Shown one piece after another: positions 1 to 59,458 of a stretch of 59,458 nt of DNA. The notes under the pieces were generated by a model. The model saw only the letters and a program-made list of their open reading frames with translations, did no database searches and was not told where the DNA came from. Source of the DNA: a virus; IMG/VR virus record IMGVR_UViG_3300037246_000768, positions 1 through 59,458 of that record, one strand, 5' to 3'. Made by a program: the position numbers and the translations under genes. Every line of letters begins with the position of its first letter. Within the stretch, counting starts at the first letter, position 1.

Positions 1-160
1 TAGACTGTCAGCGTGCCCTTTTTATCCATCCCTAGGTGGCGCTGCATGAGATACGCAAGCGGCGCCGGCGTGCTGTACTGCTGCAGGGCCATGCTCTTGG
101 AGTCGCGCTGCGTGAGACCGGCCTGTAGTTCGTAGAGGTCTTTTGCCTGCTGCAGCTTTT
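1..160. repeat. Direct repeat of the contig end (circular overlap)
   Basis: Bases 1-160 match 59299-59458 except at 3 (G versus A) and 33 (T versus G). It lies inside the giant polyvalent gene, and both differences are synonymous (Val and Leu codons). This is best read as assembly overlap of a circular or circularly permuted genome rather than a physical terminal repeat. Confidence 0.95.
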
Positions 161-2909
161 CGCTGGGGCTCGCCTTGCTGGTGAGGACTTCGCGCAGGGC
201 CTTGACCACTGCGAACTCGAACGCCTCCTCGACGTACTTGTGCTCGTAGCCTTTGCCCGGGGCGAGATCAGTCAGCTTCACGCCCATGAGCGCTGCGACG
301 CGCTTACGCAGGGTGCCCCGGTCGTGCTTCACGCGGTTGCGTAGATCTTCGACGAAGTAGGCTCCGAGCTCCACAGTCTTGATGTCGCTTGGAGTGCCGA
401 CTTCGGGGGCCTGTGCCTCCTGTGCAGGGGCGGCCTTAGCCTTCGGAGCGGCTTTCTTCTCCACCGGAGCGGGCTTCTCTTTGCCCTCAAGGGCCTGCGT
501 AAGTGCCGTCCTGGCAGCGCGCAGCCGGCGTAGCGAGTCCTCGCTTGTGGTGGCCCCTATTGTAAGCTCCACCGCTTCAAGCTCCTCGCGTATTTCTTCC
601 ACGGTATCGGGGATAAGCTCGGCGGGGTACTCAGCTACAGGGGCCTTGGGCGCTGCAGCCTTTTTGGGAGCGGCCTTCGGCTTCGCCTTGGGCGCTTCTA
701 CCGGCACGCTCGCCGGCTTCGTGGTGTCGGCGGTCTTAACCCACTGTTTGAACTCTTCTACGGACATTTCAGCCACGCCCATGATGCGGCTGGGGCCGGT
801 GTCGTCGTAGTTATTCAGGTAGATGCTTCTCGCTTCGTCGGCAGTTTTGGCACCCATCACAGCTTTGTGTTCGTCGAAGGAGCCGTCCGGGTTCTTTTGG
901 TCTACCACAAAGATGCGGTCGGTCTTCTCGTCTGGAGAGAAACCAGCAGGCATGAACACATCTATCTGGTCGCCGTCTGCCCCCTCGGTGCGCTTGATGT
1001 AGCCATAGTGATCTTTCAGTTCTATTTCCCACGCGTTGCCCTTCTCGTCAATGCCTTTACGCACTGACCCTGCAGGGTTTTCGATGGATACGTTGATTCC
1101 AGGGTACGGGGTAGGATGGCCCTTGGCGTAGTTGCCGGCCTTGGCCTGGGCTTCGGTGGGCTCCGCCTTGTCGTTCGCAGGTGAAGGTGCGGCTTCGTGC
1201 GCCGCTGCGTCAAGAAGTTCTGCGTCTGTGAACTCGTCGACCATGTCGCTGCCGTACTTTTTGCGCAACCTTTCACGCGTGGTGCCGACGCCCTTGGCTT
1301 CGCGGATCTCTTCTCGAACCTCGTCAGCCATCCATGCCGGGGCTTCCAACTTGGTTGCCTTCGGCTCCGGTAGCTTGCGGCCTGGCTGATCTGCCTCTGG
1401 TGCGGGCGCTTCTTCAACCTCTGGCTCGTTCTTCTCGATGAAGGCGCGCAGCTGCTCGGTCGGCACGTCTTTGAGCATGCTCTTCGGAACGCCCAGCTTG
1501 CGTGCGCGTGCGTGAAGATCTGCAGTGACCGCCTCGTCCTGGCCTGCTTCCATGCCGAACTCGTGCGCCTGGCCACGGCTCGCACCGGCGTCTAGCGCCT
1601 CCTGGTAGGCTGTGTCGTAGGCAGGGCCGTAGTCAACGAGACCTTGGGGCTTCTGGGTGGGTTGTACCTCTGCAGCGGGCGTGGGGCCCGGTGGGGGCTG
1701 CGTCGGCTGCATCGGTACGTTAAGGGCTGGGCCTCGAGTCATGGGGATAGCGCCGCGCGGGGCTTGGCGCCCTGCACCGGCTGCATGCGCCGCCTCTGTA
1801 GCTGCCAGAATCTGTGCGTCTATGTCGCCGCCGTCGCCGGTGAGACCTGCGGCTGCTCCATCGGCTTTGATCGCCGGGGTTGCGCGTGCGGCAAGGTATG
1901 TTCCTCCGCCGCCTGCCAGGCCGGGGATGACGGTTGCATAAAAGGTTTTCTTTGTGATCTCCCACATGCGGGGCAGGAGCTTGTCTGCGTCGAGCTCGCT
2001 CTGTAGCTCGGGAATATTCTCAACGTCGCCGACAACCTTGTTGACTGCAGCGTTGGCGACCTCTTGCAAGTTCTCAGTGATGATCTCACCGGTCTGCGAC
2101 TTGGCGTGTTCGAGTAGGCCCTTAACCAGCGCCTGTTTGACGGTGGCCCGGCTTATGGCCTTGGCCCCTTCGTCAACACCCTTCTTCAAAAGAATCTGGC
2201 CAGCTTTGCGTACGGGGGCGGTGAGGATATGCAGGCCCGCCATTTCAAGGGCGCCCTCTGCCAGACCATAAACGGCTCCGCCAATCTCAGCTGCAGTTCC
2301 GCTCGCTCCGGCCTCGATTAGATCCTGCGTGGTGCGTCCCTGCGCAGATCGTGCGTACGCTTCTGCCATGCCGCCGGTGAAACCCACCTTGAAGCCGGCC
2401 ACGCCACCACCTGCAGCGGTGAGTATTGCTCCAGGGCCAGTTACTGCGCCACTCGCAGCTCCGATAGCCGCGCCGGTTGCGCCAAGCTGCACACCGCGCT
2501 TCAACGCGTGAGGGAAAATAGCCGCTTGCTGTCCTACTAGCTCGGAGAAGCCCTCTACGACCTTCTCGACAAACCCTGCGTCTTCATTGTCGCTGGGGGA
2601 TGCTACCTGCACGCCTGCACGCTCAAGCTGGAATTGCTCTTCTTCGGTAAGGCCGCCCTCAAAGCGCTGCTTGAAGAGTAGTTCGCCTTCGGTCATGGTG
2701 GCTTTGCCGCGCCTGAACTCGCGACCTATCTCCATGCCCAGGAAGCCTTCTTCTTCTTTTTCTGAGAGGTGGGTTACTATATCTGCGTCTTCGTGGCCAG
2801 ACGCACGCGCGCCCTCTAGGTCAAACCCGCGTGATTCTGCAAGATGACTTGCTATATCTGCATCGCTGTAGCCTGCCTGCCGAGCGCCCTCTACGTCAAA
2901 GTACGCCAT
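1..2909 (-). CDS. Giant polyvalent protein, N-terminal part (continues at 59298)
   Basis: The frame opens at ATG 2909 and stays open to base 1. Because 1-160 equals 59299-59458, it continues in phase into 51126-59298, giving about 3,693 residues. The N terminus carries two copies of a motif of the type FDxEGAR..G..DADI..HL (residues 4-48), then a Gly/Ala-rich hydrophobic stretch at about 140-210. Residues about 590-690 resemble the inorganic-pyrophosphatase-like domain known from phage polyvalent proteins (DHYGYIKR followed by DGDQIDVF, close to the pyrophosphatase signature). Ala/Pro/Lys linkers follow. Proteins of this kind are thought to be packaged and injected with the DNA to counter host defences; that role is inferred here. 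The start follows an AGGGG site and lies 17 bases after the previous gene. Confidence 0.85.
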   Translation of the reverse strand, partial: MAYFDVEGARQAGYSDADIASHLAESRGFDLEGARASGHEDADIVTHLSEKEEEGFLGMEIGREFRRGKATMTEGELLFKQRFEGGLTEEEQFQLERAGVQVASPSDNEDAGFVEKVVEGFSELVGQQAAIFPHALKRGVQLGATGAAIGAASGAVTGPGAILTAAGGGVAGFKVGFTGGMAEAYARSAQGRTTQDLIEAGASGTAAEIGGAVYGLAEGALEMAGLHILTAPVRKAGQILLKKGVDEGAKAISRATVKQALVKGLLEHAKSQTGEIITENLQEVANAAVNKVVGDVENIPELQSELDADKLLPRMWEITKKTFYATVIPGLAGGGGTYLAARATPAIKADGAAAGLTGDGGDIDAQILAATEAAHAAGAGRQAPRGAIPMTRGPALNVPMQPTQPPPGPTPAAEVQPTQKPQGLVDYGPAYDTAYQEALDAGASRGQAHEFGMEAGQDEAVTADLHARARKLGVPKSMLKDVPTEQLRAFIEKNEPEVEEAPAPEADQPGRKLPEPKATKLEAPAWMADEVREEIREAKGVGTTRERLRKKYGSDMVDEFTDAELLDAAAHEAAPSPANDKAEPTEAQAKAGNYAKGHPTPYPGINVSIENPAGSVRKGIDEKGNAWEIELKDHYGYIKRTEGADGDQIDVFMPAGFSPDEKTDRIFVVDQKNPDGSFDEHKAVMGAKTADEARSIYLNNYDDTGPSRIMGVAEMSVEEFKQWVKTADTTKPASVPVEAPKAKPKAAPKKAAAPKAPVAEYPAELIPDTVEEIREELEAVELTIGATTSEDSLRRLRAARTALTQALEGKEKPAPVEKKAAPKAKAAPAQEAQAPEVGTPSDIKTVELGAYFVEDLRNRVKHDRGTLRKRVAALMGVKLTDLAPGKGYEHKYVEEAFEFAVVKALREVLTSKASPSEKLQQAKDLYELQAGLTQRDSKSMALQQYSTPAPLAYLMQRHLGMDKKGTLTV

Positions 2910-2926
2910 CCAATTACCCCTGTGGG

Positions 2927-4618
2927 CTAGAGATTAAACGCTGAGAGCGGCTTCCTGTTGGTCATATCGACCGGCACTGCACTTCCTGCGTGCGAGGGGA
3001 TCAGGGCGTCGCTTATGGCAACTCCCTGCTTAACCCCTGCGCGCACACGCTCTGGGGATACTCTACGCGGTAGCTCCGGCGGGGGCAACTTATTCATTGA
3101 AGTGGGGTGATACCCGGCGTCCCTGATTGCCTGTTCATGCTCGGATATTTCGCTGGTGGCGGCCTGTATGTTCGGGCTTTCAGCAAGGAACTCCTCGATC
3201 GTCTTGAATGTTCCGTCGTCTTTTTGGAGCGCCGCCCTCTTAACGGGGTCGCCGTTGAGGTCGTGGTACTTCTTCTCAAGCACGCCGCGCTCACGCACGA
3301 GCCTGTCCTTGGCTTTGTCCAGGGCGTTGACAGCACGGCGTACGCTCTCGGGTACGTCCTTCATCCCCGAGTCGGTTTCCTTCAATGCAGCAACGGCCAG
3401 AGCGCTCTTGCCCTTCATTTCCTGCAGCTTGCGTGCCTCCACGCCCTTTGCCTTCTCGACCTTAATCGCTTCGGTGGTCTTGGCCTGGCGGGTCTTCTTG
3501 GCCGCGAGCTCGGTAGCTTTACGCACGGCGCTCGAAGCAGCCACGTTGCCTACCGCGTTCGCCTCTGCGACTGGCAGGCCCTGCTCTAGCAGCGAGACAA
3601 CCTTCGTCACCGCAAGCCGTTCCTGCTCGTCGAGGGGGTTCTTGGTATCAGCCAAGAGCTCTTTATACGCAATCATAAGAGACTGCGCGGAGCGTGTTTC
3701 TTTAAGCTCTGCTGCTGCCGTCTTGTCGCCGGCTTCAAGCCTGGCCGAGAGTATGGTCACTCGTTTTTCCAGGGGGCTCATGCGTGAAAAGTTCTTTATC
3801 ACCTTGTCGTTTGCGTCGATACCAAGCTTGGCTTCTTTGCGTACGTCGTCAAGCGACTTCACAATAATGGGGTCGTTAGGGTCGGCTGACCTGCCCTGCG
3901 TAGCCGGGACTACAAGCGGGCTGCCGTCCGGGCCGTTAAGTTGTTCGCCGGTCTCCGGGTCTACGACGCTCATGGCGACGCTCATGGTGTTGGCCTGGGG
4001 GTCGTAGAGCACGCTGACGATCTGCCCCACTGTACCCTCGCGCTCAGTCAGGTTGCCCTCTGCATCAGATGTCGAGTACATGCTGACGGCTCCACCGCGA
4101 TCGGCTGAAAGGCGCTCTAGCGACTGGAACACCTCTTCGTTTTTGGCGCTGCGCTGGATGCTCACCGGCCCCTGCGCCTGCATGCCTTCAAGCTGGTCGG
4201 CGAACTTACCCACGTTTGCGTGCGCCTGCATCACTGTTCCCGGCATTTCGTTCTTATGGAAGTTGATGGTGCCCACGGCGTTATTGGAGAGAAAGGCGAG
4301 ATCTTCGGGAGTCGCTACGTCTGCGTCGAGCCTGGCCTGGATGCCGGTGAGCTTACGAACTTTCTTTTCTTCTCCGCGCCGCTCAAGAAGGTACGCACGA
4401 TCTTCGGCGGTCGCGGTCGCCGCTGTCTCACCGGCGGCTATAGTTTGCTCGTGCCTCTCGATCGCCCGGCCCTCTGCTCCGACTGCCCGCCCCTCTGCAG
4501 CGTCAAGGCGATCCTGCTTGCGCTTCTCGCTCTCTATGCCAGTCAGCGCAGTGTAGGTGTCGATAGCGCCAGCAATCGGATTATACCCTGTGTTAGCCAT
4601 CTTGTCGAATACGCCCAT
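2927..4618 (-). CDS. Putative internal virion (ejection) protein
   Basis: A 563-residue, strongly helical and charged protein. Ala/Glu/Arg-rich coiled-coil-like segments lie at about 30-100 and 330-440, with no signal peptide or enzymatic motif. It lies between small virion genes and the giant polyvalent gene in the tail/ejection part of the late unit. That position and the composition fit an internal core or ejection protein of a podovirus; the family was not identified. The ATG follows an AGGGAGATAAG-type ribosome site. Confidence 0.6.
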   Translation of the reverse strand: MGVFDKMANTGYNPIAGAIDTYTALTGIESEKRKQDRLDAAEGRAVGAEGRAIERHEQTIAAGETAATATAEDRAYLLERRGEEKKVRKLTGIQARLDADVATPEDLAFLSNNAVGTINFHKNEMPGTVMQAHANVGKFADQLEGMQAQGPVSIQRSAKNEEVFQSLERLSADRGGAVSMYSTSDAEGNLTEREGTVGQIVSVLYDPQANTMSVAMSVVDPETGEQLNGPDGSPLVVPATQGRSADPNDPIIVKSLDDVRKEAKLGIDANDKVIKNFSRMSPLEKRVTILSARLEAGDKTAAAELKETRSAQSLMIAYKELLADTKNPLDEQERLAVTKVVSLLEQGLPVAEANAVGNVAASSAVRKATELAAKKTRQAKTTEAIKVEKAKGVEARKLQEMKGKSALAVAALKETDSGMKDVPESVRRAVNALDKAKDRLVRERGVLEKKYHDLNGDPVKRAALQKDDGTFKTIEEFLAESPNIQAATSEISEHEQAIRDAGYHPTSMNKLPPPELPRRVSPERVRAGVKQGVAISDALIPSHAGSAVPVDMTNRKPLSAFNL

Positions 4619-4630
4619 TGTCTTATCTCC

Positions 4631-4936
4631 CTAAAACATTCCGCCGATGGTAGAACCAAGCGCCCCACCGATTGATGCGCCAAGCGGGCCGCCAAAGTAC
4701 GCACCTATAATCATTCCCAATGTCCCGGTTGCGGTCATGTTGCGCGCCGTCTTAGCAGCTTCTTTCTTTAACTTGAGCTCTCGCTCTTGGAAACTGGCGG
4801 CCTGCTCAAGCCCGCGCCGCTGTATGTCGAGGCCCTTCCTGGCCGTCTCTCTGCTGGCCGCGTGGCCCGCTCCGGTAACCGCTCCGGTGGTTGCGCTGCG
4901 CTTGTACTGGCTGCCTGTTTTAAGTATTCCGGCCAT
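4631..4936 (-). CDS. Small glycine-zipper protein, probable virion or ejection component
   Basis: 101 residues. The first part is basic and helical. The C-terminal 35 residues alternate Gly and small hydrophobics (IIGAYFGGPLGASIGG), a glycine-zipper pattern found in membrane-inserting proteins. It lies between two putative ejection genes, so a role in forming a channel across the host envelope is plausible but inferred. Confidence 0.6.
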   Translation of the reverse strand: MAGILKTGSQYKRSATTGAVTGAGHAASRETARKGLDIQRRGLEQAASFQERELKLKKEAAKTARNMTATGTLGMIIGAYFGGPLGASIGGALGSTIGGMF

Positions 4937-4938
4937 AG

Positions 4939-5421
4939 CTAATAACCTCCAGATGCGCCGGCTGTGGTGCGCCCGGCCTGCAAGCCGCCGAATGCAATGT
5001 CACGGCTGCGCGTTGCAATCCTTTGCCTTATCCTGTTTGCTGCGTCCACGGTCGAAAGAGAGCGCTGCCTGTCCCATCCCTTAGCGCTCTGGATGGCTGC
5101 AGTGCCTTTCATTTCCTTACCCAAAGACTGCAGCCGCCTTCTCTGCGTGGCCTGGCCCATGTCTATCGCTTGACTGACGTACGGCTGGGCCTGGTCTATT
5201 TCTTCTTGCACGATGCCAGGGTTCATGTAGTGAGTTTTTTGCATCAACTCATCTTCGTAAGGCATGAACCTTGTTCGGTAATCTTCCCACTCGGCCCTTG
5301 CGAGCGCGGCCGGGAGCATCTTTGCGTAATCGTCGCTAAAGGCCACGTCATACAGCTTGCCCGTCGGGTCGAACAGCATGCTTGAGGCTAGGTCGCTGAC
5401 GTTTGTGACTTCTTCTGCCAT
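4939..5421 (-). CDS. Hypothetical virion-associated protein
   Basis: 160 residues, with no recognised domain. It is helical and rich in Gln/Arg/Ala, and ends in a Gly/Ala-rich tail. It lies 2 bases upstream of the glycine-zipper gene and 9 bases after the 351-residue gene, so it is almost surely cotranscribed with virion genes. Confidence 0.6.
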   Translation of the reverse strand: MAEEVTNVSDLASSMLFDPTGKLYDVAFSDDYAKMLPAALARAEWEDYRTRFMPYEDELMQKTHYMNPGIVQEEIDQAQPYVSQAIDMGQATQRRRLQSLGKEMKGTAAIQSAKGWDRQRSLSTVDAANRIRQRIATRSRDIAFGGLQAGRTTAGASGGY

Positions 5422-5430
5422 GATAAACCT

Positions 5431-6486
5431 CTATCTCCCGTAGTTATAATATTCCGGCTCGCCGCTGAGATCTACCATCTGCCCGCCACCACCAGGATCG
5501 TACCCGCCCATTGAGTATTTGGTAGCGATGCCGCCAAAGCTGCTTATTAGGCTGGCCATGTACTCGTTGTTGCGTATCTGCTGGCCAGCCGTCATTTCTG
5601 CACCAAACATGCTGCTCGCAGCGTCCAGCTTTTCGATACCGAACTGGTAGTTCCAGTCGCTTATGGCTTGCGTTGTAGCGATCCCTGCCGCCTGGCCAAG
5701 CGAACTGACTGCAAAATCTGCGCCCCCACGGCCAAGCTCTACGACGTTCTGCGTCATCGCGGCCTCTTCGGCGGCAAGCCCGCTGACGCCCTCTACGGCG
5801 CCGCGCGCTGCAGCTACCGCGAGAGACCCGCCACCTACAGCGTCAATGGCTCCGGCCTTACCTTTACCACCACCGTATGCTCGTGCGAAGTCGCCGGTGG
5901 TGCTGGCCTTCTGCATGATGTTTGCGTTTATCGTGCCCTGCACTTGAGGCGTGAAGCGCCTCGTGTCGGTAACGTCGGCGATCGCTTTGTTCTCAAACGG
6001 CACGTAGCTCTCGATGTACCTGTTCCACTGCTCCCCGCTGATTGCTGCGATCTCTCTGTCGAGCGGAGTTGCGTCGCCCTCTTCGTACATCGCTGATATT
6101 TCATCGAGGAGGCGCTTTTGCTCTGCGTCTTGGGCAACCTGGGCCGCTTCTTCCCTACGCACGTCAGCCGGCTTGGGCGTGGTGACAGAGCCGTGTTCGC
6201 CGCCGGGCGGGGATGTCCACTGATCGTAGAAGTCTTGCGACGCCTGCCGGTTGCCGACCCAATCTCCGACTTCAACCATGAGCTTTTCAGTCGGATTGTA
6301 CTTTATGTACGGGAGATTGCCTTCTTCGTCGCCGACCAACGGCACCTTGATAGACTCTTCGATGGTCTCCCACGGCTTCGTTAGCGAAGTTACGGTATCG
6401 CCTACCGCCTTATCTCGGGTGTCTGACCAAATATCGAACGCCAGGCCGTAAACACCCTCAGTCATCTGCGTAAAAATATCGCGCAT
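5431..6486 (-). CDS. Hypothetical virion/ejection protein
   Basis: 351 residues. The N-terminal half is acidic. The centre (about 205-270) is Ala/Gly-rich, and the C terminus ends in a Gly-rich and Tyr-rich tail. No family was recognised. Tight spacing to the neighbouring genes places it in the tail/ejection module. ATG 6486 follows a purine-rich site (AGGAGGCGC). Confidence 0.6.
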   Translation of the reverse strand: MRDIFTQMTEGVYGLAFDIWSDTRDKAVGDTVTSLTKPWETIEESIKVPLVGDEEGNLPYIKYNPTEKLMVEVGDWVGNRQASQDFYDQWTSPPGGEHGSVTTPKPADVRREEAAQVAQDAEQKRLLDEISAMYEEGDATPLDREIAAISGEQWNRYIESYVPFENKAIADVTDTRRFTPQVQGTINANIMQKASTTGDFARAYGGGKGKAGAIDAVGGGSLAVAAARGAVEGVSGLAAEEAAMTQNVVELGRGGADFAVSSLGQAAGIATTQAISDWNYQFGIEKLDAASSMFGAEMTAGQQIRNNEYMASLISSFGGIATKYSMGGYDPGGGGQMVDLSGEPEYYNYGR

Positions 6487-6562
6487 CTGCGCCTCCTGCT
6501 TCGTTTGTTACGGTACATCCTAGCCGCATGCGTATGCGTGACGCAACTTAAACCGTGCGTGA

Positions 6563-7417
6563 CTACTTGACCCTTATCACAGAAAGCGTTACGTCACGCC
6601 CAAGGAAGTTCTTACTCGCCCCTCCGCCGTCTGTTCTTGATACCCATAGTTCCACAGTATCACCTGCGGCGAGTGAAACCAAACCCGACCCCCCCGCCGA
6701 GCCGATGTCCCCCGACGCAGCTAATTTACGTTCCGTGTGGATATTCACGAAGCCAGTAACACCATTGTTTATGAACACTTGTGCCTCGAAATCGGTTGAG
6801 GCAGACCCGCTAAACGACATGGCGAATGACACGTAATACGTTCCCGTGTCCCCAACGGTGATATGGTCGTTTGCATGGTCTGGGGTCATCCCGTTCGACG
6901 GGTCATTAGTGTCGAAATAGGGATACTGATACCAAGTGTCCTGTGCCGCCAGTGCGAGGTTGGAGGTGTTCGCGTTGACCGATAAACCGCCGTGCATTTC
7001 TTGAGCGGCCAGACCATCTTCCCACCTCTTAGCCTGGGCATTGGATACGTGCCTTACCTTTGCGGCGTCACTGGAAGTCGGGTCGGCACCCAAGACATTG
7101 ACTATTTCCGAATGCTTGGTCGCGTGGGGATTGCCTTCGATGTCAACATGCTCTTGCCACACCTTAGCCTGGGCGTTGGATACGTGCTTGTTGTGCGCTA
7201 CGTTCGAGGATGTTGGGTCAGCTGCGTAGACGCCCGATAACTGCTGGTGAGTGAGCACGGTAGGGTCGGTCGACGGGGTTGAGCTAATGCCTGCCACCGT
7301 TGTCGCAGCGCCACCCACGGCCAGGGCTCCGAAGTAGACTCTCAACTCGTCGAAGTTCCTGCGTACGTTTGCGTCTACGCTGGCAGGAAGCACTATTATG
7401 TTTGGGAGCTTAGCCAT
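6563..7417 (-). CDS. Putative tail or head fibre with jelly-roll C terminus
   Basis: 284 residues. Two related segments (HVSNAQAKVW and HVSNAQAKRW, each after a DPTSS motif) form a repeated shaft-like region at about 65-135. The C-terminal 130 residues are beta-rich (GDTGTYYVSFAMSFSG, AAGDTVELWVSR) and resemble C1q/TNF-like jelly-roll receptor-binding domains seen in phage fibres. The ATG overlaps the end of the 578-residue gene. It is likely a host-binding appendage, inferred from domain style and position. Confidence 0.65.
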   Translation of the reverse strand: MAKLPNIIVLPASVDANVRRNFDELRVYFGALAVGGAATTVAGISSTPSTDPTVLTHQQLSGVYAADPTSSNVAHNKHVSNAQAKVWQEHVDIEGNPHATKHSEIVNVLGADPTSSDAAKVRHVSNAQAKRWEDGLAAQEMHGGLSVNANTSNLALAAQDTWYQYPYFDTNDPSNGMTPDHANDHITVGDTGTYYVSFAMSFSGSASTDFEAQVFINNGVTGFVNIHTERKLAASGDIGSAGGSGLVSLAAGDTVELWVSRTDGGGASKNFLGRDVTLSVIRVK

Positions 7418-9146
7418 CGTCGTCTATCCGGTCGAGTTCTTCCATCGAGCCTGCGATAAAGACCTGGGAAACATTGTGCGTCCCCTCGATCTGTACCTGC
7501 CAGCGCCTGCCGGTGAAGTCCGGAGGCAGCCTGAATGCTTCTTCGCTTGCGACTGCCTGCGTGTGGATCAGCGCGCCGTCGAGGTAGACCTTGGCGGTCA
7601 CAGGGTAGTTGTCTGCGTAGACGCGCATAGCGCCAAAGCTCGCCTCGTAGGGGGTGAACTGCGGGCCGCTCTTCCAGGTGTAGGTGAGGGGGGAGGCTGA
7701 ATCGCCATCCCAGGCCCGTATCGTGCTGCCTGCGTAGACGTGCATCCCGAGGCGATCGCCGCCAAGATACGCATGCAGCGCCGTTGCTTCAAGTCCGGAG
7801 AGCACTATAAGCTGCCCTGTTTTCGGGTTGAAGACAAGGCCGCCCCTGGTTGCGTTTGCGTCGCGCGGATTTGTGTACCCGGTGATTGCGTCGTATGAGC
7901 TATCGAAGAAAGCGACGTAGTGGCCGGCGTACTCGCCAGCTACCATCGTGGCCGGGTAGTAATCCTTCCACTCCCTTTCGGTGATTATCCCCTCGGTAAT
8001 CAGCTTCGAGCCGCCGACACTCACGCTGGCGATGCCCTCGGAGCACGGGTAGAGTATGTCTCCGTTGACGTTTGCCACTCCCCGCCTGCTCGCGCACGCA
8101 TAACCCGTCTCAAGTCGCTCTATGGACAAGGCAGACGGGTCGGTGCCGGTTGTGATGGTGGGCAATCCGTTTGTCAAAACCAACAGAGAGTTGCCGAAGG
8201 CCGCCAGGGCGATTATCTGCTCGGTCACTGCGAATGCCTGCTCAAGTAGCCACGCATGCACCTGGTACGGCGCAGAGATATAGACTGCGTTGCCCGAGCC
8301 ACCAAGCGGGTCGTTCGGTGCGAACCCGGCGAGCGCGCCCCACGGCAAGGCCACTAAGCCTATCATGTCGTCCGGGGGAGGCAGCCAGCCCTCGGAGCTC
8401 AAGACTTCGCCGAAGTCCGTAAACTCGTGCAGGACTGGGGTGGCAACAGTTGCCGCAGGGGCAAGGGTCTCTGCAAGCTGGTATGCCGTGCCGCTAGTGC
8501 CCGTGTTCGTGAGATAGATGCGCTTCTCGTCCATCGGGCGGTAGATGGCTCCAAGCGTCGTCTCAAGGGCCGTTATGTCGATCTGCTGGCCGGGCAAGGT
8601 CGTAACGATGTCCGACACCGGCGACGGCGCGCTCTCTTCCCCGTACTCGTTGACGAAGGTGTAGACAACCGATCGGGATATTGCCTCTGTCGGGTCGTCT
8701 GAGGTAGCCACGCCACTCACCGCAACAGTCGGCGCCGTGATGGGAGCGGGCACGCCGATTGCGTACGAAACTTGCGGATACGCACCGGAGCCGCTATCAA
8801 TGATGTCGCTCGAAGTAACCTTCGGCACGCCGTCGCCAGTGAAGTAGCAGCGGTCAAACGTGTCGTTTACGATTGGGGTCATCGTCGCCTGAACGTCTGC
8901 AAGCCACGTAAGCCAGTATTCGGTGCCGGCGTCACGCTGCGCCGAGCTCTGGTAGCGAAAGAGAGAGCGATAGGGGGGCCACGTCGACAAGGGGGAGGGC
9001 GCGACTATCAACGACGGGTTGAACCAGGGGGCAAGCCCACCGCTCATAAGCCGGCAATTCTGCGCTGTCACGGCTGCACCAACCGGCAGCAGATGTTCGG
9101 ACATGCGCGGGGCTATCCCGAGAAACCTGTCGAAGGTTAATTTCAT
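7410..9146 (-). CDS. Phage virion protein, probable tail/stabilisation component
   Basis: 578 residues, beta-rich throughout. The N terminus (FDRFLGIAPR, then a QNCRLMSGGLAPW stretch) is of a type recurrent in podovirus structural proteins encoded just after the head-completion genes. The order portal, coat, small adaptor proteins, then this gene fits a tail nozzle or head-tail stabilisation protein. Its ATG overlaps the previous stop (ATGA), implying coupled translation. Confidence 0.6.
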   Translation of the reverse strand: MKLTFDRFLGIAPRMSEHLLPVGAAVTAQNCRLMSGGLAPWFNPSLIVAPSPLSTWPPYRSLFRYQSSAQRDAGTEYWLTWLADVQATMTPIVNDTFDRCYFTGDGVPKVTSSDIIDSGSGAYPQVSYAIGVPAPITAPTVAVSGVATSDDPTEAISRSVVYTFVNEYGEESAPSPVSDIVTTLPGQQIDITALETTLGAIYRPMDEKRIYLTNTGTSGTAYQLAETLAPAATVATPVLHEFTDFGEVLSSEGWLPPPDDMIGLVALPWGALAGFAPNDPLGGSGNAVYISAPYQVHAWLLEQAFAVTEQIIALAAFGNSLLVLTNGLPTITTGTDPSALSIERLETGYACASRRGVANVNGDILYPCSEGIASVSVGGSKLITEGIITEREWKDYYPATMVAGEYAGHYVAFFDSSYDAITGYTNPRDANATRGGLVFNPKTGQLIVLSGLEATALHAYLGGDRLGMHVYAGSTIRAWDGDSASPLTYTWKSGPQFTPYEASFGAMRVYADNYPVTAKVYLDGALIHTQAVASEEAFRLPPDFTGRRWQVQIEGTHNVSQVFIAGSMEELDRIDDDG

Positions 9147-9841
9147 ACCACCGGCCTTTCGGGTGCGTTTGCGTTCTCGCCGCCGAGGTCGTCCTTGTCG
9201 GGTGCGTACGCAGGATCAATCGCGGTGCGTACGCCCATGGAGCGCATGAACGCCTGGTAGTGCTTGTCGCTGCGCTCACGGTTCGGCGCGCTTGTGGTGT
9301 CTTTCCCGAACGCCCTGAACAGGACGTAGTCGATGATTGCAGGCTCCCAGGAGTTGTCTATGGCGATAGTCTTTGTCAGATCAGTAAGGGGCGTCGGGGG
9401 GGCCGAGACTTTGACCTCTATCCTTTGGTCAGTCGAGTCTGGCTGCGTCGGGTAGACGTAAAAGATCTTCTGGTCGCGCTCGTCGAACCAGAAGCACTGC
9501 ACACTTTTGTCTGCGTACTCTGCCAGGTGCCAGTCGGGAAACGCCACGTCAAGCTGTGCGCGCTCAACAGGTCTGATACCTGCACCGGCCACGGCTCCTG
9601 TGCCCATGTTGCGTATCACGTCGATAAGGCTGGAGTGTTCAGCTGCTATTGCCTGCTTAGAGCCAGCTACCAGCGCGATATTTGCTGTGAGCATGAAGAC
9701 GTTGGGCTTGAAGGACTGTATTTCTGCCTGCGCAAGATTGATCCATGCGAGAAGTTCAGGCTCTGTCCAGCGTACGTGTGCTGTGTCGCTGAGAGTGTAG
9801 CCAACTTTTAAAGCGATCGCCGTTCCTACGATGGTTCCCAT
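9143..9841 (-). CDS. Putative head-tail adaptor
   Basis: 232 residues. It begins with a helical segment containing ELLAWINLAQAEI, a pattern common in podovirus adaptor proteins of the gp4/gp6 type, followed by a mixed alpha/beta region with CFWFDERDQKIFYVYP. It lies two genes below the decoration-type genes and overlaps the next gene by four bases. The adaptor role is inferred from order and composition. Confidence 0.55.
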   Translation of the reverse strand: MGTIVGTAIALKVGYTLSDTAHVRWTEPELLAWINLAQAEIQSFKPNVFMLTANIALVAGSKQAIAAEHSSLIDVIRNMGTGAVAGAGIRPVERAQLDVAFPDWHLAEYADKSVQCFWFDERDQKIFYVYPTQPDSTDQRIEVKVSAPPTPLTDLTKTIAIDNSWEPAIIDYVLFRAFGKDTTSAPNRERSDKHYQAFMRSMGVRTAIDPAYAPDKDDLGGENANAPERPVV

Positions 9842-9852
9842 AGGGAATTACC

Positions 9853-10476
9853 TCATGCGAAAAGTAAATTGACGCGGCGCCCGGTGCGCAACGATGCCCC
9901 TGAGTCTACCGCGCGCATGATGGCTTTTTCTAACAGCGGGGAAACCATTGTAGCTATCCCGGCTGCGCTCGCCATGTGCAGCACAGCGTCTTGAAAGAGG
10001 TGGTCGTAAAAGCCGTTCCAGGGGAGCTCGTCTTTCATGTCGACCAGCGGCGCCGGCGTGCGGAACATCATAACATTCAGGGTGTAGGCCGTGTCGTGCG
10101 CGGGGAATATTTCCATGATGCTGCCACGAATGTCGTATTCGCGTGCCGTGCTGTTTTCCGGGTCTACAACGTAGTCCGAGCGCGGGCGCGTAAGGGGCCG
10201 GAGGATGGCACTGGTAGTGTCACCCCCCGGCGTGAGAAACGTCACGTAAGGGAAGTCCTTGGCAATACCGAGCATGTCCAGCGGTAGATCCACAACCGAT
10301 ACACCGATCGCCTGTTCTTCGCTCTCCCAGATGTCACGCAAGAGGTCGCTGTGTACTTCCCACAACCTGCGTGCGATAGTGACCTGGACTGCGTGCGCTG
10401 CGTCGACGAAGCTGATGGTCGGCTTCATGTGGGGCATGCGGTTGATAACCCGCTGGAATAGCTCAAGTACGGTCAT
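9853..10476 (-). CDS. Hypothetical head-completion protein
   Basis: 207 residues, with an N-terminal helix (VLELFQRVINRMP) and mixed downstream structure including an Ala-rich helix. No known family is certain. Its place directly before the putative adaptor suggests a head-tail connector or tail-tube protein. Confidence 0.55.
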   Translation of the reverse strand: MTVLELFQRVINRMPHMKPTISFVDAAHAVQVTIARRLWEVHSDLLRDIWESEEQAIGVSVVDLPLDMLGIAKDFPYVTFLTPGGDTTSAILRPLTRPRSDYVVDPENSTAREYDIRGSIMEIFPAHDTAYTLNVMMFRTPAPLVDMKDELPWNGFYDHLFQDAVLHMASAAGIATMVSPLLEKAIMRAVDSGASLRTGRRVNLLFA

Positions 10477-10488
10477 TTAAGGCCTCTC

Positions 10489-10893
10489 TTACTTTTTGGC
10501 TTTCGCCTTCTTGCGCTTACCAGAGGCACCCTTTTTCCTGGGGGCTGCCTTTTTCTTTTCGGGAGCGGTCATGCCGTCTTGCGCGAGCTTGACAACTTCC
10601 TTTTGGGGAGCGGTGGCTTTGGTTTCAACTGCGTCTGCGTCACCATCGCCCAAGTCAACCTCTTTTTCCTCGGCAGGCGCCATGGTCTCAACTTCTACTT
10701 CTACCACCGGCGTCCCTGCTTCGGGCTCTTCGGCTTCCTCGTGCGCCTTGACCTTGGGAGCCTTGTCGATCTTGCGACCGATGCGTATTTCCTCTTTCGA
10801 GGGCTGGTAAGGCTCCATGTACGCCTTCATATCCATGAGGGGTTTCTTCTCAAAGATAAGGCCCGTGTTAGTGTTGACAATGTACTTACTCAC
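10489..10893 (-). CDS. Acidic/lysine-rich hypothetical virion protein
   Basis: 134 residues, starting at GTG 10893 after a GGAAGGGAG site. The N-terminal 50 residues look folded (KYIVNTNTGLIFEKKPLMDM). The rest is low complexity: first Glu/Val/Ala, then a strongly basic Lys/Ala/Arg tail. Such tails are common in head accessory proteins that contact DNA. Function unknown. Confidence 0.6.
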   Translation of the reverse strand: MSKYIVNTNTGLIFEKKPLMDMKAYMEPYQPSKEEIRIGRKIDKAPKVKAHEEAEEPEAGTPVVEVEVETMAPAEEKEVDLGDGDADAVETKATAPQKEVVKLAQDGMTAPEKKKAAPRKKGASGKRKKAKAKK

Positions 10894-10907
10894 TTGGTAC
10901 TCCCTTC

Positions 10908-11897
10908 CTAGACGGCGCGCAGGATCATGTAGGCCAGCTTGTGAGCGGTGCTCGGGTCGGCAGACATCGTCACCGTCAGGGTGTCAGCAGTCAACACCGA
11001 TTTCAAGATGGTGTCGGTGTCGTCGGTTGCGCCGTAGCAAACGATAGCAACGTCAGTCGCGAGTGCGCCGGCGACCGTGATTGCTTCGGCAGCTGCGCCA
11101 CCAACGGTTGTGTGCAGACCGGCATAGGCGATGAAGTGGCTCGGTACGCAGCCGCCGACAGGTCGGAGGACTACATAGTGGAGCGCGTGTACCGTGCTCG
11201 GGTCGGCAGACATTGTTACCGTAACCGTATCTGCGGTGCAGATGGTGTCGGAGATCGTGTCGGTGTCGTTGGTGGCTGCGTAGACGGCAATCGCGATGTC
11301 AGTTGCCTTGACTCCGGTTACCGTGATCGCTTCGGCAGCTGCGCCGCCAAGCGTGGTGTGCGTACCGGCTGCGAAAACCTCGAAGCCCGGTACGCCGCCT
11401 GCGCGCAGGAGTGCGAATCCGTACGAGTGGACGGTGCTCGGGTCGGCTGAACCGAGGATGGTGAGCCGCCCGCCAGAGGCCAAGGCCGCAAGGATCTGGT
11501 CGTTGTCGTCGCTTAGGGTGTGGCCAACGACTGCGACATCACCGGGAGCCTGGACTGCCTGCAGGGGGATTACTTCCGTTGCGTCGCCGCCGATTGAGGC
11601 GACATCGCCGCCTGCTACGATGGCATAGCCGCCTGCGGCCGCGCCTACAGAGCGGAAAGATGCGGAGGTGGTGCTGCCCTGGTTCACGTAGCGAGCTACC
11701 TGGCCAAGGGCGGCGTCGGACTTGACGAATACGCATCCTACTGCGTAGCCAGCGGCGCCGTCAGCGGGTACGGTCTCGCCGTATACGTCGCGTGCGTTGC
11801 CTAGCGCGTCGCGTGCGACAACCTGGGCGGCGGCAGGATCTCCCTTGTCGCCAATCTGATGAAGGGTGCCTACGGTTACATTTTGAAAAGTTGCCAT
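10908..11897 (-). CDS. Repeat-containing capsid decoration-type protein
   Basis: 329 residues. After an N-terminal domain of about 90 residues (residues 18-60 resemble head-decoration style sequence) there are three related units of about 75-80 residues. Each has T-GG-A-EAI-V, then D(I/V)A(I/V), then ADPST-H, ending in -LR. The DNA shows the same periodicity. It lies directly below the coat-protein genes, consistent with a decoration or outer capsid fibre protein; this is inferred. Confidence 0.6.
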   Translation of the reverse strand: MATFQNVTVGTLHQIGDKGDPAAAQVVARDALGNARDVYGETVPADGAAGYAVGCVFVKSDAALGQVARYVNQGSTTSASFRSVGAAAGGYAIVAGGDVASIGGDATEVIPLQAVQAPGDVAVVGHTLSDDNDQILAALASGGRLTILGSADPSTVHSYGFALLRAGGVPGFEVFAAGTHTTLGGAAAEAITVTGVKATDIAIAVYAATNDTDTISDTICTADTVTVTMSADPSTVHALHYVVLRPVGGCVPSHFIAYAGLHTTVGGAAAEAITVAGALATDVAIVCYGATDDTDTILKSVLTADTLTVTMSADPSTAHKLAYMILRAV

Positions 11898-11936
11898 GTG
11901 ATTCTCCTTCGTTACGTAAGGATGGTTTAAACAGCA

Positions 11937-11954
11937 GCCCCCCCGAAGGGGGCC
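11937..11954 (-). other. UUCG-capped GC stem-loop between decoration genes
   Basis: In minus-strand RNA, CCCCC-UUCG-GGGGG forms a short, very stable hairpin between the 146- and 329-residue genes. It is not followed by a U-run, so it is more likely an mRNA-stabilising or partial-termination element than a strong terminator. Confidence 0.5.
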
Positions 11955-11961
11955 ACCGGGT

Positions 11962-12402
11962 CTAGCTCATGTCGATCCCGAGAATGCGGATCTTGATGGT
12001 CGGGTTCGTGGTCACGGTGCCACCGCCGATAGCCGCCACTGCTTCGATGTAGCCAGCGGAGGTGCCCACGGTCACGGGGGCGATGGTGGTGGAGCTCTTG
12101 TGCTCAAGCGCCGAGATATTCGCCGCAGGCGTAAGCGTGGTGCCTACGACTTTAAGCTGCAGGGTACAGGTGCCGGTGCCGCCCACCTGAACGACGGTGC
12201 TCTCGATCGTCGCCGCTATAATCATGTGATTGGCGGGGATGTTGAGCAGATTTACAACGTCGCCGTTTGCGATCTTGGCGGCGAGAAGATCATCGAGATC
12301 AAACTCTCTCTCGATGCAGTACGGCGCACGACTGGCGCCGACCTGCTTCTTAGCCAGGGTTTTTTCATCAGCCGCAGAGGTTGCGGAGGGAAGATCGGCC
12401 AT
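11962..12402 (-). CDS. Putative small head decoration protein
   Basis: 146 residues, beta-rich and Thr/Ala/Gly-rich after a charged N terminus (EREFDLDDLLAAKIANGDVV). It sits between the coat protein and the repeat-containing decoration-type gene. It has no recognised enzymatic motif. Position suggests a capsid-surface protein. Confidence 0.55.
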   Translation of the reverse strand: MADLPSATSAADEKTLAKKQVGASRAPYCIEREFDLDDLLAAKIANGDVVNLLNIPANHMIIAATIESTVVQVGGTGTCTLQLKVVGTTLTPAANISALEHKSSTTIAPVTVGTSAGYIEAVAAIGGGTVTTNPTIKIRILGIDMS

Positions 12403-12423
12403 TAGAGGCTCCTTCTTTTTATG

Positions 12424-12455
12424 TCAGATCAGGGGCTTGCGCCCCATCACTGAGC
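12424..12455 (-). other. Stem-loop after the coat-protein gene
   Basis: Minus-strand RNA can fold GGGGC-GCAA-GCCCC, extended by a TCAG/CTGA pairing. It lies just downstream of the coat-protein stop. There is no downstream U-tract, so a role in mRNA stability or partial attenuation is more likely than full termination. Confidence 0.45.
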
Positions 12456-12462
12456 GGATTGA

Positions 12463-13416
12463 CTAGCCGGCCTGTGCGTAACCGGTGCCCATGTACTTCG
12501 GGTTGACGACTTTGTAGCCGTAGACCTGCAGACCCTCAAGCGCCTGGCCAAAGGTGTTCTGCAGTTCGATCTTGCGCTCCTTGATAAGCTGAGAAGCGAA
12601 GGTCAGCGCGCCGACATGGCCAAACATCAGGGGCCATACGGAGGTTGCGCCCGAGCCGCTTGCGGCGGTCAGGTTGTTGGACTTGTAGATCATGAAGTTG
12701 TCGATCTCACCGATGCGTCCGTTACGCAAGGTCTGGTTGCTGGAGTCGCCGGTGAAGAGCGCGCTGCGCAGGTCAGACTTTTTGAGGCGGTTGCAGATGA
12801 TGTTCGGCAAAACCATCCAACGGCCGGCGCTTTCGGGTACGGCCTGCTCGGAGAGCACGCTTGCGGCGTCGGCGATGAAATCGAGCACGTTGGCCTTGGT
12901 CAAGACCAGGGGGGCGCCGGTGGTGCCCATGTTGTAGCTGCTGGAAATCAAGCCAGCGGTGAGACCGGTGTTGTTCGAGTCGACTTCGGTGTAGATGTTC
13001 GCGAGAACGTCCTTGTCGATCGTGATGCCCATGGCCTCGGATGCGTCACTCGCCCACTCGTCCAGGGCGTTGATGTCGAACTGGCGCTCGTCGATCGCGT
13101 CAAGGCCGACGCTGTAGAACTTGGCCTTGTCGATCGTGAGCTCAACGGCTGACGGCTCCGAGAACTGACGCGCGGCGTTCAGATCCATGTTGCGGGTGTA
13201 GTCGGCAATCGCGATGTCGGGGCGAGTGCGGATAAGGACGGTATCGCCCTGTGTTTTGATCTCACCTTCGTAGTCGCGCTGTGCGATCTCGCCAAAAACG
13301 GTCTTGTCGTAGAACTTCAGCAAGAGCTTTTTGGCGTAGATAACCGGCGTGTACTTCGATGCGTGAGCACTCGAATACTGCGGATAGTTACCCGCGACTG
13401 GTATGGGTAGGGACAT
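12463..13416 (-). CDS. Major capsid protein
   Basis: 317 residues, encoded directly after the scaffold-like gene and upstream of decoration-type genes, the standard place for the coat protein. The sequence (GEIAQRDYEGEIKTQGDTV, then an extended alpha/beta body with SVGLDAIDERQFD) is typical of HK97-fold phage coat proteins. The exact family cannot be assigned without a search. The start follows GAGGAGAAATAGT, a strong ribosome site. Flanking stem-loops may stabilise its message. Confidence 0.8.
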   Translation of the reverse strand: MSLPIPVAGNYPQYSSAHASKYTPVIYAKKLLLKFYDKTVFGEIAQRDYEGEIKTQGDTVLIRTRPDIAIADYTRNMDLNAARQFSEPSAVELTIDKAKFYSVGLDAIDERQFDINALDEWASDASEAMGITIDKDVLANIYTEVDSNNTGLTAGLISSSYNMGTTGAPLVLTKANVLDFIADAASVLSEQAVPESAGRWMVLPNIICNRLKKSDLRSALFTGDSSNQTLRNGRIGEIDNFMIYKSNNLTAASGSGATSVWPLMFGHVGALTFASQLIKERKIELQNTFGQALEGLQVYGYKVVNPKYMGTGYAQAG

Positions 13417-13431
13417 TACTATTTCTCCTCG

Positions 13432-14460
13432 CTACTCCGAAATCCTACCGTGCACCATAGCGTCCATGATCTCGGCTTCCTTCAGCTTGAACTCTTCGTC
13501 CTTCCCCTTGTACCTTCCCTTTGAAGCATCGTCGTAGAACTTGTTGGTTTCAGCAGTGGTGAACCACTTGCCTGCACCGTGCTGCGAATTGGGATCAGCT
13601 ACGTCGGGGTTAGGGTTAGCGCGTGCGTCAGGGGCCTGCATGGCAAGCTGTTCGGCGGTCAGTTGGGTCGTAGCAGCATCATCGGCTGTTGGTTTGTTTT
13701 CGGGCGGCCTCTTGGCAGCCTTGTAATCGTTGAAGAACTTGGCGACCGCCTGTGCGTCACCGGCTGCGTAAGCCCGATTCATCAGCACATTTGCGTACTC
13801 GCCGGTCGCTTCGTCCTTCGTGACGTATGACCAATCATTGAAACCCTGTGACTCGTTGACCTCAAGCCAGTCGCGGCCCGCGTACGCAGCAATCTCGCCG
13901 TTAAGCGCCAGCCGTGCAGCGTCTGCGTCTGTTTCCAAGAGAGGTTCCAGCACCGTTTCCTCTACCGGCTTTCGTTCTCCGGCCTGCTCTACTGTCAGGG
14001 CCACCATGGCGTCGGCGGCGGGTTTACCGTACTCGGCTACCAGCAACTTGTAAGCGTCGGACTCAACGGCGGCGGCAGGGTTCGCCTTCGCTGCTTCTCT
14101 GAGCCTTTTCACTTCTGCTTCGAGCTTCACGATGTACTCGCCACGCCTGCGTGACTCTGCGAGGGCGCGCGGGGTCTCCTTGTTGTACTTCCCTTGCAGC
14201 GTAGCGAGTCTTGCCGTTAAGGCCGCAATGGTCTCCTCCGGGGAGAGTTGCGGTGTCTGTTCGGCTGCCTTCGGCGCTGCTGCGGGTTGGGCGGCGGCTG
14301 CTGCTGGGTCGGCTCCGGGGGCTGCAGGTGCGGCGGCGGCGGGCTGCGCTTTGCTCGGGTCGTCGCCTTCAACTACAGTTGCGGAGTCGGTCTCCTGCAG
14401 GACAAGCAGATCGTCCAATTCGGCCTGTGTTCTTTTCTGCGGGTCTTGAAAATTGGGCAT
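13432..14460 (-). CDS. Putative scaffolding protein
   Basis: 342 residues. The N-terminal third is Ala/Pro/Gln-rich, followed by a coiled-coil-like stretch (LTARLATLQGKYNKET and following, about 85-125), and the protein is acidic overall. Such composition between portal and coat genes is characteristic of internal scaffolds. A short positively charged C-terminal region could bind the coat protein. There is no protease motif. Confidence 0.75.
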   Translation of the reverse strand: MPNFQDPQKRTQAELDDLLVLQETDSATVVEGDDPSKAQPAAAAPAAPGADPAAAAAQPAAAPKAAEQTPQLSPEETIAALTARLATLQGKYNKETPRALAESRRRGEYIVKLEAEVKRLREAAKANPAAAVESDAYKLLVAEYGKPAADAMVALTVEQAGERKPVEETVLEPLLETDADAARLALNGEIAAYAGRDWLEVNESQGFNDWSYVTKDEATGEYANVLMNRAYAAGDAQAVAKFFNDYKAAKRPPENKPTADDAATTQLTAEQLAMQAPDARANPNPDVADPNSQHGAGKWFTTAETNKFYDDASKGRYKGKDEEFKLKEAEIMDAMVHGRISE

Positions 14461-14540
14461 GCGTCGTTTCTTTCTACTGCCGCCGAGGCCGCCCGAAATG
14501 GGTGTGACCTTTTAATCGGTGTGGCAGGATAATGCGTATT

Positions 14541-14765
14541 CTAAAGACTGCCTTGCCCTTTCGAGCTCAGCAGATCTATATTCTCAATAAATTCGTCCAG
14601 AAAAAGCGCCTTACCTTGGGCCCGGTGCATAAGCACTGGATCGGTGTGTCCACGCAATTCTCTATCAGCTTGCGTACGCATTTCAAGTAGCAAATCGTAG
14701 AGGGACGTTCTTTTCAGGTTCGCAAGGCCGTTTTTTTCAGCCTGGGTGAGTGATCGCGCTAACAT
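14541..14765 (-). CDS. Small helical protein after portal
   Basis: 74 residues, all-helical and charged, with no known domain. ATG 14765 is immediately adjacent to the portal stop codon, so translation is probably coupled. It may be a head-assembly helper; function unknown. Confidence 0.6.
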   Translation of the reverse strand: MLARSLTQAEKNGLANLKRTSLYDLLLEMRTQADRELRGHTDPVLMHRAQGKALFLDEFIENIDLLSSKGQGSL

Positions 14766-16919
14766 CTACGCACCTCCTCCGGGCCTTACGCCTCGCCGAT
14801 TCTGCGCTAAATTATCGTCTGTGCCGCCTGCTGGGTTGCCTGCGTCGTCCTGCGTGCGCGGGGCTGGGCCCGGGGCTTGTGAGCCCTTCGGCTGTGCCGG
14901 TGCCCCTACAGGCTGCGGCCCCGTGTTGCCCTTGCCGCGCATGGCCTGCGCCTGTAGCTGTTCGGCTACCTGCTTCATCATCGCTTCAAGGTCTTCTATC
15001 TCGTCTATGTCGAGCCCCAGGTCTTTGGCCTGCTGCATAATCATCTTCGAGCGGTTCTTCAATCCTACCAGCTGCACGTCTATCGGGTTGCCGGTAGCAG
15101 CAAGGAACTCGGTGCGCCGCATGGTCTTCTGTTCTTTCTCCACAAGTGCGCTGGTACCGCGCGCAGAGACGTTACAGTCGCCCTTTATCGACTCGTCGGG
15201 GTCATACAGCATATTGTAATCGTAGAGCCTTGAGATAGCGCCCTCGATTATTTCGTCTATGTGGCCTACGACCTTCTTCATCCCGCGAGTTGCAGCTGTC
15301 ATCAGCATGGACAAGCCGGAGCTCGTGCCACCGGCGCCGCCCAGGTTGGAGTTGCCGTGAGCCCAGCGCGGTATGCCAGTCTGGTCTTCGGCCATCGTCA
15401 TAAAGAACTCGAAGGCCTTTAAGAGCCCGTCAACGATCATCTTCGGCTGGTAGTAGCGCACCGCCGGCGAATCGTTCATCTGCCGGTTGCGTGACTCAAA
15501 GATTTTCCAGGGGTATATATTCGTCGTGCCGTCCGGTATGCGCTCCAGGTCTATTTCTACCATGGGGCCGGATGCGAAGACTGCGTTGTTTGCCAGCGCG
15601 CGTGCGGTGGAGTTGCACATATCCTGCAGGTCTGCCATGAGCTCGGGGGCGCCCTTGTACCAGAACGAGCCGGGGATCTTCTCGTAGCCGGAGATATTGT
15701 AGGGCTTGCGATCGAGCTTGTCGGGGTTGAGGACTGCGCGAATTACGTGGTTGCCCACCTTCCATGCGTCGATCTCATACTCCATGTTTGCGTCGATGTC
15801 GCCTTCAAAGCCCCACTCCTGAAGGTACAGGCCCGGGACTGAGCCCCAGAACTGCAGGGCCTCTATCCACTTGATATTTACGGAGTCCTGGTCGCCCTGC
15901 TCGTAGATGCGTCGCTCTGCGTCGGGTGGGAGCTCTTCACGATTGCCGCCCCTGCCGTAATCGGTAAGGGCCTGCCGGATCTTCTGGTCGTTGTAGCCGG
16001 GCACGCCTATCAGTGCGACAAGGTCTTTGCGCTGCAGGCGGTGGCGCTCGATTAAGAAGTCGTCGTTTACTCCGCGAGACCCCGGGGCCGGGTACATATC
16101 GAAGGGGCTGACGCGCTCGAACTCCGGCACCAGCTTATTTTCTACCTCCACCACCCACTTGCCGTTTTCGTCCTGGCCCCACTTCTTGCGCTTGCGGTAT
16201 CTCAGCACCGGGCCCTTGAGTATCCCGGCCTTTAACGTGACCAAGTCGTAGATGACGGCCCAGAAGGCGTCATGCCAGCCGCCCTCCACAAGCTGATCGG
16301 CGATCTTGGCAGACATGCGCTCGGCGCGCTTCTCGGCTTCGTCCTTGATCTCCTTCAAGACGGCGTCGCGAGTCTCTTCTGCGTACGCCTGTATCTCGGC
16401 TTCAAGCAAAGCGCTGGGGATCTGCTCTTTCGCTGCGACAGCCTGACTCAAAACCTCGCTACGCACGCCGGCGACGTTCTGCTCGATCTCCTGCATTACT
16501 TCTTGGGGGAGCTCGGGGATTGGAGTAGGCATAACCTGCCAGGGTTGCTCTGCTACGGGGCGAAGTATGTCTTCAATCCACGCCTCGGCTGCCCGGCACT
16601 TGGTAGCGGTGAGCAGCATGTAGACTTCCGAGCCGCCCATTTCTCTGATCTTGCTGATTTTGTCCGGTGCGTAGACCCCGTGCCGCTGACGCAAACTGAG
16701 AAGCATCACGTCTTCGATGGTCGTCTTTGCGTTCTTGGCTTCCTGCCAGCTTTGCTCAACGTAGGCGGCCAGGCGGTCTATCTGCGGCGCAACGGGTGCG
16801 TACGTGGCCGTGGCCTGCGCCTTTTGGTCGGCCTCTATCGCATCGTTGTTGCGCACATGCACAAGCCCGACGCTGCTTTCCCCGGGCTTACCTGTTGGTA
16901 TAGCTTGATCGACGGCCAC
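14766..16919 (-). CDS. Portal protein
   Basis: 717 residues, close to the length of P22-type portals. It has a helical N-terminal part, a central alpha/beta core (including SEVYMLLTATKCRAAEAW) and a long helical C-terminal stretch rich in Gln/Met before a disordered Pro/Gly tail, as expected for portal crown/barrel proteins. It sits between the terminase region and scaffold/coat. The start is GTG 16919, preceded by an ACGGAGG site; no better ATG is near. It forms the ring through which DNA is packaged. Confidence 0.82.
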   Translation of the reverse strand: MAVDQAIPTGKPGESSVGLVHVRNNDAIEADQKAQATATYAPVAPQIDRLAAYVEQSWQEAKNAKTTIEDVMLLSLRQRHGVYAPDKISKIREMGGSEVYMLLTATKCRAAEAWIEDILRPVAEQPWQVMPTPIPELPQEVMQEIEQNVAGVRSEVLSQAVAAKEQIPSALLEAEIQAYAEETRDAVLKEIKDEAEKRAERMSAKIADQLVEGGWHDAFWAVIYDLVTLKAGILKGPVLRYRKRKKWGQDENGKWVVEVENKLVPEFERVSPFDMYPAPGSRGVNDDFLIERHRLQRKDLVALIGVPGYNDQKIRQALTDYGRGGNREELPPDAERRIYEQGDQDSVNIKWIEALQFWGSVPGLYLQEWGFEGDIDANMEYEIDAWKVGNHVIRAVLNPDKLDRKPYNISGYEKIPGSFWYKGAPELMADLQDMCNSTARALANNAVFASGPMVEIDLERIPDGTTNIYPWKIFESRNRQMNDSPAVRYYQPKMIVDGLLKAFEFFMTMAEDQTGIPRWAHGNSNLGGAGGTSSGLSMLMTAATRGMKKVVGHIDEIIEGAISRLYDYNMLYDPDESIKGDCNVSARGTSALVEKEQKTMRRTEFLAATGNPIDVQLVGLKNRSKMIMQQAKDLGLDIDEIEDLEAMMKQVAEQLQAQAMRGKGNTGPQPVGAPAQPKGSQAPGPAPRTQDDAGNPAGGTDDNLAQNRRGVRPGGGA

Positions 16920-16992
16920 TCGGCTAACCTCCGTAAGTATCGGCTACTATTTTCACAGTGCATCGCATACGCACGCAAAAGTCAACGTATTT

Positions 16993-17403
16993 CTAAAAGG
17001 GTGCGTCGCCTGATGGGATGTCTTCTCCGGGCCCGTAATCGCCAGCCTCATGCCCGTCGTCTTTCGCTGTCTTGTTGCTGTCGCAAAAGCGAACGTCACG
17101 CGCCACTATCTCGGCGACGTACCTGTCTATGCCATCGTGCCCAGACCATTTGCGTTGCTGCAGGCGGCCTGAGACATAAACCTGACTGCCCTTCGAGAGC
17201 CACTTTTCGCAAGCCTCTGCCATCTTCCCGAAGACCACGACGCTCACCCACTCTGTTTTTTCTTCGTACCCTTCGGCAGTCTTTAGCTTTTCAGTGCATG
17301 CCATCGAGAAGTTGGTTACGGCAGTGCCTTTATCAGTGTGGCGCATTTCAGGCTTCTTCCCCAGGTTGCCGAGGAAGTGGCATTTATTTACTCCGAGTGA
17401 CAT
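16993..17403 (-). CDS. ssb: Single-stranded DNA-binding protein (SSB)
   Basis: 136 residues. It begins NKCHFLGNLGKKPEMR, followed by VTNFSMACTEK and a GSQVYVSGRLQQRKW block, the classic bacterial SSB OB fold. The tail is acidic and ends GDAPF, close to the DIPF-type tip that recruits repair proteins. It is oddly placed between terminase and portal in the late unit, away from the replication genes. A second SSB-like gene lies at 39705-40091. Confidence 0.88.
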   Translation of the reverse strand: MSLGVNKCHFLGNLGKKPEMRHTDKGTAVTNFSMACTEKLKTAEGYEEKTEWVSVVVFGKMAEACEKWLSKGSQVYVSGRLQQRKWSGHDGIDRYVAEIVARDVRFCDSNKTAKDDGHEAGDYGPGEDIPSGDAPF

Positions 17404-17542
17404 TGCTATCCTCCAGTTCCTCCACGCGCGCTTCCAGTTCGGTTATCCTAGCGGCGGCCCAGTCGTCCTTTTCCGCTTGTGACATTTCACCCCAGACAAA
17501 AGGCTGTCCGGTCGATTTATTCCATATCTCATAAAGTTTCAT
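17384..17542 (-). CDS. Small coiled-coil protein upstream of ssb
   Basis: 52 residues. ATG 17542 is preceded by GAGGAGAA. It ends inside the ssb gene (20-base overlap). The sequence starts MKLYEIWNKSTGQPFVWGEM, then runs into a leucine/glutamate heptad-like helix (ITELEARVEELE). It overlaps the upstream 48-residue gene by ATGA. Function unknown. Confidence 0.65.
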   Translation of the reverse strand: MKLYEIWNKSTGQPFVWGEMSQAEKDDWAAARITELEARVEELEDSNVTRSK

Positions 17543-17685
17543 TTCTCCTCCAATTCCTTCACGCGTGCTTTGAGGGCGATTATCTCGTCGCGGTAAAGCT
17601 GCAGGAGGTCGGCTACGTGCCTCTCGACTACCTGCCTGAAAGGGTAGTTTTTTATGTCTTCTACTTTCTGTGGTCGGCCCATCAT
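17539..17685 (-). CDS. Small helical protein between terminase and ssb
   Basis: 48 residues from ATG 17685 (a second ATG lies at 17682), with an AGGAGACG site starting in the terL stop. It ends with a coiled-coil-like helix (ALKARVKELEEK) similar in style to the tail of the next small protein. ATGA overlap with that gene indicates coupling. Unknown function. Confidence 0.65.
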   Translation of the reverse strand: MMGRPQKVEDIKNYPFRQVVERHVADLLQLYRDEIIALKARVKELEEK

Positions 17686-17691
17686 CGTCTC

Positions 17692-19422
17692 CTATGCCCA
17701 GTTGCCAGGGCGCCCCTGGTTCTTGGCGTGAAGGTTCCCGCGCTGCGCTCTACGCATAGAGGGTAGCGGGGTGACTTGTCGAAGGTGTTTCGCGATCGCT
17801 GCTGCGATGACAAGATCGTCGTGGCGGCCAGAGTCGGCCTCGTACTTGCCGTCGTCCTGTATTTTGAAGCTCATCATTTCGCTAAAAACGTCTGCGCTCT
17901 TTATCCCGTGCGTACCTTCGCGAGCTTCTTGTATCAGGCCGTCGATAATCACCGGGCGCGTAGCCTTCGATGTGAGCCAGCCGTAGCGCTTGCGTGGCTT
18001 GCCCGGCGGCTCTGGCACCATTTCGCTGTAGAGGTTTGCGTACCCCGCGCTGAAAAGATACGTGACGACTACTAAGCCGTGATTATTCCTCTCTGGCCCT
18101 ATCAGCGCGTCGTTGTAGCGTTTGCCTATGGCGAGCAAAAACGCCGCATATTCGTCTGGGTCGCACTTGCCGTGCCACTGCGCAACTTGGTCGCCGGTGC
18201 GGTGGTCGATGATATAGGCTGCGTGTGCGTCACCCTTGACAAGCCCCTCTGCAACGTCTGCTGCCATTATGTACGCATTCCCAGGTATCGACTCCTGCCA
18301 GACCTTGAAGCGCCCCTCGGGTGCGGCGATGAAGTTTCCGCCAAGTATCTCGTAGCGAGCCGACGGCTCCGGCGCATGGTCTCGCTGCTTGGACATTTCA
18401 TTGTTGTCAAATACCGGGCGGCCGGTACCCAGGAATGCCTCTTCGGGCGTCGCCGGGTGTTCCTGCTGGAACTTCTCGATGCTGCCTTTGCACTCGTTCG
18501 CAATCGTGTACCGGCGCCAGTAAATCTTCTTGTCGCTGAGATTGTAACGCTTGATAATTTCTTCTTCTTTTTTCGTGCGTACAAACCCCGGCGGCACGTC
18601 CATTTCGTTTTCTTCAAACACGAACCACGGGAAGAAGATGCTGGTGTAGTCGTTGATGTCGTCTGCCGCTGCGTTGATGCTCTCCTCAACTATCGGGTTG
18701 CCAGTCTTCGATAGGCGCTTCACCCAGACGCGGTACTTTGCGTTCCAGAAACGGTCGTGAAACTCTCCGCCTATGCCCTTTGCGGTAGACTCAAACGCGA
18801 TCTCGGTATTTGGCTTCTTCGGGATGGTCTGCAGTACAGCTGTCAAGAGGTCGTCAATGTTGTTTGGCGGCCACTTAGCGAGCTCGGAGCAGTGCAAGAA
18901 ATGTATCAGCTGGCTAGACCCCAGATCGTCTTTTCCTGCGGTGGCCACGCGAAACGCAGAGTTGAGCCCCTTGCCTTCGCTGTCGTTAAACTCCATTAGT
19001 TTTGCGTTGTTGGAGCGAACCTGTGGACGCAGCGCCTTCGGGCAGAAGTCAAAAAACCTCTTGACCATCTTGAACACGAACTCGCTGGACTGCGGCTCGT
19101 GCGTAACCTGCATTGCGTAGCGGTTGGCGAAGAGGCTTGTTTTCTGGTATAGCCTTGCGGAGAAGTAGGTCGTTATCCCCATGCGTCGGCCTTTGAGGAT
19201 GACCAGACGCACGAGCCGGCGCTTCTTGATGTCGTTGATTATGTAGTCCATGAGCCGTTGGGGCCCGTTTAGCCTGAACGGCACGAGCTCACCGTCTACG
19301 GTCTGGACTTTAAGCAGGCGTGGCGCCATGTACTTGATGTCGCGACGCAGCCTTTTGACGTGCTTTATTACTTCTTCTTCGCTCATTTCAGGGGTGATGC
19401 CGTCACCGTGCTCAATCGCCAT
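17692..19422 (-). CDS. terL: Large terminase subunit (TerL)
   Basis: 576 residues. An N-terminal ATPase domain has a Walker A-like KGRRMGIT at residues 77-84. A C-terminal RNase H-like nuclease is suggested by MAADVAEG at about 388 and a HDDLVIA segment at about 533, which supply acidic metal ligands. It cuts and pumps DNA into the prohead through the portal. Its ATG overlaps the end of the small terminase gene. Confidence 0.9.
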   Translation of the reverse strand: MAIEHGDGITPEMSEEEVIKHVKRLRRDIKYMAPRLLKVQTVDGELVPFRLNGPQRLMDYIINDIKKRRLVRLVILKGRRMGITTYFSARLYQKTSLFANRYAMQVTHEPQSSEFVFKMVKRFFDFCPKALRPQVRSNNAKLMEFNDSEGKGLNSAFRVATAGKDDLGSSQLIHFLHCSELAKWPPNNIDDLLTAVLQTIPKKPNTEIAFESTAKGIGGEFHDRFWNAKYRVWVKRLSKTGNPIVEESINAAADDINDYTSIFFPWFVFEENEMDVPPGFVRTKKEEEIIKRYNLSDKKIYWRRYTIANECKGSIEKFQQEHPATPEEAFLGTGRPVFDNNEMSKQRDHAPEPSARYEILGGNFIAAPEGRFKVWQESIPGNAYIMAADVAEGLVKGDAHAAYIIDHRTGDQVAQWHGKCDPDEYAAFLLAIGKRYNDALIGPERNNHGLVVVTYLFSAGYANLYSEMVPEPPGKPRKRYGWLTSKATRPVIIDGLIQEAREGTHGIKSADVFSEMMSFKIQDDGKYEADSGRHDDLVIAAAIAKHLRQVTPLPSMRRAQRGNLHAKNQGRPGNWA

Positions 19423-19906
19423 GGTCTATCTCTATTTTTAGCAAAATCGCCTCGAGTGAGCGGGTTTCCACTTCGACCTTCTTTGGAGCTCGGGCGCCAG
19501 GTAGGATGTCGAGTGCGATATTTACCGCCCCCTGGCGAGCGGGGTTGTCCGTCACCATCACCATGCCTTTGCCGGCGACGATTACCGGTTTTTCTGCCTC
19601 GAACTGGTCTGAGATTACTTCCGCTATCTTGTCGACGGTCACGCCCTGCCTGAGCAATGCGGCCTGCATGACGGTGTTGTAGCGACGCTGCAGCCCTCCG
19701 CAGTACACATCGGCCACTTCTCTGCTCACGTCCATCCCTGCAGCCTCTACAGCCTTCTTGGGGCTCTTTCCTGCAGCCAGGCCTGAGAGCACGTCGACCT
19801 CTTGCTGCGTTGCGACGATGACGGGTGGGAGCTCTTCGGCCTGCAAGGTATTTTCGGAGATAACCTTCGGCTCCACCACTATCGGCAAGGTTTTTTTACG
19901 GCCCAT
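19412..19906 (-). CDS. terS: Small terminase subunit (TerS)
   Basis: 164 residues, immediately upstream of and overlapping terL. An N-terminal helix-turn-helix-like segment (VLSGLAAGKSPKKAVEAAGM, about 38-60) resembles the DNA-binding part of small terminases, followed by a helical oligomerisation region. It recognises the packaging site. The assignment rests on position, size and the helix-turn-helix. Confidence 0.75.
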   Translation of the reverse strand: MGRKKTLPIVVEPKVISENTLQAEELPPVIVATQQEVDVLSGLAAGKSPKKAVEAAGMDVSREVADVYCGGLQRRYNTVMQAALLRQGVTVDKIAEVISDQFEAEKPVIVAGKGMVMVTDNPARQGAVNIALDILPGARAPKKVEVETRSLEAILLKIEIDHGD

Positions 19907-20045
19907 AACACTTTATCCATTCAGGCACGAACAATGACAATATCAATGCGTAGGCAATGATAAGGCCGCCAAACAGGCCGCTCTGTGGATACCAGAACTG
20001 CCACCATTCGGCAGGGTGAAACAGCCATTTACGCAAGTGGCCCAT
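19896..20045 (-). CDS. Tryptophan-rich small membrane protein
   Basis: 49 residues, ATG 20045 with AGGAGCG upstream. The N terminus is aromatic (WLFHPAEWWQFWYPQ), followed by one hydrophobic segment (GGLIIAYALILSLFV). It overlaps the start of the small terminase by 11 bases and follows the endolysin-like gene. It may belong to the lysis set or act at the inner membrane; this is inferred. Confidence 0.65.
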   Translation of the reverse strand: MGHLRKWLFHPAEWWQFWYPQSGLFGGLIIAYALILSLFVPEWIKCYGP

Positions 20046-20051
20046 GTCTGC

Positions 20052-20369
20052 TTACGCTCCTATAGCCGTTTTTGGCTGGTATTCGATGTGGATTGCTCCG
20101 TGGTTTGACTCAATAACATCGAAGTCATCACCAAGGGAGTCGCGAATCTCTTTGATGATCGCCTGCCTCACGGCTGAGTCAACGTGGTTGCCACGAAAGT
20201 CCAATGCCAAGCCGACATAGTGTAGCGAACCCTTTGAGTGCGTGCCTTCGATGCCTGACGTGATAACGCAGTCGGCTCCATACTGCGCCATGATCTCGTT
20301 AACGACGGCAACAACAACAGCCATGGCGATTGCCGGGTGCAGCTTTACTCCCTTTTTAACATAAATCAC
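20052..20369 (-). CDS. Endolysin-like M15-type peptidase
   Basis: 105 residues from GTG 20369 (GGGAGAG site). It contains SGIEGTHSKGSLHYVGLALDFR and a C-terminal GAIHIEY, matching the zinc-ligand pattern of M15 D-Ala-D-Ala carboxypeptidase/endolysin folds (His, Asp and His ligands). It is short but covers the catalytic core. It lies near the holin-like and lipoprotein genes, so it is probably the lysis enzyme. The 5' end overlaps the previous gene. Confidence 0.78.
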   Translation of the reverse strand: MIYVKKGVKLHPAIAMAVVVAVVNEIMAQYGADCVITSGIEGTHSKGSLHYVGLALDFRGNHVDSAVRQAIIKEIRDSLGDDFDVIESNHGAIHIEYQPKTAIGA

Positions 20370-20760
20370 CGTATCTCTCCCTCTTAAATAGGCCTTGGGC
20401 CTGCAGTGCCTTTACCGCCGGGCGGTATGCCCAGCCGCAAAAATCGCAAATAGCCTCCGCGCCGTTACCGGGTTTCCAAAAATCGCGCTCTATCTTCCAT
20501 ATCTCACGCACGATTGCCTTCTGCGTGCGCTTGTCGTGGAGCGAGAGCGTGGTGCTCTTGTAGCTTCTTACTGCGTCCGGGCAGGCCGGGTCGCGCAGCC
20601 AGCTTATTGACTGCATCAAAACCTCTGCCCAAAGCGAAATCTCATTATCTGCCGAAAAAAAGGTGACGCGCCCACTCTCAAAGCATCCGTCATCGTACGG
20701 TGCCGAGAGTGACCCAGTGATGGCAGTCACCGGGGGAGCTTTTGGCTGCGCACGCGTCAT
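20356..20760 (-). CDS. Hypothetical protein in lysis region
   Basis: 134 residues with no recognised family. It is helical in the centre with a CDFC pair near the C terminus and a basic end. It overlaps the endolysin gene by 14 bases and follows the holin-like gene. Function unknown. Confidence 0.55.
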   Translation of the reverse strand: MTRAQPKAPPVTAITGSLSAPYDDGCFESGRVTFFSADNEISLWAEVLMQSISWLRDPACPDAVRSYKSTTLSLHDKRTQKAIVREIWKIERDFWKPGNGAEAICDFCGWAYRPAVKALQAQGLFKRERYGDLC

Positions 20761-20775
20761 GGCAGGTGGAAACCT

Positions 20776-21012
20776 TTAAGGCTTTTTAATCAGGCCGCCA
20801 AGTGGCACATTCGCCTTTATGCGGCCGTAGAGCGTCCAGCACAGCCCGACAAGCACGCTTGCCGCTGTCATGAGCGCGGTGACATCGGTGGTGATCTGCT
20901 CCTGTAGCTCGGGCGCCCATCCCAGGATAAGACCGACGAGGCTGATGAGCGTTAGGATAATCCCCTGGATCGTCTTCGATCGCAAGTGCCCTTTGCTTAG
21001 AGTCGTGGTCAT
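20776..21012 (-). CDS. Putative holin
   Basis: 78 residues with two hydrophobic segments (GIILTLISLVGLILGW and TALMTAASVLVGLCWTLY) separated by a short polar turn, and a basic C terminus. Size, topology and position near an endolysin fit a small two-helix holin that permeabilises the inner membrane. Confidence 0.7.
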   Translation of the reverse strand: MTTTLSKGHLRSKTIQGIILTLISLVGLILGWAPELQEQITTDVTALMTAASVLVGLCWTLYGRIKANVPLGGLIKKP

Positions 21013-21227
21013 CAGATCTTCTCCCTGAGTGCTTTGCCGCGCGCGATCTCTGCGTCGAGCCCGGCCATGGCTTCGTCCATGCGTTCCTGGGTTGCTGAGT
21101 CGTCAGCGTCGAGCTCTGCGAAAAGAGCACGGAGATTGCCTGACGCCTCAATCAGGCGGCTGGCAAGGGCGAGGGCGATGGTGATTGCGTCGAGCGCTAC
21201 CGCTACGGTTTCGCTGCGTACTTTCAC
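21012..21227 (-). CDS. Small helical protein, possible spanin/lysis accessory
   Basis: 71 residues from GTG 21227 with a GGAGG site. It is Ala/Glu/Asp-rich and amphipathic, with no clear transmembrane segment. GTG overlaps the stop of the lipoprotein gene. Its place in the lysis cluster suggests an accessory role only. Confidence 0.5.
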   Translation of the reverse strand: MKVRSETVAVALDAITIALALASRLIEASGNLRALFAELDADDSATQERMDEAMAGLDAEIARGKALREKI

Positions 21228-21598
21228 TGTGGGCCTCCGATCAGTGCGCGCACGTTAAGCAGTAGGCTGGTGATTATGCGTAGCTGCCCCTGTGCGCTGG
21301 AAACGTCACCTGCGTCGAGCATACCGCGCGACACGTTAAGCACCTGGCGAACCTCGACTACCTTCCGCTCAACCTCCATGTGGTTGGTCGGAGAGATAAG
21401 CCCCTGTCCAAGCGCATCGTTGGCCGCCGCCATCATGGCTTTGGTCTCGTGCGTCGCCAGGAGCCAGGACTGCTCGGCGTTACTCGGCTTTGGCGGCGTG
21501 GCTGACTGCAGTATAGCACAGCCGGTCACGAACAAACATCCGAGCAGCAGGGCCATGGCCAGATAAAACCCGTAAAGATTGTAGTCGTGTTTTCTCAT
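21224..21598 (-). CDS. Outer-membrane lipoprotein in lysis cluster
   Basis: 124 residues. A hydrophobic N-terminal segment ends in LFVTGC, a lipobox with Cys as the modified residue (about 27). The remainder is helical. It lies next to the holin and endolysin genes and may act as an outer-membrane spanin, but the length and lack of a Pro-rich linker make this uncertain. Confidence 0.6.
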   Translation of the reverse strand: MRKHDYNLYGFYLAMALLLGCLFVTGCAILQSATPPKPSNAEQSWLLATHETKAMMAAANDALGQGLISPTNHMEVERKVVEVRQVLNVSRGMLDAGDVSSAQGQLRIITSLLLNVRALIGGPQ

Positions 21599-21642
21599 TT
21601 GCGTACTCCCTGTTGGTAAAAGGCAGGCACGGCAGCCGCCTT

Positions 21643-21966
21643 TTAGTGGACTATTTCTATGGTTTTACCGCTGTCGTTCATCACGTAGGCGGTGCCGTCA
21701 AAATCAACGATCATGAACGAATGGCCGCGCACATCCGTCAGCGTCATGCGCTTCCACCGCCCATCGGTGTGTATTGCGTTTGATATTTGCCGATAGACTG
21801 TCCCGTCGGGCACTACCGGCCCGGTTGGGAGAGTTACCCTACCACCAGCCGGCCGATCCTCCTCGTGAACGTCATCGTCTCCAAGGTGCTCGATCTCCAC
21901 CGAGAAGCATTCTCCCAGCAGTGTGAAGTCGTCGCCGTATTTCAGTCCTTGTAGTTTTGTAATCAT
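21643..21966 (-). CDS. Hypothetical protein
   Basis: 107 residues, acidic and predominantly beta (GRWKRMTLTDVRGHSFMIVDFDG). No family recognised. It lies in the small-gene stretch between RusA and lysis and is translated from ATG 21966 after AGAGAGGA. Confidence 0.5.
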   Translation of the reverse strand: MITKLQGLKYGDDFTLLGECFSVEIEHLGDDDVHEEDRPAGGRVTLPTGPVVPDGTVYRQISNAIHTDGRWKRMTLTDVRGHSFMIVDFDGTAYVMNDSGKTIEIVH

Positions 21967-22012
21967 ATCTTCCTCTCTTTCTGTCTGGGCTGCCGTGCCT
22001 GTCTGATTCGGT

Positions 22013-22264
22013 CTATTTACAGTTGTCGGAGTTCTTCATCGGGGTGTCGCCGGGCGTGTCCCGCTGGTAGTTCTTCTTCTCGCGGGGCCCCTTGACTTCG
22101 GCGGCGCGTGCGTCGAGCACGGCTACGGAGAACTTGCCGAAAGCCTTTGAATCTTCGGACATTGCGAGTTGCCGCGCAGCAGCCTCAACGACTGCTTTGG
22201 CGATATTGAGACTGTCGGCCTCAACTTCTAGAAGTGCGTGGAGCGATACCTTATGCTCTGCCAC
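22013..22264 (-). CDS. Hypothetical protein
   Basis: 83 residues from GTG 22264, which overlaps the end of the upstream gene. It is helical (AKAVVEAAARQLAM) with a polar, probably disordered tail. No recognised domain. Confidence 0.5.
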   Translation of the reverse strand: MAEHKVSLHALLEVEADSLNIAKAVVEAAARQLAMSEDSKAFGKFSVAVLDARAAEVKGPREKKNYQRDTPGDTPMKNSDNCK

Positions 22265-22724
22265 TGGCCACCATTCCTTTCTCTGCTGCGTTTACGGGTC
22301 TGTATGCTTCTTCAAAAACGGCTTTCGGGCTCCAAGACTTGTAGCCGTCAGGGTAAACGACCATGTAGCCGTCGCCGTCGTCTTTCGGGTCGTAGGGGCG
22401 CTGCTGGATCTTCGAGAACTCGTCCAACGTCATCGGCTTTGCGTCGATGATCTTGGCGCCCAGGTATGAGCGCATGCCGGCATGCTCGATTTCGCAGTCG
22501 GCTTCTGCTATTGACAACGAATCAGCGGCCGTGAAGGCTGCGTTGTGGGCAACGAGCTCAAGCTGTTGCTGCGTCAAGGCCTGCAGCCCGGGAGCGAAAA
22601 AACCCTCCGGCCCCATCGCTTCGATCGAGCACCTTACCGTGACGAACAAGCACCGAGCCTTCAAGGTGATGCGTTTCCACCAGTCGATGTCAACTCCAAA
22701 TTCGTTAAGGTTTTCTTCTTCCAT
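22251..22724 (-). CDS. Phage protein of the YPDGYxSWSP type
   Basis: 157 residues. The C-terminal half has the order SYLGAKII-AKPMT, then GYMVVYPDGYKSWSPKAVFE, a recurrent block in phage small proteins of unknown function often encoded among late or accessory genes. The N-terminal half is helical. The start is ATG 22724. The assignment to this recurrent type is by pattern only. Confidence 0.6.
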   Translation of the reverse strand: MEEENLNEFGVDIDWWKRITLKARCLFVTVRCSIEAMGPEGFFAPGLQALTQQQLELVAHNAAFTAADSLSIAEADCEIEHAGMRSYLGAKIIDAKPMTLDEFSKIQQRPYDPKDDGDGYMVVYPDGYKSWSPKAVFEEAYRPVNAAEKGMVASGRA

Positions 22725-22756
22725 CGGTCTTCTCCTGCCCAGCCGGGCGGTGGGGT

Positions 22757-23032
22757 TTAGAGGTTTAAGGCTTCAAGCGCCGCTGCTGCGCCTTCCAGTT
22801 CGTGCATATCTTCGCCCATAATTCTCAGAGATTCCTTGACAGCGGCAATCTTGCCGGTTGCCATTGGTGCTTCTACCCTGTCGTCGCGAACCCCAAGCTC
22901 GCCGCCCACCTCGCCGGTAACGGTAAAAACACGTTCTCTCACCTTCGATATACGATGCGAGTATTCGATGATGGTTCCGGCGATGGCTTCTAATTCTGAG
23001 GTTTCTCTTACTGCTTCTGGCCGATCGTTCAT
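22757..23032 (-). CDS. Hypothetical protein
   Basis: 91 residues, alpha-helical with several Glu/Ala-rich helices. No family recognised. It lies directly after the tRNA gene and is preceded by AGGAGGAAAATG with a good ribosome site. Confidence 0.5.
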   Translation of the reverse strand: MNDRPEAVRETSELEAIAGTIIEYSHRISKVRERVFTVTGEVGGELGVRDDRVEAPMATGKIAAVKESLRIMGEDMHELEGAAAALEALNL

Positions 23033-23052
23033 TTCATTTTCCTCCTTTGGTT

Positions 23053-23128
23053 TGGTGCTTTGGGCAGGGCTCGAACCTGCGACCTAGCGGTTATCGACCG
23101 CTTGCTCTGCCACCTGAGCTACCAAAGC
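23053..23128 (-). tRNA. tRNA, probably Ile (GAT), CCA encoded
   Basis: Read on the minus strand, a full cloverleaf is present: acceptor GCTTTGG/CCAAAGC, D arm GCTC/GAGC, anticodon stem AGCGG/CCGCT, five-base variable region, T arm GCAGG/CCTGC with TTCGAGC loop, discriminator A and encoded CCA. The anticodon loop is TCGATAA, giving GAT at 23095-23093 but C instead of the near-universal U at position 33. Isotype is inferred from the loop position alone. It lies in the late operon between rusA-like and 91-residue genes. Confidence 0.85.
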
Positions 23129-23224
23129 ACGGTTATTTTGCGCGTATGGATTATTCTACGCAGAAAGTTTTGAACGTATCGGCCTCTTGCCGTGACCACT
23201 GGCCAGCCTGACTTGGCGATAAAG

Positions 23225-23590
23225 CTAACCTTCATCCTGGCTCCCTTCATTCAGCATTATAAAACCAGTTTCGCTCCAATATTTACGCGCAGCAATTTTC
23301 CATATCCGCTTGTCGTCGGTGTTGGTGGCGTCGAGGAGCGACTTAATCAGGTTGTCAGTGTCCGGGGTCGTCTTGTGTGGCAGCCCACACATTTCCGCAC
23401 GCCTCTTCTTGCTCCACGACTTTGGCATGGGTAGTCCAAAAACCACGTCTACCGTGTCGCCGTCGATGCGTAACCCCTTGATGCGTATAGCATCCTTGAA
23501 CGCCCGATAGCGCTCGACGCATGCGCGCTTTTTCCACTTATCGCTGCGCGTTTGACGAGGTTTTGGGACTGGGGTTATTTTGTAGAGCAT
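23225..23590 (-). CDS. rusA: RusA-like Holliday junction resolvase
   Basis: 121 residues. It begins with a PVPKPRQTRSDKW block and has a conserved PDTDNLIKSLLDATN motif, the acidic metal-binding core of RusA-family resolvases. It resolves four-way junctions made by phage recombination (RecT/YqaJ system) before packaging. RusA is about 120 residues, so this is full length. Confidence 0.88.
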   Translation of the reverse strand: MLYKITPVPKPRQTRSDKWKKRACVERYRAFKDAIRIKGLRIDGDTVDVVFGLPMPKSWSKKRRAEMCGLPHKTTPDTDNLIKSLLDATNTDDKRIWKIAARKYWSETGFIMLNEGSQDEG

Positions 23591-23611
23591 AATGGATTCT
23601 CAGCAGATTGC

Positions 23612-23794
23612 CTAAGGCCCGACATCTGCTCCCCTTTCCCAACTCTTAACCAGGGCTAATATTCTGTTGGTCTTCTTAGCGATTATACCGTCGCCTTCGC
23701 AATCGTGGCAGTCCCTTGACTCGCATTCGTCTGAGACGAAGTGACAGATTATCTTGTTTATCTGGTTAAATGCGTCCGCATCAGCCCTACTCAC
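23612..23794 (-). CDS. Small Cys-rich hypothetical protein
   Basis: 60 residues from GTG 23794, which overlaps the previous stop; TTG 23803 is an alternative start. It contains CESRDCHDCEGDG, a possible metal-binding motif. Function unknown. Confidence 0.5.
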   Translation of the reverse strand: MSRADADAFNQINKIICHFVSDECESRDCHDCEGDGIIAKKTNRILALVKSWERGADVGP

Positions 23795-24131
23795 GGGGCT
23801 CAACCTTCCCCTTGAAGACCAGGGCCCGAAGATCGCGCATGTGTGCGTCCTTTGCGTCGAGCAGATCCTGCGGCGCAGCCTTACCCTCCGGCACGACGCC
23901 CATTTTCAGCAGCTGCCCAACGAGGTCGCCGGCCATGTGCTCAGGGATAGTGACTGTCGGTGGGCAAACAGCCCCACGTTCGACCTTGACGCGATCTCCG
24001 GCTGCATTCCAGACGAAGCTGTCGCCGCCCACCTGCCTCTCGGTGATGTATATATCGTAATCAAATGCGCTGTAGTTTCTTGATACGTGCAGCTCGACTA
24101 GCGTGTCGCCCAGCCTCGGCTTAGTAGCCAT
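23787..24131 (-). CDS. Hypothetical protein
   Basis: 114 residues from ATG 24131, overlapping the stop of the Ntn-hydrolase-like gene (TGATG). The N-terminal part contains ATKPRLGDTLVELHV, then an acidic mixed body. The upstream in-frame extension lacks a ribosome site. No family recognised. Confidence 0.5.
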   Translation of the reverse strand: MATKPRLGDTLVELHVSRNYSAFDYDIYITERQVGGDSFVWNAAGDRVKVERGAVCPPTVTIPEHMAGDLVGQLLKMGVVPEGKAAPQDLLDAKDAHMRDLRALVFKGKVEPRE

Positions 24132-24595
24132 CAGTCTTCCTCCTTGAGCGGGGCTATAAGAAACTCCGGCCCCTTGCCCATGCAGTCGCAGTAGATGTCC
24201 TGGGCGCACACAAGCGACACCGCCACTCGTGCGTCCTTGCCGGCCAGCATAGCCCCCATAGCGATCTCACGGCCGCTGCCGAGCGCCCAGATGTCGGCCC
24301 CGGTCAGCGGCACACGCACAGCAAGCTGATCCCCGTCACGGTCAAACAACTCGCCGTCGCATATCTCGATGACGTTTAGGTTGTCTAGCACGCCGTTCGG
24401 CCCAGGAAGATTTTTAATATCCAACCCGGTATCGATGACCCACTTCTTGAAGAGCAGGGCCTGGTTAAAATTCCCAGCCATCCCGTAGATCACGCCGTCG
24501 TGCGTAAAGATCTTTTGCGCCTCGTGGCACATCGACCCGAAAACCGCCAGCCGGTCAGCCGCCAGCGTCCGCCCATCCCACGCTATGACGGTCAC
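24131..24595 (-). CDS. Ntn-hydrolase (HslV/proteasome-beta-like) protein
   Basis: 154 residues from GTG 24595. After Met removal the N-terminal Thr2 would be the nucleophile (TVIAWDGRTLAADR), as in proteasome-beta/HslV proteins. A GSGREIAMGAMLAG block matches the later GSG-type helix of that fold. This is a known phage protein type. The substrate is unknown; it could process a virion or host protein. GTGA overlap with the 71-residue gene indicates coupling. Confidence 0.75.
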   Translation of the reverse strand: MTVIAWDGRTLAADRLAVFGSMCHEAQKIFTHDGVIYGMAGNFNQALLFKKWVIDTGLDIKNLPGPNGVLDNLNVIEICDGELFDRDGDQLAVRVPLTGADIWALGSGREIAMGAMLAGKDARVAVSLVCAQDIYCDCMGKGPEFLIAPLKEED

Positions 24596-24807
24596 TGCGT
24601 AAGCTCCTTGCCGTTCAGGCCCACTAGCCCCGTCGCACCGGCAGCCTGCGCAAACGACTTCTCGAAGTGGCGCAGCACGCCGCCGATAACCTTATTCAAG
24701 GCCGCCTGAATCGCGATCTCGTCCGGCTGTTCACCCGTCGAGCTCTCGTCCATATCTATTCTGAGCTCGCCCCTCACCATTTCAATACTCACAATGATCC
24801 GCCGCAT
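24592..24807 (-). CDS. Hypothetical protein
   Basis: 71 residues. ATG 24807 is chosen because GCAGGAGG precedes it; the longer frame start at 24852 has no site. It has a short beta start (RRIIVSIEMVRGELRIDMD), then helices. It is the first gene after the restart promoter at 24855-24883. Confidence 0.55.
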   Translation of the reverse strand: MRRIIVSIEMVRGELRIDMDESSTGEQPDEIAIQAALNKVIGGVLRHFEKSFAQAAGATGLVGLNGKELTQ

Positions 24808-24854
24808 GCTCCCGACCTCCTGCCTAACTGCCTGTGGGTGTTCACTTGGCACTT

Positions 24855-24883
24855 ATGATACATCGACTAATGCGGGATGGCAA
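24855..24883 (-). promoter_or_regulatory. Sigma-70-type promoter restarting the operon
   Basis: TTGCCA, 17 bases, TATCAT on the minus strand, between the terminator at 24897-24930 and ATG 24807. It would restart transcription downstream of the secreted-protein gene's terminator. Confidence 0.6.
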
Positions 24884-24896
24884 GACCACAAGGCAC

Positions 24897-24930
24897 AAAA
24901 AAGCCCCTCTCGCTTTGAAAGGGGCTTTTC
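24897..24930 (-). terminator. Intrinsic terminator, bidirectional
   Basis: A perfect 10-bp stem AAAAGCCCCT/AGGGGCTTTT. It has a T-run on the minus strand (to 24897) and a T-run on the plus side as well. It lies 27 bases after the stop of the secreted-protein gene. Confidence 0.9.
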
Positions 24931-24956
24931 TATCCTTGCCGGGGGTGCTATCTCAT

Positions 24957-25382
24957 TTATGCAAAAAGGCCCGAGGGGCCAGACCTCCAACCAGGTGGAT
25001 TGCCAGGATCGTCGTCAGGTCTGTAGTATGTGGGCGGTTTCGGCTTGGGGCCAAGCGCGGTTGGAGTAATCGCGCGCACCTCCTCGTCGGAGAGCATAAA
25101 CCGCTCCGCAAGGTCAGGGTAGCGCCGATCCATCTTTCTTTGCGCGTCAGCAAGGGCCATTATCACGTCGGCCCTGAACGCCTCCACGTCAAAGTGGTAG
25201 TCGTCAGAAGCCGTTGCGACGCAAGCCAAATCGCCGTCACCATCCAGGTAACAGCCGGGCATCACGTCAGCCGACGCAAAAACCATTTCTCCCGGGGCGG
25301 GACTCCAGCCACCCCCATCACCGGCAAAGGCCGGCAGCACCATGAGCATAAGCGCGGTAGCGATCATAAGCAGCATTTTCAT
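24957..25382 (-). CDS. Secreted protein, moron candidate
   Basis: 141 residues with a Sec signal peptide (MKMLLMIATALMLMVLPAFA, cleaved after AFA). The mature part has CYLDGDGDLAC (two Cys), a helical section and a Pro-rich tail with Gly/Pro repeats. Its transcription is self-contained: promoter 25426-25454 and terminator 24897-24930. This layout is typical of a moron, a prophage gene that can be expressed independently. Role unknown; lysogenic-conversion or exclusion functions are inferred possibilities. Confidence 0.75.
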   Translation of the reverse strand: MKMLLMIATALMLMVLPAFAGDGGGWSPAPGEMVFASADVMPGCYLDGDGDLACVATASDDYHFDVEAFRADVIMALADAQRKMDRRYPDLAERFMLSDEEVRAITPTALGPKPKPPTYYRPDDDPGNPPGWRSGPSGLFA

Positions 25383-25425
25383 CGGACTCTCCTTTTGAAA
25401 CTCGTGGGTGAGACTTGGTAGCTAA

Positions 25426-25454
25426 AGCATAGAGGCGTTGGCCTCGGGTGTCAA
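25426..25454 (-). promoter_or_regulatory. Sigma-70-type promoter of secreted gene
   Basis: TTGACA, 17 bases, TATGCT on the minus strand, 44 bases upstream of ATG 25382. The consensus -35 and optimal spacing support it. Confidence 0.7.
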
Positions 25455-25458
25455 CCCC

Positions 25459-25638
25459 TTAGTGATCCGGCTCGGGCTCGAAGTAGGAGCACTCCAGCTT
25501 TACGTTGCCGGCTCCCTGGTGGCCCTTGCCGCTGCCGATCTGGTGAATCGTGTTAATGGCGCCTTGAATTATCTCACCATCGGAACACTCGGGCTGCTTG
25601 ACGCATTGATAACAGTCTTGCTCCAGCGAATAGCTCAT
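25459..25638 (-). CDS. Small acidic Cys protein
   Basis: 59 residues from ATG 25638, chosen because GAGGAGATCCAC precedes it. It contains CYQCVKQPEC (possible metal or disulphide site). An in-frame extension up to GTG 25794 lacks a ribosome site and is less likely. Unknown function. Confidence 0.5.
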   Translation of the reverse strand: MSYSLEQDCYQCVKQPECSDGEIIQGAINTIHQIGSGKGHQGAGNVKLECSYFEPEPDH

Positions 25639-25844
25639 GTGGATCTCCTCGTGTGCGTGTGTGCTTCCAGAAGGGTGAATCTGCGGTGCCTGGTTCTTCC
25701 CCAGGTACTGTAGGCCCCTGGCCGATGACGCGACCAAGTCGTTAAACCAACTGCGCCTCGTGACTGTAGCTATTCCTTGCAGGGTTGTCGTCACGCCTCA
25801 CCGCAAAATAGAAATATATCACCGGGCGGGCTTCACGGCAAGGG

Positions 25845-26099
25845 CTAAAGGCCGAGAGCGCGGCGCATAGTTTTCTCGGCTTCTTCCCTGCCCCACCGGC
25901 TTATGGTCCGCACCATTTCGTTAAGGCACTTGGGGAGCTTGTACCGCGTCTCCGTCATATCCTCATCGTCAGCGATGTGGGAGATAGCCCAGTCGTGATC
26001 CTCCGAAGGATAACCGCCACAACTAAACGTCCAGTCGTTGCCCTTGAAGTCCACCTTGGACGTGTCGAGCTCTGAAAAATCCTTTTCTATCCTTTTCAT
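25845..26099 (-). CDS. Hypothetical protein
   Basis: 84 residues, ATG overlapping the previous stop. It has a polar Asp/Glu/Trp-rich start and a helical C terminus (ISRWGREEAEKTMRRALG). No domain recognised. Confidence 0.55.
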   Translation of the reverse strand: MKRIEKDFSELDTSKVDFKGNDWTFSCGGYPSEDHDWAISHIADDEDMTETRYKLPKCLNEMVRTISRWGREEAEKTMRRALGL

Positions 26100-26410
26100 G
26101 ACGACTTCTCCAGTGCGGCAGTGGCTTCTTTTTCTCCCCGCTCCGCATCGAGTTTAATCAGGTGATTGCCTGTTATGTCGGCATTACCAGCGATGGCGGC
26201 AAAGCGCCGCGTTGCACTCTCCAGTGCAGCGGTGGCGGTTGCTAGGCGAGTACGGAGGTCTTTGAGGTCGTCGTCCTTGTGGATGCGCCAATCGTAGCAA
26301 GTTTCCTTGTCTCTGGCTATTCGGCACACACCGGTTCCGCCATCGTCGTACATACAATCTTCACCCATTTCATCCATGTTGCGGCAACGCTTCTTCATGA
26401 AGTCGCTCAC
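26096..26410 (-). CDS. Cys-containing hypothetical protein, first gene of the late unit
   Basis: 104 residues from GTG 26410 (GGGAGGTG site), or ATG 26398. The N-terminal half has CRN, CMYD, GVCR and TCYDWR Cys spacing, possibly a zinc site; the rest is Ala-rich helix. It is the first gene after the late leftward promoter at 26437-26464. Confidence 0.55.
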   Translation of the reverse strand: MSDFMKKRCRNMDEMGEDCMYDDGGTGVCRIARDKETCYDWRIHKDDDLKDLRTRLATATAALESATRRFAAIAGNADITGNHLIKLDAERGEKEATAALEKSS

Positions 26411-26436
26411 TACTGCACCTCCCTGTTGTCAGTGAG

Positions 26437-26464
26437 TGTATAGCATACAATGGGTGTCACTCAA
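26437..26464 (-). promoter_or_regulatory. Leftward promoter with overlapping dyad
   Basis: TTGAGT, 16 bases, TATACA on the minus strand before GTG 26410. The dyad TGAGTG (26433-26438)/CACTCA (26458-26463) spans the promoter and may be an operator. Confidence 0.55.
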
Positions 26465-26735
26465 TGTAAAGCCCTTTCAAGGGAAAAAGCGCAGCGTAAA
26501 AAAAATAAAAAATATATTTATAAGTGGGGTCCTTTGCGTAAGCGTGCGTAATTATGCGTAAAAAGTGAGGGGGGAAAATGGCGAAAGCTTATGGGGGAGT
26601 ACCTATAATTACAGCCAGCGGCGCCGGATAGGGGGTGTGGGGGTGGCCTGGGTGGATGGGTCTGAACAGGGGGCAAAGGTTGTACAGACCTCTGCCCTGT
26701 GCCCATAAACCCTTGTTTTTACTGCGTTTGCGTCC

Positions 26736-26770
26736 GTGATTACCTCGAATGTAACCTAAAATGTAATCAC
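26736..26770. promoter_or_regulatory. Inverted octamer pair, candidate operator
   Basis: GTGATTAC at 26736-26743 is exactly inverted as GTAATCAC at 26763-26770, with ATGTAAC/ATGTAAT direct copies inside. It lies upstream of the rightward promoter candidate at 26804. Confidence 0.5.
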
Positions 26771-26803
26771 CTGCGCTTTAGTCAGCTTTAGTTCAGATCG
26801 TCG

Positions 26804-26832
26804 TTGAGATTGCTGGAATGTTAAGTTATTTT
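26804..26832 (+). promoter_or_regulatory. Rightward promoter candidate
   Basis: TTGAGA, 17 bases, TATTTT. It lies 266 bases before the first rightward gene. Weaker than the 27015 promoter. Confidence 0.4.
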
Positions 26833-27014
26833 ACGCACTTACGCGTGGACAGGGTCCTTTGCTCCTACTACATAGTCAACAGCTCAGGCAGGTTTAATCT
26901 ACTAAAGATCAAGGAAAGAGTTGTAGTGTACTTTTTAAGTTAATTGCAAGGAGTGAACCGAAGCAGTGATTACGCATAGTTGAGTCCAATATGCATTTCA
27001 TTGCATAGCAGTGC

Positions 27015-27043
27015 TTGACAATGCGTTACACTGCGAGTAGGAT
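27015..27043 (+). promoter_or_regulatory. Strong rightward early promoter
   Basis: TTGACA, 17 bases, TAGGAT. The -35 and spacer are flanked by GCAGTG (27008-27013) and its inverted copy CACTGC (27029-27034), a likely operator. Confidence 0.65.
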
Positions 27044-27097
27044 TCATACTTGAAACACCCTTACAACTGACTTACAACCTCAACAGAGGAGTTCACT

Positions 27098-27211
27098 ATG
27101 AAAGCAAACGTAGAGTACAAGGGGATTTCCGAATGGTTCCTCTACCGCTCAATGCTCGCCGCTGGCTGGTGCGTATTCGGTATGGCGATTGTGAAAGGGT
27201 GGTGCATCTAA
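27098..27211 (+). CDS. Small membrane-like protein
   Basis: 37 residues from ATG 27098 with an AGAGGAG site; first gene of the rightward operon. One hydrophobic stretch (MLAAGWCVFGMAIV) ends KGWCI. The next gene starts in its stop (TAATG), and its C terminus (LKGWCV) is similar, hinting at related small proteins. Function unknown. Confidence 0.65.
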   Translation: MKANVEYKGISEWFLYRSMLAAGWCVFGMAIVKGWCI

Positions 27212-27393
27212 TGCCTGACTTCGAGCGACTTACCGACAAGCTGGCACTCGACTTGGCAAAAACCCCCGAAGAGAGAGCACGCATCAATGCGTATCAGCGC
27301 GGGAAGTACCGAGCACGCAAAGAGGTGGCAATCATTGCAGCAATTACCTGTGCGGTTTGTGTGCTGTTCACATTGAAAGGGTGGTGCGTATGA
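27211..27393 (+). CDS. Small single-TM protein
   Basis: 60 residues. It has a charged helical N terminus and a C-terminal transmembrane segment (VAIIAAITCAVCVLFTL) ending KGWCV. Start and stop overlap both neighbours. Function unknown. Confidence 0.65.
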   Translation: MPDFERLTDKLALDLAKTPEERARINAYQRGKYRARKEVAIIAAITCAVCVLFTLKGWCV

Positions 27394-27617
27394 AGATCAA
27401 CCACGCATGGGCTCGACAGCTCACCAAGGGCGAACTAGCCCACATCACGCTAGACGCTGGGTGTACCTCCTACGCAACGGTGGTGCGCACCATGGAGAAA
27501 GAACAGAAGCTGCTCGACAAGTGGCACGTTGACGAAGCTGACGCGCACGATGGCCCCGTCTTCACTGGTTGCTGGGACTGCGTAACCATCGGCAGGAAGC
27601 TGGGGCTAGTCAAATGA
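27390..27617 (+). CDS. Hypothetical protein
   Basis: 75 residues from ATG 27390 (ATGA overlap). It is helical with two Cys (CTSYATV and CWDCVTIG). No family recognised. Confidence 0.6.
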   Translation: MKINHAWARQLTKGELAHITLDAGCTSYATVVRTMEKEQKLLDKWHVDEADAHDGPVFTGCWDCVTIGRKLGLVK

Positions 27618-27745
27618 CGCTCCCTATCCTCTCCCACACATCCATCGACTACCTGTACCTGCTTGGCGCTTCGTGCTTTTGCGTAGGTTTGGCGCTGGGG
27701 CTCTTGATTGCTGTGTGCGTCAAGCGCTGGGATGGCGACGCATGA
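27614..27745 (+). CDS. Small single-TM protein
   Basis: 43 residues with one transmembrane segment (YLLGASCFCVGLALGLLIAV) followed by a KRW basic stop. ATGA overlaps on both sides place it in the operon. Confidence 0.6.
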   Translation: MTLPILSHTSIDYLYLLGASCFCVGLALGLLIAVCVKRWDGDA

Positions 27746-29256
27746 TTATCACGCAGCACGAGAAGAAGCGCAGCCGTAAGCTCTACTGGGTTCTCCTGCC
27801 AGTCTGCGACGAAGAAGACGGCTACATGGCGGAGCTTTTCATTAAGCCAGAAGTCGCACTCAAGGAATCCCGCTGGGACGCAAAGGCCGGACGTAAGAGC
27901 TATTACACCTACAATGAACCACTCAAAAACGTTATAGAACAGCGGTTTACGCATAACGACGCAGGAGGAGACACCGACATGGAAGCAATCGACTGGCGAG
28001 AACTGACAGCCAACAGGCTCTACACCGCTGGTGCGCAGGAGCTACGCAAGGCGGCCAGCGCCAAGGCCAAAGAGCTATGGCCGGAGCGTTCACGCACGAT
28101 CATCACGAAGGGGTGGAAGGCTGCGCATTGCAGGAGTTTTTTGCAGAACAACGTCTGGACGTATACCGCAGACGAAGGGCAGCCGAGGGAACAGCTGGAC
28201 ACACCAGCGGAGCGCCACCACGACACACACTTAGAGCGCGAGATACCCACCGAAACGCCTGTGATGACGCCAGAAGAGGTAAATAGAATGCTTGACGACG
28301 AGCCAGAGCCGACCCCCGCACCAGTCAAGGCGAAGAAGACCAAAACCCCACCGCTCGACCCTTCCGACCCAATGGCAGCTATGGCTGCGCTCTTCGCGCC
28401 TTACCTGAATACGAAAGTAGACGAGGAAGACGTGAAGCGCATCGTGCGTGAAGAGGCCGGGCTGCGCCCCAAGCGCGTGGTTATCGACCTGCCAGTGCTA
28501 GACGCAGAGATCGACGCAGGCATCGCGCACGAGTCCTTCCCCCGTCTTCTGTCCTGGCTCGCTATCGGGATGAACGACGCAGAGATCCCCCGCATAAATC
28601 CAATGCTTGTTGGCCCCCCTGGCACTGGCAAGACGCACGCAGCGCACGCAGCGGCGACCGCTTTGAAGCTGGAGTTCTACACGATCAGCGTAGGGGCGCA
28701 GACCACGAAGTCTGACCTTCTGGGATTCGTAGACGCACAGGGGCGCATCGTACGCACGCAGCTGCGCGAAGCATACGAGCATGGCGGAGTTTTCCTGCTA
28801 GACGAGATCGACGCAGGCAATGCGAACGTCTTGACGATCTTGAACGCAGCGCTGGCGAATGGCATTTGCCCTTTCCCCGACAAGCAGATCATCAAGCACG
28901 AGAATTTCAGGTGCGTAGCGGCTGCGAACACCTACGGCAGGGGCGGAGATCGTCTCTTCGTCGGGCGTAACCAGCTAGACGCAGCGAGCCTCGACCGCTT
29001 CACCAATATGTACTGGGACGTGGACGAGCGGCTAGAAGCGCAGCTGGCGCTTGACGCAGATTGGACGAAGTATGTGCAGAAAATGCGCAGGGGCGCACAG
29101 TCTATCAAGGCGAAAGTCGTTATCTCCCCCCGTGCTTCGATCAATGGCGGTTTGCTGGTGAAGCTCGGCGAGAAGTGGGACGACGTAGAAGAGGCGGTAC
29201 TCTTCAAGGGCATCCCCCAGGAGCTACGCGAACAGATCAAGCGCGCAGCCAACTAA
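27742..29256 (+). CDS. MoxR-like AAA+ ATPase
   Basis: 504 residues from ATG 27742 (overlaps the previous stop). A second start at ATG 27979 (425 residues) has a stronger AGGAGGAG site and may give a shorter form. The AAA+ core shows GPPGTGKT (near 290), FLLDEID and a sensor-type AAANTYGRGGD block, with an arginine-rich end. MoxR-type ATPases remodel partner proteins; the partner is probably the next gene. The N-terminal 80 residues are a separate unknown domain. The stop is one base before the hammerhead ribozyme. Confidence 0.85.
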   Translation: MIITQHEKKRSRKLYWVLLPVCDEEDGYMAELFIKPEVALKESRWDAKAGRKSYYTYNEPLKNVIEQRFTHNDAGGDTDMEAIDWRELTANRLYTAGAQELRKAASAKAKELWPERSRTIITKGWKAAHCRSFLQNNVWTYTADEGQPREQLDTPAERHHDTHLEREIPTETPVMTPEEVNRMLDDEPEPTPAPVKAKKTKTPPLDPSDPMAAMAALFAPYLNTKVDEEDVKRIVREEAGLRPKRVVIDLPVLDAEIDAGIAHESFPRLLSWLAIGMNDAEIPRINPMLVGPPGTGKTHAAHAAATALKLEFYTISVGAQTTKSDLLGFVDAQGRIVRTQLREAYEHGGVFLLDEIDAGNANVLTILNAALANGICPFPDKQIIKHENFRCVAAANTYGRGGDRLFVGRNQLDAASLDRFTNMYWDVDERLEAQLALDADWTKYVQKMRRGAQSIKAKVVISPRASINGGLLVKLGEKWDDVEEAVLFKGIPQELREQIKRAAN

Positions 29257-29257
29257 A

Positions 29258-29311
29258 CTCTGCTGACGAGTCTGGCCGGATACCAGACGAAACGCCGCGA
29301 GGCGTCCAGAG
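29258..29311 (+). ncRNA. Type I hammerhead ribozyme
   Basis: All core elements are present. Stem I is CTCTG (29258-29262)/CAGAG (29307-29311). Core CTGACGA is at 29263-29269. Stem II is 29270-29275/29283-29288 with a seven-base loop. GAA is at 29289-29291. Stem III is ACGCC (29292-29296)/GGCGT (29301-29305) with a GCGA tetraloop, then C17 at 29306. Predicted self-cleavage is after 29306, 38 bases upstream of the next ATG. Every invariant base fits. Confidence 0.92.
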
Positions 29312-29344
29312 AATCCGATAACGACCACATAGAAAGGGCAAACC

Positions 29345-30193
29345 ATGAGACAGCAAGGCGAAAGGGTTGAAGAGCTAAAAGACCGCTACGCTATCCACAC
29401 CAGCGGCCTTCACGACTGCATGAGCATTTGCGAGGAGGCGGTTGCCAACACTGAGCGCAAGACGCAATACTCTGCGGAAGGGGGCTATGAGCGTACGAGC
29501 TTCACCAAGACGCGAGACTGGGCGCACTGCTTAGAACTGGCGCGCACTGGATGGGACGAGGGCAGGGGCAAGCTGCAAACCGAATTTGACAAGCTACACG
29601 GTGACGGCGACGTGCCTGAAAACGCTTCCTACTCATGGCAGGAACAAGGCGAGTTCTTTGATATGGGCGCGGTAATGAGCGGCGAGCCTGAGTGCTGGAT
29701 GGTTTGCGACCAAGACCCTAAGCGGCAGGTTTGGAAGATTACCGCAAATATAGGAATGTCAGCCGTTATCCCCGCAGCAAGCGCGACACACCGCGGCGCA
29801 GCTATCATGGCGCTAGTTGAAGCGCTACAAGATCAGGGGCACATAGTAGAATTAGAGGCAGTCGATGGGGCGAGAAACTGGAGCGAAAGATACAAAAAGC
29901 CCCTGCACATAACGATACCGCTGGGCATTACCCCCTTAGACCTAGGCACCGCCGCCTTCGTCCTCGCGCATCCCAGCATGTCACGCAGGGTAGTCTACGC
30001 ATTAACCGAGTATTCAGACACCCAGGAAGGGAACAGCCATTACGGAGCGCCATGGGACGCGCCCGAATGCAAGACCGACATCGCAAAGCGCACCATCTAC
30101 ATCGACGCCAAAAACGACACCTGGAGAAAATTCAAAACCATGAACGGCGCACGCAGCTGGCTCAAGGAGTACACCGATTATATTCAGGGCTAG
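29345..30193 (+). CDS. Partner protein of the AAA+ ATPase
   Basis: 282 residues from ATG 29345 after GAAAGGGC. It is alpha/beta with an acidic, Trp-containing middle and a C-terminal segment with RTIYIDAKNDTW. Genes of this size often follow phage MoxR-like ATPases; I recall a DUF7192-type family but cannot confirm it. It is transcribed through the hammerhead, which would release it as an mRNA with a 5'-OH end. Function unknown. Confidence 0.65.
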   Translation: MRQQGERVEELKDRYAIHTSGLHDCMSICEEAVANTERKTQYSAEGGYERTSFTKTRDWAHCLELARTGWDEGRGKLQTEFDKLHGDGDVPENASYSWQEQGEFFDMGAVMSGEPECWMVCDQDPKRQVWKITANIGMSAVIPAASATHRGAAIMALVEALQDQGHIVELEAVDGARNWSERYKKPLHITIPLGITPLDLGTAAFVLAHPSMSRRVVYALTEYSDTQEGNSHYGAPWDAPECKTDIAKRTIYIDAKNDTWRKFKTMNGARSWLKEYTDYIQG

Positions 30194-30210
30194 TCTCCCC
30201 CTTGGTTAGT

Positions 30211-30233
30211 GCCTCGCTCTCAAGGAGCGGGGC
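30211..30233 (+). other. Stem-loop in intergenic leader
   Basis: GCCTCGCTC-tcaag-GAGCGGGGC forms a 9-bp stem (one G-U) before the next gene. CTGACGA follows directly but GAAA is absent, so it is not a complete hammerhead. It may be an mRNA structural element. Confidence 0.45.
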
Positions 30234-30283
30234 GCTGACGAAGCGGTAGACCACAACGACAACCCGAACAGAGGAGAGAAATC

Positions 30284-30634
30284 ATGGCAAAAACAGAGAT
30301 ACCCATTGTCACCATGAGCATCGGCAGCGTTATGTGCGACGCAAAGGGCTGCGGCTACACGCACAGCTTCCCCGAAAAGGCGACCACGGCTAAACAGGTG
30401 AGAGAGTTCGCCTATCGCTGGCTAAACAAACCCTGCCCTGACTGCGGCGCAAACCTTCTAACTGAGGCAGACCACGCAGCGGTGATTAAAATGGCGTCAG
30501 TTCTCGAATTAAGCGAGGTGGTAGGGCCGCTGGTGGGTGCTCTAGCGATTGAGGAGCCGCGCCAAGAGTCCTACAGCGTCAAGATGAAGGGCGACGGCAG
30601 CATCAAGCTCGAACGCAAGGAGAAAACACCTTGA
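30284..30634 (+). CDS. Zinc-ribbon-like small protein
   Basis: 116 residues. CDAKGC and CPDCGA pairs (about 17 and 50) suggest a zinc site. The C terminus is basic. It overlaps the next gene (TTGA). Function unknown. Confidence 0.6.
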   Translation: MAKTEIPIVTMSIGSVMCDAKGCGYTHSFPEKATTAKQVREFAYRWLNKPCPDCGANLLTEADHAAVIKMASVLELSEVVGPLVGALAIEEPRQESYSVKMKGDGSIKLERKEKTP

Positions 30635-30816
30635 AAATCTACATGGACATCGGGCACATGAAGACGGTCAGAACCGTCAACATCACCAAGGCCACGAAGA
30701 TCGACCCGCACAACATCCGGCTGGATTGCACTGGAGTCGGAGACAGCAAGCTGGAGCTTACCATCACGGTGGGCGAGGCTAAGAGAATCGCATTGACCGC
30801 TGGGGTTATCAGCTAA
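30631..30816 (+). CDS. Small beta-rich hypothetical protein
   Basis: 61 residues from TTG 30631, with AGGAGA upstream and TTGA overlap of the previous stop. It is beta-rich (VRTVNITKATKI). No family recognised. Confidence 0.55.
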   Translation: MKIYMDIGHMKTVRTVNITKATKIDPHNIRLDCTGVGDSKLELTITVGEAKRIALTAGVIS

Positions 30817-30841
30817 ACGCACGCAGACAGGGAGAAAGATC

Positions 30842-31021
30842 ATGGCAGTCCAAGTCAAGTTTATCAGTCACCCGAAAGAGATTACCGACAGGTTGATGAT
30901 GGATATTCAAGTGGATGGCAAGCTGCTCCAAATCTGCATACAGGACGGCATCACTTCTGTCATGTCGGGTTCCCTGATCGTGGCAGAGAAACACGCCGAA
31001 AACCACGTCATCATCATCTAG
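30842..31021 (+). CDS. Small hypothetical protein
   Basis: 59 residues from ATG 30842 after an AGGGAG site. Short beta/alpha composition, no domain seen. Confidence 0.55.
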   Translation: MAVQVKFISHPKEITDRLMMDIQVDGKLLQICIQDGITSVMSGSLIVAEKHAENHVIII

Positions 31022-31053
31022 GCTATCAAACACGCACCAAGGAGGAATAGATT

Positions 31054-31329
31054 ATGGCACGCAAATTTGAGTTAGGCGCATTGGTTGCTACGCACGGCGC
31101 AAGGAACCTCTACGAGGGCAGGCCGGAGGCAGACGTAAGAGCTTTAGTCCTTCGCCACCAATCCGGTGACTGGGGCGACGTATGCGACCAGGACGCAAAG
31201 GCGAACGACCACGCAGTCACGCACGACGAAAGACTGCTATCGAGCTACGAGCTAGGCGGCGAAAAAGTTTGGGTGATAACCGAGTGGGACAGATCCGTCA
31301 CCACCATCCTGCTACCAGCGGAGTATTAG
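31054..31329 (+). CDS. Small hypothetical protein
   Basis: 91 residues from ATG 31054 after AAGGAGGA. It is mixed alpha/beta with an acidic middle. It lies in a tight operon; function unknown. Confidence 0.6.
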   Translation: MARKFELGALVATHGARNLYEGRPEADVRALVLRHQSGDWGDVCDQDAKANDHAVTHDERLLSSYELGGEKVWVITEWDRSVTTILLPAEY

Positions 31330-31332
31330 ATC

Positions 31333-31557
31333 ATGGCAAAGTACAGTTACATGGACGAGGTTTGCGGCAACTGCGGCCTCACATACGGCTCACACCACGG
31401 CGGAACCTCACCGCACCCCTACGGCAAGTGCCCAGGACATCAGGGCCGCATGGACTGGGAGAACGGCCCCGGCTACACATTCGACGGAACTGGCACCTAC
31501 GCAAAACTTGAGTGGGGCACACCCGCCAAGCGAGGGCGGAGAGGAGTACCAGCATGA
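31333..31557 (+). CDS. Small Cys/His-rich protein
   Basis: 74 residues with CGNCGLTYGSHH, a likely metal-binding start, and a Gly/Pro-rich remainder. The stop overlaps the next ATG (ATGA). Confidence 0.6.
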   Translation: MAKYSYMDEVCGNCGLTYGSHHGGTSPHPYGKCPGHQGRMDWENGPGYTFDGTGTYAKLEWGTPAKRGRRGVPA

Positions 31558-31715
31558 GCCACCCAAAAACCAAAGCCGAAAAAGAACTATTCGCCAAGGG
31601 CTACCGGGACGCACGCCGGGGCGCACAAGAGGCCAGCATTCACCCCCAATATTTGAAGGGGTGGAGGCAGGGCGTCAGGTACAAAATCGTACGCACACGA
31701 AACTACCCGTATTGA
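31554..31715 (+). CDS. Small basic protein
   Basis: 53 residues, Lys/Arg-rich helical protein from ATG 31554 (ATGA overlap). It could bind nucleic acid; no family seen. Confidence 0.55.
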   Translation: MSHPKTKAEKELFAKGYRDARRGAQEASIHPQYLKGWRQGVRYKIVRTRNYPY

Positions 31716-31781
31716 TCTAGCCATCTTCCCTGCCCATCGAGGACGGTGGGCAGCATAGAGAGCTTGACCGTAAGACAATGC

Positions 31782-31810
31782 TTGACAACGCACGACAGCA
31801 CGATTACAAT
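31782..31810 (+). promoter_or_regulatory. Rightward promoter within the operon
   Basis: TTGACA, 17 bases, TACAAT, 39 bases before ATG 31849. Near-consensus. Confidence 0.7.
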
Positions 31811-31848
31811 GGAGTAGACACCGACTTACCATAGACAGGGAGGCAGAC

Positions 31849-32085
31849 ATGACAGAACTGACAAACAAAAACAAGGCAGGGTTCGCAAGAGACGCGCTGG
31901 ACAGGTACGAAGGAGTCACCGGCTCGGACGAAGACAGCCGCATTATGGATTTGCTCTGCGACTTGATGCACTACTGCGACGCACGCATGGAGAAAGACGA
32001 AGATGCGCGGAGCTTCGGGGGCGAGCTTGAGAGCGCCGAAGTGTATTACCTCGAAGAGATCAAAGAAACCACCAATGAAACTTAA
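31849..32085 (+). CDS. Small acidic phage protein
   Basis: 78 residues, acidic and helical (MDLLCDLMHYCDARMEKDED). Small acidic proteins of this style recur in phage early regions; function unknown. It is driven by the 31782 promoter. Confidence 0.6.
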   Translation: MTELTNKNKAGFARDALDRYEGVTGSDEDSRIMDLLCDLMHYCDARMEKDEDARSFGGELESAEVYYLEEIKETTNET

Positions 32086-32170
32086 AGCCCTTTGCGTAGC
32101 AGTATTTATCGCAATCACCTTTGCGTCGGCGCTGACGCTGATGCAGACAATTTCAATCGCGTACCACTAA
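32075..32170 (+). CDS. Short membrane peptide
   Basis: 31 residues from ATG 32075 (overlapping the previous gene's end). It is hydrophobic (ALCVAVFIAITFASALTL). Possibly a signal-anchor peptide. Confidence 0.5.
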   Translation: MKLKALCVAVFIAITFASALTLMQTISIAYH

Positions 32171-32186
32171 CCAGGAGGAAGTCAAG

Positions 32187-32564
32187 ATGGATGTAAAAAT
32201 GCAGGGGCCTTTCAACGTGACAGGCAAAGAAATACAGGACGCTTGTTTAAAGCTGGAAGAGGTAGCCAAGCTGTTCTCAAACATAACCTACCCGACCGCG
32301 AGAGGCTTGGCGGCTACGATCACTGCGAGCTTGCAGTTCATCGTTTATGAGTGGACTGAGCAGGGATTTAAGGTGCTGACCACCCCGCACAGGACAGCTG
32401 AACTCAACAAGCACTACAAGGCCATGGTTGACGCCGCTGACGAAGCCGTTGGTTTCATCGCCCGAATCAACAACGGCACCTACGAAGACCCCAAGCCCAA
32501 CGCTGGCAGCATGACCGAGGCCGAAGTCAACGATCTTTGGGAGAAAGAACAGAAGGGCAAATAG
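32187..32564 (+). CDS. Small helical hypothetical protein
   Basis: 125 residues, mostly helical, from ATG 32187 after CAGGAGGAAG. No domain recognised. Confidence 0.6.
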   Translation: MDVKMQGPFNVTGKEIQDACLKLEEVAKLFSNITYPTARGLAATITASLQFIVYEWTEQGFKVLTTPHRTAELNKHYKAMVDAADEAVGFIARINNGTYEDPKPNAGSMTEAEVNDLWEKEQKGK

Positions 32565-32566
32565 CC

Positions 32567-32728
32567 ATGAACACATCTGACCGCTTCGAGCTTATCCACG
32601 AGGTAATACGCAAGGTGCGCGCAGGTGAGGCCACCGGCGAGGAAGCGGGAGCCGAAGCGGTCAGGCTCATGGCTATACCGATACAGCTAGAACTCAAAAA
32701 CGAGAAGGGAGCAGCCGACGATGGCTAA
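32567..32728 (+). CDS. Small acidic helical protein
   Basis: 53 residues from ATG 32567. Acidic helix with EEAGAEAVR. It overlaps the following ribbon-helix-helix gene. Confidence 0.55.
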   Translation: MNTSDRFELIHEVIRKVRAGEATGEEAGAEAVRLMAIPIQLELKNEKGAADDG

Positions 32729-32903
32729 ATCTGAACAGATCAACGCAAGGGTGGACATAAACCTCTACCAGAAATTGCAAGACGAAGCAGCCGCGAGGGG
32801 GATTGATATGAGCAACCTCATACGCATCCTGCTTACAAACGCACTGACCCCCGGAACCTTTAAAGAGCCTACGCAGCCGACAGGCGGAGAGGCAGGCGCA
32901 TGA
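32721..32903 (+). CDS. Ribbon-helix-helix DNA-binding protein
   Basis: 60 residues. INARVDINLYQKLQDEAAARG then MSNLIRILL fits an Arc/MetJ ribbon-helix-helix regulator (beta strand then two helices). It may regulate phage promoters; a candidate for the GTGATTAC sites, but not shown. Confidence 0.65.
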   Translation: MAKSEQINARVDINLYQKLQDEAAARGIDMSNLIRILLTNALTPGTFKEPTQPTGGEAGA

Positions 32904-33379
32904 AAAAGCAATGCGGAGAAACAGCAGCCAGAGAGTGCCCTATGGCTGACAAATGCACCGACAAGTGCCTGATAACGAAGGGCACGCACGACGCCATGAC
33001 GTTGAGCTACGCAAAGAAGATTCAGGCGTCGGCAGTCCTGCTAAAGCACGGGCCAAGCGCCAAGAGCACAGACTACTGCATCCTCATGACCGACAGGCAG
33101 GTGATGGACACGTACCTGCAATTCTGCGGCATGACCGGCGCGACAATCGACACCATTAGCAAGGCGCTGGAATCACTCGCAGAAGACCCGCCGAATATCG
33201 CAAGCGCGGTCAACAAGCTCAAGCTGACCAGAGAAGGGCTGATCTCCGCTGCGGCGCAAACCGTCGCACCCCTAATCTCCCCTGTCGCCGATCTCGCCCC
33301 CGAAGTAAAGGCGGCGATTGACGCAAAGAAACCCACGGACGATGCTGTTCAAGTCAAGGGCAACGGCACCGAACACTAG
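32900..33379 (+). CDS. Cys-rich helical protein
   Basis: 159 residues with an N-terminal Cys cluster ([19 protein letters not shown]) and helical remainder. ATGA overlaps the previous stop. Possible metal-binding accessory protein. Confidence 0.6.
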
Positions 33380-33393
33380 AAAGCGAGGACGAT

Positions 33394-33909
33394 ATGACAA
33401 ACCCAAACACCGGCAGCCTCAAAGGCATGAGGTGCCCTAACTGTGGCAGCTATGGCCCCTTCGGCGTGGAAATATCCCTGCGCACAATGATTGAGTACGA
33501 CGACGACGGCAAACCCTTATCGAACGGCGATGAGCCTATCTGGGCAGAAGGCAGCGCGTGCGAATGCGTAGAGTGTGGCCACACCAAGCTCCTGATCGAC
33601 TTCACAGAAGACGCCACCGAAGCACGCCGCGCAGAGATTCACGCGCACTGCAAGGGCCAAGCCCCCTGCCCCGACTGCTCCGTAGTTCCCGGCATGGCGC
33701 ACATCGAGGGCTGCGACATCGAGCGGTGCTCAAGCTGCGGCAGCCAGCGCACAGCCTGCGACTGCGACGACCACGACCCGCTGTTCTCCCGCTGGACTGG
33801 CTTCTGGCCTGGAAGCCTGGAGTCGGAAAAGCTGGGCCTCGACCTCGGCGCGTTTGTCGATGGCGGTGCGTACAAGGCGTTCTTTATCAAGCCGAAGGCG
33901 GTGAGCTAG
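33394..33909 (+). CDS. Multi-zinc-ribbon protein
   Basis: 171 residues with several [18 protein letters not shown] and CSSCG pairs, consistent with two or three zinc ribbons. It may contact DNA or RNA. The stop overlaps the next GTG. Confidence 0.65.
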
Positions 33910-34190
33910 TGAGAGAGCACACTAAAGATGAATATTACGCTGGCAAGGGTTGTACGTGTAATGCGTGGGGGGAGCATGAGTGCTGCTGTGATGCAGATTG
34001 GACTGACCCGCGAATCTACGAGTTGTTGAAGGCGTTGGAGACTGTGGAGTGGGTCGATAGGTTGTCTTCTGATATGCACACGGTAGAGAGGGTCTGCGCG
34101 TGGTGCGGTGGGCTTAGTGTCTTTGTCGGGCACAAGGACGATTGTCCACGGCAAGCCGCCATAGCCAAGGCAAGGGGGATCAAGCCATGA
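33909..34190 (+). CDS. Cys-rich hypothetical protein
   Basis: 93 residues from GTG 33909 (TAGTG overlap). CTCNAWGEHECCCD and CAWCGG suggest metal sites. Function unknown. A longer frame from 33558 lies within the previous gene and is rejected. Confidence 0.55.
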   Translation: MREHTKDEYYAGKGCTCNAWGEHECCCDADWTDPRIYELLKALETVEWVDRLSSDMHTVERVCAWCGGLSVFVGHKDDCPRQAAIAKARGIKP

Positions 34191-34318
34191 GAGACGCCGA
34201 AAGCAAAAACTACTGGGCGCGCAAGCAACGCGTCGCAAACGTCAAAGGTGCGCTGACGATGATCGCCCTTGCGGCGTGCGTATGCATCTTCTTAATCAGC
34301 ACGATAGCGAGGGGATAA
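34187..34318 (+). CDS. Small single-TM protein
   Basis: 43 residues. Basic helical N terminus, then a transmembrane segment (MIALAACVCIFLISTI). ATGA overlap with the previous gene. Confidence 0.6.
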   Translation: MRDAESKNYWARKQRVANVKGALTMIALAACVCIFLISTIARG

Positions 34319-34320
34319 CC

Positions 34321-34515
34321 TTGACTTACCAACAGAAAAAAGAACTGCTCGACGAAACCATGGAGCTAATCAAAGCCGCAGCCGAGGAACGGCTGATAAG
34401 CGCTTCGCCGGAGTGGGGGCCGCTGCACATCGTAGCCGTCGTCGCACGCGAGGCGATAACACTGGCAAGCTCGACCCGCGAGGGTAGGATGGCTATGCTG
34501 GACGTGGAGGGATAG
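34321..34515 (+). CDS. Small helical protein
   Basis: 64 residues from TTG 34321 (AGGGG site upstream). Helical; no domain seen. It overlaps nothing but follows the membrane peptide closely. Confidence 0.5.
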   Translation: MTYQQKKELLDETMELIKAAAEERLISASPEWGPLHIVAVVAREAITLASSTREGRMAMLDVEG

Positions 34516-34520
34516 AAACA

Positions 34521-34760
34521 ATGAAGGAAATAGTGCATGATTTTCACACCGACGTAATACCGAGCGCCCAAGAAGTTAAGGATGTTTGCAAGCCGGGCGA
34601 AGCCGATTGCTGTATTCAGCTGGTGATGGGTTCTGATGGGTTTGAATGTATGGCCCTAAACCGTATGCCAATAGTCAGCGTCCTCGACCGCTATGCCGCA
34701 GGCGACACCAACGCGAAAAGGTGTGGTTGCGAACATTACCCCGCCGATTGGGGCAAATAA
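34521..34760 (+). CDS. Cys-containing hypothetical protein
   Basis: 79 residues. VCKPGEADCC and KRCGCEHYP may be a disulphide or metal site. It is the last gene of the operon, followed by the terminator. Confidence 0.55.
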   Translation: MKEIVHDFHTDVIPSAQEVKDVCKPGEADCCIQLVMGSDGFECMALNRMPIVSVLDRYAAGDTNAKRCGCEHYPADWGK

Positions 34761-34817
34761 CCTTAACCCACCACCGGAGGCAAGCTCCTGACAGCCCCTA
34801 GAATCGACGCAACACAC

Positions 34818-34856
34818 AGAAGGGCTCCTCACACACGCGGGGAGCCCTTCTTTTTT
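34818..34856 (+). terminator. Intrinsic terminator of the rightward operon
   Basis: AGAAGGGCTCC/GGAGCCCTTCT stem of 11 bp followed by TTTTTT. Perfect match. Confidence 0.93.
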
Positions 34857-34880
34857 GCTGTTGGTGGTGTGGTGCGTGCG

Positions 34881-35225
34881 TCAGGTGGGGTTTGGCTCCC
34901 ATCCGGGCTTCTCACACTGGGAGCAGTCCTCGATGAAGTCTATGCACAACTCGTAGTGCCCACCACATGACAGCGTATCCGTACAACGAGGACAGGGTGA
35001 CTCAATGTGGCAGCTACAGTCATAGCTTGCCCAATCCTCGTAGCGCATCTTCGGCTTGGCTTTCAGTGTCCGCTCAATTAAGGAGACTGAGGTTTCTATC
35101 AGATCATCTTTCAGCCCATCTACGCCGCCTGTCCACTTGTCAAACCGCTCTCTTTCTTCTTGGGTACACTGGTCGAGCAGTTTCTTTAGCTTAGTTTTTA
35201 GGAAATGCCTCACATCGTTTCTCAC
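34881..35225 (-). CDS. Cys-rich hypothetical protein
   Basis: 114 residues from GTG 35225, which follows a GGAGGGAGCG site and lies directly after the previous stop. It has a helical charged N-terminal part and a C-terminal CSCHIESPCPRCTDTLSCGG zinc-like region. End of the leftward early operon. Confidence 0.6.
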   Translation of the reverse strand: MRNDVRHFLKTKLKKLLDQCTQEERERFDKWTGGVDGLKDDLIETSVSLIERTLKAKPKMRYEDWASYDCSCHIESPCPRCTDTLSCGGHYELCIDFIEDCSQCEKPGWEPNPT

Positions 35226-35226
35226 C

Positions 35227-35598
35227 CTACGCTCCCTCCGGTGCGATCTCCCGCACGCTCTCAAGAACAGTCCCCTCGAAGACCGACTCTATTTTGTGGG
35301 CTACATCCGTCAGCGTAATGTCGAGGAGCGCCCGGTTAGCTTTGGCGATCTCTTCGCTGGCCTGGGCGAAGCTGATTACAACCGCGCCCTTGGCTTTGTA
35401 GTGCTTGAGCCACTTTCCCTTTGCCCCGCAGACGTAGCCCTTCACCTCCTTGGTTTCCGCGTCGCGCAGTTCAGCTACGCATTCGTGGTTGTCGAGCTCC
35501 ACCCATGCACCGAGCGTGCGTAGACCACGGAAGACGGAGAGCGGCACGCCCGACCAAATCTTTCCATCTTTAAATTTGAATATTAGTTCGTCAGCCAT
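35227..35598 (-). CDS. Hypothetical protein
   Basis: 123 residues with a beta-rich start and helical end; no domain seen. It overlaps the previous gene by 8 bases. Confidence 0.55.
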   Translation of the reverse strand: MADELIFKFKDGKIWSGVPLSVFRGLRTLGAWVELDNHECVAELRDAETKEVKGYVCGAKGKWLKHYKAKGAVVISFAQASEEIAKANRALLDITLTDVAHKIESVFEGTVLESVREIAPEGA

Positions 35599-35851
35599 TG
35601 AAATATCTCCTCGGCTTCCACTTGTGGCGCTTGGGCTTGGTGGGCTCCGCCTTGTTCAGGGTATCGTCGATCAGCGTGCTCATTTCTTTTTGCATTCTCT
35701 CAAGTGCTGCGTGCGCCTCCGGGTGAACGTACATCGCAATACCCTTCGGCGGGTCGATCTGCGTCAGGAAAAACTCTACCAGATCGCTCCGCCCATGGCT
35801 CATAAGCACGTCTACGATTGCGAGCGCATCTTTGACCTTGCTCCTATCCAC
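35591..35851 (-). CDS. Small hypothetical protein
   Basis: 86 residues from GTG 35851 overlapping the previous stop (GTGGATAG). The longer reading to 35980 would run inside the HD gene and is unlikely. Basic C-terminal tail. Confidence 0.55.
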   Translation of the reverse strand: MDRSKVKDALAIVDVLMSHGRSDLVEFFLTQIDPPKGIAMYVHPEAHAALERMQKEMSTLIDDTLNKAEPTKPKRHKWKPRRYFNG

Positions 35852-36578
35852 CGGGCAGCCTTTCCTTGACGGCAGGATCAGGCACGGGGTCGAGGATGGC
35901 CTTGCGCGTAGCTTTGTACCAATCCCGGCACGCACGCAGCATGATCTCTTTGTACTCCTGGTCGAGCAGCCCGAAGCCATGATCGACGGTCATGCACGCA
36001 TCGGAAATCTGTACGGCGGTGAGCTCTTCCGGCATTCCAGCCTCAACGTAGTAGCCAGGATTCACGTACGCAGACGCGTCGGCCTCTTGCATAAAGGCCA
36101 CGCGGCCCATGATACCACGCACCCACGCATACCACTCGCGGTCGGTCTTATCGGCCGGAAAGAGCATGGCCTTTGCGTTCATGTGGCGGTACTCTTCGAT
36201 CTCTCCGCTCAGATTCGCAAGCGGCAAGTAGATCCCCGGCGGCATTAAGCAAGTGCCGAGCTTGTCTGCGTAGCACAGCTTGGAAACCTCCAGCCCTTCG
36301 CTCTTGGCCAGGTGGCGCGAGTGGCCGACGCAGAAATCATACCAGCGCCTGCCGAACAGCGCACCGGCGATGCTCGCGCCTGCGTAGGGGTGCTTCTCAC
36401 CCTCCTTGCCGTCCATGTTCGGGCTGCCAAAGTAGCCCCAGTCGTGGACGACGATGCAGAACCAGACGCGAGGGTCGAAGGGGAAGCCATAGAGCACACA
36501 CCAGCCGATGAAGACAAGGAAGGGGTGCAGGATGAACTGGTGCGCGCCGAAAAGCAGCGACTTGGTTCCTATCTTCAT
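35844..36578 (-). CDS. HD-domain phosphohydrolase-like protein
   Basis: 244 residues. VVHDWGYF, KHPYAG, GHSRH and YADKLG match the spaced His/Asp metal ligands of HD-superfamily hydrolases. A hydrophobic N-terminal stretch (about 8-30) could associate with membrane. Possible nucleotide metabolism or defence-countering hydrolase; substrate not shown. Confidence 0.7.
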   Translation of the reverse strand: MKIGTKSLLFGAHQFILHPFLVFIGWCVLYGFPFDPRVWFCIVVHDWGYFGSPNMDGKEGEKHPYAGASIAGALFGRRWYDFCVGHSRHLAKSEGLEVSKLCYADKLGTCLMPPGIYLPLANLSGEIEEYRHMNAKAMLFPADKTDREWYAWVRGIMGRVAFMQEADASAYVNPGYYVEAGMPEELTAVQISDACMTVDHGFGLLDQEYKEIMLRACRDWYKATRKAILDPVPDPAVKERLPGG

Positions 36579-36608
36579 CTGTCTTTCTCCTTCACTGAAC
36601 GAGGTTAA

Positions 36609-37487
36609 TCAGGTTTTTGGCATTGTCCACGCAAGATCACGACACACCTTGCCGTCGAGCTCGGGCAGATGAATCGGGCGCTCCGGGCTTTTGGGGTTCG
36701 TCCCCTGCTTGAACATGAAGGGTATCCCAACGACTTCGCATTGAATTTGTACCGACTCCACCCATTCCTTTTGCAGCGGCACGGCGTTCTTGCCGGACTG
36801 TGCGCCAAGGATAACGGTGGAGAGGCTATGGATAGCTGGGCCGGTTTGGCAAAGTGTCTGCTCACAGTTTTTTTCACAACCTGGGCAAACCTCTAAGTCA
36901 ATCGGCCCCTGCATCGGCTCCAGCGATACCCACACCTTCCAGCCAGCCGCCGCCAGTTTCGCCATGTGGGGCCAACCGGCGTCAAACTCGGACTGGTTGC
37001 GGGCGGAGAAGCCAAGGTACCAGTCCACATTAGACGGTGCGCCAGAAGGAAAAACTGAATCAATGACCCTCGCCATATTTTCAGGCTGCTTTGTCAAGAG
37101 TATGTACGTGTGATGAAGCGCCTCTAGCATGGCGTCTAACACTTCTGAACGCGCGTGATCTGACAGCCCCGGATCGCACCAATCCCCCATAAAGCACACG
37201 CCGATTACGCAGCGCCCGGTCTTCCTCGAAGGGGCGGCGAGCCTGTCTGCGTGGAGCATAGGCGTGAAGTTTTCGTACGCCCTGATCTTCGCAAACATCT
37301 TTTCGTGGTAGACGTACGCCTCGGTGCCAGACATGTCGTGGCGCTTCTCGTAGTTGTCTTTTTGCACCTGCGTCGCCTTGGCGATGTTCACAGCACGCAT
37401 CCTTGCCCAACACTCCGGGCACCCTTTCGTGCAGCCGGTGACGGGGTTCCAGGTGTGTGACAAGTAGCTGATACCAGTTTTATTCAT
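36609..37487 (-). CDS. Phage Gp37/Gp68-type protein (DUF5131), radical-SAM-like
   Basis: 292 residues. TWNPVTGCTKGCPECWA gives the CxxxCxxC iron-sulphur motif, followed by a TIM-barrel-like body with LLTKQPENM and WVSLEPM typical of DUF5131. A CPGCEKNC motif in the middle is an extra metal site. DUF5131 proteins are common in phages but the reaction is unknown. Encoded beside dnaB and the HD protein. Confidence 0.8.
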   Translation of the reverse strand: MNKTGISYLSHTWNPVTGCTKGCPECWARMRAVNIAKATQVQKDNYEKRHDMSGTEAYVYHEKMFAKIRAYENFTPMLHADRLAAPSRKTGRCVIGVCFMGDWCDPGLSDHARSEVLDAMLEALHHTYILLTKQPENMARVIDSVFPSGAPSNVDWYLGFSARNQSEFDAGWPHMAKLAAAGWKVWVSLEPMQGPIDLEVCPGCEKNCEQTLCQTGPAIHSLSTVILGAQSGKNAVPLQKEWVESVQIQCEVVGIPFMFKQGTNPKSPERPIHLPELDGKVCRDLAWTMPKT

Positions 37488-37513
37488 TTGCCTTCTCCTT
37501 TAATATCAACAGG

Positions 37514-38923
37514 TTAGAAAGGTTCTTCTTGGTCGTGAATGTCGCGACGGTGAGGGTAGTCGTTGTGCCCTTCTCTTGCCATGCAGAAGACGTTGGTGGC
37601 GGGGCCATCCCAGCCGAGTTTCACTATGCCGTTGTCGCCGGCGCGCTGCTTTTCAATCAACAGCTGAACGACGCCGGCCCACTCCAAGCGGCGCATCCTC
37701 TCGTCGTTTCCTATGCCCTCTTCGTCTGCAGGCCAGTATTTCTCCGGGCGGTACGCAAGCATAACCACATCTGCGTCCTGCTCGATAGCGCCCGACTCAC
37801 GCAAATCTGCCAAGTTGGGCTTCTTGTCCGGTCGGCTCTCGCACTGGCGGTTCAGCTGCTGCAGGCCGAGCACTGGTACGTGTAACTCTTTGGCGAGCCG
37901 CTTACAGCTGCGTGAGATATACGCAACAGCTTCTTCGCGGCTGTTCGTCCTGATACCGGCTTCCATCAGGCTTATGTAGTCAATGATTATCAGCCCGAGG
38001 CCTTCGCGTTTCTTCATCAGCTTCGCGGCCTTGCGTATGCTCGACGGATTGGCGGCCTTATCGAAAACGCGATACCTCAAGCTGGCTACATGGCGACGGC
38101 AGGTGGCCTCCATTGCGGCAAAGCCCTCGTCGGTAATCGGCTTGCGTTGCCTGATGTGCTTGCGGCTGATCTTGGTTTCCTGCGCGATAAAGACCTGCCC
38201 AATGTCTTCCACGTCCATTTCGAGCGTCCAGATACCAACGGGCTCGGTCTTGGCCACATGCCGTGCGATCGCCATAGCGATTGATGTCTTGCCCATACCA
38301 GGGCGACCTGCGAGCACGACAAAATCACCGCCAATGATAGACACTGCGTTGTCGAGGTCGATAAGCCCGGTCGTAATAGGCGGGGGCAGTTCTCCTGCGT
38401 ACGCTGCACGGATGTTCTCAAAGGTCACGCCCATCACCTCGCGGGGCCCGGCGCCGACCAACTCAGGCGCGTTGCTCTCAAACATATCGAGGAAGCGGTT
38501 GCTTAACTCGTCAAGATCCGCGCCGTGCGCGTATGCGTCGCTGGCGATCTCATTGCTTGCGTGTATGATCTTGCGGAGCGCCGCCAGCCGCACTATCTCC
38601 TGTGCGTAGCGAACGGCATTCCCTACGCTTGGAACTTCATTGGTAAGCGTAGATATATAGGCGGCTCCGCCTGCACGGTCGAGGGTGTTGTTGGATTTCA
38701 GGGCGTCAACGAGGGTAATGATGTCAACGGGCACACCCTTGGTGTCCATGTCGCACATCGCCGTGTAAATCTCTTGATGCCCAGTGCGGTAGAACTGATC
38801 TGCCCTGAGACTGATATGCACGAAGACCTCGTTGTTGAGAAGCACAGCGCCCAGCACGGCACGTTCAGCCTCTATGCTGTTGGGTGGCACCCTTTCGATG
38901 TTCGGGTAGTCAGTTAAATCCAC
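37514..38923 (-). CDS. dnaB: Replicative DNA helicase, DnaB-type
   Basis: 469 residues. N-terminal domain begins EAERAVLGAVLL. The RecA-like core has GRPGMGKT (near 204) and LIIIDYISLME (Walker B), then QQLNRQCESRPDKKPNLADL, typical of DnaB. It loads at the candidate origin with the neighbouring O-like protein. Full length, no intein. Confidence 0.93.
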   Translation of the reverse strand: MDLTDYPNIERVPPNSIEAERAVLGAVLLNNEVFVHISLRADQFYRTGHQEIYTAMCDMDTKGVPVDIITLVDALKSNNTLDRAGGAAYISTLTNEVPSVGNAVRYAQEIVRLAALRKIIHASNEIASDAYAHGADLDELSNRFLDMFESNAPELVGAGPREVMGVTFENIRAAYAGELPPPITTGLIDLDNAVSIIGGDFVVLAGRPGMGKTSIAMAIARHVAKTEPVGIWTLEMDVEDIGQVFIAQETKISRKHIRQRKPITDEGFAAMEATCRRHVASLRYRVFDKAANPSSIRKAAKLMKKREGLGLIIIDYISLMEAGIRTNSREEAVAYISRSCKRLAKELHVPVLGLQQLNRQCESRPDKKPNLADLRESGAIEQDADVVMLAYRPEKYWPADEEGIGNDERMRRLEWAGVVQLLIEKQRAGDNGIVKLGWDGPATNVFCMAREGHNDYPHRRDIHDQEEPF

Positions 38924-38932
38924 GGTTCACCT

Positions 38933-39703
38933 CTATAATTTTGGCATGCGGCCGTGCTTACCGCCACCAACTGCAGGGGTTAAGTCTTTGTCTTCCCATC
39001 GTCGTGAAGATAACCAGCCCTGCGCCATCTTTGGAGTGCACTCTTCTGGGTCACGGTTGGCGGCCTCAATCTTAGCCGCCTCGTATATCTCGGCGCACAG
39101 CTTGCCAGTCAGGCTTGGAATCTCTCGCCATGAGTCGGCTGCCTCTGCCTTGCCTCTCCTGTACGCAAATGCTTCCCAGAAGATTTCAAAGGTAGTCAAT
39201 CGCTTGCCGGTGAGCTTCTTTTTTTTCTTTGTCATGTAAAAAACTATCGGCACTGCATCGTCAGATGCAGGAAGGGTTTTTTCTTTAGTTGTCTTTACTG
39301 TCTTTGGTGGGGCCGGTTTTCCGGGATAGCTGTGTACCGGTTTTGCGGTACAGTCTGTACCGGTTTTGCGGGACATCCCGTTTTTCCGGGATAGTTCCCA
39401 CCTCTTAAAATTCTTTTGTATTCCAAGTATTTGAGGTGAATGTGTACCGGTTTTCCGGGATAGCAATACATTTCTAAAAACTAAATTCTGGACGGCCTCA
39501 AATATTCTATTTCTGCCGAGCCCAGTCAGTTCAGAAATCACGCTGTAAGCAATGCGATCCTCTTTTTTATTCCACCCGTAGGTCAGCCGCTTGACGGCGT
39601 TATACACCCGCCACTCATTACCGGAGAGCTCAAGTTTACACTCGGCTTCCATGAGCTCGTTGGCGGTGCGTGTGTAGCCGTCTGAGGTTTGGGGGGTGGC
39701 CAT
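38933..39703 (-). CDS. Phage replication initiator (O-like), with internal iterons
   Basis: 256 residues. An N-terminal winged-helix-type segment (ELSGNEWRVYNAVKRLTYGW) matches phage replication protein O families. The middle is low-complexity because the DNA encoding it contains iterons (39313-39462). The C-terminal part with WEAFAYRRGKAEA and a helical end could contact DnaB. Encoding the origin within the initiator gene resembles lambda O. Confidence 0.8.
   Translation of the reverse strand: MATPQTSDGYTRTANELMEAECKLELSGNEWRVYNAVKRLTYGWNKKEDRIAYSVISELTGLGRNRIFEAVQNLVFRNVLLSRKTGTHSPQILGIQKNFKRWELSRKNGMSRKTGTDCTAKPVHSYPGKPAPPKTVKTTKEKTLPASDDAVPIVFYMTKKKKKLTGKRLTTFEIFWEAFAYRRGKAEAADSWREIPSLTGKLCAEIYEAAKIEAANRDPEECTPKMAQGWLSSRRWEDKDLTPAVGGGKHGRMPKL
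39313..39462. repeat. Five iterons, candidate replication origin
   Basis: Copies of consensus TGTACCGGTTTTSCGGGATA lie at 39313-39328 (partial), 39333-39352, 39356-39375, 39377-39393 (partial) and 39443-39462. The intervening 39394-39442 and following 39463-39510 are AT-rich. This fits an initiator-bound iteron origin. Confidence 0.75.
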
Positions 39704-39704
39704 G

Positions 39705-40091
39705 CTAATCTTCCACCTTGTCCAGATCTACCTCAGTGACACTCGCAGGGTTCTTGGGCTTGGGGCCCATGCCCGAGGGCGCACCAATCTCTTCGATGAT
39801 CCAATTCTGGAACCAGCGCTTGCCCCACTTCGTTGTCGCCTGATCGCGCCACGGCCTAGCCGATAGGACTGTGATGGTGGAGCCCTTGACGTAGTGCGTG
39901 GCGATATACTCAGCCAGCCGCCCAAAGGCTACGAAGTTGAACCACTGCTCTACGATGGTGTCCTTGTGCTTGAACCTGTACGGCACAGCGAACTTAGTCA
40001 CCGGTTTATCTTTGTTGTCGCCATAATAAAATAGAGTCGGGCCACGCTCAACCGGCCCCTCCAGCCTAATAAATACTTCCGCATTTGGCAT
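39705..40091 (-). CDS. Second SSB-like protein
   Basis: 128 residues. FVAFGRLAEYIATHYVKGSTITV resembles the SSB OB-fold segment, and the acidic tail ends DLDKVED. It lies between RecT and the initiator genes, so it probably coats single strands for replication and recombination. Confidence 0.7.
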   Translation of the reverse strand: MPNAEVFIRLEGPVERGPTLFYYGDNKDKPVTKFAVPYRFKHKDTIVEQWFNFVAFGRLAEYIATHYVKGSTITVLSARPWRDQATTKWGKRWFQNWIIEEIGAPSGMGPKPKNPASVTEVDLDKVED

Positions 40092-40184
40092 GCTTAACCT
40101 CCCGCAAGGCGTGCGCGTGCGTTTAAATAATCGCTTTAGTCAGTATCCGGGCAGTTTTGTGTCAATGCCCAGGACTGCGGGAGT

Positions 40185-41138
40185 CTAGGCTTTTTTATTG
40201 AACAGGTCGCCGGGTTCTGGCTCTTCGGAGGGACTGCGTGCGTCTCCGCTGACAGGGGCCGGAGTCTCCTTCCTTGGCTTCTCTTCCTGCTTCGGCGCCT
40301 CGTCCACGATCTCGCCGTCGTCGGTGACGGTGACCCGCTCATGCTCCAGGTCGATCACCTTTACCTCAAGGGTGGCGGGGTCGATGTTCGTGACGTTGCC
40401 CTCGACCTCTGCAACGCGCGCTGCATCTTCGATGGAGACGGGGAGCCAGGGGAAGGCCGCGCGCACGACTGTTTTCAGCACCATGGCCTCGTAGTCGGTC
40501 TTCCAGGGGCCGTTGTCCTTGGCCATGCTGCGCTTGCGGCGCTTTTCGATGTCGCAGATAGGCATGGCGTGAACCTTGATGCCGCCGGTGAGGTATTTTG
40601 CGTAGACGTACGCACCGATGATCTTTCCGGGCTCTGTCTGCGCGCTGTCCTTGCGTAGCCAATAGGGGGTGTGGTTAAAGACCTCCCCGGTGTTGTCGCG
40701 GAAGAGATCGAACAGATCGTTCTCGTGGATGATCGCCGCCGTCGGTGTGCCCTCAACCTGGCCGCTACGCTTCACGAGGTCTAGCATGCCCTTGTAGCCG
40801 AGGATAAACTGAACCTCCTTGCACTGGGCCTTGCGGTTGTTGAAGGGCACGAGATAGGCGTGGCCGAGCAGCCCCGGCTCTACGCCGAGCGTGGCGCACT
40901 GCATAAGGGCACCAAAGAAGCTGCCAGGGGTGCAGTCGGCGAGCGCGGGGTTGCGCCGCACTTCCGTAAGGGCGATGCGTGCGAGGCGGTCTGCGCTCAT
41001 GCTGGCCGGCATGGCGCGTGCGAACTCGGGGATCATGGCCTTTAGCTGGCTGCCCAAGGTGGGGGCCTGAACTGCTACGTCGCGCGAGGCGGTTGCGGCG
41101 ACTCTCTCTGATACGGGGGTGGATTTTCTCTTAGCCAT
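40185..41138 (-). CDS. recT: RecT-family single-strand annealing protein
   Basis: 317 residues from ATG 41138 (AGGAGATTCATA site). RecT hallmarks are ALMQCATLGVEPG, LGYKGMLDLVKRSG and YEAMVLKTVVRAAF. Acidic C-terminal tail. It pairs with the YqaJ exonuclease for end-primed annealing recombination. It directly abuts the 77-residue gene (TAATG). Confidence 0.92.
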   Translation of the reverse strand: MAKRKSTPVSERVAATASRDVAVQAPTLGSQLKAMIPEFARAMPASMSADRLARIALTEVRRNPALADCTPGSFFGALMQCATLGVEPGLLGHAYLVPFNNRKAQCKEVQFILGYKGMLDLVKRSGQVEGTPTAAIIHENDLFDLFRDNTGEVFNHTPYWLRKDSAQTEPGKIIGAYVYAKYLTGGIKVHAMPICDIEKRRKRSMAKDNGPWKTDYEAMVLKTVVRAAFPWLPVSIEDAARVAEVEGNVTNIDPATLEVKVIDLEHERVTVTDDGEIVDEAPKQEEKPRKETPAPVSGDARSPSEEPEPGDLFNKKA

Positions 41139-41371
41139 TATGAATCTCCTTCTTCTGCGTAGCACTGCGGCGGGCTGGGGTCGATGCCCATGCGGTACTG
41201 ATAGGTAGCACAGAGGGTGTCGGGGCAGTCTGCGACCGCGACATCATCAGGCTTGGCGCAAGGGGCATGCTTCGGACGGTTGCCGTCTTTGTTTTCGCAA
41301 AAAGCGTTGATAGCTTCGAGGTGCTTTACGGAATCGAGACAGTCAGGACAACTGCATATTACTTTAACCAT
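41138..41371 (-). CDS. Small Cys-rich protein between recT and exonuclease
   Basis: 77 residues with CSCPDCLDS, ENKDGNR, CAKP and CPDTLC, a probable zinc site. TAATG overlap with recT shows coupling. Function unknown. Confidence 0.6.
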   Translation of the reverse strand: MVKVICSCPDCLDSVKHLEAINAFCENKDGNRPKHAPCAKPDDVAVADCPDTLCATYQYRMGIDPSPPQCYAEEGDS

Positions 41372-41372
41372 T

Positions 41373-42350
41373 TTACTTTAGCTCCTTCACCGTGAAGCGG
41401 CGATATGAGGATTCTTTGAGGTATTCTGCGTGTAGATCGGGATGGTCTGCGGCAAAGCGTTTTGCGTCGAACCTGTTTGCCGTGATGTTCGACCAGGAGA
41501 GGTTGAAGCCGGGGCATGTCGCCTTCCCAGCGTCCTCCATGAGCAGCTTGAGCTCGTTGCCAAGGCGCTTTTCTTCAAGCTCGGCGGCCTTGGTAACTGC
41601 TTTCGCATCCAAGAACGCAGCAGCTTTTAAATCACCGCCAGCGGGAAGCTCGATCGTCGGGCCCATGTCGTCAGCCGTTGGGTATAGGTGCTTGAGCACG
41701 TCGTCAGACGCTTGGCTGCCGTCAATGGCCGGGGGGGTGCGCTCGGTGACTTTATGCCAGAACTGCTCGCCGATGGTGAAGAGGTTGTTGTGCAGGTCGG
41801 GATCTGCGTCAGCGACCCGGTCGGCCATAGCTAAGCCGCCGAAGCCGCCGAGTAGCGCGCCGTAAAAGATCTTCGGCATGCCGGTGACGGCAAGATACCA
41901 CTGCCCCTGCAGGTAGTAGTCGTCGGGGATCGCATCGTCCTGCCAGTCGGTCTTCATGCCAGCGGTCTTGCCTTCGTAAATGCCGACGACCTTATTGGTG
42001 ACGCGGTCGATCACAACGCGGTCGATGTTCGCCATCGCCCAAGGATAGTCGGGGTGACGCAGGATAGCGTTGACCCGCTCCAGCTTATACTCCGGGTTGC
42101 GCTCCATCCACAGCTGCGCCACGAAGTCTTCAATGGCGGTGCCTATGGCTGCGGCCTCTGACTGCTCGCCATTGTCGTGAAGGGGGTCGATCTTGGAGAG
42201 GTAGACCTTGAGCGGGTTTCCCCACTTGGAGACGCCTGAAATCTGCGCCACGTCGGAGCCGCCGATACCTGCGGAGCGGAGCACCAGCCATTCTTCACGG
42301 CTGACTCCGGCGAGCTTTGCGTGGATTATCGAGTGGCCGACTTTACGCAC
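41373..42350 (-). CDS. YqaJ-type viral exonuclease
   Basis: 325 residues from GTG 42350 overlapping the upstream gene's end. SREEWLVLRSAGIGGSDVA, GTAIEDFVAQLW and IYEGKTAG supply the PD-(D/E)xK catalytic acids and Lys. YqaJ plus RecT is a classic phage recombination pair (5'-3' resection then annealing). Confidence 0.9.
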   Translation of the reverse strand: MRKVGHSIIHAKLAGVSREEWLVLRSAGIGGSDVAQISGVSKWGNPLKVYLSKIDPLHDNGEQSEAAAIGTAIEDFVAQLWMERNPEYKLERVNAILRHPDYPWAMANIDRVVIDRVTNKVVGIYEGKTAGMKTDWQDDAIPDDYYLQGQWYLAVTGMPKIFYGALLGGFGGLAMADRVADADPDLHNNLFTIGEQFWHKVTERTPPAIDGSQASDDVLKHLYPTADDMGPTIELPAGGDLKAAAFLDAKAVTKAAELEEKRLGNELKLLMEDAGKATCPGFNLSWSNITANRFDAKRFAADHPDLHAEYLKESSYRRFTVKELK

Positions 42351-42540
42351 TGGGCACCTGGCCTTTCTTGTAATACGCAACCAACGCACGGCGCACAATC
42401 TCGGGGGGTGTCAGCGGGAGCCCTTGGGTGGTCGACTTCTTAATGTCGGCCTCCATCTTGTCCCAAAGGGCGTTCGGGATGAACACTACCTTACGCAGCA
42501 TCTTCGCCGGCTTGACGTAAGGTGCTTTTTTCTTTGCCAT
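42343..42540 (-). CDS. Small basic regulator-like protein
   Basis: 65 residues from ATG 42540 (AGAGGAGACAAAA site). RKVVFIPNALWDKMEADIKKST then PPEIVRRALVAYYKK fits a ribbon-helix-helix or similar small DNA-binding fold. First gene of the leftward early operon, a plausible autoregulator. Confidence 0.6.
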   Translation of the reverse strand: MAKKKAPYVKPAKMLRKVVFIPNALWDKMEADIKKSTTQGLPLTPPEIVRRALVAYYKKGQVPSA

Positions 42541-42600
42541 TTTTGTCTCCTCTGGCTGGTGGTAAGCGGGGAACAACTTTATTGCAACGTCGAAGATTAG

Positions 42601-42629
42601 AAAATACACCCGGAGCGGTCAGCCGTCAA
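42601..42629 (-). promoter_or_regulatory. Leftward early promoter
   Basis: TTGACG, 17 bases, TATTTT on the minus strand, 61 bases before ATG 42540. Confidence 0.6.
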
Positions 42630-42677
42630 CATCTAAATATGGTGTAGGCGCTGACGCTCATGTGCCATATAAAGGGG

Positions 42678-42726
42678 TTGACTATTTTATCGTGCGGTGG
42701 TCTATTAGTGGTAATGTGATTACAAT
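42678..42726 (+). promoter_or_regulatory. Rightward promoter region with GTGATTAC
   Basis: TTGACT at 42678-42683 with 4/6 -10 candidates (TCTATT at 17 bases or TATTAG at 19), and TACAAT at 42721 with poor -35. GTGATTAC at 42716-42723 overlaps the latter. The exact start is uncertain. Confidence 0.4.
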
Positions 42727-42754
42727 GACAAATAGCGAGAGCGAAGGAGTCACG

Positions 42755-43216
42755 ATGAGCCAGCCAACAGAACTGAAACCGTGCCCGTTTTGCGGGGGCG
42801 AGGCAACCACCAACGAGCGGCATAAAGACCTACAAGGGAAGTATTATCTGGTCGGATGCCGGGACTGTAACCTTGATATGTTCACGCCGGAAGATTGGAA
42901 CACACGCCACCTCGACACCATACAGCCGCCCGACGCTGCGCTGGTGGAGGCGCTGGAGTTCTACGCCGAGCAAGAAAGCTATGTCATAAGCTGCGGTGAT
43001 ATACCTATAATATTTGATGGAGGAATCAAGGCCCGTGAAGCCCTCGCCCAGCACCGGGAGGGCAAGCAGTGGAGCGACGATGGCCCCGTATCGTATGAGT
43101 ATATTGAAAGCCCATCACTCGATTTCGAGGCGGTCACCGACACCATAAGCAGGGCTATATGGCTATTCCACAAAGGCCAGTGGTACGGCCCCATCACTCC
43201 CCCGGGAGGTAAGTAG
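42755..43216 (+). CDS. Lar-like zinc protein
   Basis: 153 residues from ATG 42755 (AAGGAG site). LKPCPFCGGEA and GCRDCNLD match the restriction-alleviation Lar zinc-finger motif. C-terminal half unrelated and acidic. Possible anti-restriction or other small phage role. Confidence 0.65.
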   Translation: MSQPTELKPCPFCGGEATTNERHKDLQGKYYLVGCRDCNLDMFTPEDWNTRHLDTIQPPDAALVEALEFYAEQESYVISCGDIPIIFDGGIKAREALAQHREGKQWSDDGPVSYEYIESPSLDFEAVTDTISRAIWLFHKGQWYGPITPPGGK

Positions 43217-43217
43217 A

Positions 43218-43316
43218 ATGAGCAAATGGTTAGGCGGATTTATTGCCGGATTCCTACTAGGGTGGGCGTTCGATCACTGGATGCACTTTCAACTTCCACC
43301 TTGGACAATGCCGTAG
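43218..43316 (+). CDS. Short membrane peptide
   Basis: 32 residues from ATG 43218 with AGGTAAG upstream. Hydrophobic (WLGGFIAGFLLGWAF). Function unknown. Confidence 0.55.
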   Translation: MSKWLGGFIAGFLLGWAFDHWMHFQLPPWTMP

Positions 43317-43329
43317 GAGGTAAGTAGAA

Positions 43330-43527
43330 ATGATCCCAATAAAAGGTGGCATCGCTGACAAACTAGGCGTCAAATTCTCAGGCAATTCCGATGTACAGGA
43401 GTTAGAAGACAGGGAAGCAGCGCGGAAGCATGGTCGGGCATTCCCAGCGGATTTTGCACAGGTAACTATTGACCCCGCAAAATACTGTGATAAATCGCTA
43501 TCAGGCGAGAAGGATGGTGACAAATGA
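43330..43527 (+). CDS. Small hypothetical protein
   Basis: 65 residues from ATG 43330 with an AGGAGGT site. No domain seen; overlaps the next gene (ATGA). Confidence 0.55.
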   Translation: MIPIKGGIADKLGVKFSGNSDVQELEDREAARKHGRAFPADFAQVTIDPAKYCDKSLSGEKDGDK

Positions 43528-43904
43528 CCGACGACGCGAAACTCCTTGAGGCGATGGCGGAGGCAATTGCAGACAAGGAATGGTACAAGGGGTGGTGGGA
43601 CAGTGCTGGCAGTGAGGCTACCAACAGGAAGGGCACCTACAGAAAGTACGCACAAGCCGCCCTAACCGCCTACCACTCCCACGCCAGCGTCAAGCGTGAA
43701 GAGGCTGGGATGGTGGAGGTGCCAAAGAATGAATACCAGCAGCTTCTTTTCGAGGTGGCAGTAGAAAGGTGTCGCGCGGAACCAACAAGCGACCAAAGCG
43801 CAGATTGTGTGCATAGGGATTGCAGAGATTATTGCGCGGGCTACTTGCTACTCAAATTAAATGAACCGCTCCAAGCCGCACAAGGCGGGAAAGGTGGAAG
43901 CTAA
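43524..43904 (+). CDS. Hypothetical protein with C-terminal Cys cluster
   Basis: 126 residues; helical N-terminal half, then CVHRDCRDYC near residue 93-106. TAATG overlap with the next gene. Confidence 0.55.
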   Translation: MTDDAKLLEAMAEAIADKEWYKGWWDSAGSEATNRKGTYRKYAQAALTAYHSHASVKREEAGMVEVPKNEYQQLLFEVAVERCRAEPTSDQSADCVHRDCRDYCAGYLLLKLNEPLQAAQGGKGGS

Positions 43905-44353
43905 TGTATTGCGTATATGAGCACGGAAAAGACGAACATGGTGGCTATCACGTATCCCCTTGCGGCGAGGGTTGGTGTGATACTTTTAAGAAGGCCGCAA
44001 GTTTAGCCGAGGCGTGGAATGGTGCCCCGACAGAAGAGGGGTGGGAGTGGATGCGCTACTACCCAATATGGGTGCATACCCGCACGGACAAGCTCACGGA
44101 CAAAATAGGCGACCTCACCACCGCCCTTGCCACCAAGACCGCCGAGTTGATGGAGTGTGAACTAGCGTTAAAGAGAATGACTACCAGCCGCGACTGGAAT
44201 TTTGCGGCCAACAAAAGAAGGAAGGCGCGCGCCGACAAAGCAAAGGCCCGGATCGCTGAGGTGGAAGATGAAAATTCAAGGTTGAAATCATGGATTAAGA
44301 AATATGTGAAAAGCGGCGAAGAGGCCATAATATCGCTAGGGCTAAAGCCATAG
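43904..44353 (+). CDS. Coiled-coil protein
   Basis: 149 residues. A Cys/Trp-rich N-terminal part and a long C-terminal coiled coil with heptad spacing (about 65-140). No known family. Confidence 0.6.
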   Translation: MYCVYEHGKDEHGGYHVSPCGEGWCDTFKKAASLAEAWNGAPTEEGWEWMRYYPIWVHTRTDKLTDKIGDLTTALATKTAELMECELALKRMTTSRDWNFAANKRRKARADKAKARIAEVEDENSRLKSWIKKYVKSGEEAIISLGLKP

Positions 44354-44368
44354 CGAAGGGAGCTTAGG

Positions 44369-44455
44369 ATGAGACATTGGAACTGGCCGCTAATCGGAGT
44401 CTTGGTTCTCCTCTTCGCCTTCTGGGGCGCGGTTGTGAGCAAGGTGTTCTTCTAG
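44369..44455 (+). CDS. Short membrane peptide upstream of integrase
   Basis: 28 residues from ATG 44369 after AAGGGAG. Hydrophobic (PLIGVLVLLFAFWGAVV). Its stop overlaps the integrase GTG (TAGTG). Confidence 0.6.
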   Translation: MRHWNWPLIGVLVLLFAFWGAVVSKVFF

Positions 44456-45603
44456 TGGCCGTCTTCCGCCGACGCATCTGCACCAGCTGCAAAACGCAAG
44501 CCCGAGACACCAAGCTCTTGAAGCCGCTGCCTCGCTGTGCGTGCGGTGCGTCCATGGCCTACACCCCCAAATGGTACGTGAGCGTGCGTGTGGCGACGCC
44601 TGGGGGGCGTAAGCTGGTAACCAGGGCCGTTTCCCCACACAAGGCAGAAGCGATCGCAGAAGAGCGCCGCCTGCTCTGTGAGCGAGATCAAGGAGCGGTG
44701 GTTCGCACCGGCGTCAAGACGGACTTCGCATCGGCAGCTGCCGCATTTCTCCGGTGGGTGGATACGCAGGAGCAGCAAGGGCGGTTAAGCAGTGACACGA
44801 TACGCCCTTATCGCTACCGATTAAAGGGGCACTTAGCGCCCTTCTTCGCCGGCCACGACATCAAGCATATCGACTACGACGCAGCCGACTCCTACGTCTA
44901 TAAAAGGCAGGAGGATGGAGCCGCCCCAGCCACTATCAACCGTGAGCTCGCCACGCTAAAGAAGCTGCTCGCGGTTTGCGTACAAAAAAAGATCATTACA
45001 CAGCACGCCCTGGCCGGCTACTCCCTGCTGCCCGAAGACAACGAGAGCGACCGGTATCTATCCGAGGGTGAGATCTTAGAGCTCCTGGGCGAGTGCTGCG
45101 AGCCACAGTACCCCGAGCACCTACACCCCATCGTTTTGCTCGCCCTGACCACGGGGCTGCGCCGTGCGGGGTGTCTGTCGCTCAAGTGGGAGGAGATCGA
45201 CTGGAAGAAGCGGGAGATCGTCAAGCGCGTGAAAGGCAAGAAGCTCGTACGCATCCCCATGAACGCCACGCTACGCATGGAGCTCGCCGAGTGGAAGGTG
45301 CGCGGCAAGATTATACGCACGCACGGGCCCGTCTTCCCCTCGCCGGTCACAGGGCAGCCGATGCTGGTGACAAGCCAGTTCGGGTTTGAGACAGCGTGCA
45401 AGGCGGTTGGGCTGGGCGACATCACGTTTCATTGCCTACGCCACACCTTCGCTACGCATTTCCTTGAGCAGCACCCGGATCAGATCGAGACGCTACGGGA
45501 TTTGATGGGGCACTCGGGGGCGTACATGACGAGGCGATATTCCCACATCACAGATCGGTCGCGGCATGCGGCTATGGAATCTTTTAAGATTGGAGAAGCA
45601 TGA
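44455..45603 (+). CDS. int: Tyrosine integrase with N-terminal zinc ribbon
   Basis: 382 residues from GTG 44455 (AAGGTG site, overlap with the preceding stop); the longer ATG 44377 start would lie in the short peptide gene. A CxxC...CxC zinc ribbon at residues 9-30 precedes a SAM-like core-binding domain. Catalytic R near 235 (GLRRAGC), HCLRH near 325, GH near 348 and tyrosine near 361 (RRYSH). It should integrate the genome; no clear attP was found beside it. Confidence 0.9.
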   Translation: MAVFRRRICTSCKTQARDTKLLKPLPRCACGASMAYTPKWYVSVRVATPGGRKLVTRAVSPHKAEAIAEERRLLCERDQGAVVRTGVKTDFASAAAAFLRWVDTQEQQGRLSSDTIRPYRYRLKGHLAPFFAGHDIKHIDYDAADSYVYKRQEDGAAPATINRELATLKKLLAVCVQKKIITQHALAGYSLLPEDNESDRYLSEGEILELLGECCEPQYPEHLHPIVLLALTTGLRRAGCLSLKWEEIDWKKREIVKRVKGKKLVRIPMNATLRMELAEWKVRGKIIRTHGPVFPSPVTGQPMLVTSQFGFETACKAVGLGDITFHCLRHTFATHFLEQHPDQIETLRDLMGHSGAYMTRRYSHITDRSRHAAMESFKIGEA

Positions 45604-45806
45604 TGGACATAAAAGTTGCTGCGGTTGATGGGTCAAAGACCGGCTCTGTTCTCGTCTGCGACCACTGCGACACCCAGACAAGCATGCAAGTGGTCATAAT
45701 AATGCTCGGGCTATTGACTATAAGGGTTTGCCCTAGTCACGCCAAAGAACTGGCGAGCGCGATTGAGTCGGCGATGGCGGCCTTTGAGATTGGAGATCAG
45801 GGATGA
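45600..45806 (+). CDS. Small hypothetical protein
   Basis: 68 residues from ATG 45600 or 45603 (overlaps int stop). CDHCDTQTSM and CPSHAK suggest a zinc site. Unknown. Confidence 0.55.
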   Translation: MMDIKVAAVDGSKTGSVLVCDHCDTQTSMQVVIIMLGLLTIRVCPSHAKELASAIESAMAAFEIGDQG

Positions 45807-45991
45807 CCAACGAAGAGCATATCGAAAGACACAAGAAATTGCACAAGAACTTAGACGAACTCATGGCTGACTTTATTTCCAACACCGATAAAATGCCGAG
45901 CCAGACGACGGTGATGGAACTGATCGAGTGGTCGCACAAGCAGACGGTGGAGCCTGACCATGAGGAGCCTAGCTCCGGGGATGGAGGGTAG
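45803..45991 (+). CDS. Small hypothetical protein
   Basis: 62 residues from ATG 45803 after AGATCAGGG. Charged helix. No domain. Confidence 0.5.
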   Translation: MTNEEHIERHKKLHKNLDELMADFISNTDKMPSQTTVMELIEWSHKQTVEPDHEEPSSGDGG

Positions 45992-45995
45992 AAGG

Positions 45996-46187
45996 ATGAC
46001 CGACTTATTGCCGTGTCCGTTTTGCGGGAGTATTTGCAAGCTAAAAAGACGGACTGATATTTTTGTAAGCTGCCCCAACGGTTGCACCAGTGGCACTTTC
46101 ATCCACAAGGATACGTGGAACAAGCGCTCTCTCATAGCCATGCAAGCCGCGCTCAAGGCGAGGGGTATGAGGGTGGTGCCGCTTTAG
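45996..46187 (+). CDS. Small Lar-like zinc protein
   Basis: 63 residues from ATG 45996 (GAAGG site). LLPCPFCGS and CPNGC spaced as in Lar-family zinc fingers, with DTWNKR tail. Ends convergently 5 bases from the minus-strand gene. Confidence 0.6.
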   Translation: MTDLLPCPFCGSICKLKRRTDIFVSCPNGCTSGTFIHKDTWNKRSLIAMQAALKARGMRVVPL

Positions 46188-46192
46188 CCGGG

Positions 46193-46603
46193 CTAATCCC
46201 ACCTCCCCTGAGCCTTAAACTCCGAGAAAAGCATGGCGTCCACACCGTCAGGGAAAGGCCGCACGAAGCCCTCTATCATGTCGAGCCCCTTGTTGGTCAC
46301 TCGGCATGCGTAGAAAACCTCTCCTACCGCCCTATCCGTGGGCCACAGGGGCAACGTGAACTCGCCATTGGTCGGGTCTATGGTCGCCGTCACCTGATAA
46401 CCTACGAGCTCGTGGCCACTGGTTGCGTCGACCGCACTGGTCGGCCTGCCGTGCCTGTCCACGAGCGTAAGCAGGATCTTCCACCCCGCCTTGAGCGTCG
46501 TGCTGATCCCCGAGAAGCCCTGCGCCACGTTGTTGAGCGTGCGGGTGGTGAGCGGATCAGAGAAAAATCCAGGTGAAACGTATCCGTCAACTACGTAAGG
46601 CAT
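46193..46603 (-). CDS. Hypothetical protein, last gene of the late unit
   Basis: 136 residues, beta-rich with Gly/Pro turns; no family seen. It ends convergently with the plus-strand gene. It sits just after the lipoprotein gene. Confidence 0.6.
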   Translation of the reverse strand: MPYVVDGYVSPGFFSDPLTTRTLNNVAQGFSGISTTLKAGWKILLTLVDRHGRPTSAVDATSGHELVGYQVTATIDPTNGEFTLPLWPTDRAVGEVFYACRVTNKGLDMIEGFVRPFPDGVDAMLFSEFKAQGRWD

Positions 46604-46616
46604 GATCTACTCCAGT

Positions 46617-46874
46617 CTATTCGTGCCAGTGGCCCTCAAAGCAATGGCGCAATTCGTGGCCAATCGTCTCGTTGTATTGCCCAGTGAGACGGTACTCGCT
46701 TTCTTCGAGAATAAATATATCGCAAGACAATTCATCCCAAACAGCGTGCCCGAGAACGGTTGGCCCGAAGGAGGACTCCATTTCCTCGGGGGTGATGATA
46801 TGCTGTTGCACGAGCACGCCGTCACCGCACCCGACGAAGAATAGTAGAGGCAGGGCTATCAGCAGGGGTTTCAT
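46617..46874 (-). CDS. Small lipoprotein with HExxH motif
   Basis: 85 residues. A signal segment (LLIALPLLFFVGC) ends in a lipobox Cys at about 16. The C terminus has GHELRHCFEGHWHE, an HExxH zinc-peptidase-like motif plus an additional His. Too short for a known peptidase fold but possibly a minimal domain. Exported to the membrane surface. Its start overlaps the tail of the fibre gene. Confidence 0.7.
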   Translation of the reverse strand: MKPLLIALPLLFFVGCGDGVLVQQHIITPEEMESSFGPTVLGHAVWDELSCDIFILEESEYRLTGQYNETIGHELRHCFEGHWHE

Positions 46875-48340
46875 TAGTTCACGCTCCTTGATGTTTCATA
46901 CCAAACGGCATCTATATATACAAATTCTATTATGTCGCCTTGTACGCCACCATTCCAATCCGCACCGCCTAACAACACTAGCGTTGCGCCATCTTTGAAG
47001 TCTACACCTACACCTTGTATCCAGAGTGTTATTTTCTGTCCCTCGGTACCGTCGTCGAAAGTTGTTATATTGTGTGTTGCGGCAGTTTTAAAAACGTTCC
47101 CACCAGCAACAGAAGGCGTATCGTCTCCACTTGAGAAAGTGATAACCGCTAGAGGGAGTACAGCCCCGCCACCCGCTGCGTCGGCGTGGTCATGTGCGGC
47201 GTTGGCGAAGCTCGCTATGGTTGGCACCAGGAGCGTATTGCCACCGCCCGCTGCGTCGGCGTGGTCATGTGCGGCGTTGGCAAAGCTCGCTATGGTTGGC
47301 ACCAGGAGCGTGTTGCCACCGCCCGCCGCGTCGGCGTGGTCATGTGCGGCGTTGGCAAAGCTCGCTATGGTTGGCACCAGGAGCGTGTTGCCACCGCCCG
47401 CCGCGTCGGCGTGGTCATGCGTAGCGCTCGTGTAGTCGGTGATGGTGGGGGTTGCGATGGATGTGTCTACGTAGGCCTTAACCGCCTTCTGCGTCGGCGC
47501 GTAGTGGTCGCTATTATCGGTGAATGCCACATCAGCCGCAAGCTCCGGCTTAGGATCAATGCCTATAACGCCCTGCGAGGGATTGTCAGCTATAACAAGT
47601 CCAACCTCAACAGTGAAGTGTGGCGATCCGGGCGGGGTGTTGACAACGGCACCGGGAGTAGTCGCAGATAAAAAGAGGTGGTCACTTTCGCTGAACGCCG
47701 AAGTGTCAAGATCGCGCACCGCACCAAAGCGGGTGACGTATCCAAATCCATTGTTTGCTATTCCACCGGGGGTTGTAATCATCCCGATATTGTGGCTCGT
47801 GTCATGGTCGGAGGCGTCGGTCAGCCCCACAACCAAATGGATGCCCGTTGACCCAGCGACGTAAACCATATCGCCATCGTCTACAGCGGAGCCGCTTTCA
47901 TTCTTTACCCACAGCGGTAGCTCTTGGCCTATCTGCATAACGACGCCGCCGGGAAGGCCGAGGTCTAAGGTCTTAGAGGTGTCGTTCCACGCAAGCTCGC
48001 CTGTCCCTACGGTAACGACTGCGCCAGTGTCGAAGGTTATGGACTCAACCGCGTCGAGGGTGGACAGCAGGCCCCCGCCAGCAGCGCCTAGGTGGTCGTG
48101 CGTAGAATTGGTGAAGTCGGCCACGGTAGGCGCCGAGAGCGTAACCCCTGCGTCCGTCCCGTCAAGCAGGCTCGCATGCGTGTAGAAGTTGGTATCGAGC
48201 TCGCTCCAGGTAACGGTGGTTCCCTTGCCTGCGCCCCACGGCCCTGCGTCGCGGTAGACTATGGCGGCCCAGGCGGGTACGCAAAGGGTGAAAATAAGCG
48301 CGGCGACAACCGCCAGCGTGCGTAGGGATTTGCCGTTCAT
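46874..48340 (-). CDS. Exported fibre-like protein with HDH repeats
   Basis: 488 residues. N-terminal signal peptide (LAVVAALIFTLCVPAWA), then beta-rich shaft with repeated HDHADAAGGG motifs, three of which lie in identical 25-residue units (DNA repeats at about 47171-47395). The C terminus is a compact beta domain. HDH-AGGG repeats are known from phage tail fibres, but a signal peptide is unusual and suggests export. Confidence 0.7.
   Translation of the reverse strand: MNGKSLRTLAVVAALIFTLCVPAWAAIVYRDAGPWGAGKGTTVTWSELDTNFYTHASLLDGTDAGVTLSAPTVADFTNSTHDHLGAAGGGLLSTLDAVESITFDTGAVVTVGTGELAWNDTSKTLDLGLPGGVVMQIGQELPLWVKNESGSAVDDGDMVYVAGSTGIHLVVGLTDASDHDTSHNIGMITTPGGIANNGFGYVTRFGAVRDLDTSAFSESDHLFLSATTPGAVVNTPPGSPHFTVEVGLVIADNPSQGVIGIDPKPELAADVAFTDNSDHYAPTQKAVKAYVDTSIATPTITDYTSATHDHADAAGGGNTLLVPTIASFANAAHDHADAAGGGNTLLVPTIASFANAAHDHADAAGGGNTLLVPTIASFANAAHDHADAAGGGAVLPLAVITFSSGDDTPSVAGGNVFKTAATHNITTFDDGTEGQKITLWIQGVGVDFKDGATLVLLGGADWNGGVQGDIIEFVYIDAVWYETSRSVN
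47168..47424. repeat. Three tandem 75-bp repeats
   Basis: About 75-bp units encoding GGGNTLLVPTIASFANAAHDHADAA, near-identical copies starting near 47171, 47246 and 47321, with partial flanking copies. They lie in frame in the fibre gene and probably arose by unequal recombination. Confidence 0.9.
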
Positions 48341-48343
48341 CTT

Positions 48344-50290
48344 TTATCTCCTCATAAGTATGGTTCTAAAGACGTTTTGCCATGCGCCACCCACGGGCAC
48401 ACCAGCCTTAACGCTGACCTCCTCGGAGAAGTCCGAAGCTGGACGCCCCATGAAGCTATTATTCAGCACTGCGAAAAAGTATGTGACCCCATTGGTAAGC
48501 GATCCTACCACTTCACCAGAGGACACACCAATTATTCGCGTACTCGCACCGGTCACAGGCGACGAAGTATCCCAATACAAGTCCTGGTCGCCAGCGTCGG
48601 CACCCTCAACCCACGTTACCGTTACCTGCTGGTCTGCGGGGGTGGCTACCACACTGGTCGGCGCTGCAAGGATGATATTAAGCTCTACCGTGTCGACGTC
48701 GCCCCATCCGTTTACAGCGTCGAAGCCGCGCATGGAGATTACATTGACAGCGTAGTCGAGCGCGCTGGGGTCAATGTCGGCGGCGGCGGTCTTGCTCGTT
48801 GCCGTGCCCGTCAGGCTGTCGAATGAATTACCGCTACCCTCTCCGGGGTCTGCGCCAAAGAACCACTCGGCGTCCGTTATCGTTTCCGAGGCGGTGTCGA
48901 TGTCGCAGCTTATGGCAACGCTGGTCGAACCCTTCGGCGTTGAGGTGGGTATGACTGCGGCGTTGGTGGTTATGGGGGTGACAGCGGCCGGGGTATACAC
49001 TATGAAAGCAGAACCCTGCTGCTGGACGTTTGGGAATGTTTCCGAGAGCGGGTCAGGTAGGGGCACCGTAGCTGGGTCTTGGCTTGTTTTAACCCATATA
49101 GCCTGCCCGCTACCTGTGCCGTCGTATCTATAATCGTGGCCGGTATCATTTGCTGCCAGAGCAAAACGGTACTTTTCACCGGACGTTATTGCTGGTTTTG
49201 TACTGTAGTCATATCTATTCCACCACCCGCCGCCAGAAGAATCGGCGCTATCTGGAGCCTGTAACAACTCACTATCGGGTACCACATCTGCGGTTGTTGA
49301 TGTTGCGTCTTCGTATACTCCTACTCGCGTAGCGGCAAGCCCCGTGGTGTCAGCATTTAGCCCAAATACTAGCTGGTCTACATCCCCGCTTTCAGATGCT
49401 AACCAGCCCGTTGTGTTCAACGTATCCCCAAAAGTATACAGGAAGTCTGCCGAGGCAGACCACGTAGAAGCCCCCATAGAGTTATACCCCAGGTCTGCGC
49501 TCACGGCTATAGTCTGAGGGTTCCCAATCCCCCGGCGCGTCATATCAGCGTCAAACTGTGCATTTCTGAAAAACACTTTGTCGAAAACGCCGTGCGACAC
49601 TTCTCGATATCTGCCGTATGCCCAGCCTGTTATTTCCCCATTAAGCCAGCCGATTGCGACCGGGCGGGGAAGGTGGGTAATCTTGCCGGTGGTGTACCGA
49701 TGGTGGCCGCCGCTGTTGCGCTTGTCCAAATGATAAATGGCGATGGAGTAGGGCACCCAATCAGGGTAGGTCGAACCGGGCAGGAAGTTGGCGGGGTCTT
49801 GGATGGTAAAACTGCAATCATCCACCATGCCGCTAAATTCAATGCGCTTCGGTATCCACTCACCTTGCGGAATATTCGCAACGGGCATTCCGCTGTAGAT
49901 CAGGGCTACGCCGTTGCCGAGGTAGTTCTCCAGCGCGTCGGGTACACGGGCACTTTGGAGGTCAACCAACTGGAGGAAGGTTGCGCCGTAGATGTGATTT
50001 TTTAGCGGGATTTTCCAGCCGTAGGGAGTTTCCACCATCGGGCCGTCGTACTCCAGACCCACCGGCTGCATGTAAAGCACATCGGTAGAGCCGTCCTGCC
50101 ACGGGTAGAGGGCAAGAGCTTTGGCGTCCAGGTCGAGGTAAAACGATCCACCGCGCTCAATGGCGTCGGCTTGCTGAGATACCCCCTCGTTGAGCCACGC
50201 GCCGTTAAGGCGTCGCCAGCCGTCAGGCGCAGCAATAGCCGTTGAGGCCAGGAGAACTAGGGCGAGGAGGGAGAGGGCTAGTTTACGCAT
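48344..50290 (-). CDS. Exported beta-rich adhesin-like protein with FN3 domain
   Basis: 648 residues with a signal peptide (LALSLLALVLLASTAIA). The middle has beta-rich sheets with aromatic/Gly patterns resembling carbohydrate-binding modules. Residues about 535-630 are fibronectin type III-like (TPADQQVTVTWVEG, GVTYFFAVLN). Likely surface-binding. Confidence 0.7.
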   Translation of the reverse strand: MRKLALSLLALVLLASTAIAAPDGWRRLNGAWLNEGVSQQADAIERGGSFYLDLDAKALALYPWQDGSTDVLYMQPVGLEYDGPMVETPYGWKIPLKNHIYGATFLQLVDLQSARVPDALENYLGNGVALIYSGMPVANIPQGEWIPKRIEFSGMVDDCSFTIQDPANFLPGSTYPDWVPYSIAIYHLDKRNSGGHHRYTTGKITHLPRPVAIGWLNGEITGWAYGRYREVSHGVFDKVFFRNAQFDADMTRRGIGNPQTIAVSADLGYNSMGASTWSASADFLYTFGDTLNTTGWLASESGDVDQLVFGLNADTTGLAATRVGVYEDATSTTADVVPDSELLQAPDSADSSGGGWWNRYDYSTKPAITSGEKYRFALAANDTGHDYRYDGTGSGQAIWVKTSQDPATVPLPDPLSETFPNVQQQGSAFIVYTPAAVTPITTNAAVIPTSTPKGSTSVAISCDIDTASETITDAEWFFGADPGEGSGNSFDSLTGTATSKTAAADIDPSALDYAVNVISMRGFDAVNGWGDVDTVELNIILAAPTSVVATPADQQVTVTWVEGADAGDQDLYWDTSSPVTGASTRIIGVSSGEVVGSLTNGVTYFFAVLNNSFMGRPASDFSEEVSVKAGVPVGGAWQNVFRTILMRR

Positions 50291-50302
50291 GAGCTACCTC
50301 TT

Positions 50303-50749
50303 CTATTGCGTGAACACGTAAAAATATATGACTCCGGTGTTTGCGTCGCCTATCCCGGTGCAGGTCAGCGTATGGAGGCCTATCGTATAGGGTGCGACAA
50401 CGGTGGTCGTGTCCTGCGCCATGGGGTAGACCTGCTCGGTGGCCGTAGTGCTCCGCCCGGTGACTACTCCGCCCAGCACATCCACTCCGTCTGCGTCAGC
50501 GAGGGTACATGCCCACACGCCGCTAGGCGCTTCACCCCCATCGCCGGGGTTCGTCACAACGCGCATGATGTAGCCCGAGAGAAAGAACGTCCCGGTAGCG
50601 TTCGTCGCGTCGGCCGCCAACGAACACGCGTATTTTGCCGTGTCGCCGTCCTGCTTCGAGCAAGAGATTGTGCCGGCTGCGTAGGCCGATACGCAAAGGG
50701 CGACTGACATAACTGCTGCGATCATGGTTACCAGTAATATTTTACGCAT
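50303..50749 (-). CDS. Small secreted protein
   Basis: 148 residues from ATG 50749 (GAGGAGATCCAC, identical to the site at 25638; the upstream extension to 50788 is rejected). Signal peptide (ILLVTMIAAVMSVALCVSAYA). Mature part beta-rich with Cys. Member of the exported block. Confidence 0.65.
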   Translation of the reverse strand: MRKILLVTMIAAVMSVALCVSAYAAGTISCSKQDGDTAKYACSLAADATNATGTFFLSGYIMRVVTNPGDGGEAPSGVWACTLADADGVDVLGGVVTGRSTTATEQVYPMAQDTTTVVAPYTIGLHTLTCTGIGDANTGVIYFYVFTQ

Positions 50750-50780
50750 GTGGATCTCCTCGTTGTTACGGTATTGGCGG

Positions 50781-51047
50781 CTAAGCACCGCCGACTAGGT
50801 ACTTGGCGACTGCGGCCTTTACGGCCAGCCCTATGGCGCCAAGGACGAATAGAACCACAGCGGTTATGACAACCTTGGTTGTGGTCTTCTTGGCAGTTTC
50901 CATGCTCCGAGAAAAGGCCCGCATGTTGGGCCAGACGTGATCGAACTCTTCTTGCGAAACGCTAAAGCGGCATGAGTGTTCGTGATGCTCATTGAGTGCC
51001 GAAACAATGGCTCTCACGTCTTCGTCAGTTAAGTTACGTGCGCTCAT
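50781..51047 (-). CDS. Small single-TM protein
   Basis: 88 residues from ATG 51047 (AAGGGGAATA site). Charged N-terminal domain, then one transmembrane segment (VVITAVVLFVLGAIGLAV). First gene after the giant polyvalent stop. A longer start at 51104 lacks a ribosome site. Confidence 0.6.
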   Translation of the reverse strand: MSARNLTDEDVRAIVSALNEHHEHSCRFSVSQEEFDHVWPNMRAFSRSMETAKKTTTKVVITAVVLFVLGAIGLAVKAAVAKYLVGGA

Positions 51048-51125
51048 TATTCCCCTTAATCCCTGCGAATAGCCGCAGCGTCTCTCGGTCGTCAATGGCT
51101 TCACCTCTCGGATGAACCTAGTATG

Positions 51126-54100
51126 TTACAAATCTTTCCTGTAAAGCAACGTAGAATCCGACTCTGCTGCGTACCTGCGTAGCTTCTCAGCCACGATGTT
51201 TATGCGCTCAGTGAAGTGGTCTACGATGGCCTGGCGGTCTTCGGCAGTCGTGTTCGGACTACGCAGCCGCTTCGCCATGGCCGCCTTCGAGTCTGTGATC
51301 TCCCGCTGCAGGTCGCGTATGTTCCAGCTGCGAGTCTCCACCGGGTCGTAGTTGTAGAGGTTGACGCCTATCAGCCTGGCCAATGCGTCGCCGTGCGTAG
51401 ATCTCGGGCGGCCGCGCGCGTCGAGCTTGCCGGTAAGTGCGTCGATCTCTTTACCCAGGAAGCCCTTGCCGCCGATATTCACCCAGCTTGGCGCGGCCAT
51501 ATTATACATATAGGTGAACACGGCCTGTAGCTTCTCACCAGGCGGCGCGTACGGGTCTACAATGGGCCGCTGGGAGAAGGGGTCGATGTTGGTCTTCACT
51601 GCAGTTATAATGTCGTATGCTGGGGAGCCTGCGAAGCCTAGGCCAGATACCAGCTTGAATACGTCGTCCACTTCGCGGTCTTTTCCTGCGATCTTGCCTA
51701 CCCTGTAGAGCGATTCGCTCCACGCCGACCACGGGAAGAAGTAGCCGATGTCCACGACTTTCCAGCGCCCCTGCTCGTCCTTGACCGGCAGGATGTACGC
51801 ATGGCCCTTCTCCTGAATCCAGCCAGGCATGGCGGCCATGAGCTTGTCGTACTCCTCGTCGTCCACGTCCAGCGACTGAGCTACCGCGTACGGAATAGCC
51901 ATCGTGGCTGCCATGAAGGGTAGGCTGTGCATCGGGTGGTTCACCATGGAATCGAGGATGCGCGGCAAAACCTTGAGCGTGTAGGTGATAAATGGCGACC
52001 CGAGGTAGTGATCGCGCGCAGCCTTAACGGTTGGCGAAACCTCGGAGTAATCGAACAGCCACTTGTGCGCCGAAAGAGCGGCCTGCTCCGGGCTCTTCCC
52101 GTGCTTCTCTATCTCGTCGATGATCTTAGCGGTCTTGCCCAATGCTTCCATCAACTGATAAACGTCGCCAGTCGCGTTCATAAATGTGGCGGCCATGAGC
52201 TTCATAGTCGTGAAGAAATTGCCCCCGCTCTGGCGGTTGGTAACGTCCAGCAAGTCCGTCTCGATGCGCTGGAGCTCGGTGTTTGAGAACGTGGCCTCGG
52301 TGACTCCGTACTTCTTGGCTATGCGCCAGTAGTTCCCGTTATTGCGTATTTCGCCGGCCGCTCTGGACATAAGGCCGGGTATCCGGTGCCAGCCTATGCC
52401 GCTCATGCCTAGCATGATACCGTTGGAAACAAAGTTGCGCACCTGGCCGGAGACGTTGGCGGCAGTTTTAGACCACTTCCAAACTCTGATCGACTTTTTC
52501 AAGAATGTGTCAAGCTGCTTGCCCAGCCCTTCGTCTCCGATTGCTGTGCGAACAACACCCACCAGATCGTTGGCAATCTCTTTGCGTACGACCATGCCGC
52601 CGAGGGGCCCGTACTTCTTGCCCTTCGGTATCTGTGCGTAGCCCTCTGGCATTGGGGTTCCTTCGGGCGGCCCGAACTCTTTAACCAGCGCGTCCATGCG
52701 GTCGGCGATCTTCGCTGCTTCTGCGCGCTTCTCTTCGTTCATCAGGTGAAGAGAAGTTCTAATCCGGTCGCGTTCTGTCGCCAGCCAAAACACGCTTACG
52801 AGCTTGCCGCCCTTGAGTTTTGGCACACCACGCACCTGCTCGCCCACTCCTGCACTCCGGGCTTTGCCACGGTTCCAGTCGAAAGGGTCTATCTCTGCTA
52901 CGCGCCGGCCAAGCTCTGCGTGGTCTGCCATGGCTTGCGCACGGTTGGGGCCCACGATCCCGGCCAGGTTCTCGGGGCTCACGTTGTCGTGCTTGATATT
53001 CTCTTCAACGATCTCTTGCGCCTTGATGGTGTAGGTGCCGTCAGCGTTCTTCTTGTACCGATACCACCGGCCTAGCTTCTTCCAGCCGCTCTTCTTGTAC
53101 GTTTCCTTGCCGCGAATCTTCTCCATGGCCGGGGTGCCCTTACCTTCACGCACGGCGTTGGCCACCTTTTCATTGCCGAAGAAGTTGTTGAGCTCGGAGG
53201 CGTTCACGTTCTCATGTGTGAAGACCTTGCGCGATCGCTTTACGCGCTGCATCTTGTAGGTGCCGTCTTCGTTAATGTCGTAAGACCACGGGCCCAGCTG
53301 GTAGCCGGGGCTCTCCTGCCATGCCCATTCGACCAGCGAGCCAGGGAGCACCCAGTCATGGTGCTTGGCTATGTCGTTCAGCCAGTCGAGAATAACCACG
53401 TCGCGCATCGGGAGGTTATACGCACGAGACACCAGATATGCAGGGTCGGTGATCTCTCCGTTGGCGATACGCTGCTCATCGGTCATGTTTTTGTTGCGCT
53501 TCTTTGTGTAGCCAAGCCCCATCTTCTTCCCGGTGCTCATGGCTTTTACGCCCTCTTCACCGATGAGATATTTGAGGTAGACGCGCGGCAGATACTGGCC
53601 TCTATTTTCGTCGATTACATCCTGCGGCAGCAGCCTGTGAGCCACCAGTATGTCGCCAACGGTTTCAACGGTCTGCTTTGCTTCCTGCGCGGCCTTGCGC
53701 CACTGCTCCGGTACGGCGTTAATGTCGGCCTCTTTGTTGGTGAGGTATTCGTAGACCAGCTTCGCGTCTTCGCCACTCAGGTCACGCAGCATCTTGTAGA
53801 GCTTGGCAGTCTTCTCTTTGACATCCCCCAGCAGGCCAAGAGCTATGTACCGGCGTGCCTTGTACTCGTCGGCGTCCTCAAGGCCCATGAGCGGGGATGC
53901 AATAGCGTTGTCGGTGCCGTCTATGATCTTGTTCGCACGGTCACGCAAAGACATCCGGGTCGCCGCCTGGGCGGGGCTCGGGTCGGTCTCTTCAGCCAGG
54001 GAGTAATCTGCACGCGCCACAGGCTTGCGATCGCGATAGTCTCGCTTGGCGAGCTCTCCGCTTTCGAGGTCTGCGAACACGTCGTCAGCTGCGAGGTAAC

Positions 54101-57100
54101 CGTAACCGGTAAGCGCGTTTTTGATGCGCTCAAGGAAGGCCTGCAGCTTTTTGAAGATGCGCTGCGCCTGGGCGGTGATCCCGTCCTTGTTACCCATGAC
54201 CCAGCGTGCGTAGGCGTCAGCCCTTGTCTCGGCGCCGGCCTTTGCTTCTGGCGGGTATTTCTTGTCGAGCACCGCGCGCTCTTCTTTGGTAATAAGGCCC
54301 ATGTTTTCGGCGACGTGAAAGAGCTCGTGATAACCGGTCTCTTCGGTGGCTGCGTCCATGGCCAGGCGGATAAGGCTACGCATCGAGCCGTCAGAGAAGA
54401 CCTGCGTTTCCGCATGGCCTGCAATCTTAACTTGCTGCTTGCCTTTGCCGTGCGCTTTGCGCGCTTCTTCGGTGATCTCTTCTGGGTCAATGGTCTCCAG
54501 AATGCCGAGGTTGACCACGGCCCCACGCGGCAAGGCCTTCTTTAGCGCGGTGCGTATGCGCCTGATAGCCTTGATGTTTAGGGCTACGACCTCTCCCTCT
54601 TCGGTGACTGAGAACGCTTCCTGCGTGGCCGCTTCGGGGTTACGCACCGAGTAGCGCACGTCTTTTTCGTACACGATTTCGAGCACGCGCTGCAGATTTT
54701 TCTTCGGGAAGAAACCGACTTTTGATTTGCGGGTGCCACGGCCTACGTCTTGGAAGCCGCGCTCGCTCTCCATGAGGGCCAAGAGATCTTTGTCGAGAAA
54801 GAACACTGCGCCGTCGCGCTTGGTGTGCGGTACGCGTAGCTGGTGCTGCCCGTTATCGTCGCGGAAGACGCGCACGCCGTCTCGGGTAGTGGAGATCGAC
54901 TGTACCGCTTCTTCGGGCTGCGCGTTAAGCCAGCTGGCCGCTTCCTCCGGGTTCACGGAGCGCCATGCCCTGAGATTGTCGATGCCTTCCTGGTCTACGC
55001 TCGTGGGAACAAGTATGCCCTGCTCTTTCGTGCCGTCTGCGCGGGTGAAGGTGATGACGCTACCGTTTTTGACAGCGCCAAAGCCTGCGAGCAGGTTGCC
55101 GGTGACGATGTAGCGGGTGGCCTTCGTCTCTTTCGGTGCGTAGGTATCCCAGTTCTTGCGTATTTCGCCGCTAAAGTTCTCACGGCTGCCGGCGAGCATC
55201 GCGTACTGCATCATGCGTAGCGAGACGTTGCGGTCGTGCGACGCCAGGGCGAAGTTGAATTTTATCTTGCTGCGCGCTGACGGGTTGCCGGTGCCCTTGG
55301 CCACTGTCACGCCAGTTACGACTGCTGGCACGCGCACTCCGGTTTCTTCATCGAGCATTAGCATGTGCGAGCTACCGATAGTGTAGCGCTCGATCATGTC
55401 CTCGGCCTGCGTGAAGGTGCGGTGCGCCTCGGCGATCATCTGGTCGAAGAATGCAACCGACCGCTCTTCCACAAGGGCTATCTCGCGCTTCTCCATCTGC
55501 GCTGCGACGTAGTCGTCGTAGGCCTTCCTGAGATCGCTGACGATCTTTGCGCTGTGCTCAACCGGCTTATCGCCTGCCAGGGCCTTGGTGACTATCTCTT
55601 CGAGCTTGAGTCCTGAGTAGGGCTTGTTCATGTTGCGCACGAGCATTTCTTCGAGCACCGCGTCGGCCGCGAAGGGGTTGTCCGGGTCGGTGCCGGTGTG
55701 GACTACGTCTTTGCGCTGCGTCTCTGCGCGAAAATCAATGTCTTCGGTGACAAGGTTGTTCTGGCCAATCGAATTAAGGTACTCGATATGCGCTTCAAAC
55801 ATTTCGGTCACTTCTGAATAGAACCGCCCCTGCGTTTCAGCCGGCAGCAGCGCTATGCGTCCAGAGGCTTTGCGGAAAAAGCCGACCACGTCTCCGCTCT
55901 CGTCACCCTGCGCGACACTCATGCTTATCATGCTGGCCACGTCCGGGTTGGACTGCAGCCACTGGGCCACCATGGCGTCGCCGTACTGGTTCATCATGTC
56001 GGGGATGTGCTGCGAGAACGCACTATCTGCGTCGGCAGAGGTGTTCGCGCTCATGGACTTGAGCTTGCCTTCGAGCACAACGGCGGGGCGCGTCTCTGCA
56101 GGCAGGGCGGTGTTGAAGAAGGTATAGCTCGGCTTCTGCACTTGGCCTTTGCGGAAGATGCGGCCAAGCATCTGAATGACGGTATCAACGTTCAAGTCAG
56201 CCTGGGCGACTATCATGTGCCTCGGGCGCTTGTCGGCGGTCTTCGCGGTGGGGTGAAGAGAGAGCCCGGTAGACCCTGCGCGGTTGATTATCAGCGCGTC
56301 AATATCGCCCTCGTTAAAGCCACGGATGGTCTTCTTGCGGTTGGTATCCTGGGCGCTGCGCTTTTTGATGATGCCCTTGTTGCCCTGCATGTCGATGTAG
56401 ATGTCTCGACCAGTGATCTCACCGGTGCGTATGCCGGCAGACTCAAGACGCATACGCATTCTGTCTATCGGCGAGCTCGTAACGCCCGTCACTAGATCTT
56501 CGATGCGGGTCTTCACACGTAGGTAGGAGGCGTAGGCGTCGGGCGCGTGCTCGGCAAGCTGCATTTCCGTGAGGTAATGAGCGGTCTTCTTGTCCTTCTC
56601 GTCCTTCACGGTGTAGCGGAGCGTGTTGCGTAGGGCCTTCAAGAGCACGGATTTAAAGCTCGTGCCTATCTCGTCACCCAGTTTTAGGTTTTCAGCCGCC
56701 ATCATGTCGTGAAGAAAGGAGCCCATCGTGTTCATAAGGCCGATGACAGGCTTCTCTCCACGCTTGAATGCGTCAATAGCCTCGTTGGCCACCGCGTCTG
56801 CCTTGATAGCCAGGAGCATTTGCGCCACGTAGTTGTGGACAACCGAAGGAAAGGCCACGCTGTTCACCTTGAAGTTGTCTTGGCCGGCCTCGGCCACATG
56901 CCCTTCCTCTTCAAGTAGTGCCGGCCATGCTGCCTCCATTTCCTCCTGCAGGTCGCGGCTGAAAGTTACAAGCCGGCGCATTTCACTGGTGAGCTTGTCT
57001 GCGTCGACTGCGTCACGCACGGCGTTATCGTCGTCGACCTTGCGTACCATCTTATCTATCTGGGAGAAGTCCTGCTCGCGCCGGATGTAGTGGCCACGCT

Positions 57101-59458
57101 CAGTCAGGAAACGGGAGACCACCTGCTGCAAAGCCGTAGAGCCCCGTTTCATCGCCTCGGTAAGCTGCTCGAATGAGAGCCCGGACGTTCCAAGCACGGT
57201 GCGATAGTAGAGCGGCATGTTGCCGGGGCGCTTGGCGAAGGTCGCACTCAGATAGAGAACTCCGGCAGCCTCTGCGATCATTTCACGCACGTACTCTGCG
57301 GTGTTGAGCTTGGGGTTGCCGTCTTTATCGACCTTCGCAGCCTTCGGCCTACGGTCTTGCGCGGGTGCTTCGCCGCCTGCGTTGTGGGCTTCGTCCAAGA
57401 TGACGATGTTGTCGTCTGAGAGCTTGAGCAGGATGTCTCGCTGCGCGTTGTTGATGCGTACCTGCGAATAGGTGGTCATAAGCACGCCGTAATCGTTGTC
57501 TTTCAGGTACTTCTTCGGGTCGGCCTTGAGCGCCCTGTAGGTGTCGGTCGTCCTCTTGCCGAGACCGCCCTGCTTCTTGTAGACCACGCTGCCCTGCGCG
57601 TCGGTGATGTTGGCTTCCTTGTCACCGTGCATGATGAAGGGGGTAACTTCGTGGCCTATGTCGTTGAGGTCGCGGTTCATGTCGGTGAGGAGGTTGGCCT
57701 TCTCAGTCATAAACACAGCCGTCTTACCCTGCAGGTTTGCGTAGCGGATCAGCGCAGCGGCGACGCGGCCCTTACCGATGCCGGTCATGTCGCCGTTGAT
57801 CTTGCCCATGCCGCCTTCGATAGCGTCGATTGCAAGGGCTATAGCGTCGATCTGCTCTGCAGAGAAGCGCGAGTCGCCGTCAACCGTAGTGTAAAGAGCC
57901 TCAGAGCTCGGGTAGTCGAGTTTGCCGGCTACCCAGGTGTCGAGGTCGCCGTGAGCGTCTACGATCTTCTGTAGGGCCTTACGCAGCGGCGCGGCCTGGT
58001 TCTTTGGAACGAGGTTGCCGCCGCTCTCTCCCTGCGATACCGGGTCATAGCGGGACTGCAGTTCACTCACCTGCGTCGGGGGCTCCGCCTTGGGGGCTTT
58101 CTTCGGGGCCTGTTCGGCCTTGGGCTCTGCGTATGCGTCGTCGAGGTTGAATGCATGCACCTCTTCCTTGGTCGAGAAGCCGGGCTCCTTGGATGCGCGT
58201 GCAATCTTGCGGTAGATGGGTTTGATGTAGTCTCGGATTGCCGTACCGAACCTGCGTGCGAGCTCGGTGGATACCTCGGCTATGGTGCGAAGGCCAGCCT
58301 CTGAGTAGAGCGTGGCTATCTTAATGCCGAGCGAGATGACCTTCGGATCTATGCCTGTGCGTAGTGTGGTGGGGTCAAGCTGTACGTCGAGCTCTTTTTC
58401 AAGCGCGTCGAGCTTCGCCTGCTTCTCGTCGGAGAGCCGGCTTAGAACAGCGGGGCGGTCTCCCACAGCAGGCCCTCTAACGTCCACTCTTCCAGCAGCT
58501 GCTCCGGCGTCTGGAACTCCGACACCTTTTCCTGTGCCTTCTCGTCCCTGCCGTTTGTCTCCAGCGCGCTCTCCAGGCTTCTCGCGATCTCCTGGTTTCC
58601 CCCGGTCAGCGTCACCGCGTCGCCCACCGGCCCCATCGCCTCGCTCACCAGTATCCCTAATTCCACGTCGTTGTTTTCCAGTAGGACTTCCAGCGCCTGT
58701 CTCAGATACACTTGGAACCTCCTTCCCTTCCAGTACGGCTGCAACGTCGTCAAAGTTCTGCGCGCTCTCCACCTGTGCTTGCGTAGTGGGTGCGAAGGTC
58801 TTATCGGCTTGGGCCTTGACCCCGTCAATCGTAATGAGTCTGATCGGAAAAGTCGTGCCCTGCTTACGGTAAACGTCGCCGCTTATGTCTATATTATGCG
58901 TCACATTGTAGTGGCTGTAAAGGTAGTTTAAGAAAACCCTATCAGTCCCGGTCATTTTACCGTCTTTAAAATTGTGGCCGCCGACGATGAATGCAGCCTT
59001 GCCGTCGTCTTTAAGCGCCATCAAAGACTCTGCTACTATCTGGTGTTCCAACTTCTTGAGCGGGAATCCATCGAACTCGCGCACGCTGTCAGCCGTGCCG
59101 AAAGGCGGGTTCATAATTACCCGGTCAAACTCACCTTCCATATCGGGATCGAGCTCAAGGCTTGCGTCGTCGTTGGTGACGGTGAAGCCCAAAGCCTCCA
59201 GGTGCTGCGTGCGGGGCCCGGTGTCCAGCTCGTTGGTGACAACTTCCTGCGGCTTGGCTACGCCGGCGACCAGCATGCCGTTTCCTGCGGTGGGCTCGTA
59301 AACTGTCAGCGTGCCCTTTTTATCCATCCCGAGGTGGCGCTGCATGAGATACGCAAGCGGCGCCGGCGTGCTGTACTGCTGCAGGGCCATGCTCTTGGAG
59401 TCGCGCTGCGTGAGACCGGCCTGTAGTTCGTAGAGGTCTTTTGCCTGCTGCAGCTTTT
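51126..59458 (-). CDS. Giant polyvalent protein, C-terminal part: methylase, SBN helicase, zincin-like peptidase
   Basis: This is the downstream part of the gene starting at 2909. In full-length numbering there is an adenine-methylase-like domain (EPTAGNGM at about 971, NPPF at about 1033). A strawberry-notch-type superfamily 2 helicase follows, with GIGKGR near 1477, DEAH near 1603 and QMLGRIFRKGQ near 2011. A zincin-type HELFH lies near 2627. The last 900 residues form a long region typical of large polyvalent proteins, including paired DGTY segments and a GYFFPWSAW stretch. Methylase plus helicase recalls P1 DarB. The likely role is protection of incoming DNA, with the protein delivered from the virion. 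It lies next to the ejection-type genes, which supports injection. The 2,754-residue frame from 59390 is only the longest ATG-initiated piece inside the window, not the true start. Confidence 0.88.
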   Translation of the reverse strand, partial: KLQQAKDLYELQAGLTQRDSKSMALQQYSTPAPLAYLMQRHLGMDKKGTLTVYEPTAGNGMLVAGVAKPQEVVTNELDTGPRTQHLEALGFTVTNDDASLELDPDMEGEFDRVIMNPPFGTADSVREFDGFPLKKLEHQIVAESLMALKDDGKAAFIVGGHNFKDGKMTGTDRVFLNYLYSHYNVTHNIDISGDVYRKQGTTFPIRLITIDGVKAQADKTFAPTTQAQVESAQNFDDVAAVLEGKEVPSVSETGAGSPTGKQRRGIRDTGERGDGAGGRRGDADRGKPGDREKPGERAGDKRQGREGTGKGVGVPDAGAAAGRVDVRGPAVGDRPAVLSRLSDEKQAKLDALEKELDVQLDPTTLRTGIDPKVISLGIKIATLYSEAGLRTIAEVSTELARRFGTAIRDYIKPIYRKIARASKEPGFSTKEEVHAFNLDDAYAEPKAEQAPKKAPKAEPPTQVSELQSRYDPVSQGESGGNLVPKNQAAPLRKALQKIVDAHGDLDTWVAGKLDYPSSEALYTTVDGDSRFSAEQIDAIALAIDAIEGGMGKINGDMTGIGKGRVAAALIRYANLQGKTAVFMTEKANLLTDMNRDLNDIGHEVTPFIMHGDKEANITDAQGSVVYKKQGGLGKRTTDTYRALKADPKKYLKDNDYGVLMTTYSQVRINNAQRDILLKLSDDNIVILDEAHNAGGEAPAQDRRPKAAKVDKDGNPKLNTAEYVREMIAEAAGVLYLSATFAKRPGNMPLYYRTVLGTSGLSFEQLTEAMKRGSTALQQVVSRFLTERGHYIRREQDFSQIDKMVRKVDDDNAVRDAVDADKLTSEMRRLVTFSRDLQEEMEAAWPALLEEEGHVAEAGQDNFKVNSVAFPSVVHNYVAQMLLAIKADAVANEAIDAFKRGEKPVIGLMNTMGSFLHDMMAAENLKLGDEIGTSFKSVLLKALRNTLRYTVKDEKDKKTAHYLTEMQLAEHAPDAYASYLRVKTRIEDLVTGVTSSPIDRMRMRLESAGIRTGEITGRDIYIDMQGNKGIIKKRSAQDTNRKKTIRGFNEGDIDALIINRAGSTGLSLHPTAKTADKRPRHMIVAQADLNVDTVIQMLGRIFRKGQVQKPSYTFFNTALPAETRPAVVLEGKLKSMSANTSADADSAFSQHIPDMMNQYGDAMVAQWLQSNPDVASMISMSVAQGDESGDVVGFFRKASGRIALLPAETQGRFYSEVTEMFEAHIEYLNSIGQNNLVTEDIDFRAETQRKDVVHTGTDPDNPFAADAVLEEMLVRNMNKPYSGLKLEEIVTKALAGDKPVEHSAKIVSDLRKAYDDYVAAQMEKREIALVEERSVAFFDQMIAEAHRTFTQAEDMIERYTIGSSHMLMLDEETGVRVPAVVTGVTVAKGTGNPSARSKIKFNFALASHDRNVSLRMMQYAMLAGSRENFSGEIRKNWDTYAPKETKATRYIVTGNLLAGFGAVKNGSVITFTRADGTKEQGILVPTSVDQEGIDNLRAWRSVNPEEAASWLNAQPEEAVQSISTTRDGVRVFRDDNGQHQLRVPHTKRDGAVFFLDKDLLALMESERGFQDVGRGTRKSKVGFFPKKNLQRVLEIVYEKDVRYSVRNPEAATQEAFSVTEEGEVVALNIKAIRRIRTALKKALPRGAVVNLGILETIDPEEITEEARKAHGKGKQQVKIAGHAETQVFSDGSMRSLIRLAMDAATEETGYHELFHVAENMGLITKEERAVLDKKYPPEAKAGAETRADAYARWVMGNKDGITAQAQRIFKKLQAFLERIKNALTGYGYLAADDVFADLESGELAKRDYRDRKPVARADYSLAEETDPSPAQAATRMSLRDRANKIIDGTDNAIASPLMGLEDADEYKARRYIALGLLGDVKEKTAKLYKMLRDLSGEDAKLVYEYLTNKEADINAVPEQWRKAAQEAKQTVETVGDILVAHRLLPQDVIDENRGQYLPRVYLKYLIGEEGVKAMSTGKKMGLGYTKKRNKNMTDEQRIANGEITDPAYLVSRAYNLPMRDVVILDWLNDIAKHHDWVLPGSLVEWAWQESPGYQLGPWSYDINEDGTYKMQRVKRSRKVFTHENVNASELNNFFGNEKVANAVREGKGTPAMEKIRGKETYKKSGWKKLGRWYRYKKNADGTYTIKAQEIVEENIKHDNVSPENLAGIVGPNRAQAMADHAELGRRVAEIDPFDWNRGKARSAGVGEQVRGVPKLKGGKLVSVFWLATERDRIRTSLHLMNEEKRAEAAKIADRMDALVKEFGPPEGTPMPEGYAQIPKGKKYGPLGGMVVRKEIANDLVGVVRTAIGDEGLGKQLDTFLKKSIRVWKWSKTAANVSGQVRNFVSNGIMLGMSGIGWHRIPGLMSRAAGEIRNNGNYWRIAKKYGVTEATFSNTELQRIETDLLDVTNRQSGGNFFTTMKLMAATFMNATGDVYQLMEALGKTAKIIDEIEKHGKSPEQAALSAHKWLFDYSEVSPTVKAARDHYLGSPFITYTLKVLPRILDSMVNHPMHSLPFMAATMAIPYAVAQSLDVDDEEYDKLMAAMPGWIQEKGHAYILPVKDEQGRWKVVDIGYFFPWSAWSESLYRVGKIAGKDREVDDVFKLVSGLGFAGSPAYDIITAVKTNIDPFSQRPIVDPYAPPGEKLQAVFTYMYNMAAPSWVNIGGKGFLGKEIDALTGKLDARGRPRSTHGDALARLIGVNLYNYDPVETRSWNIRDLQREITDSKAAMAKRLRSPNTTAEDRQAIVDHFTERINIVAEKLRRYAAESDSTLLYRKDL
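59299..59458. repeat. Right copy of the 160-bp end overlap
   Basis: This is the partner of 1-160, with two synonymous mismatches. Joining the copies restores one continuous reading frame on the minus strand. Confidence 0.95.

Follow-up and report, generated by a model that had tools for sequence, protein, structure and literature searches.

The window, a 59,458-nt stretch of viral DNA, carries on its + strand a gene for an AAA+ ATPase (27673–29256) followed by a gene for a DUF7192 protein (29345–30193). Domain and PHROG matches place the upstream gene among AAA+ proteins of the AAA_5/MoxR kind (AAA_5 E-value 1.7e-17; PHROG 249, CobS/MoxR-like), and its true start may lie further in, at about 27742. 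The downstream gene matches PF23822 and PHROG 1909. Just past its stop codon we found a 16-bp intercistronic hairpin without a T-run (30205–30239, + strand; −44.1 kcal/mol, z −3.8), which forms the core of a larger structure spanning 30189–30251. A strong terminator lies at 34818–34858 (+), the probable end of the + strand unit. The same stretch weakly resembles ctRNA_p42d (27.9 bits against a gathering threshold of 50) and is most likely a plain strong terminator. A tRNA gene (62.9 bits) lies at 23056–23128 on the − strand. The description of the locus as an early operon derives from gene layout only. DNA-level and single-protein searches of phages and viral contigs returned no close relatives of the locus.

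Between the two genes, at 29258–29311 (+), lies a type I hammerhead ribozyme motif in which all invariant core bases are present, together with three perfect stems and a GUC cleavage site. The 5’ strand of stem I (CTCTG, 29258–29262) pairs with CAGAG at 29307–29311 and is followed by the catalytic core segment CTGACGA (C3 to A9, 29263–29269, with G8 at 29268). Stem II (29270–29288) joins GTCTGG at 29270–29275 to CCAGAC at 29283–29288 around the loop CCGGATA (29276–29282), and leads into the core GAA (G12, A13 and A14; 29289–29291). Stem III (29292–29305; ACGCC/GGCGT) is closed by the A15.1-U16.1 pair (A29292-T29305) and capped by a GCGA tetraloop (29297–29300). By analogy with hammerhead chemistry, cleavage is predicted 3’ of C17 (C29306), between 29306 and 29307. 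Motif and fold thus show the marks of the type I class: the core CUGANGA, GAA, A15.1-U16.1, H17, and three helices with stem I open. Minimum-energy folding of the region gives precisely the hammerhead (−20.7 kcal/mol, z −2.0). The initial annotation had described a complete type I hammerhead beginning one base past the ATPase stop; we recovered every one of its elements at the same positions, and the AAA+ gene indeed ends in TAA at 29254–29256, one base before the motif. From the cleavage point to the next ATG (29345) the distance is 38 nt.

We then considered whether the motif could be a chance resemblance. A strict three-stem descriptor (full core and at least 4, 4 and 4 stem pairs) had no match in random sequence of the same composition (80 Mb of strand-bases), and the core pattern was absent from 100 shuffles. 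The type I model of Rfam, RF00163, scored the site at 24 bits against a gathering threshold of 34, so the above-threshold match that the initial annotation had proposed as a check was literally not obtained. That threshold is a database cut-off and expresses no structural requirement. Because the Rfam score was weak, we trained a covariance model on 60 aligned hammerheads from other phage contigs, leaving the window out. This model gave the site 46.6 bits, with an E-value of about 1e-12 (2e-12; E-values from this model are rough), while the next match within the window reached 10.6 bits, leaving 29258–29311 as the sole credible one. Stem covariation among the phage hammerheads was left out as independent evidence, since the hits had been picked for pairing and the argument would be partly circular. 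The low Rfam score is what speaks for chance; set against the empty random sequence and the score from the phage-trained model, it leaves that explanation extremely improbable. By sequence criteria, we regard 29258–29311 as a real and near-certainly functional hammerhead.

Two further candidates in the window were rejected. A possible second hammerhead at 11853–11913 (+) has two weak stems of 3 bp each, runs antisense to the genes and was missed by the model, and a second CTGACGA, at 30235–30241, falls within the 16-bp hairpin and has no GAA or GUC partner. A search with Rfam models gave no credible member of other ribozyme or riboswitch families near the locus.

The initial annotation had passed over a further feature. 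Loop II contains CGGAU (29277–29281), which is exactly complementary to AUCCG just 3’ of stem I (29313–29317), and the five resulting pairs would form a pseudoknot, a predicted tertiary contact between loop II and the stem I side. We compared this with the other phage hammerheads listed, permuting their flanks. Among those with loops of 6–7 nt, 11 of 28 had at least four pairs between loop II and the 3’ flank, against 3.7 by permutation, and none of 1000 permutations reached the observed count. Loops of at least 8 nt gave 8 of 18 against 4.0, and for short loops the excess was weak. Perreault et al. (2011; PMC3088659) showed for other hammerheads that cleavage at physiological Mg2+ is fast only with such pseudoknots.

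To place the ribozyme in its genetic context, relatives of DUF7192 were located with a degenerate motif in 77 stretches of viral contigs. A same-strand AAA+ gene was detected upstream of 86 of the 91 DUF7192 genes, mostly directly before them; the remaining DUF7192 genes lay at locus ends, or no AAA+ gene was found for them. The AAA+/DUF7192 pair is therefore conserved, in agreement with the earlier placement of the ribozyme between a MoxR/CobS-like AAA+ gene and its partner. At eight of the loci a single AAA+ gene is followed by a pair of DUF7192 genes that lie a few kb from each other. We modelled the structure of DUF7192 from 50 relatives (pLDDT 85); the best match of this model was the VWA domain of NorD (E-value 3.7e-5, with a low TM-score of about 0.3). 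NorD is the partner of the AAA+ protein NorQ. The model thus hints at a degenerate VWA domain, as in the NorQ/NorD pair, a likeness that we treat as a lead because the TM-scores are low.

The relatives differ in what lies at the junction. In most of them the AAA+ and DUF7192 genes overlap or are closely spaced, so splitting the transcript is not needed for the pair. Among 68 distinct junctions, 25 had gaps of less than 35 nt, 13 of 35–59 nt and 30 of at least 60 nt. Hairpins with 9 bp or more were found in 27 of these 30 long gaps, compared with 1.7% of shuffles. Just 3 of the 30 had a T-rich tail, and most junction hairpins are therefore unlike intrinsic terminators. These plain hairpins, like the one past DUF7192 in the window, would suit a reading in which the window’s element is only a stabilising 3’ end or a structure of the RNase III type, its self-cleavage incidental or lost. 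However, the window preserves the full dozen of catalytic core positions as well as the closing A-U pair and the pseudoknot, none of which a plain hairpin would need, and we consider that reading very unlikely.

Three long junctions lacked a hairpin of that length: that of the window, which has the hammerhead; that of the Tunturiibacter phage Tunturi_4, which has a twister-P5 ribozyme (62 bits); and that of locus L186. Twister-P5 also occupies the junction of locus L191, where its internal stem is the hairpin counted above. L191 and Tunturi_4 are syntenic relatives, which rules out independent origins, and we count twister-P5 at the junction as one event in one lineage. Between the two, the sequence of the twister stems has changed completely and the pairing has been kept. 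Across the 50 other whole records that contain the pair, twister-P5 occurred at six sites, all in L191 and Tunturi_4, and no hammerhead was found; at this junction the window's phage is the only one with a hammerhead. Locus L074 has a hammerhead directly after DUF7192, with the stop codon within the core. Four of the twister-P5 sites belong to Tunturi_4, a phage isolate, and include one on either side of DUF7192; they lie in successive intergenic gaps (PP885687, 58349–63149; L126, 10450–15250), in a region for which the record annotates CDS only. The occurrence of unrelated ribozymes at one junction in two lineages is suggestive, not proof. Since a single phage, with some 115 genes, has four twister sites, we estimate the chance that two ribozyme classes coincide at this junction at a few to about ten percent. 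Tunturi_4 also encodes a permuted tmRNA (L125, 43532–43941; 79 bits, gathering threshold 47), near a release factor gene with an RF-1 domain.

Next, we asked how the window’s hammerhead compares with those of other phages. The intact core pattern was present in at least 119 viral contigs, while a control pattern that has C for G at core position 5 was found in 9, none with three stems. Including that of the window, the listed loci contain 171 strict hammerheads, 153 of them distinct. The phage-trained model found at least one match in 7 of 8 whole records and a maximum of 8 in a single record, and several phage contigs hold 5–8 hammerheads each. Gene context was read from open reading frames and not from a trained gene caller. 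Among the 134 listed hammerheads with enough flank, 72% adjoin a stop codon that ends an upstream frame, and in 59% an ATG follows 15–50 nt past the cleavage point. Both spacings held for 45.5%; the corresponding figures were 1.5% at random positions and 0.7% for the other strand. In 23 of 146 listed hammerheads, the upstream frame stops at the TGA inside the core. The neighbouring genes are varied and include RNA polymerase, thymidylate synthase, ligase, an anti-restriction protein, primase and many of unknown function. Given these spacings and the variety of neighbours, the position and layout of the window’s hammerhead are those usual for phage hammerheads. The stem II sequence of the window recurred in three contigs, beside unrelated genes. 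At five of the loci, hammerheads are directly followed by a recurring motif like CCTTGTGGTGTAGG in place of a start codon, and perhaps process another RNA.

The initial annotation had judged a hammerhead placed as an mRNA divider to be unusual. This no longer stands: a layout in which the ribozyme adjoins the upstream stop and the next start follows 20–45 nt on is common in phage contigs, and Perreault et al. (2011; PMC3088659) already proposed that hammerhead clusters process (pro)phage transcripts. The same paper demonstrated cleavage by several of these hammerheads and thus describes active tandem copies in prophages.

Such abundance raises the alternative that the hammerhead is real and active, that its cutting has little regulatory effect, and that it is a neutral or mildly selfish module spread among phages, lying between genes because insertions are tolerated there. 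Hammerhead arrays do recur between unrelated genes, and the AAA+/DUF7192 pair mostly does without a hammerhead. Against this, the spacing to stop and start is very tight and the strand bias strict, the twister that another lineage carries at this junction kept its structure through the complete change of its stems, and hairpins fill the same place in other relatives. We therefore think a neutral module unlikely, though clearly less so than a mere stabilising structure.

The reading that we favour, and consider likely, is that a pseudoknot-stabilised type I hammerhead serves as a protein-free, cis-acting intercistronic processing site between AAA+ and DUF7192; from the motif, its improbability, its position and the comparative pattern we infer catalysis, the nature of the new ends and an effect on expression. 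As the initial annotation had proposed, the placement suits the splitting of the two coding regions. Self-cleavage of the + strand transcript would fall between 29306 and 29307. Stems II and III, the body of the ribozyme, would stay on the AAA+ message and form its structured 3’ end, which would carry a 2’,3’-cyclic phosphate, and the DUF7192 message would start with a 5’-OH and a 38-nt leader (29307–29344) with a free ribosome-binding site (AAAGGG, 29333–29338). Since a 5’-OH and a structured 3’ end each change how decay enzymes reach an RNA, the two messages can differ in lifetime. Cutting would in this way uncouple the stability of the messages for the putative AAA+/VWA pair, and with it the dose of the two proteins.

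A broader and more doubtful proposal treats hairpin, twister-P5 and hammerhead as interchangeable RNA punctuation at the AAA+/VWA boundary, with hammerhead cutting gated by translation. Gating is suggested by the upstream stop, which abuts the core or lies inside it: a terminating ribosome might cover the hammerhead core, block its folding and so delay cutting, a hypothesis drawn from geometry only.

In 2017, the role of prokaryotic and phage hammerheads was described as an open question (PMC6155905). The AAA+/DUF7192 locus makes this function testable, because a single complete ribozyme sits in a conserved two-gene module whose relatives show three alternatives: no gap, a hairpin or another ribozyme class. 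The quantified layout, with the upstream stop adjoined and TGA overlapping the stop, likewise suggests a rule that reporters could test. Hammerheads between phage genes, and this type of placement, were already known. What is new here is the conserved AAA+/DUF7192 pair, whose long junctions nearly always carry a strong hairpin, with twister-P5 or a hammerhead as substitutes.

The closest known systems are the prophage hammerheads (Perreault et al., 2011; PMC3088659), which have the same core, three stems and a pseudoknot in the region of stems I and II, and which lie between phage genes and were proposed to process long transcripts. Those are clustered, whereas the window’s hammerhead is a single copy in its contig, within the conserved AAA+/DUF7192 pair. 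It shares with RF00163 (Hammerhead_1) the type I topology with an open stem I. In contrast to that family, its stem I lacks both a distal helix and an internal loop, and the pairing partner of loop II is the 3’ strand only. The twister-P5 of Tunturi_4 (RF02684) is likewise a self-cleaving RNA at the homologous junction, but of an unrelated class and present in four copies, two of them flanking DUF7192. In T7 early mRNA, RNase III hairpins cut the polycistronic phage message between genes and need a host protein to do so; the intergenic cutting is similar, while here the RNA is predicted to cut itself.
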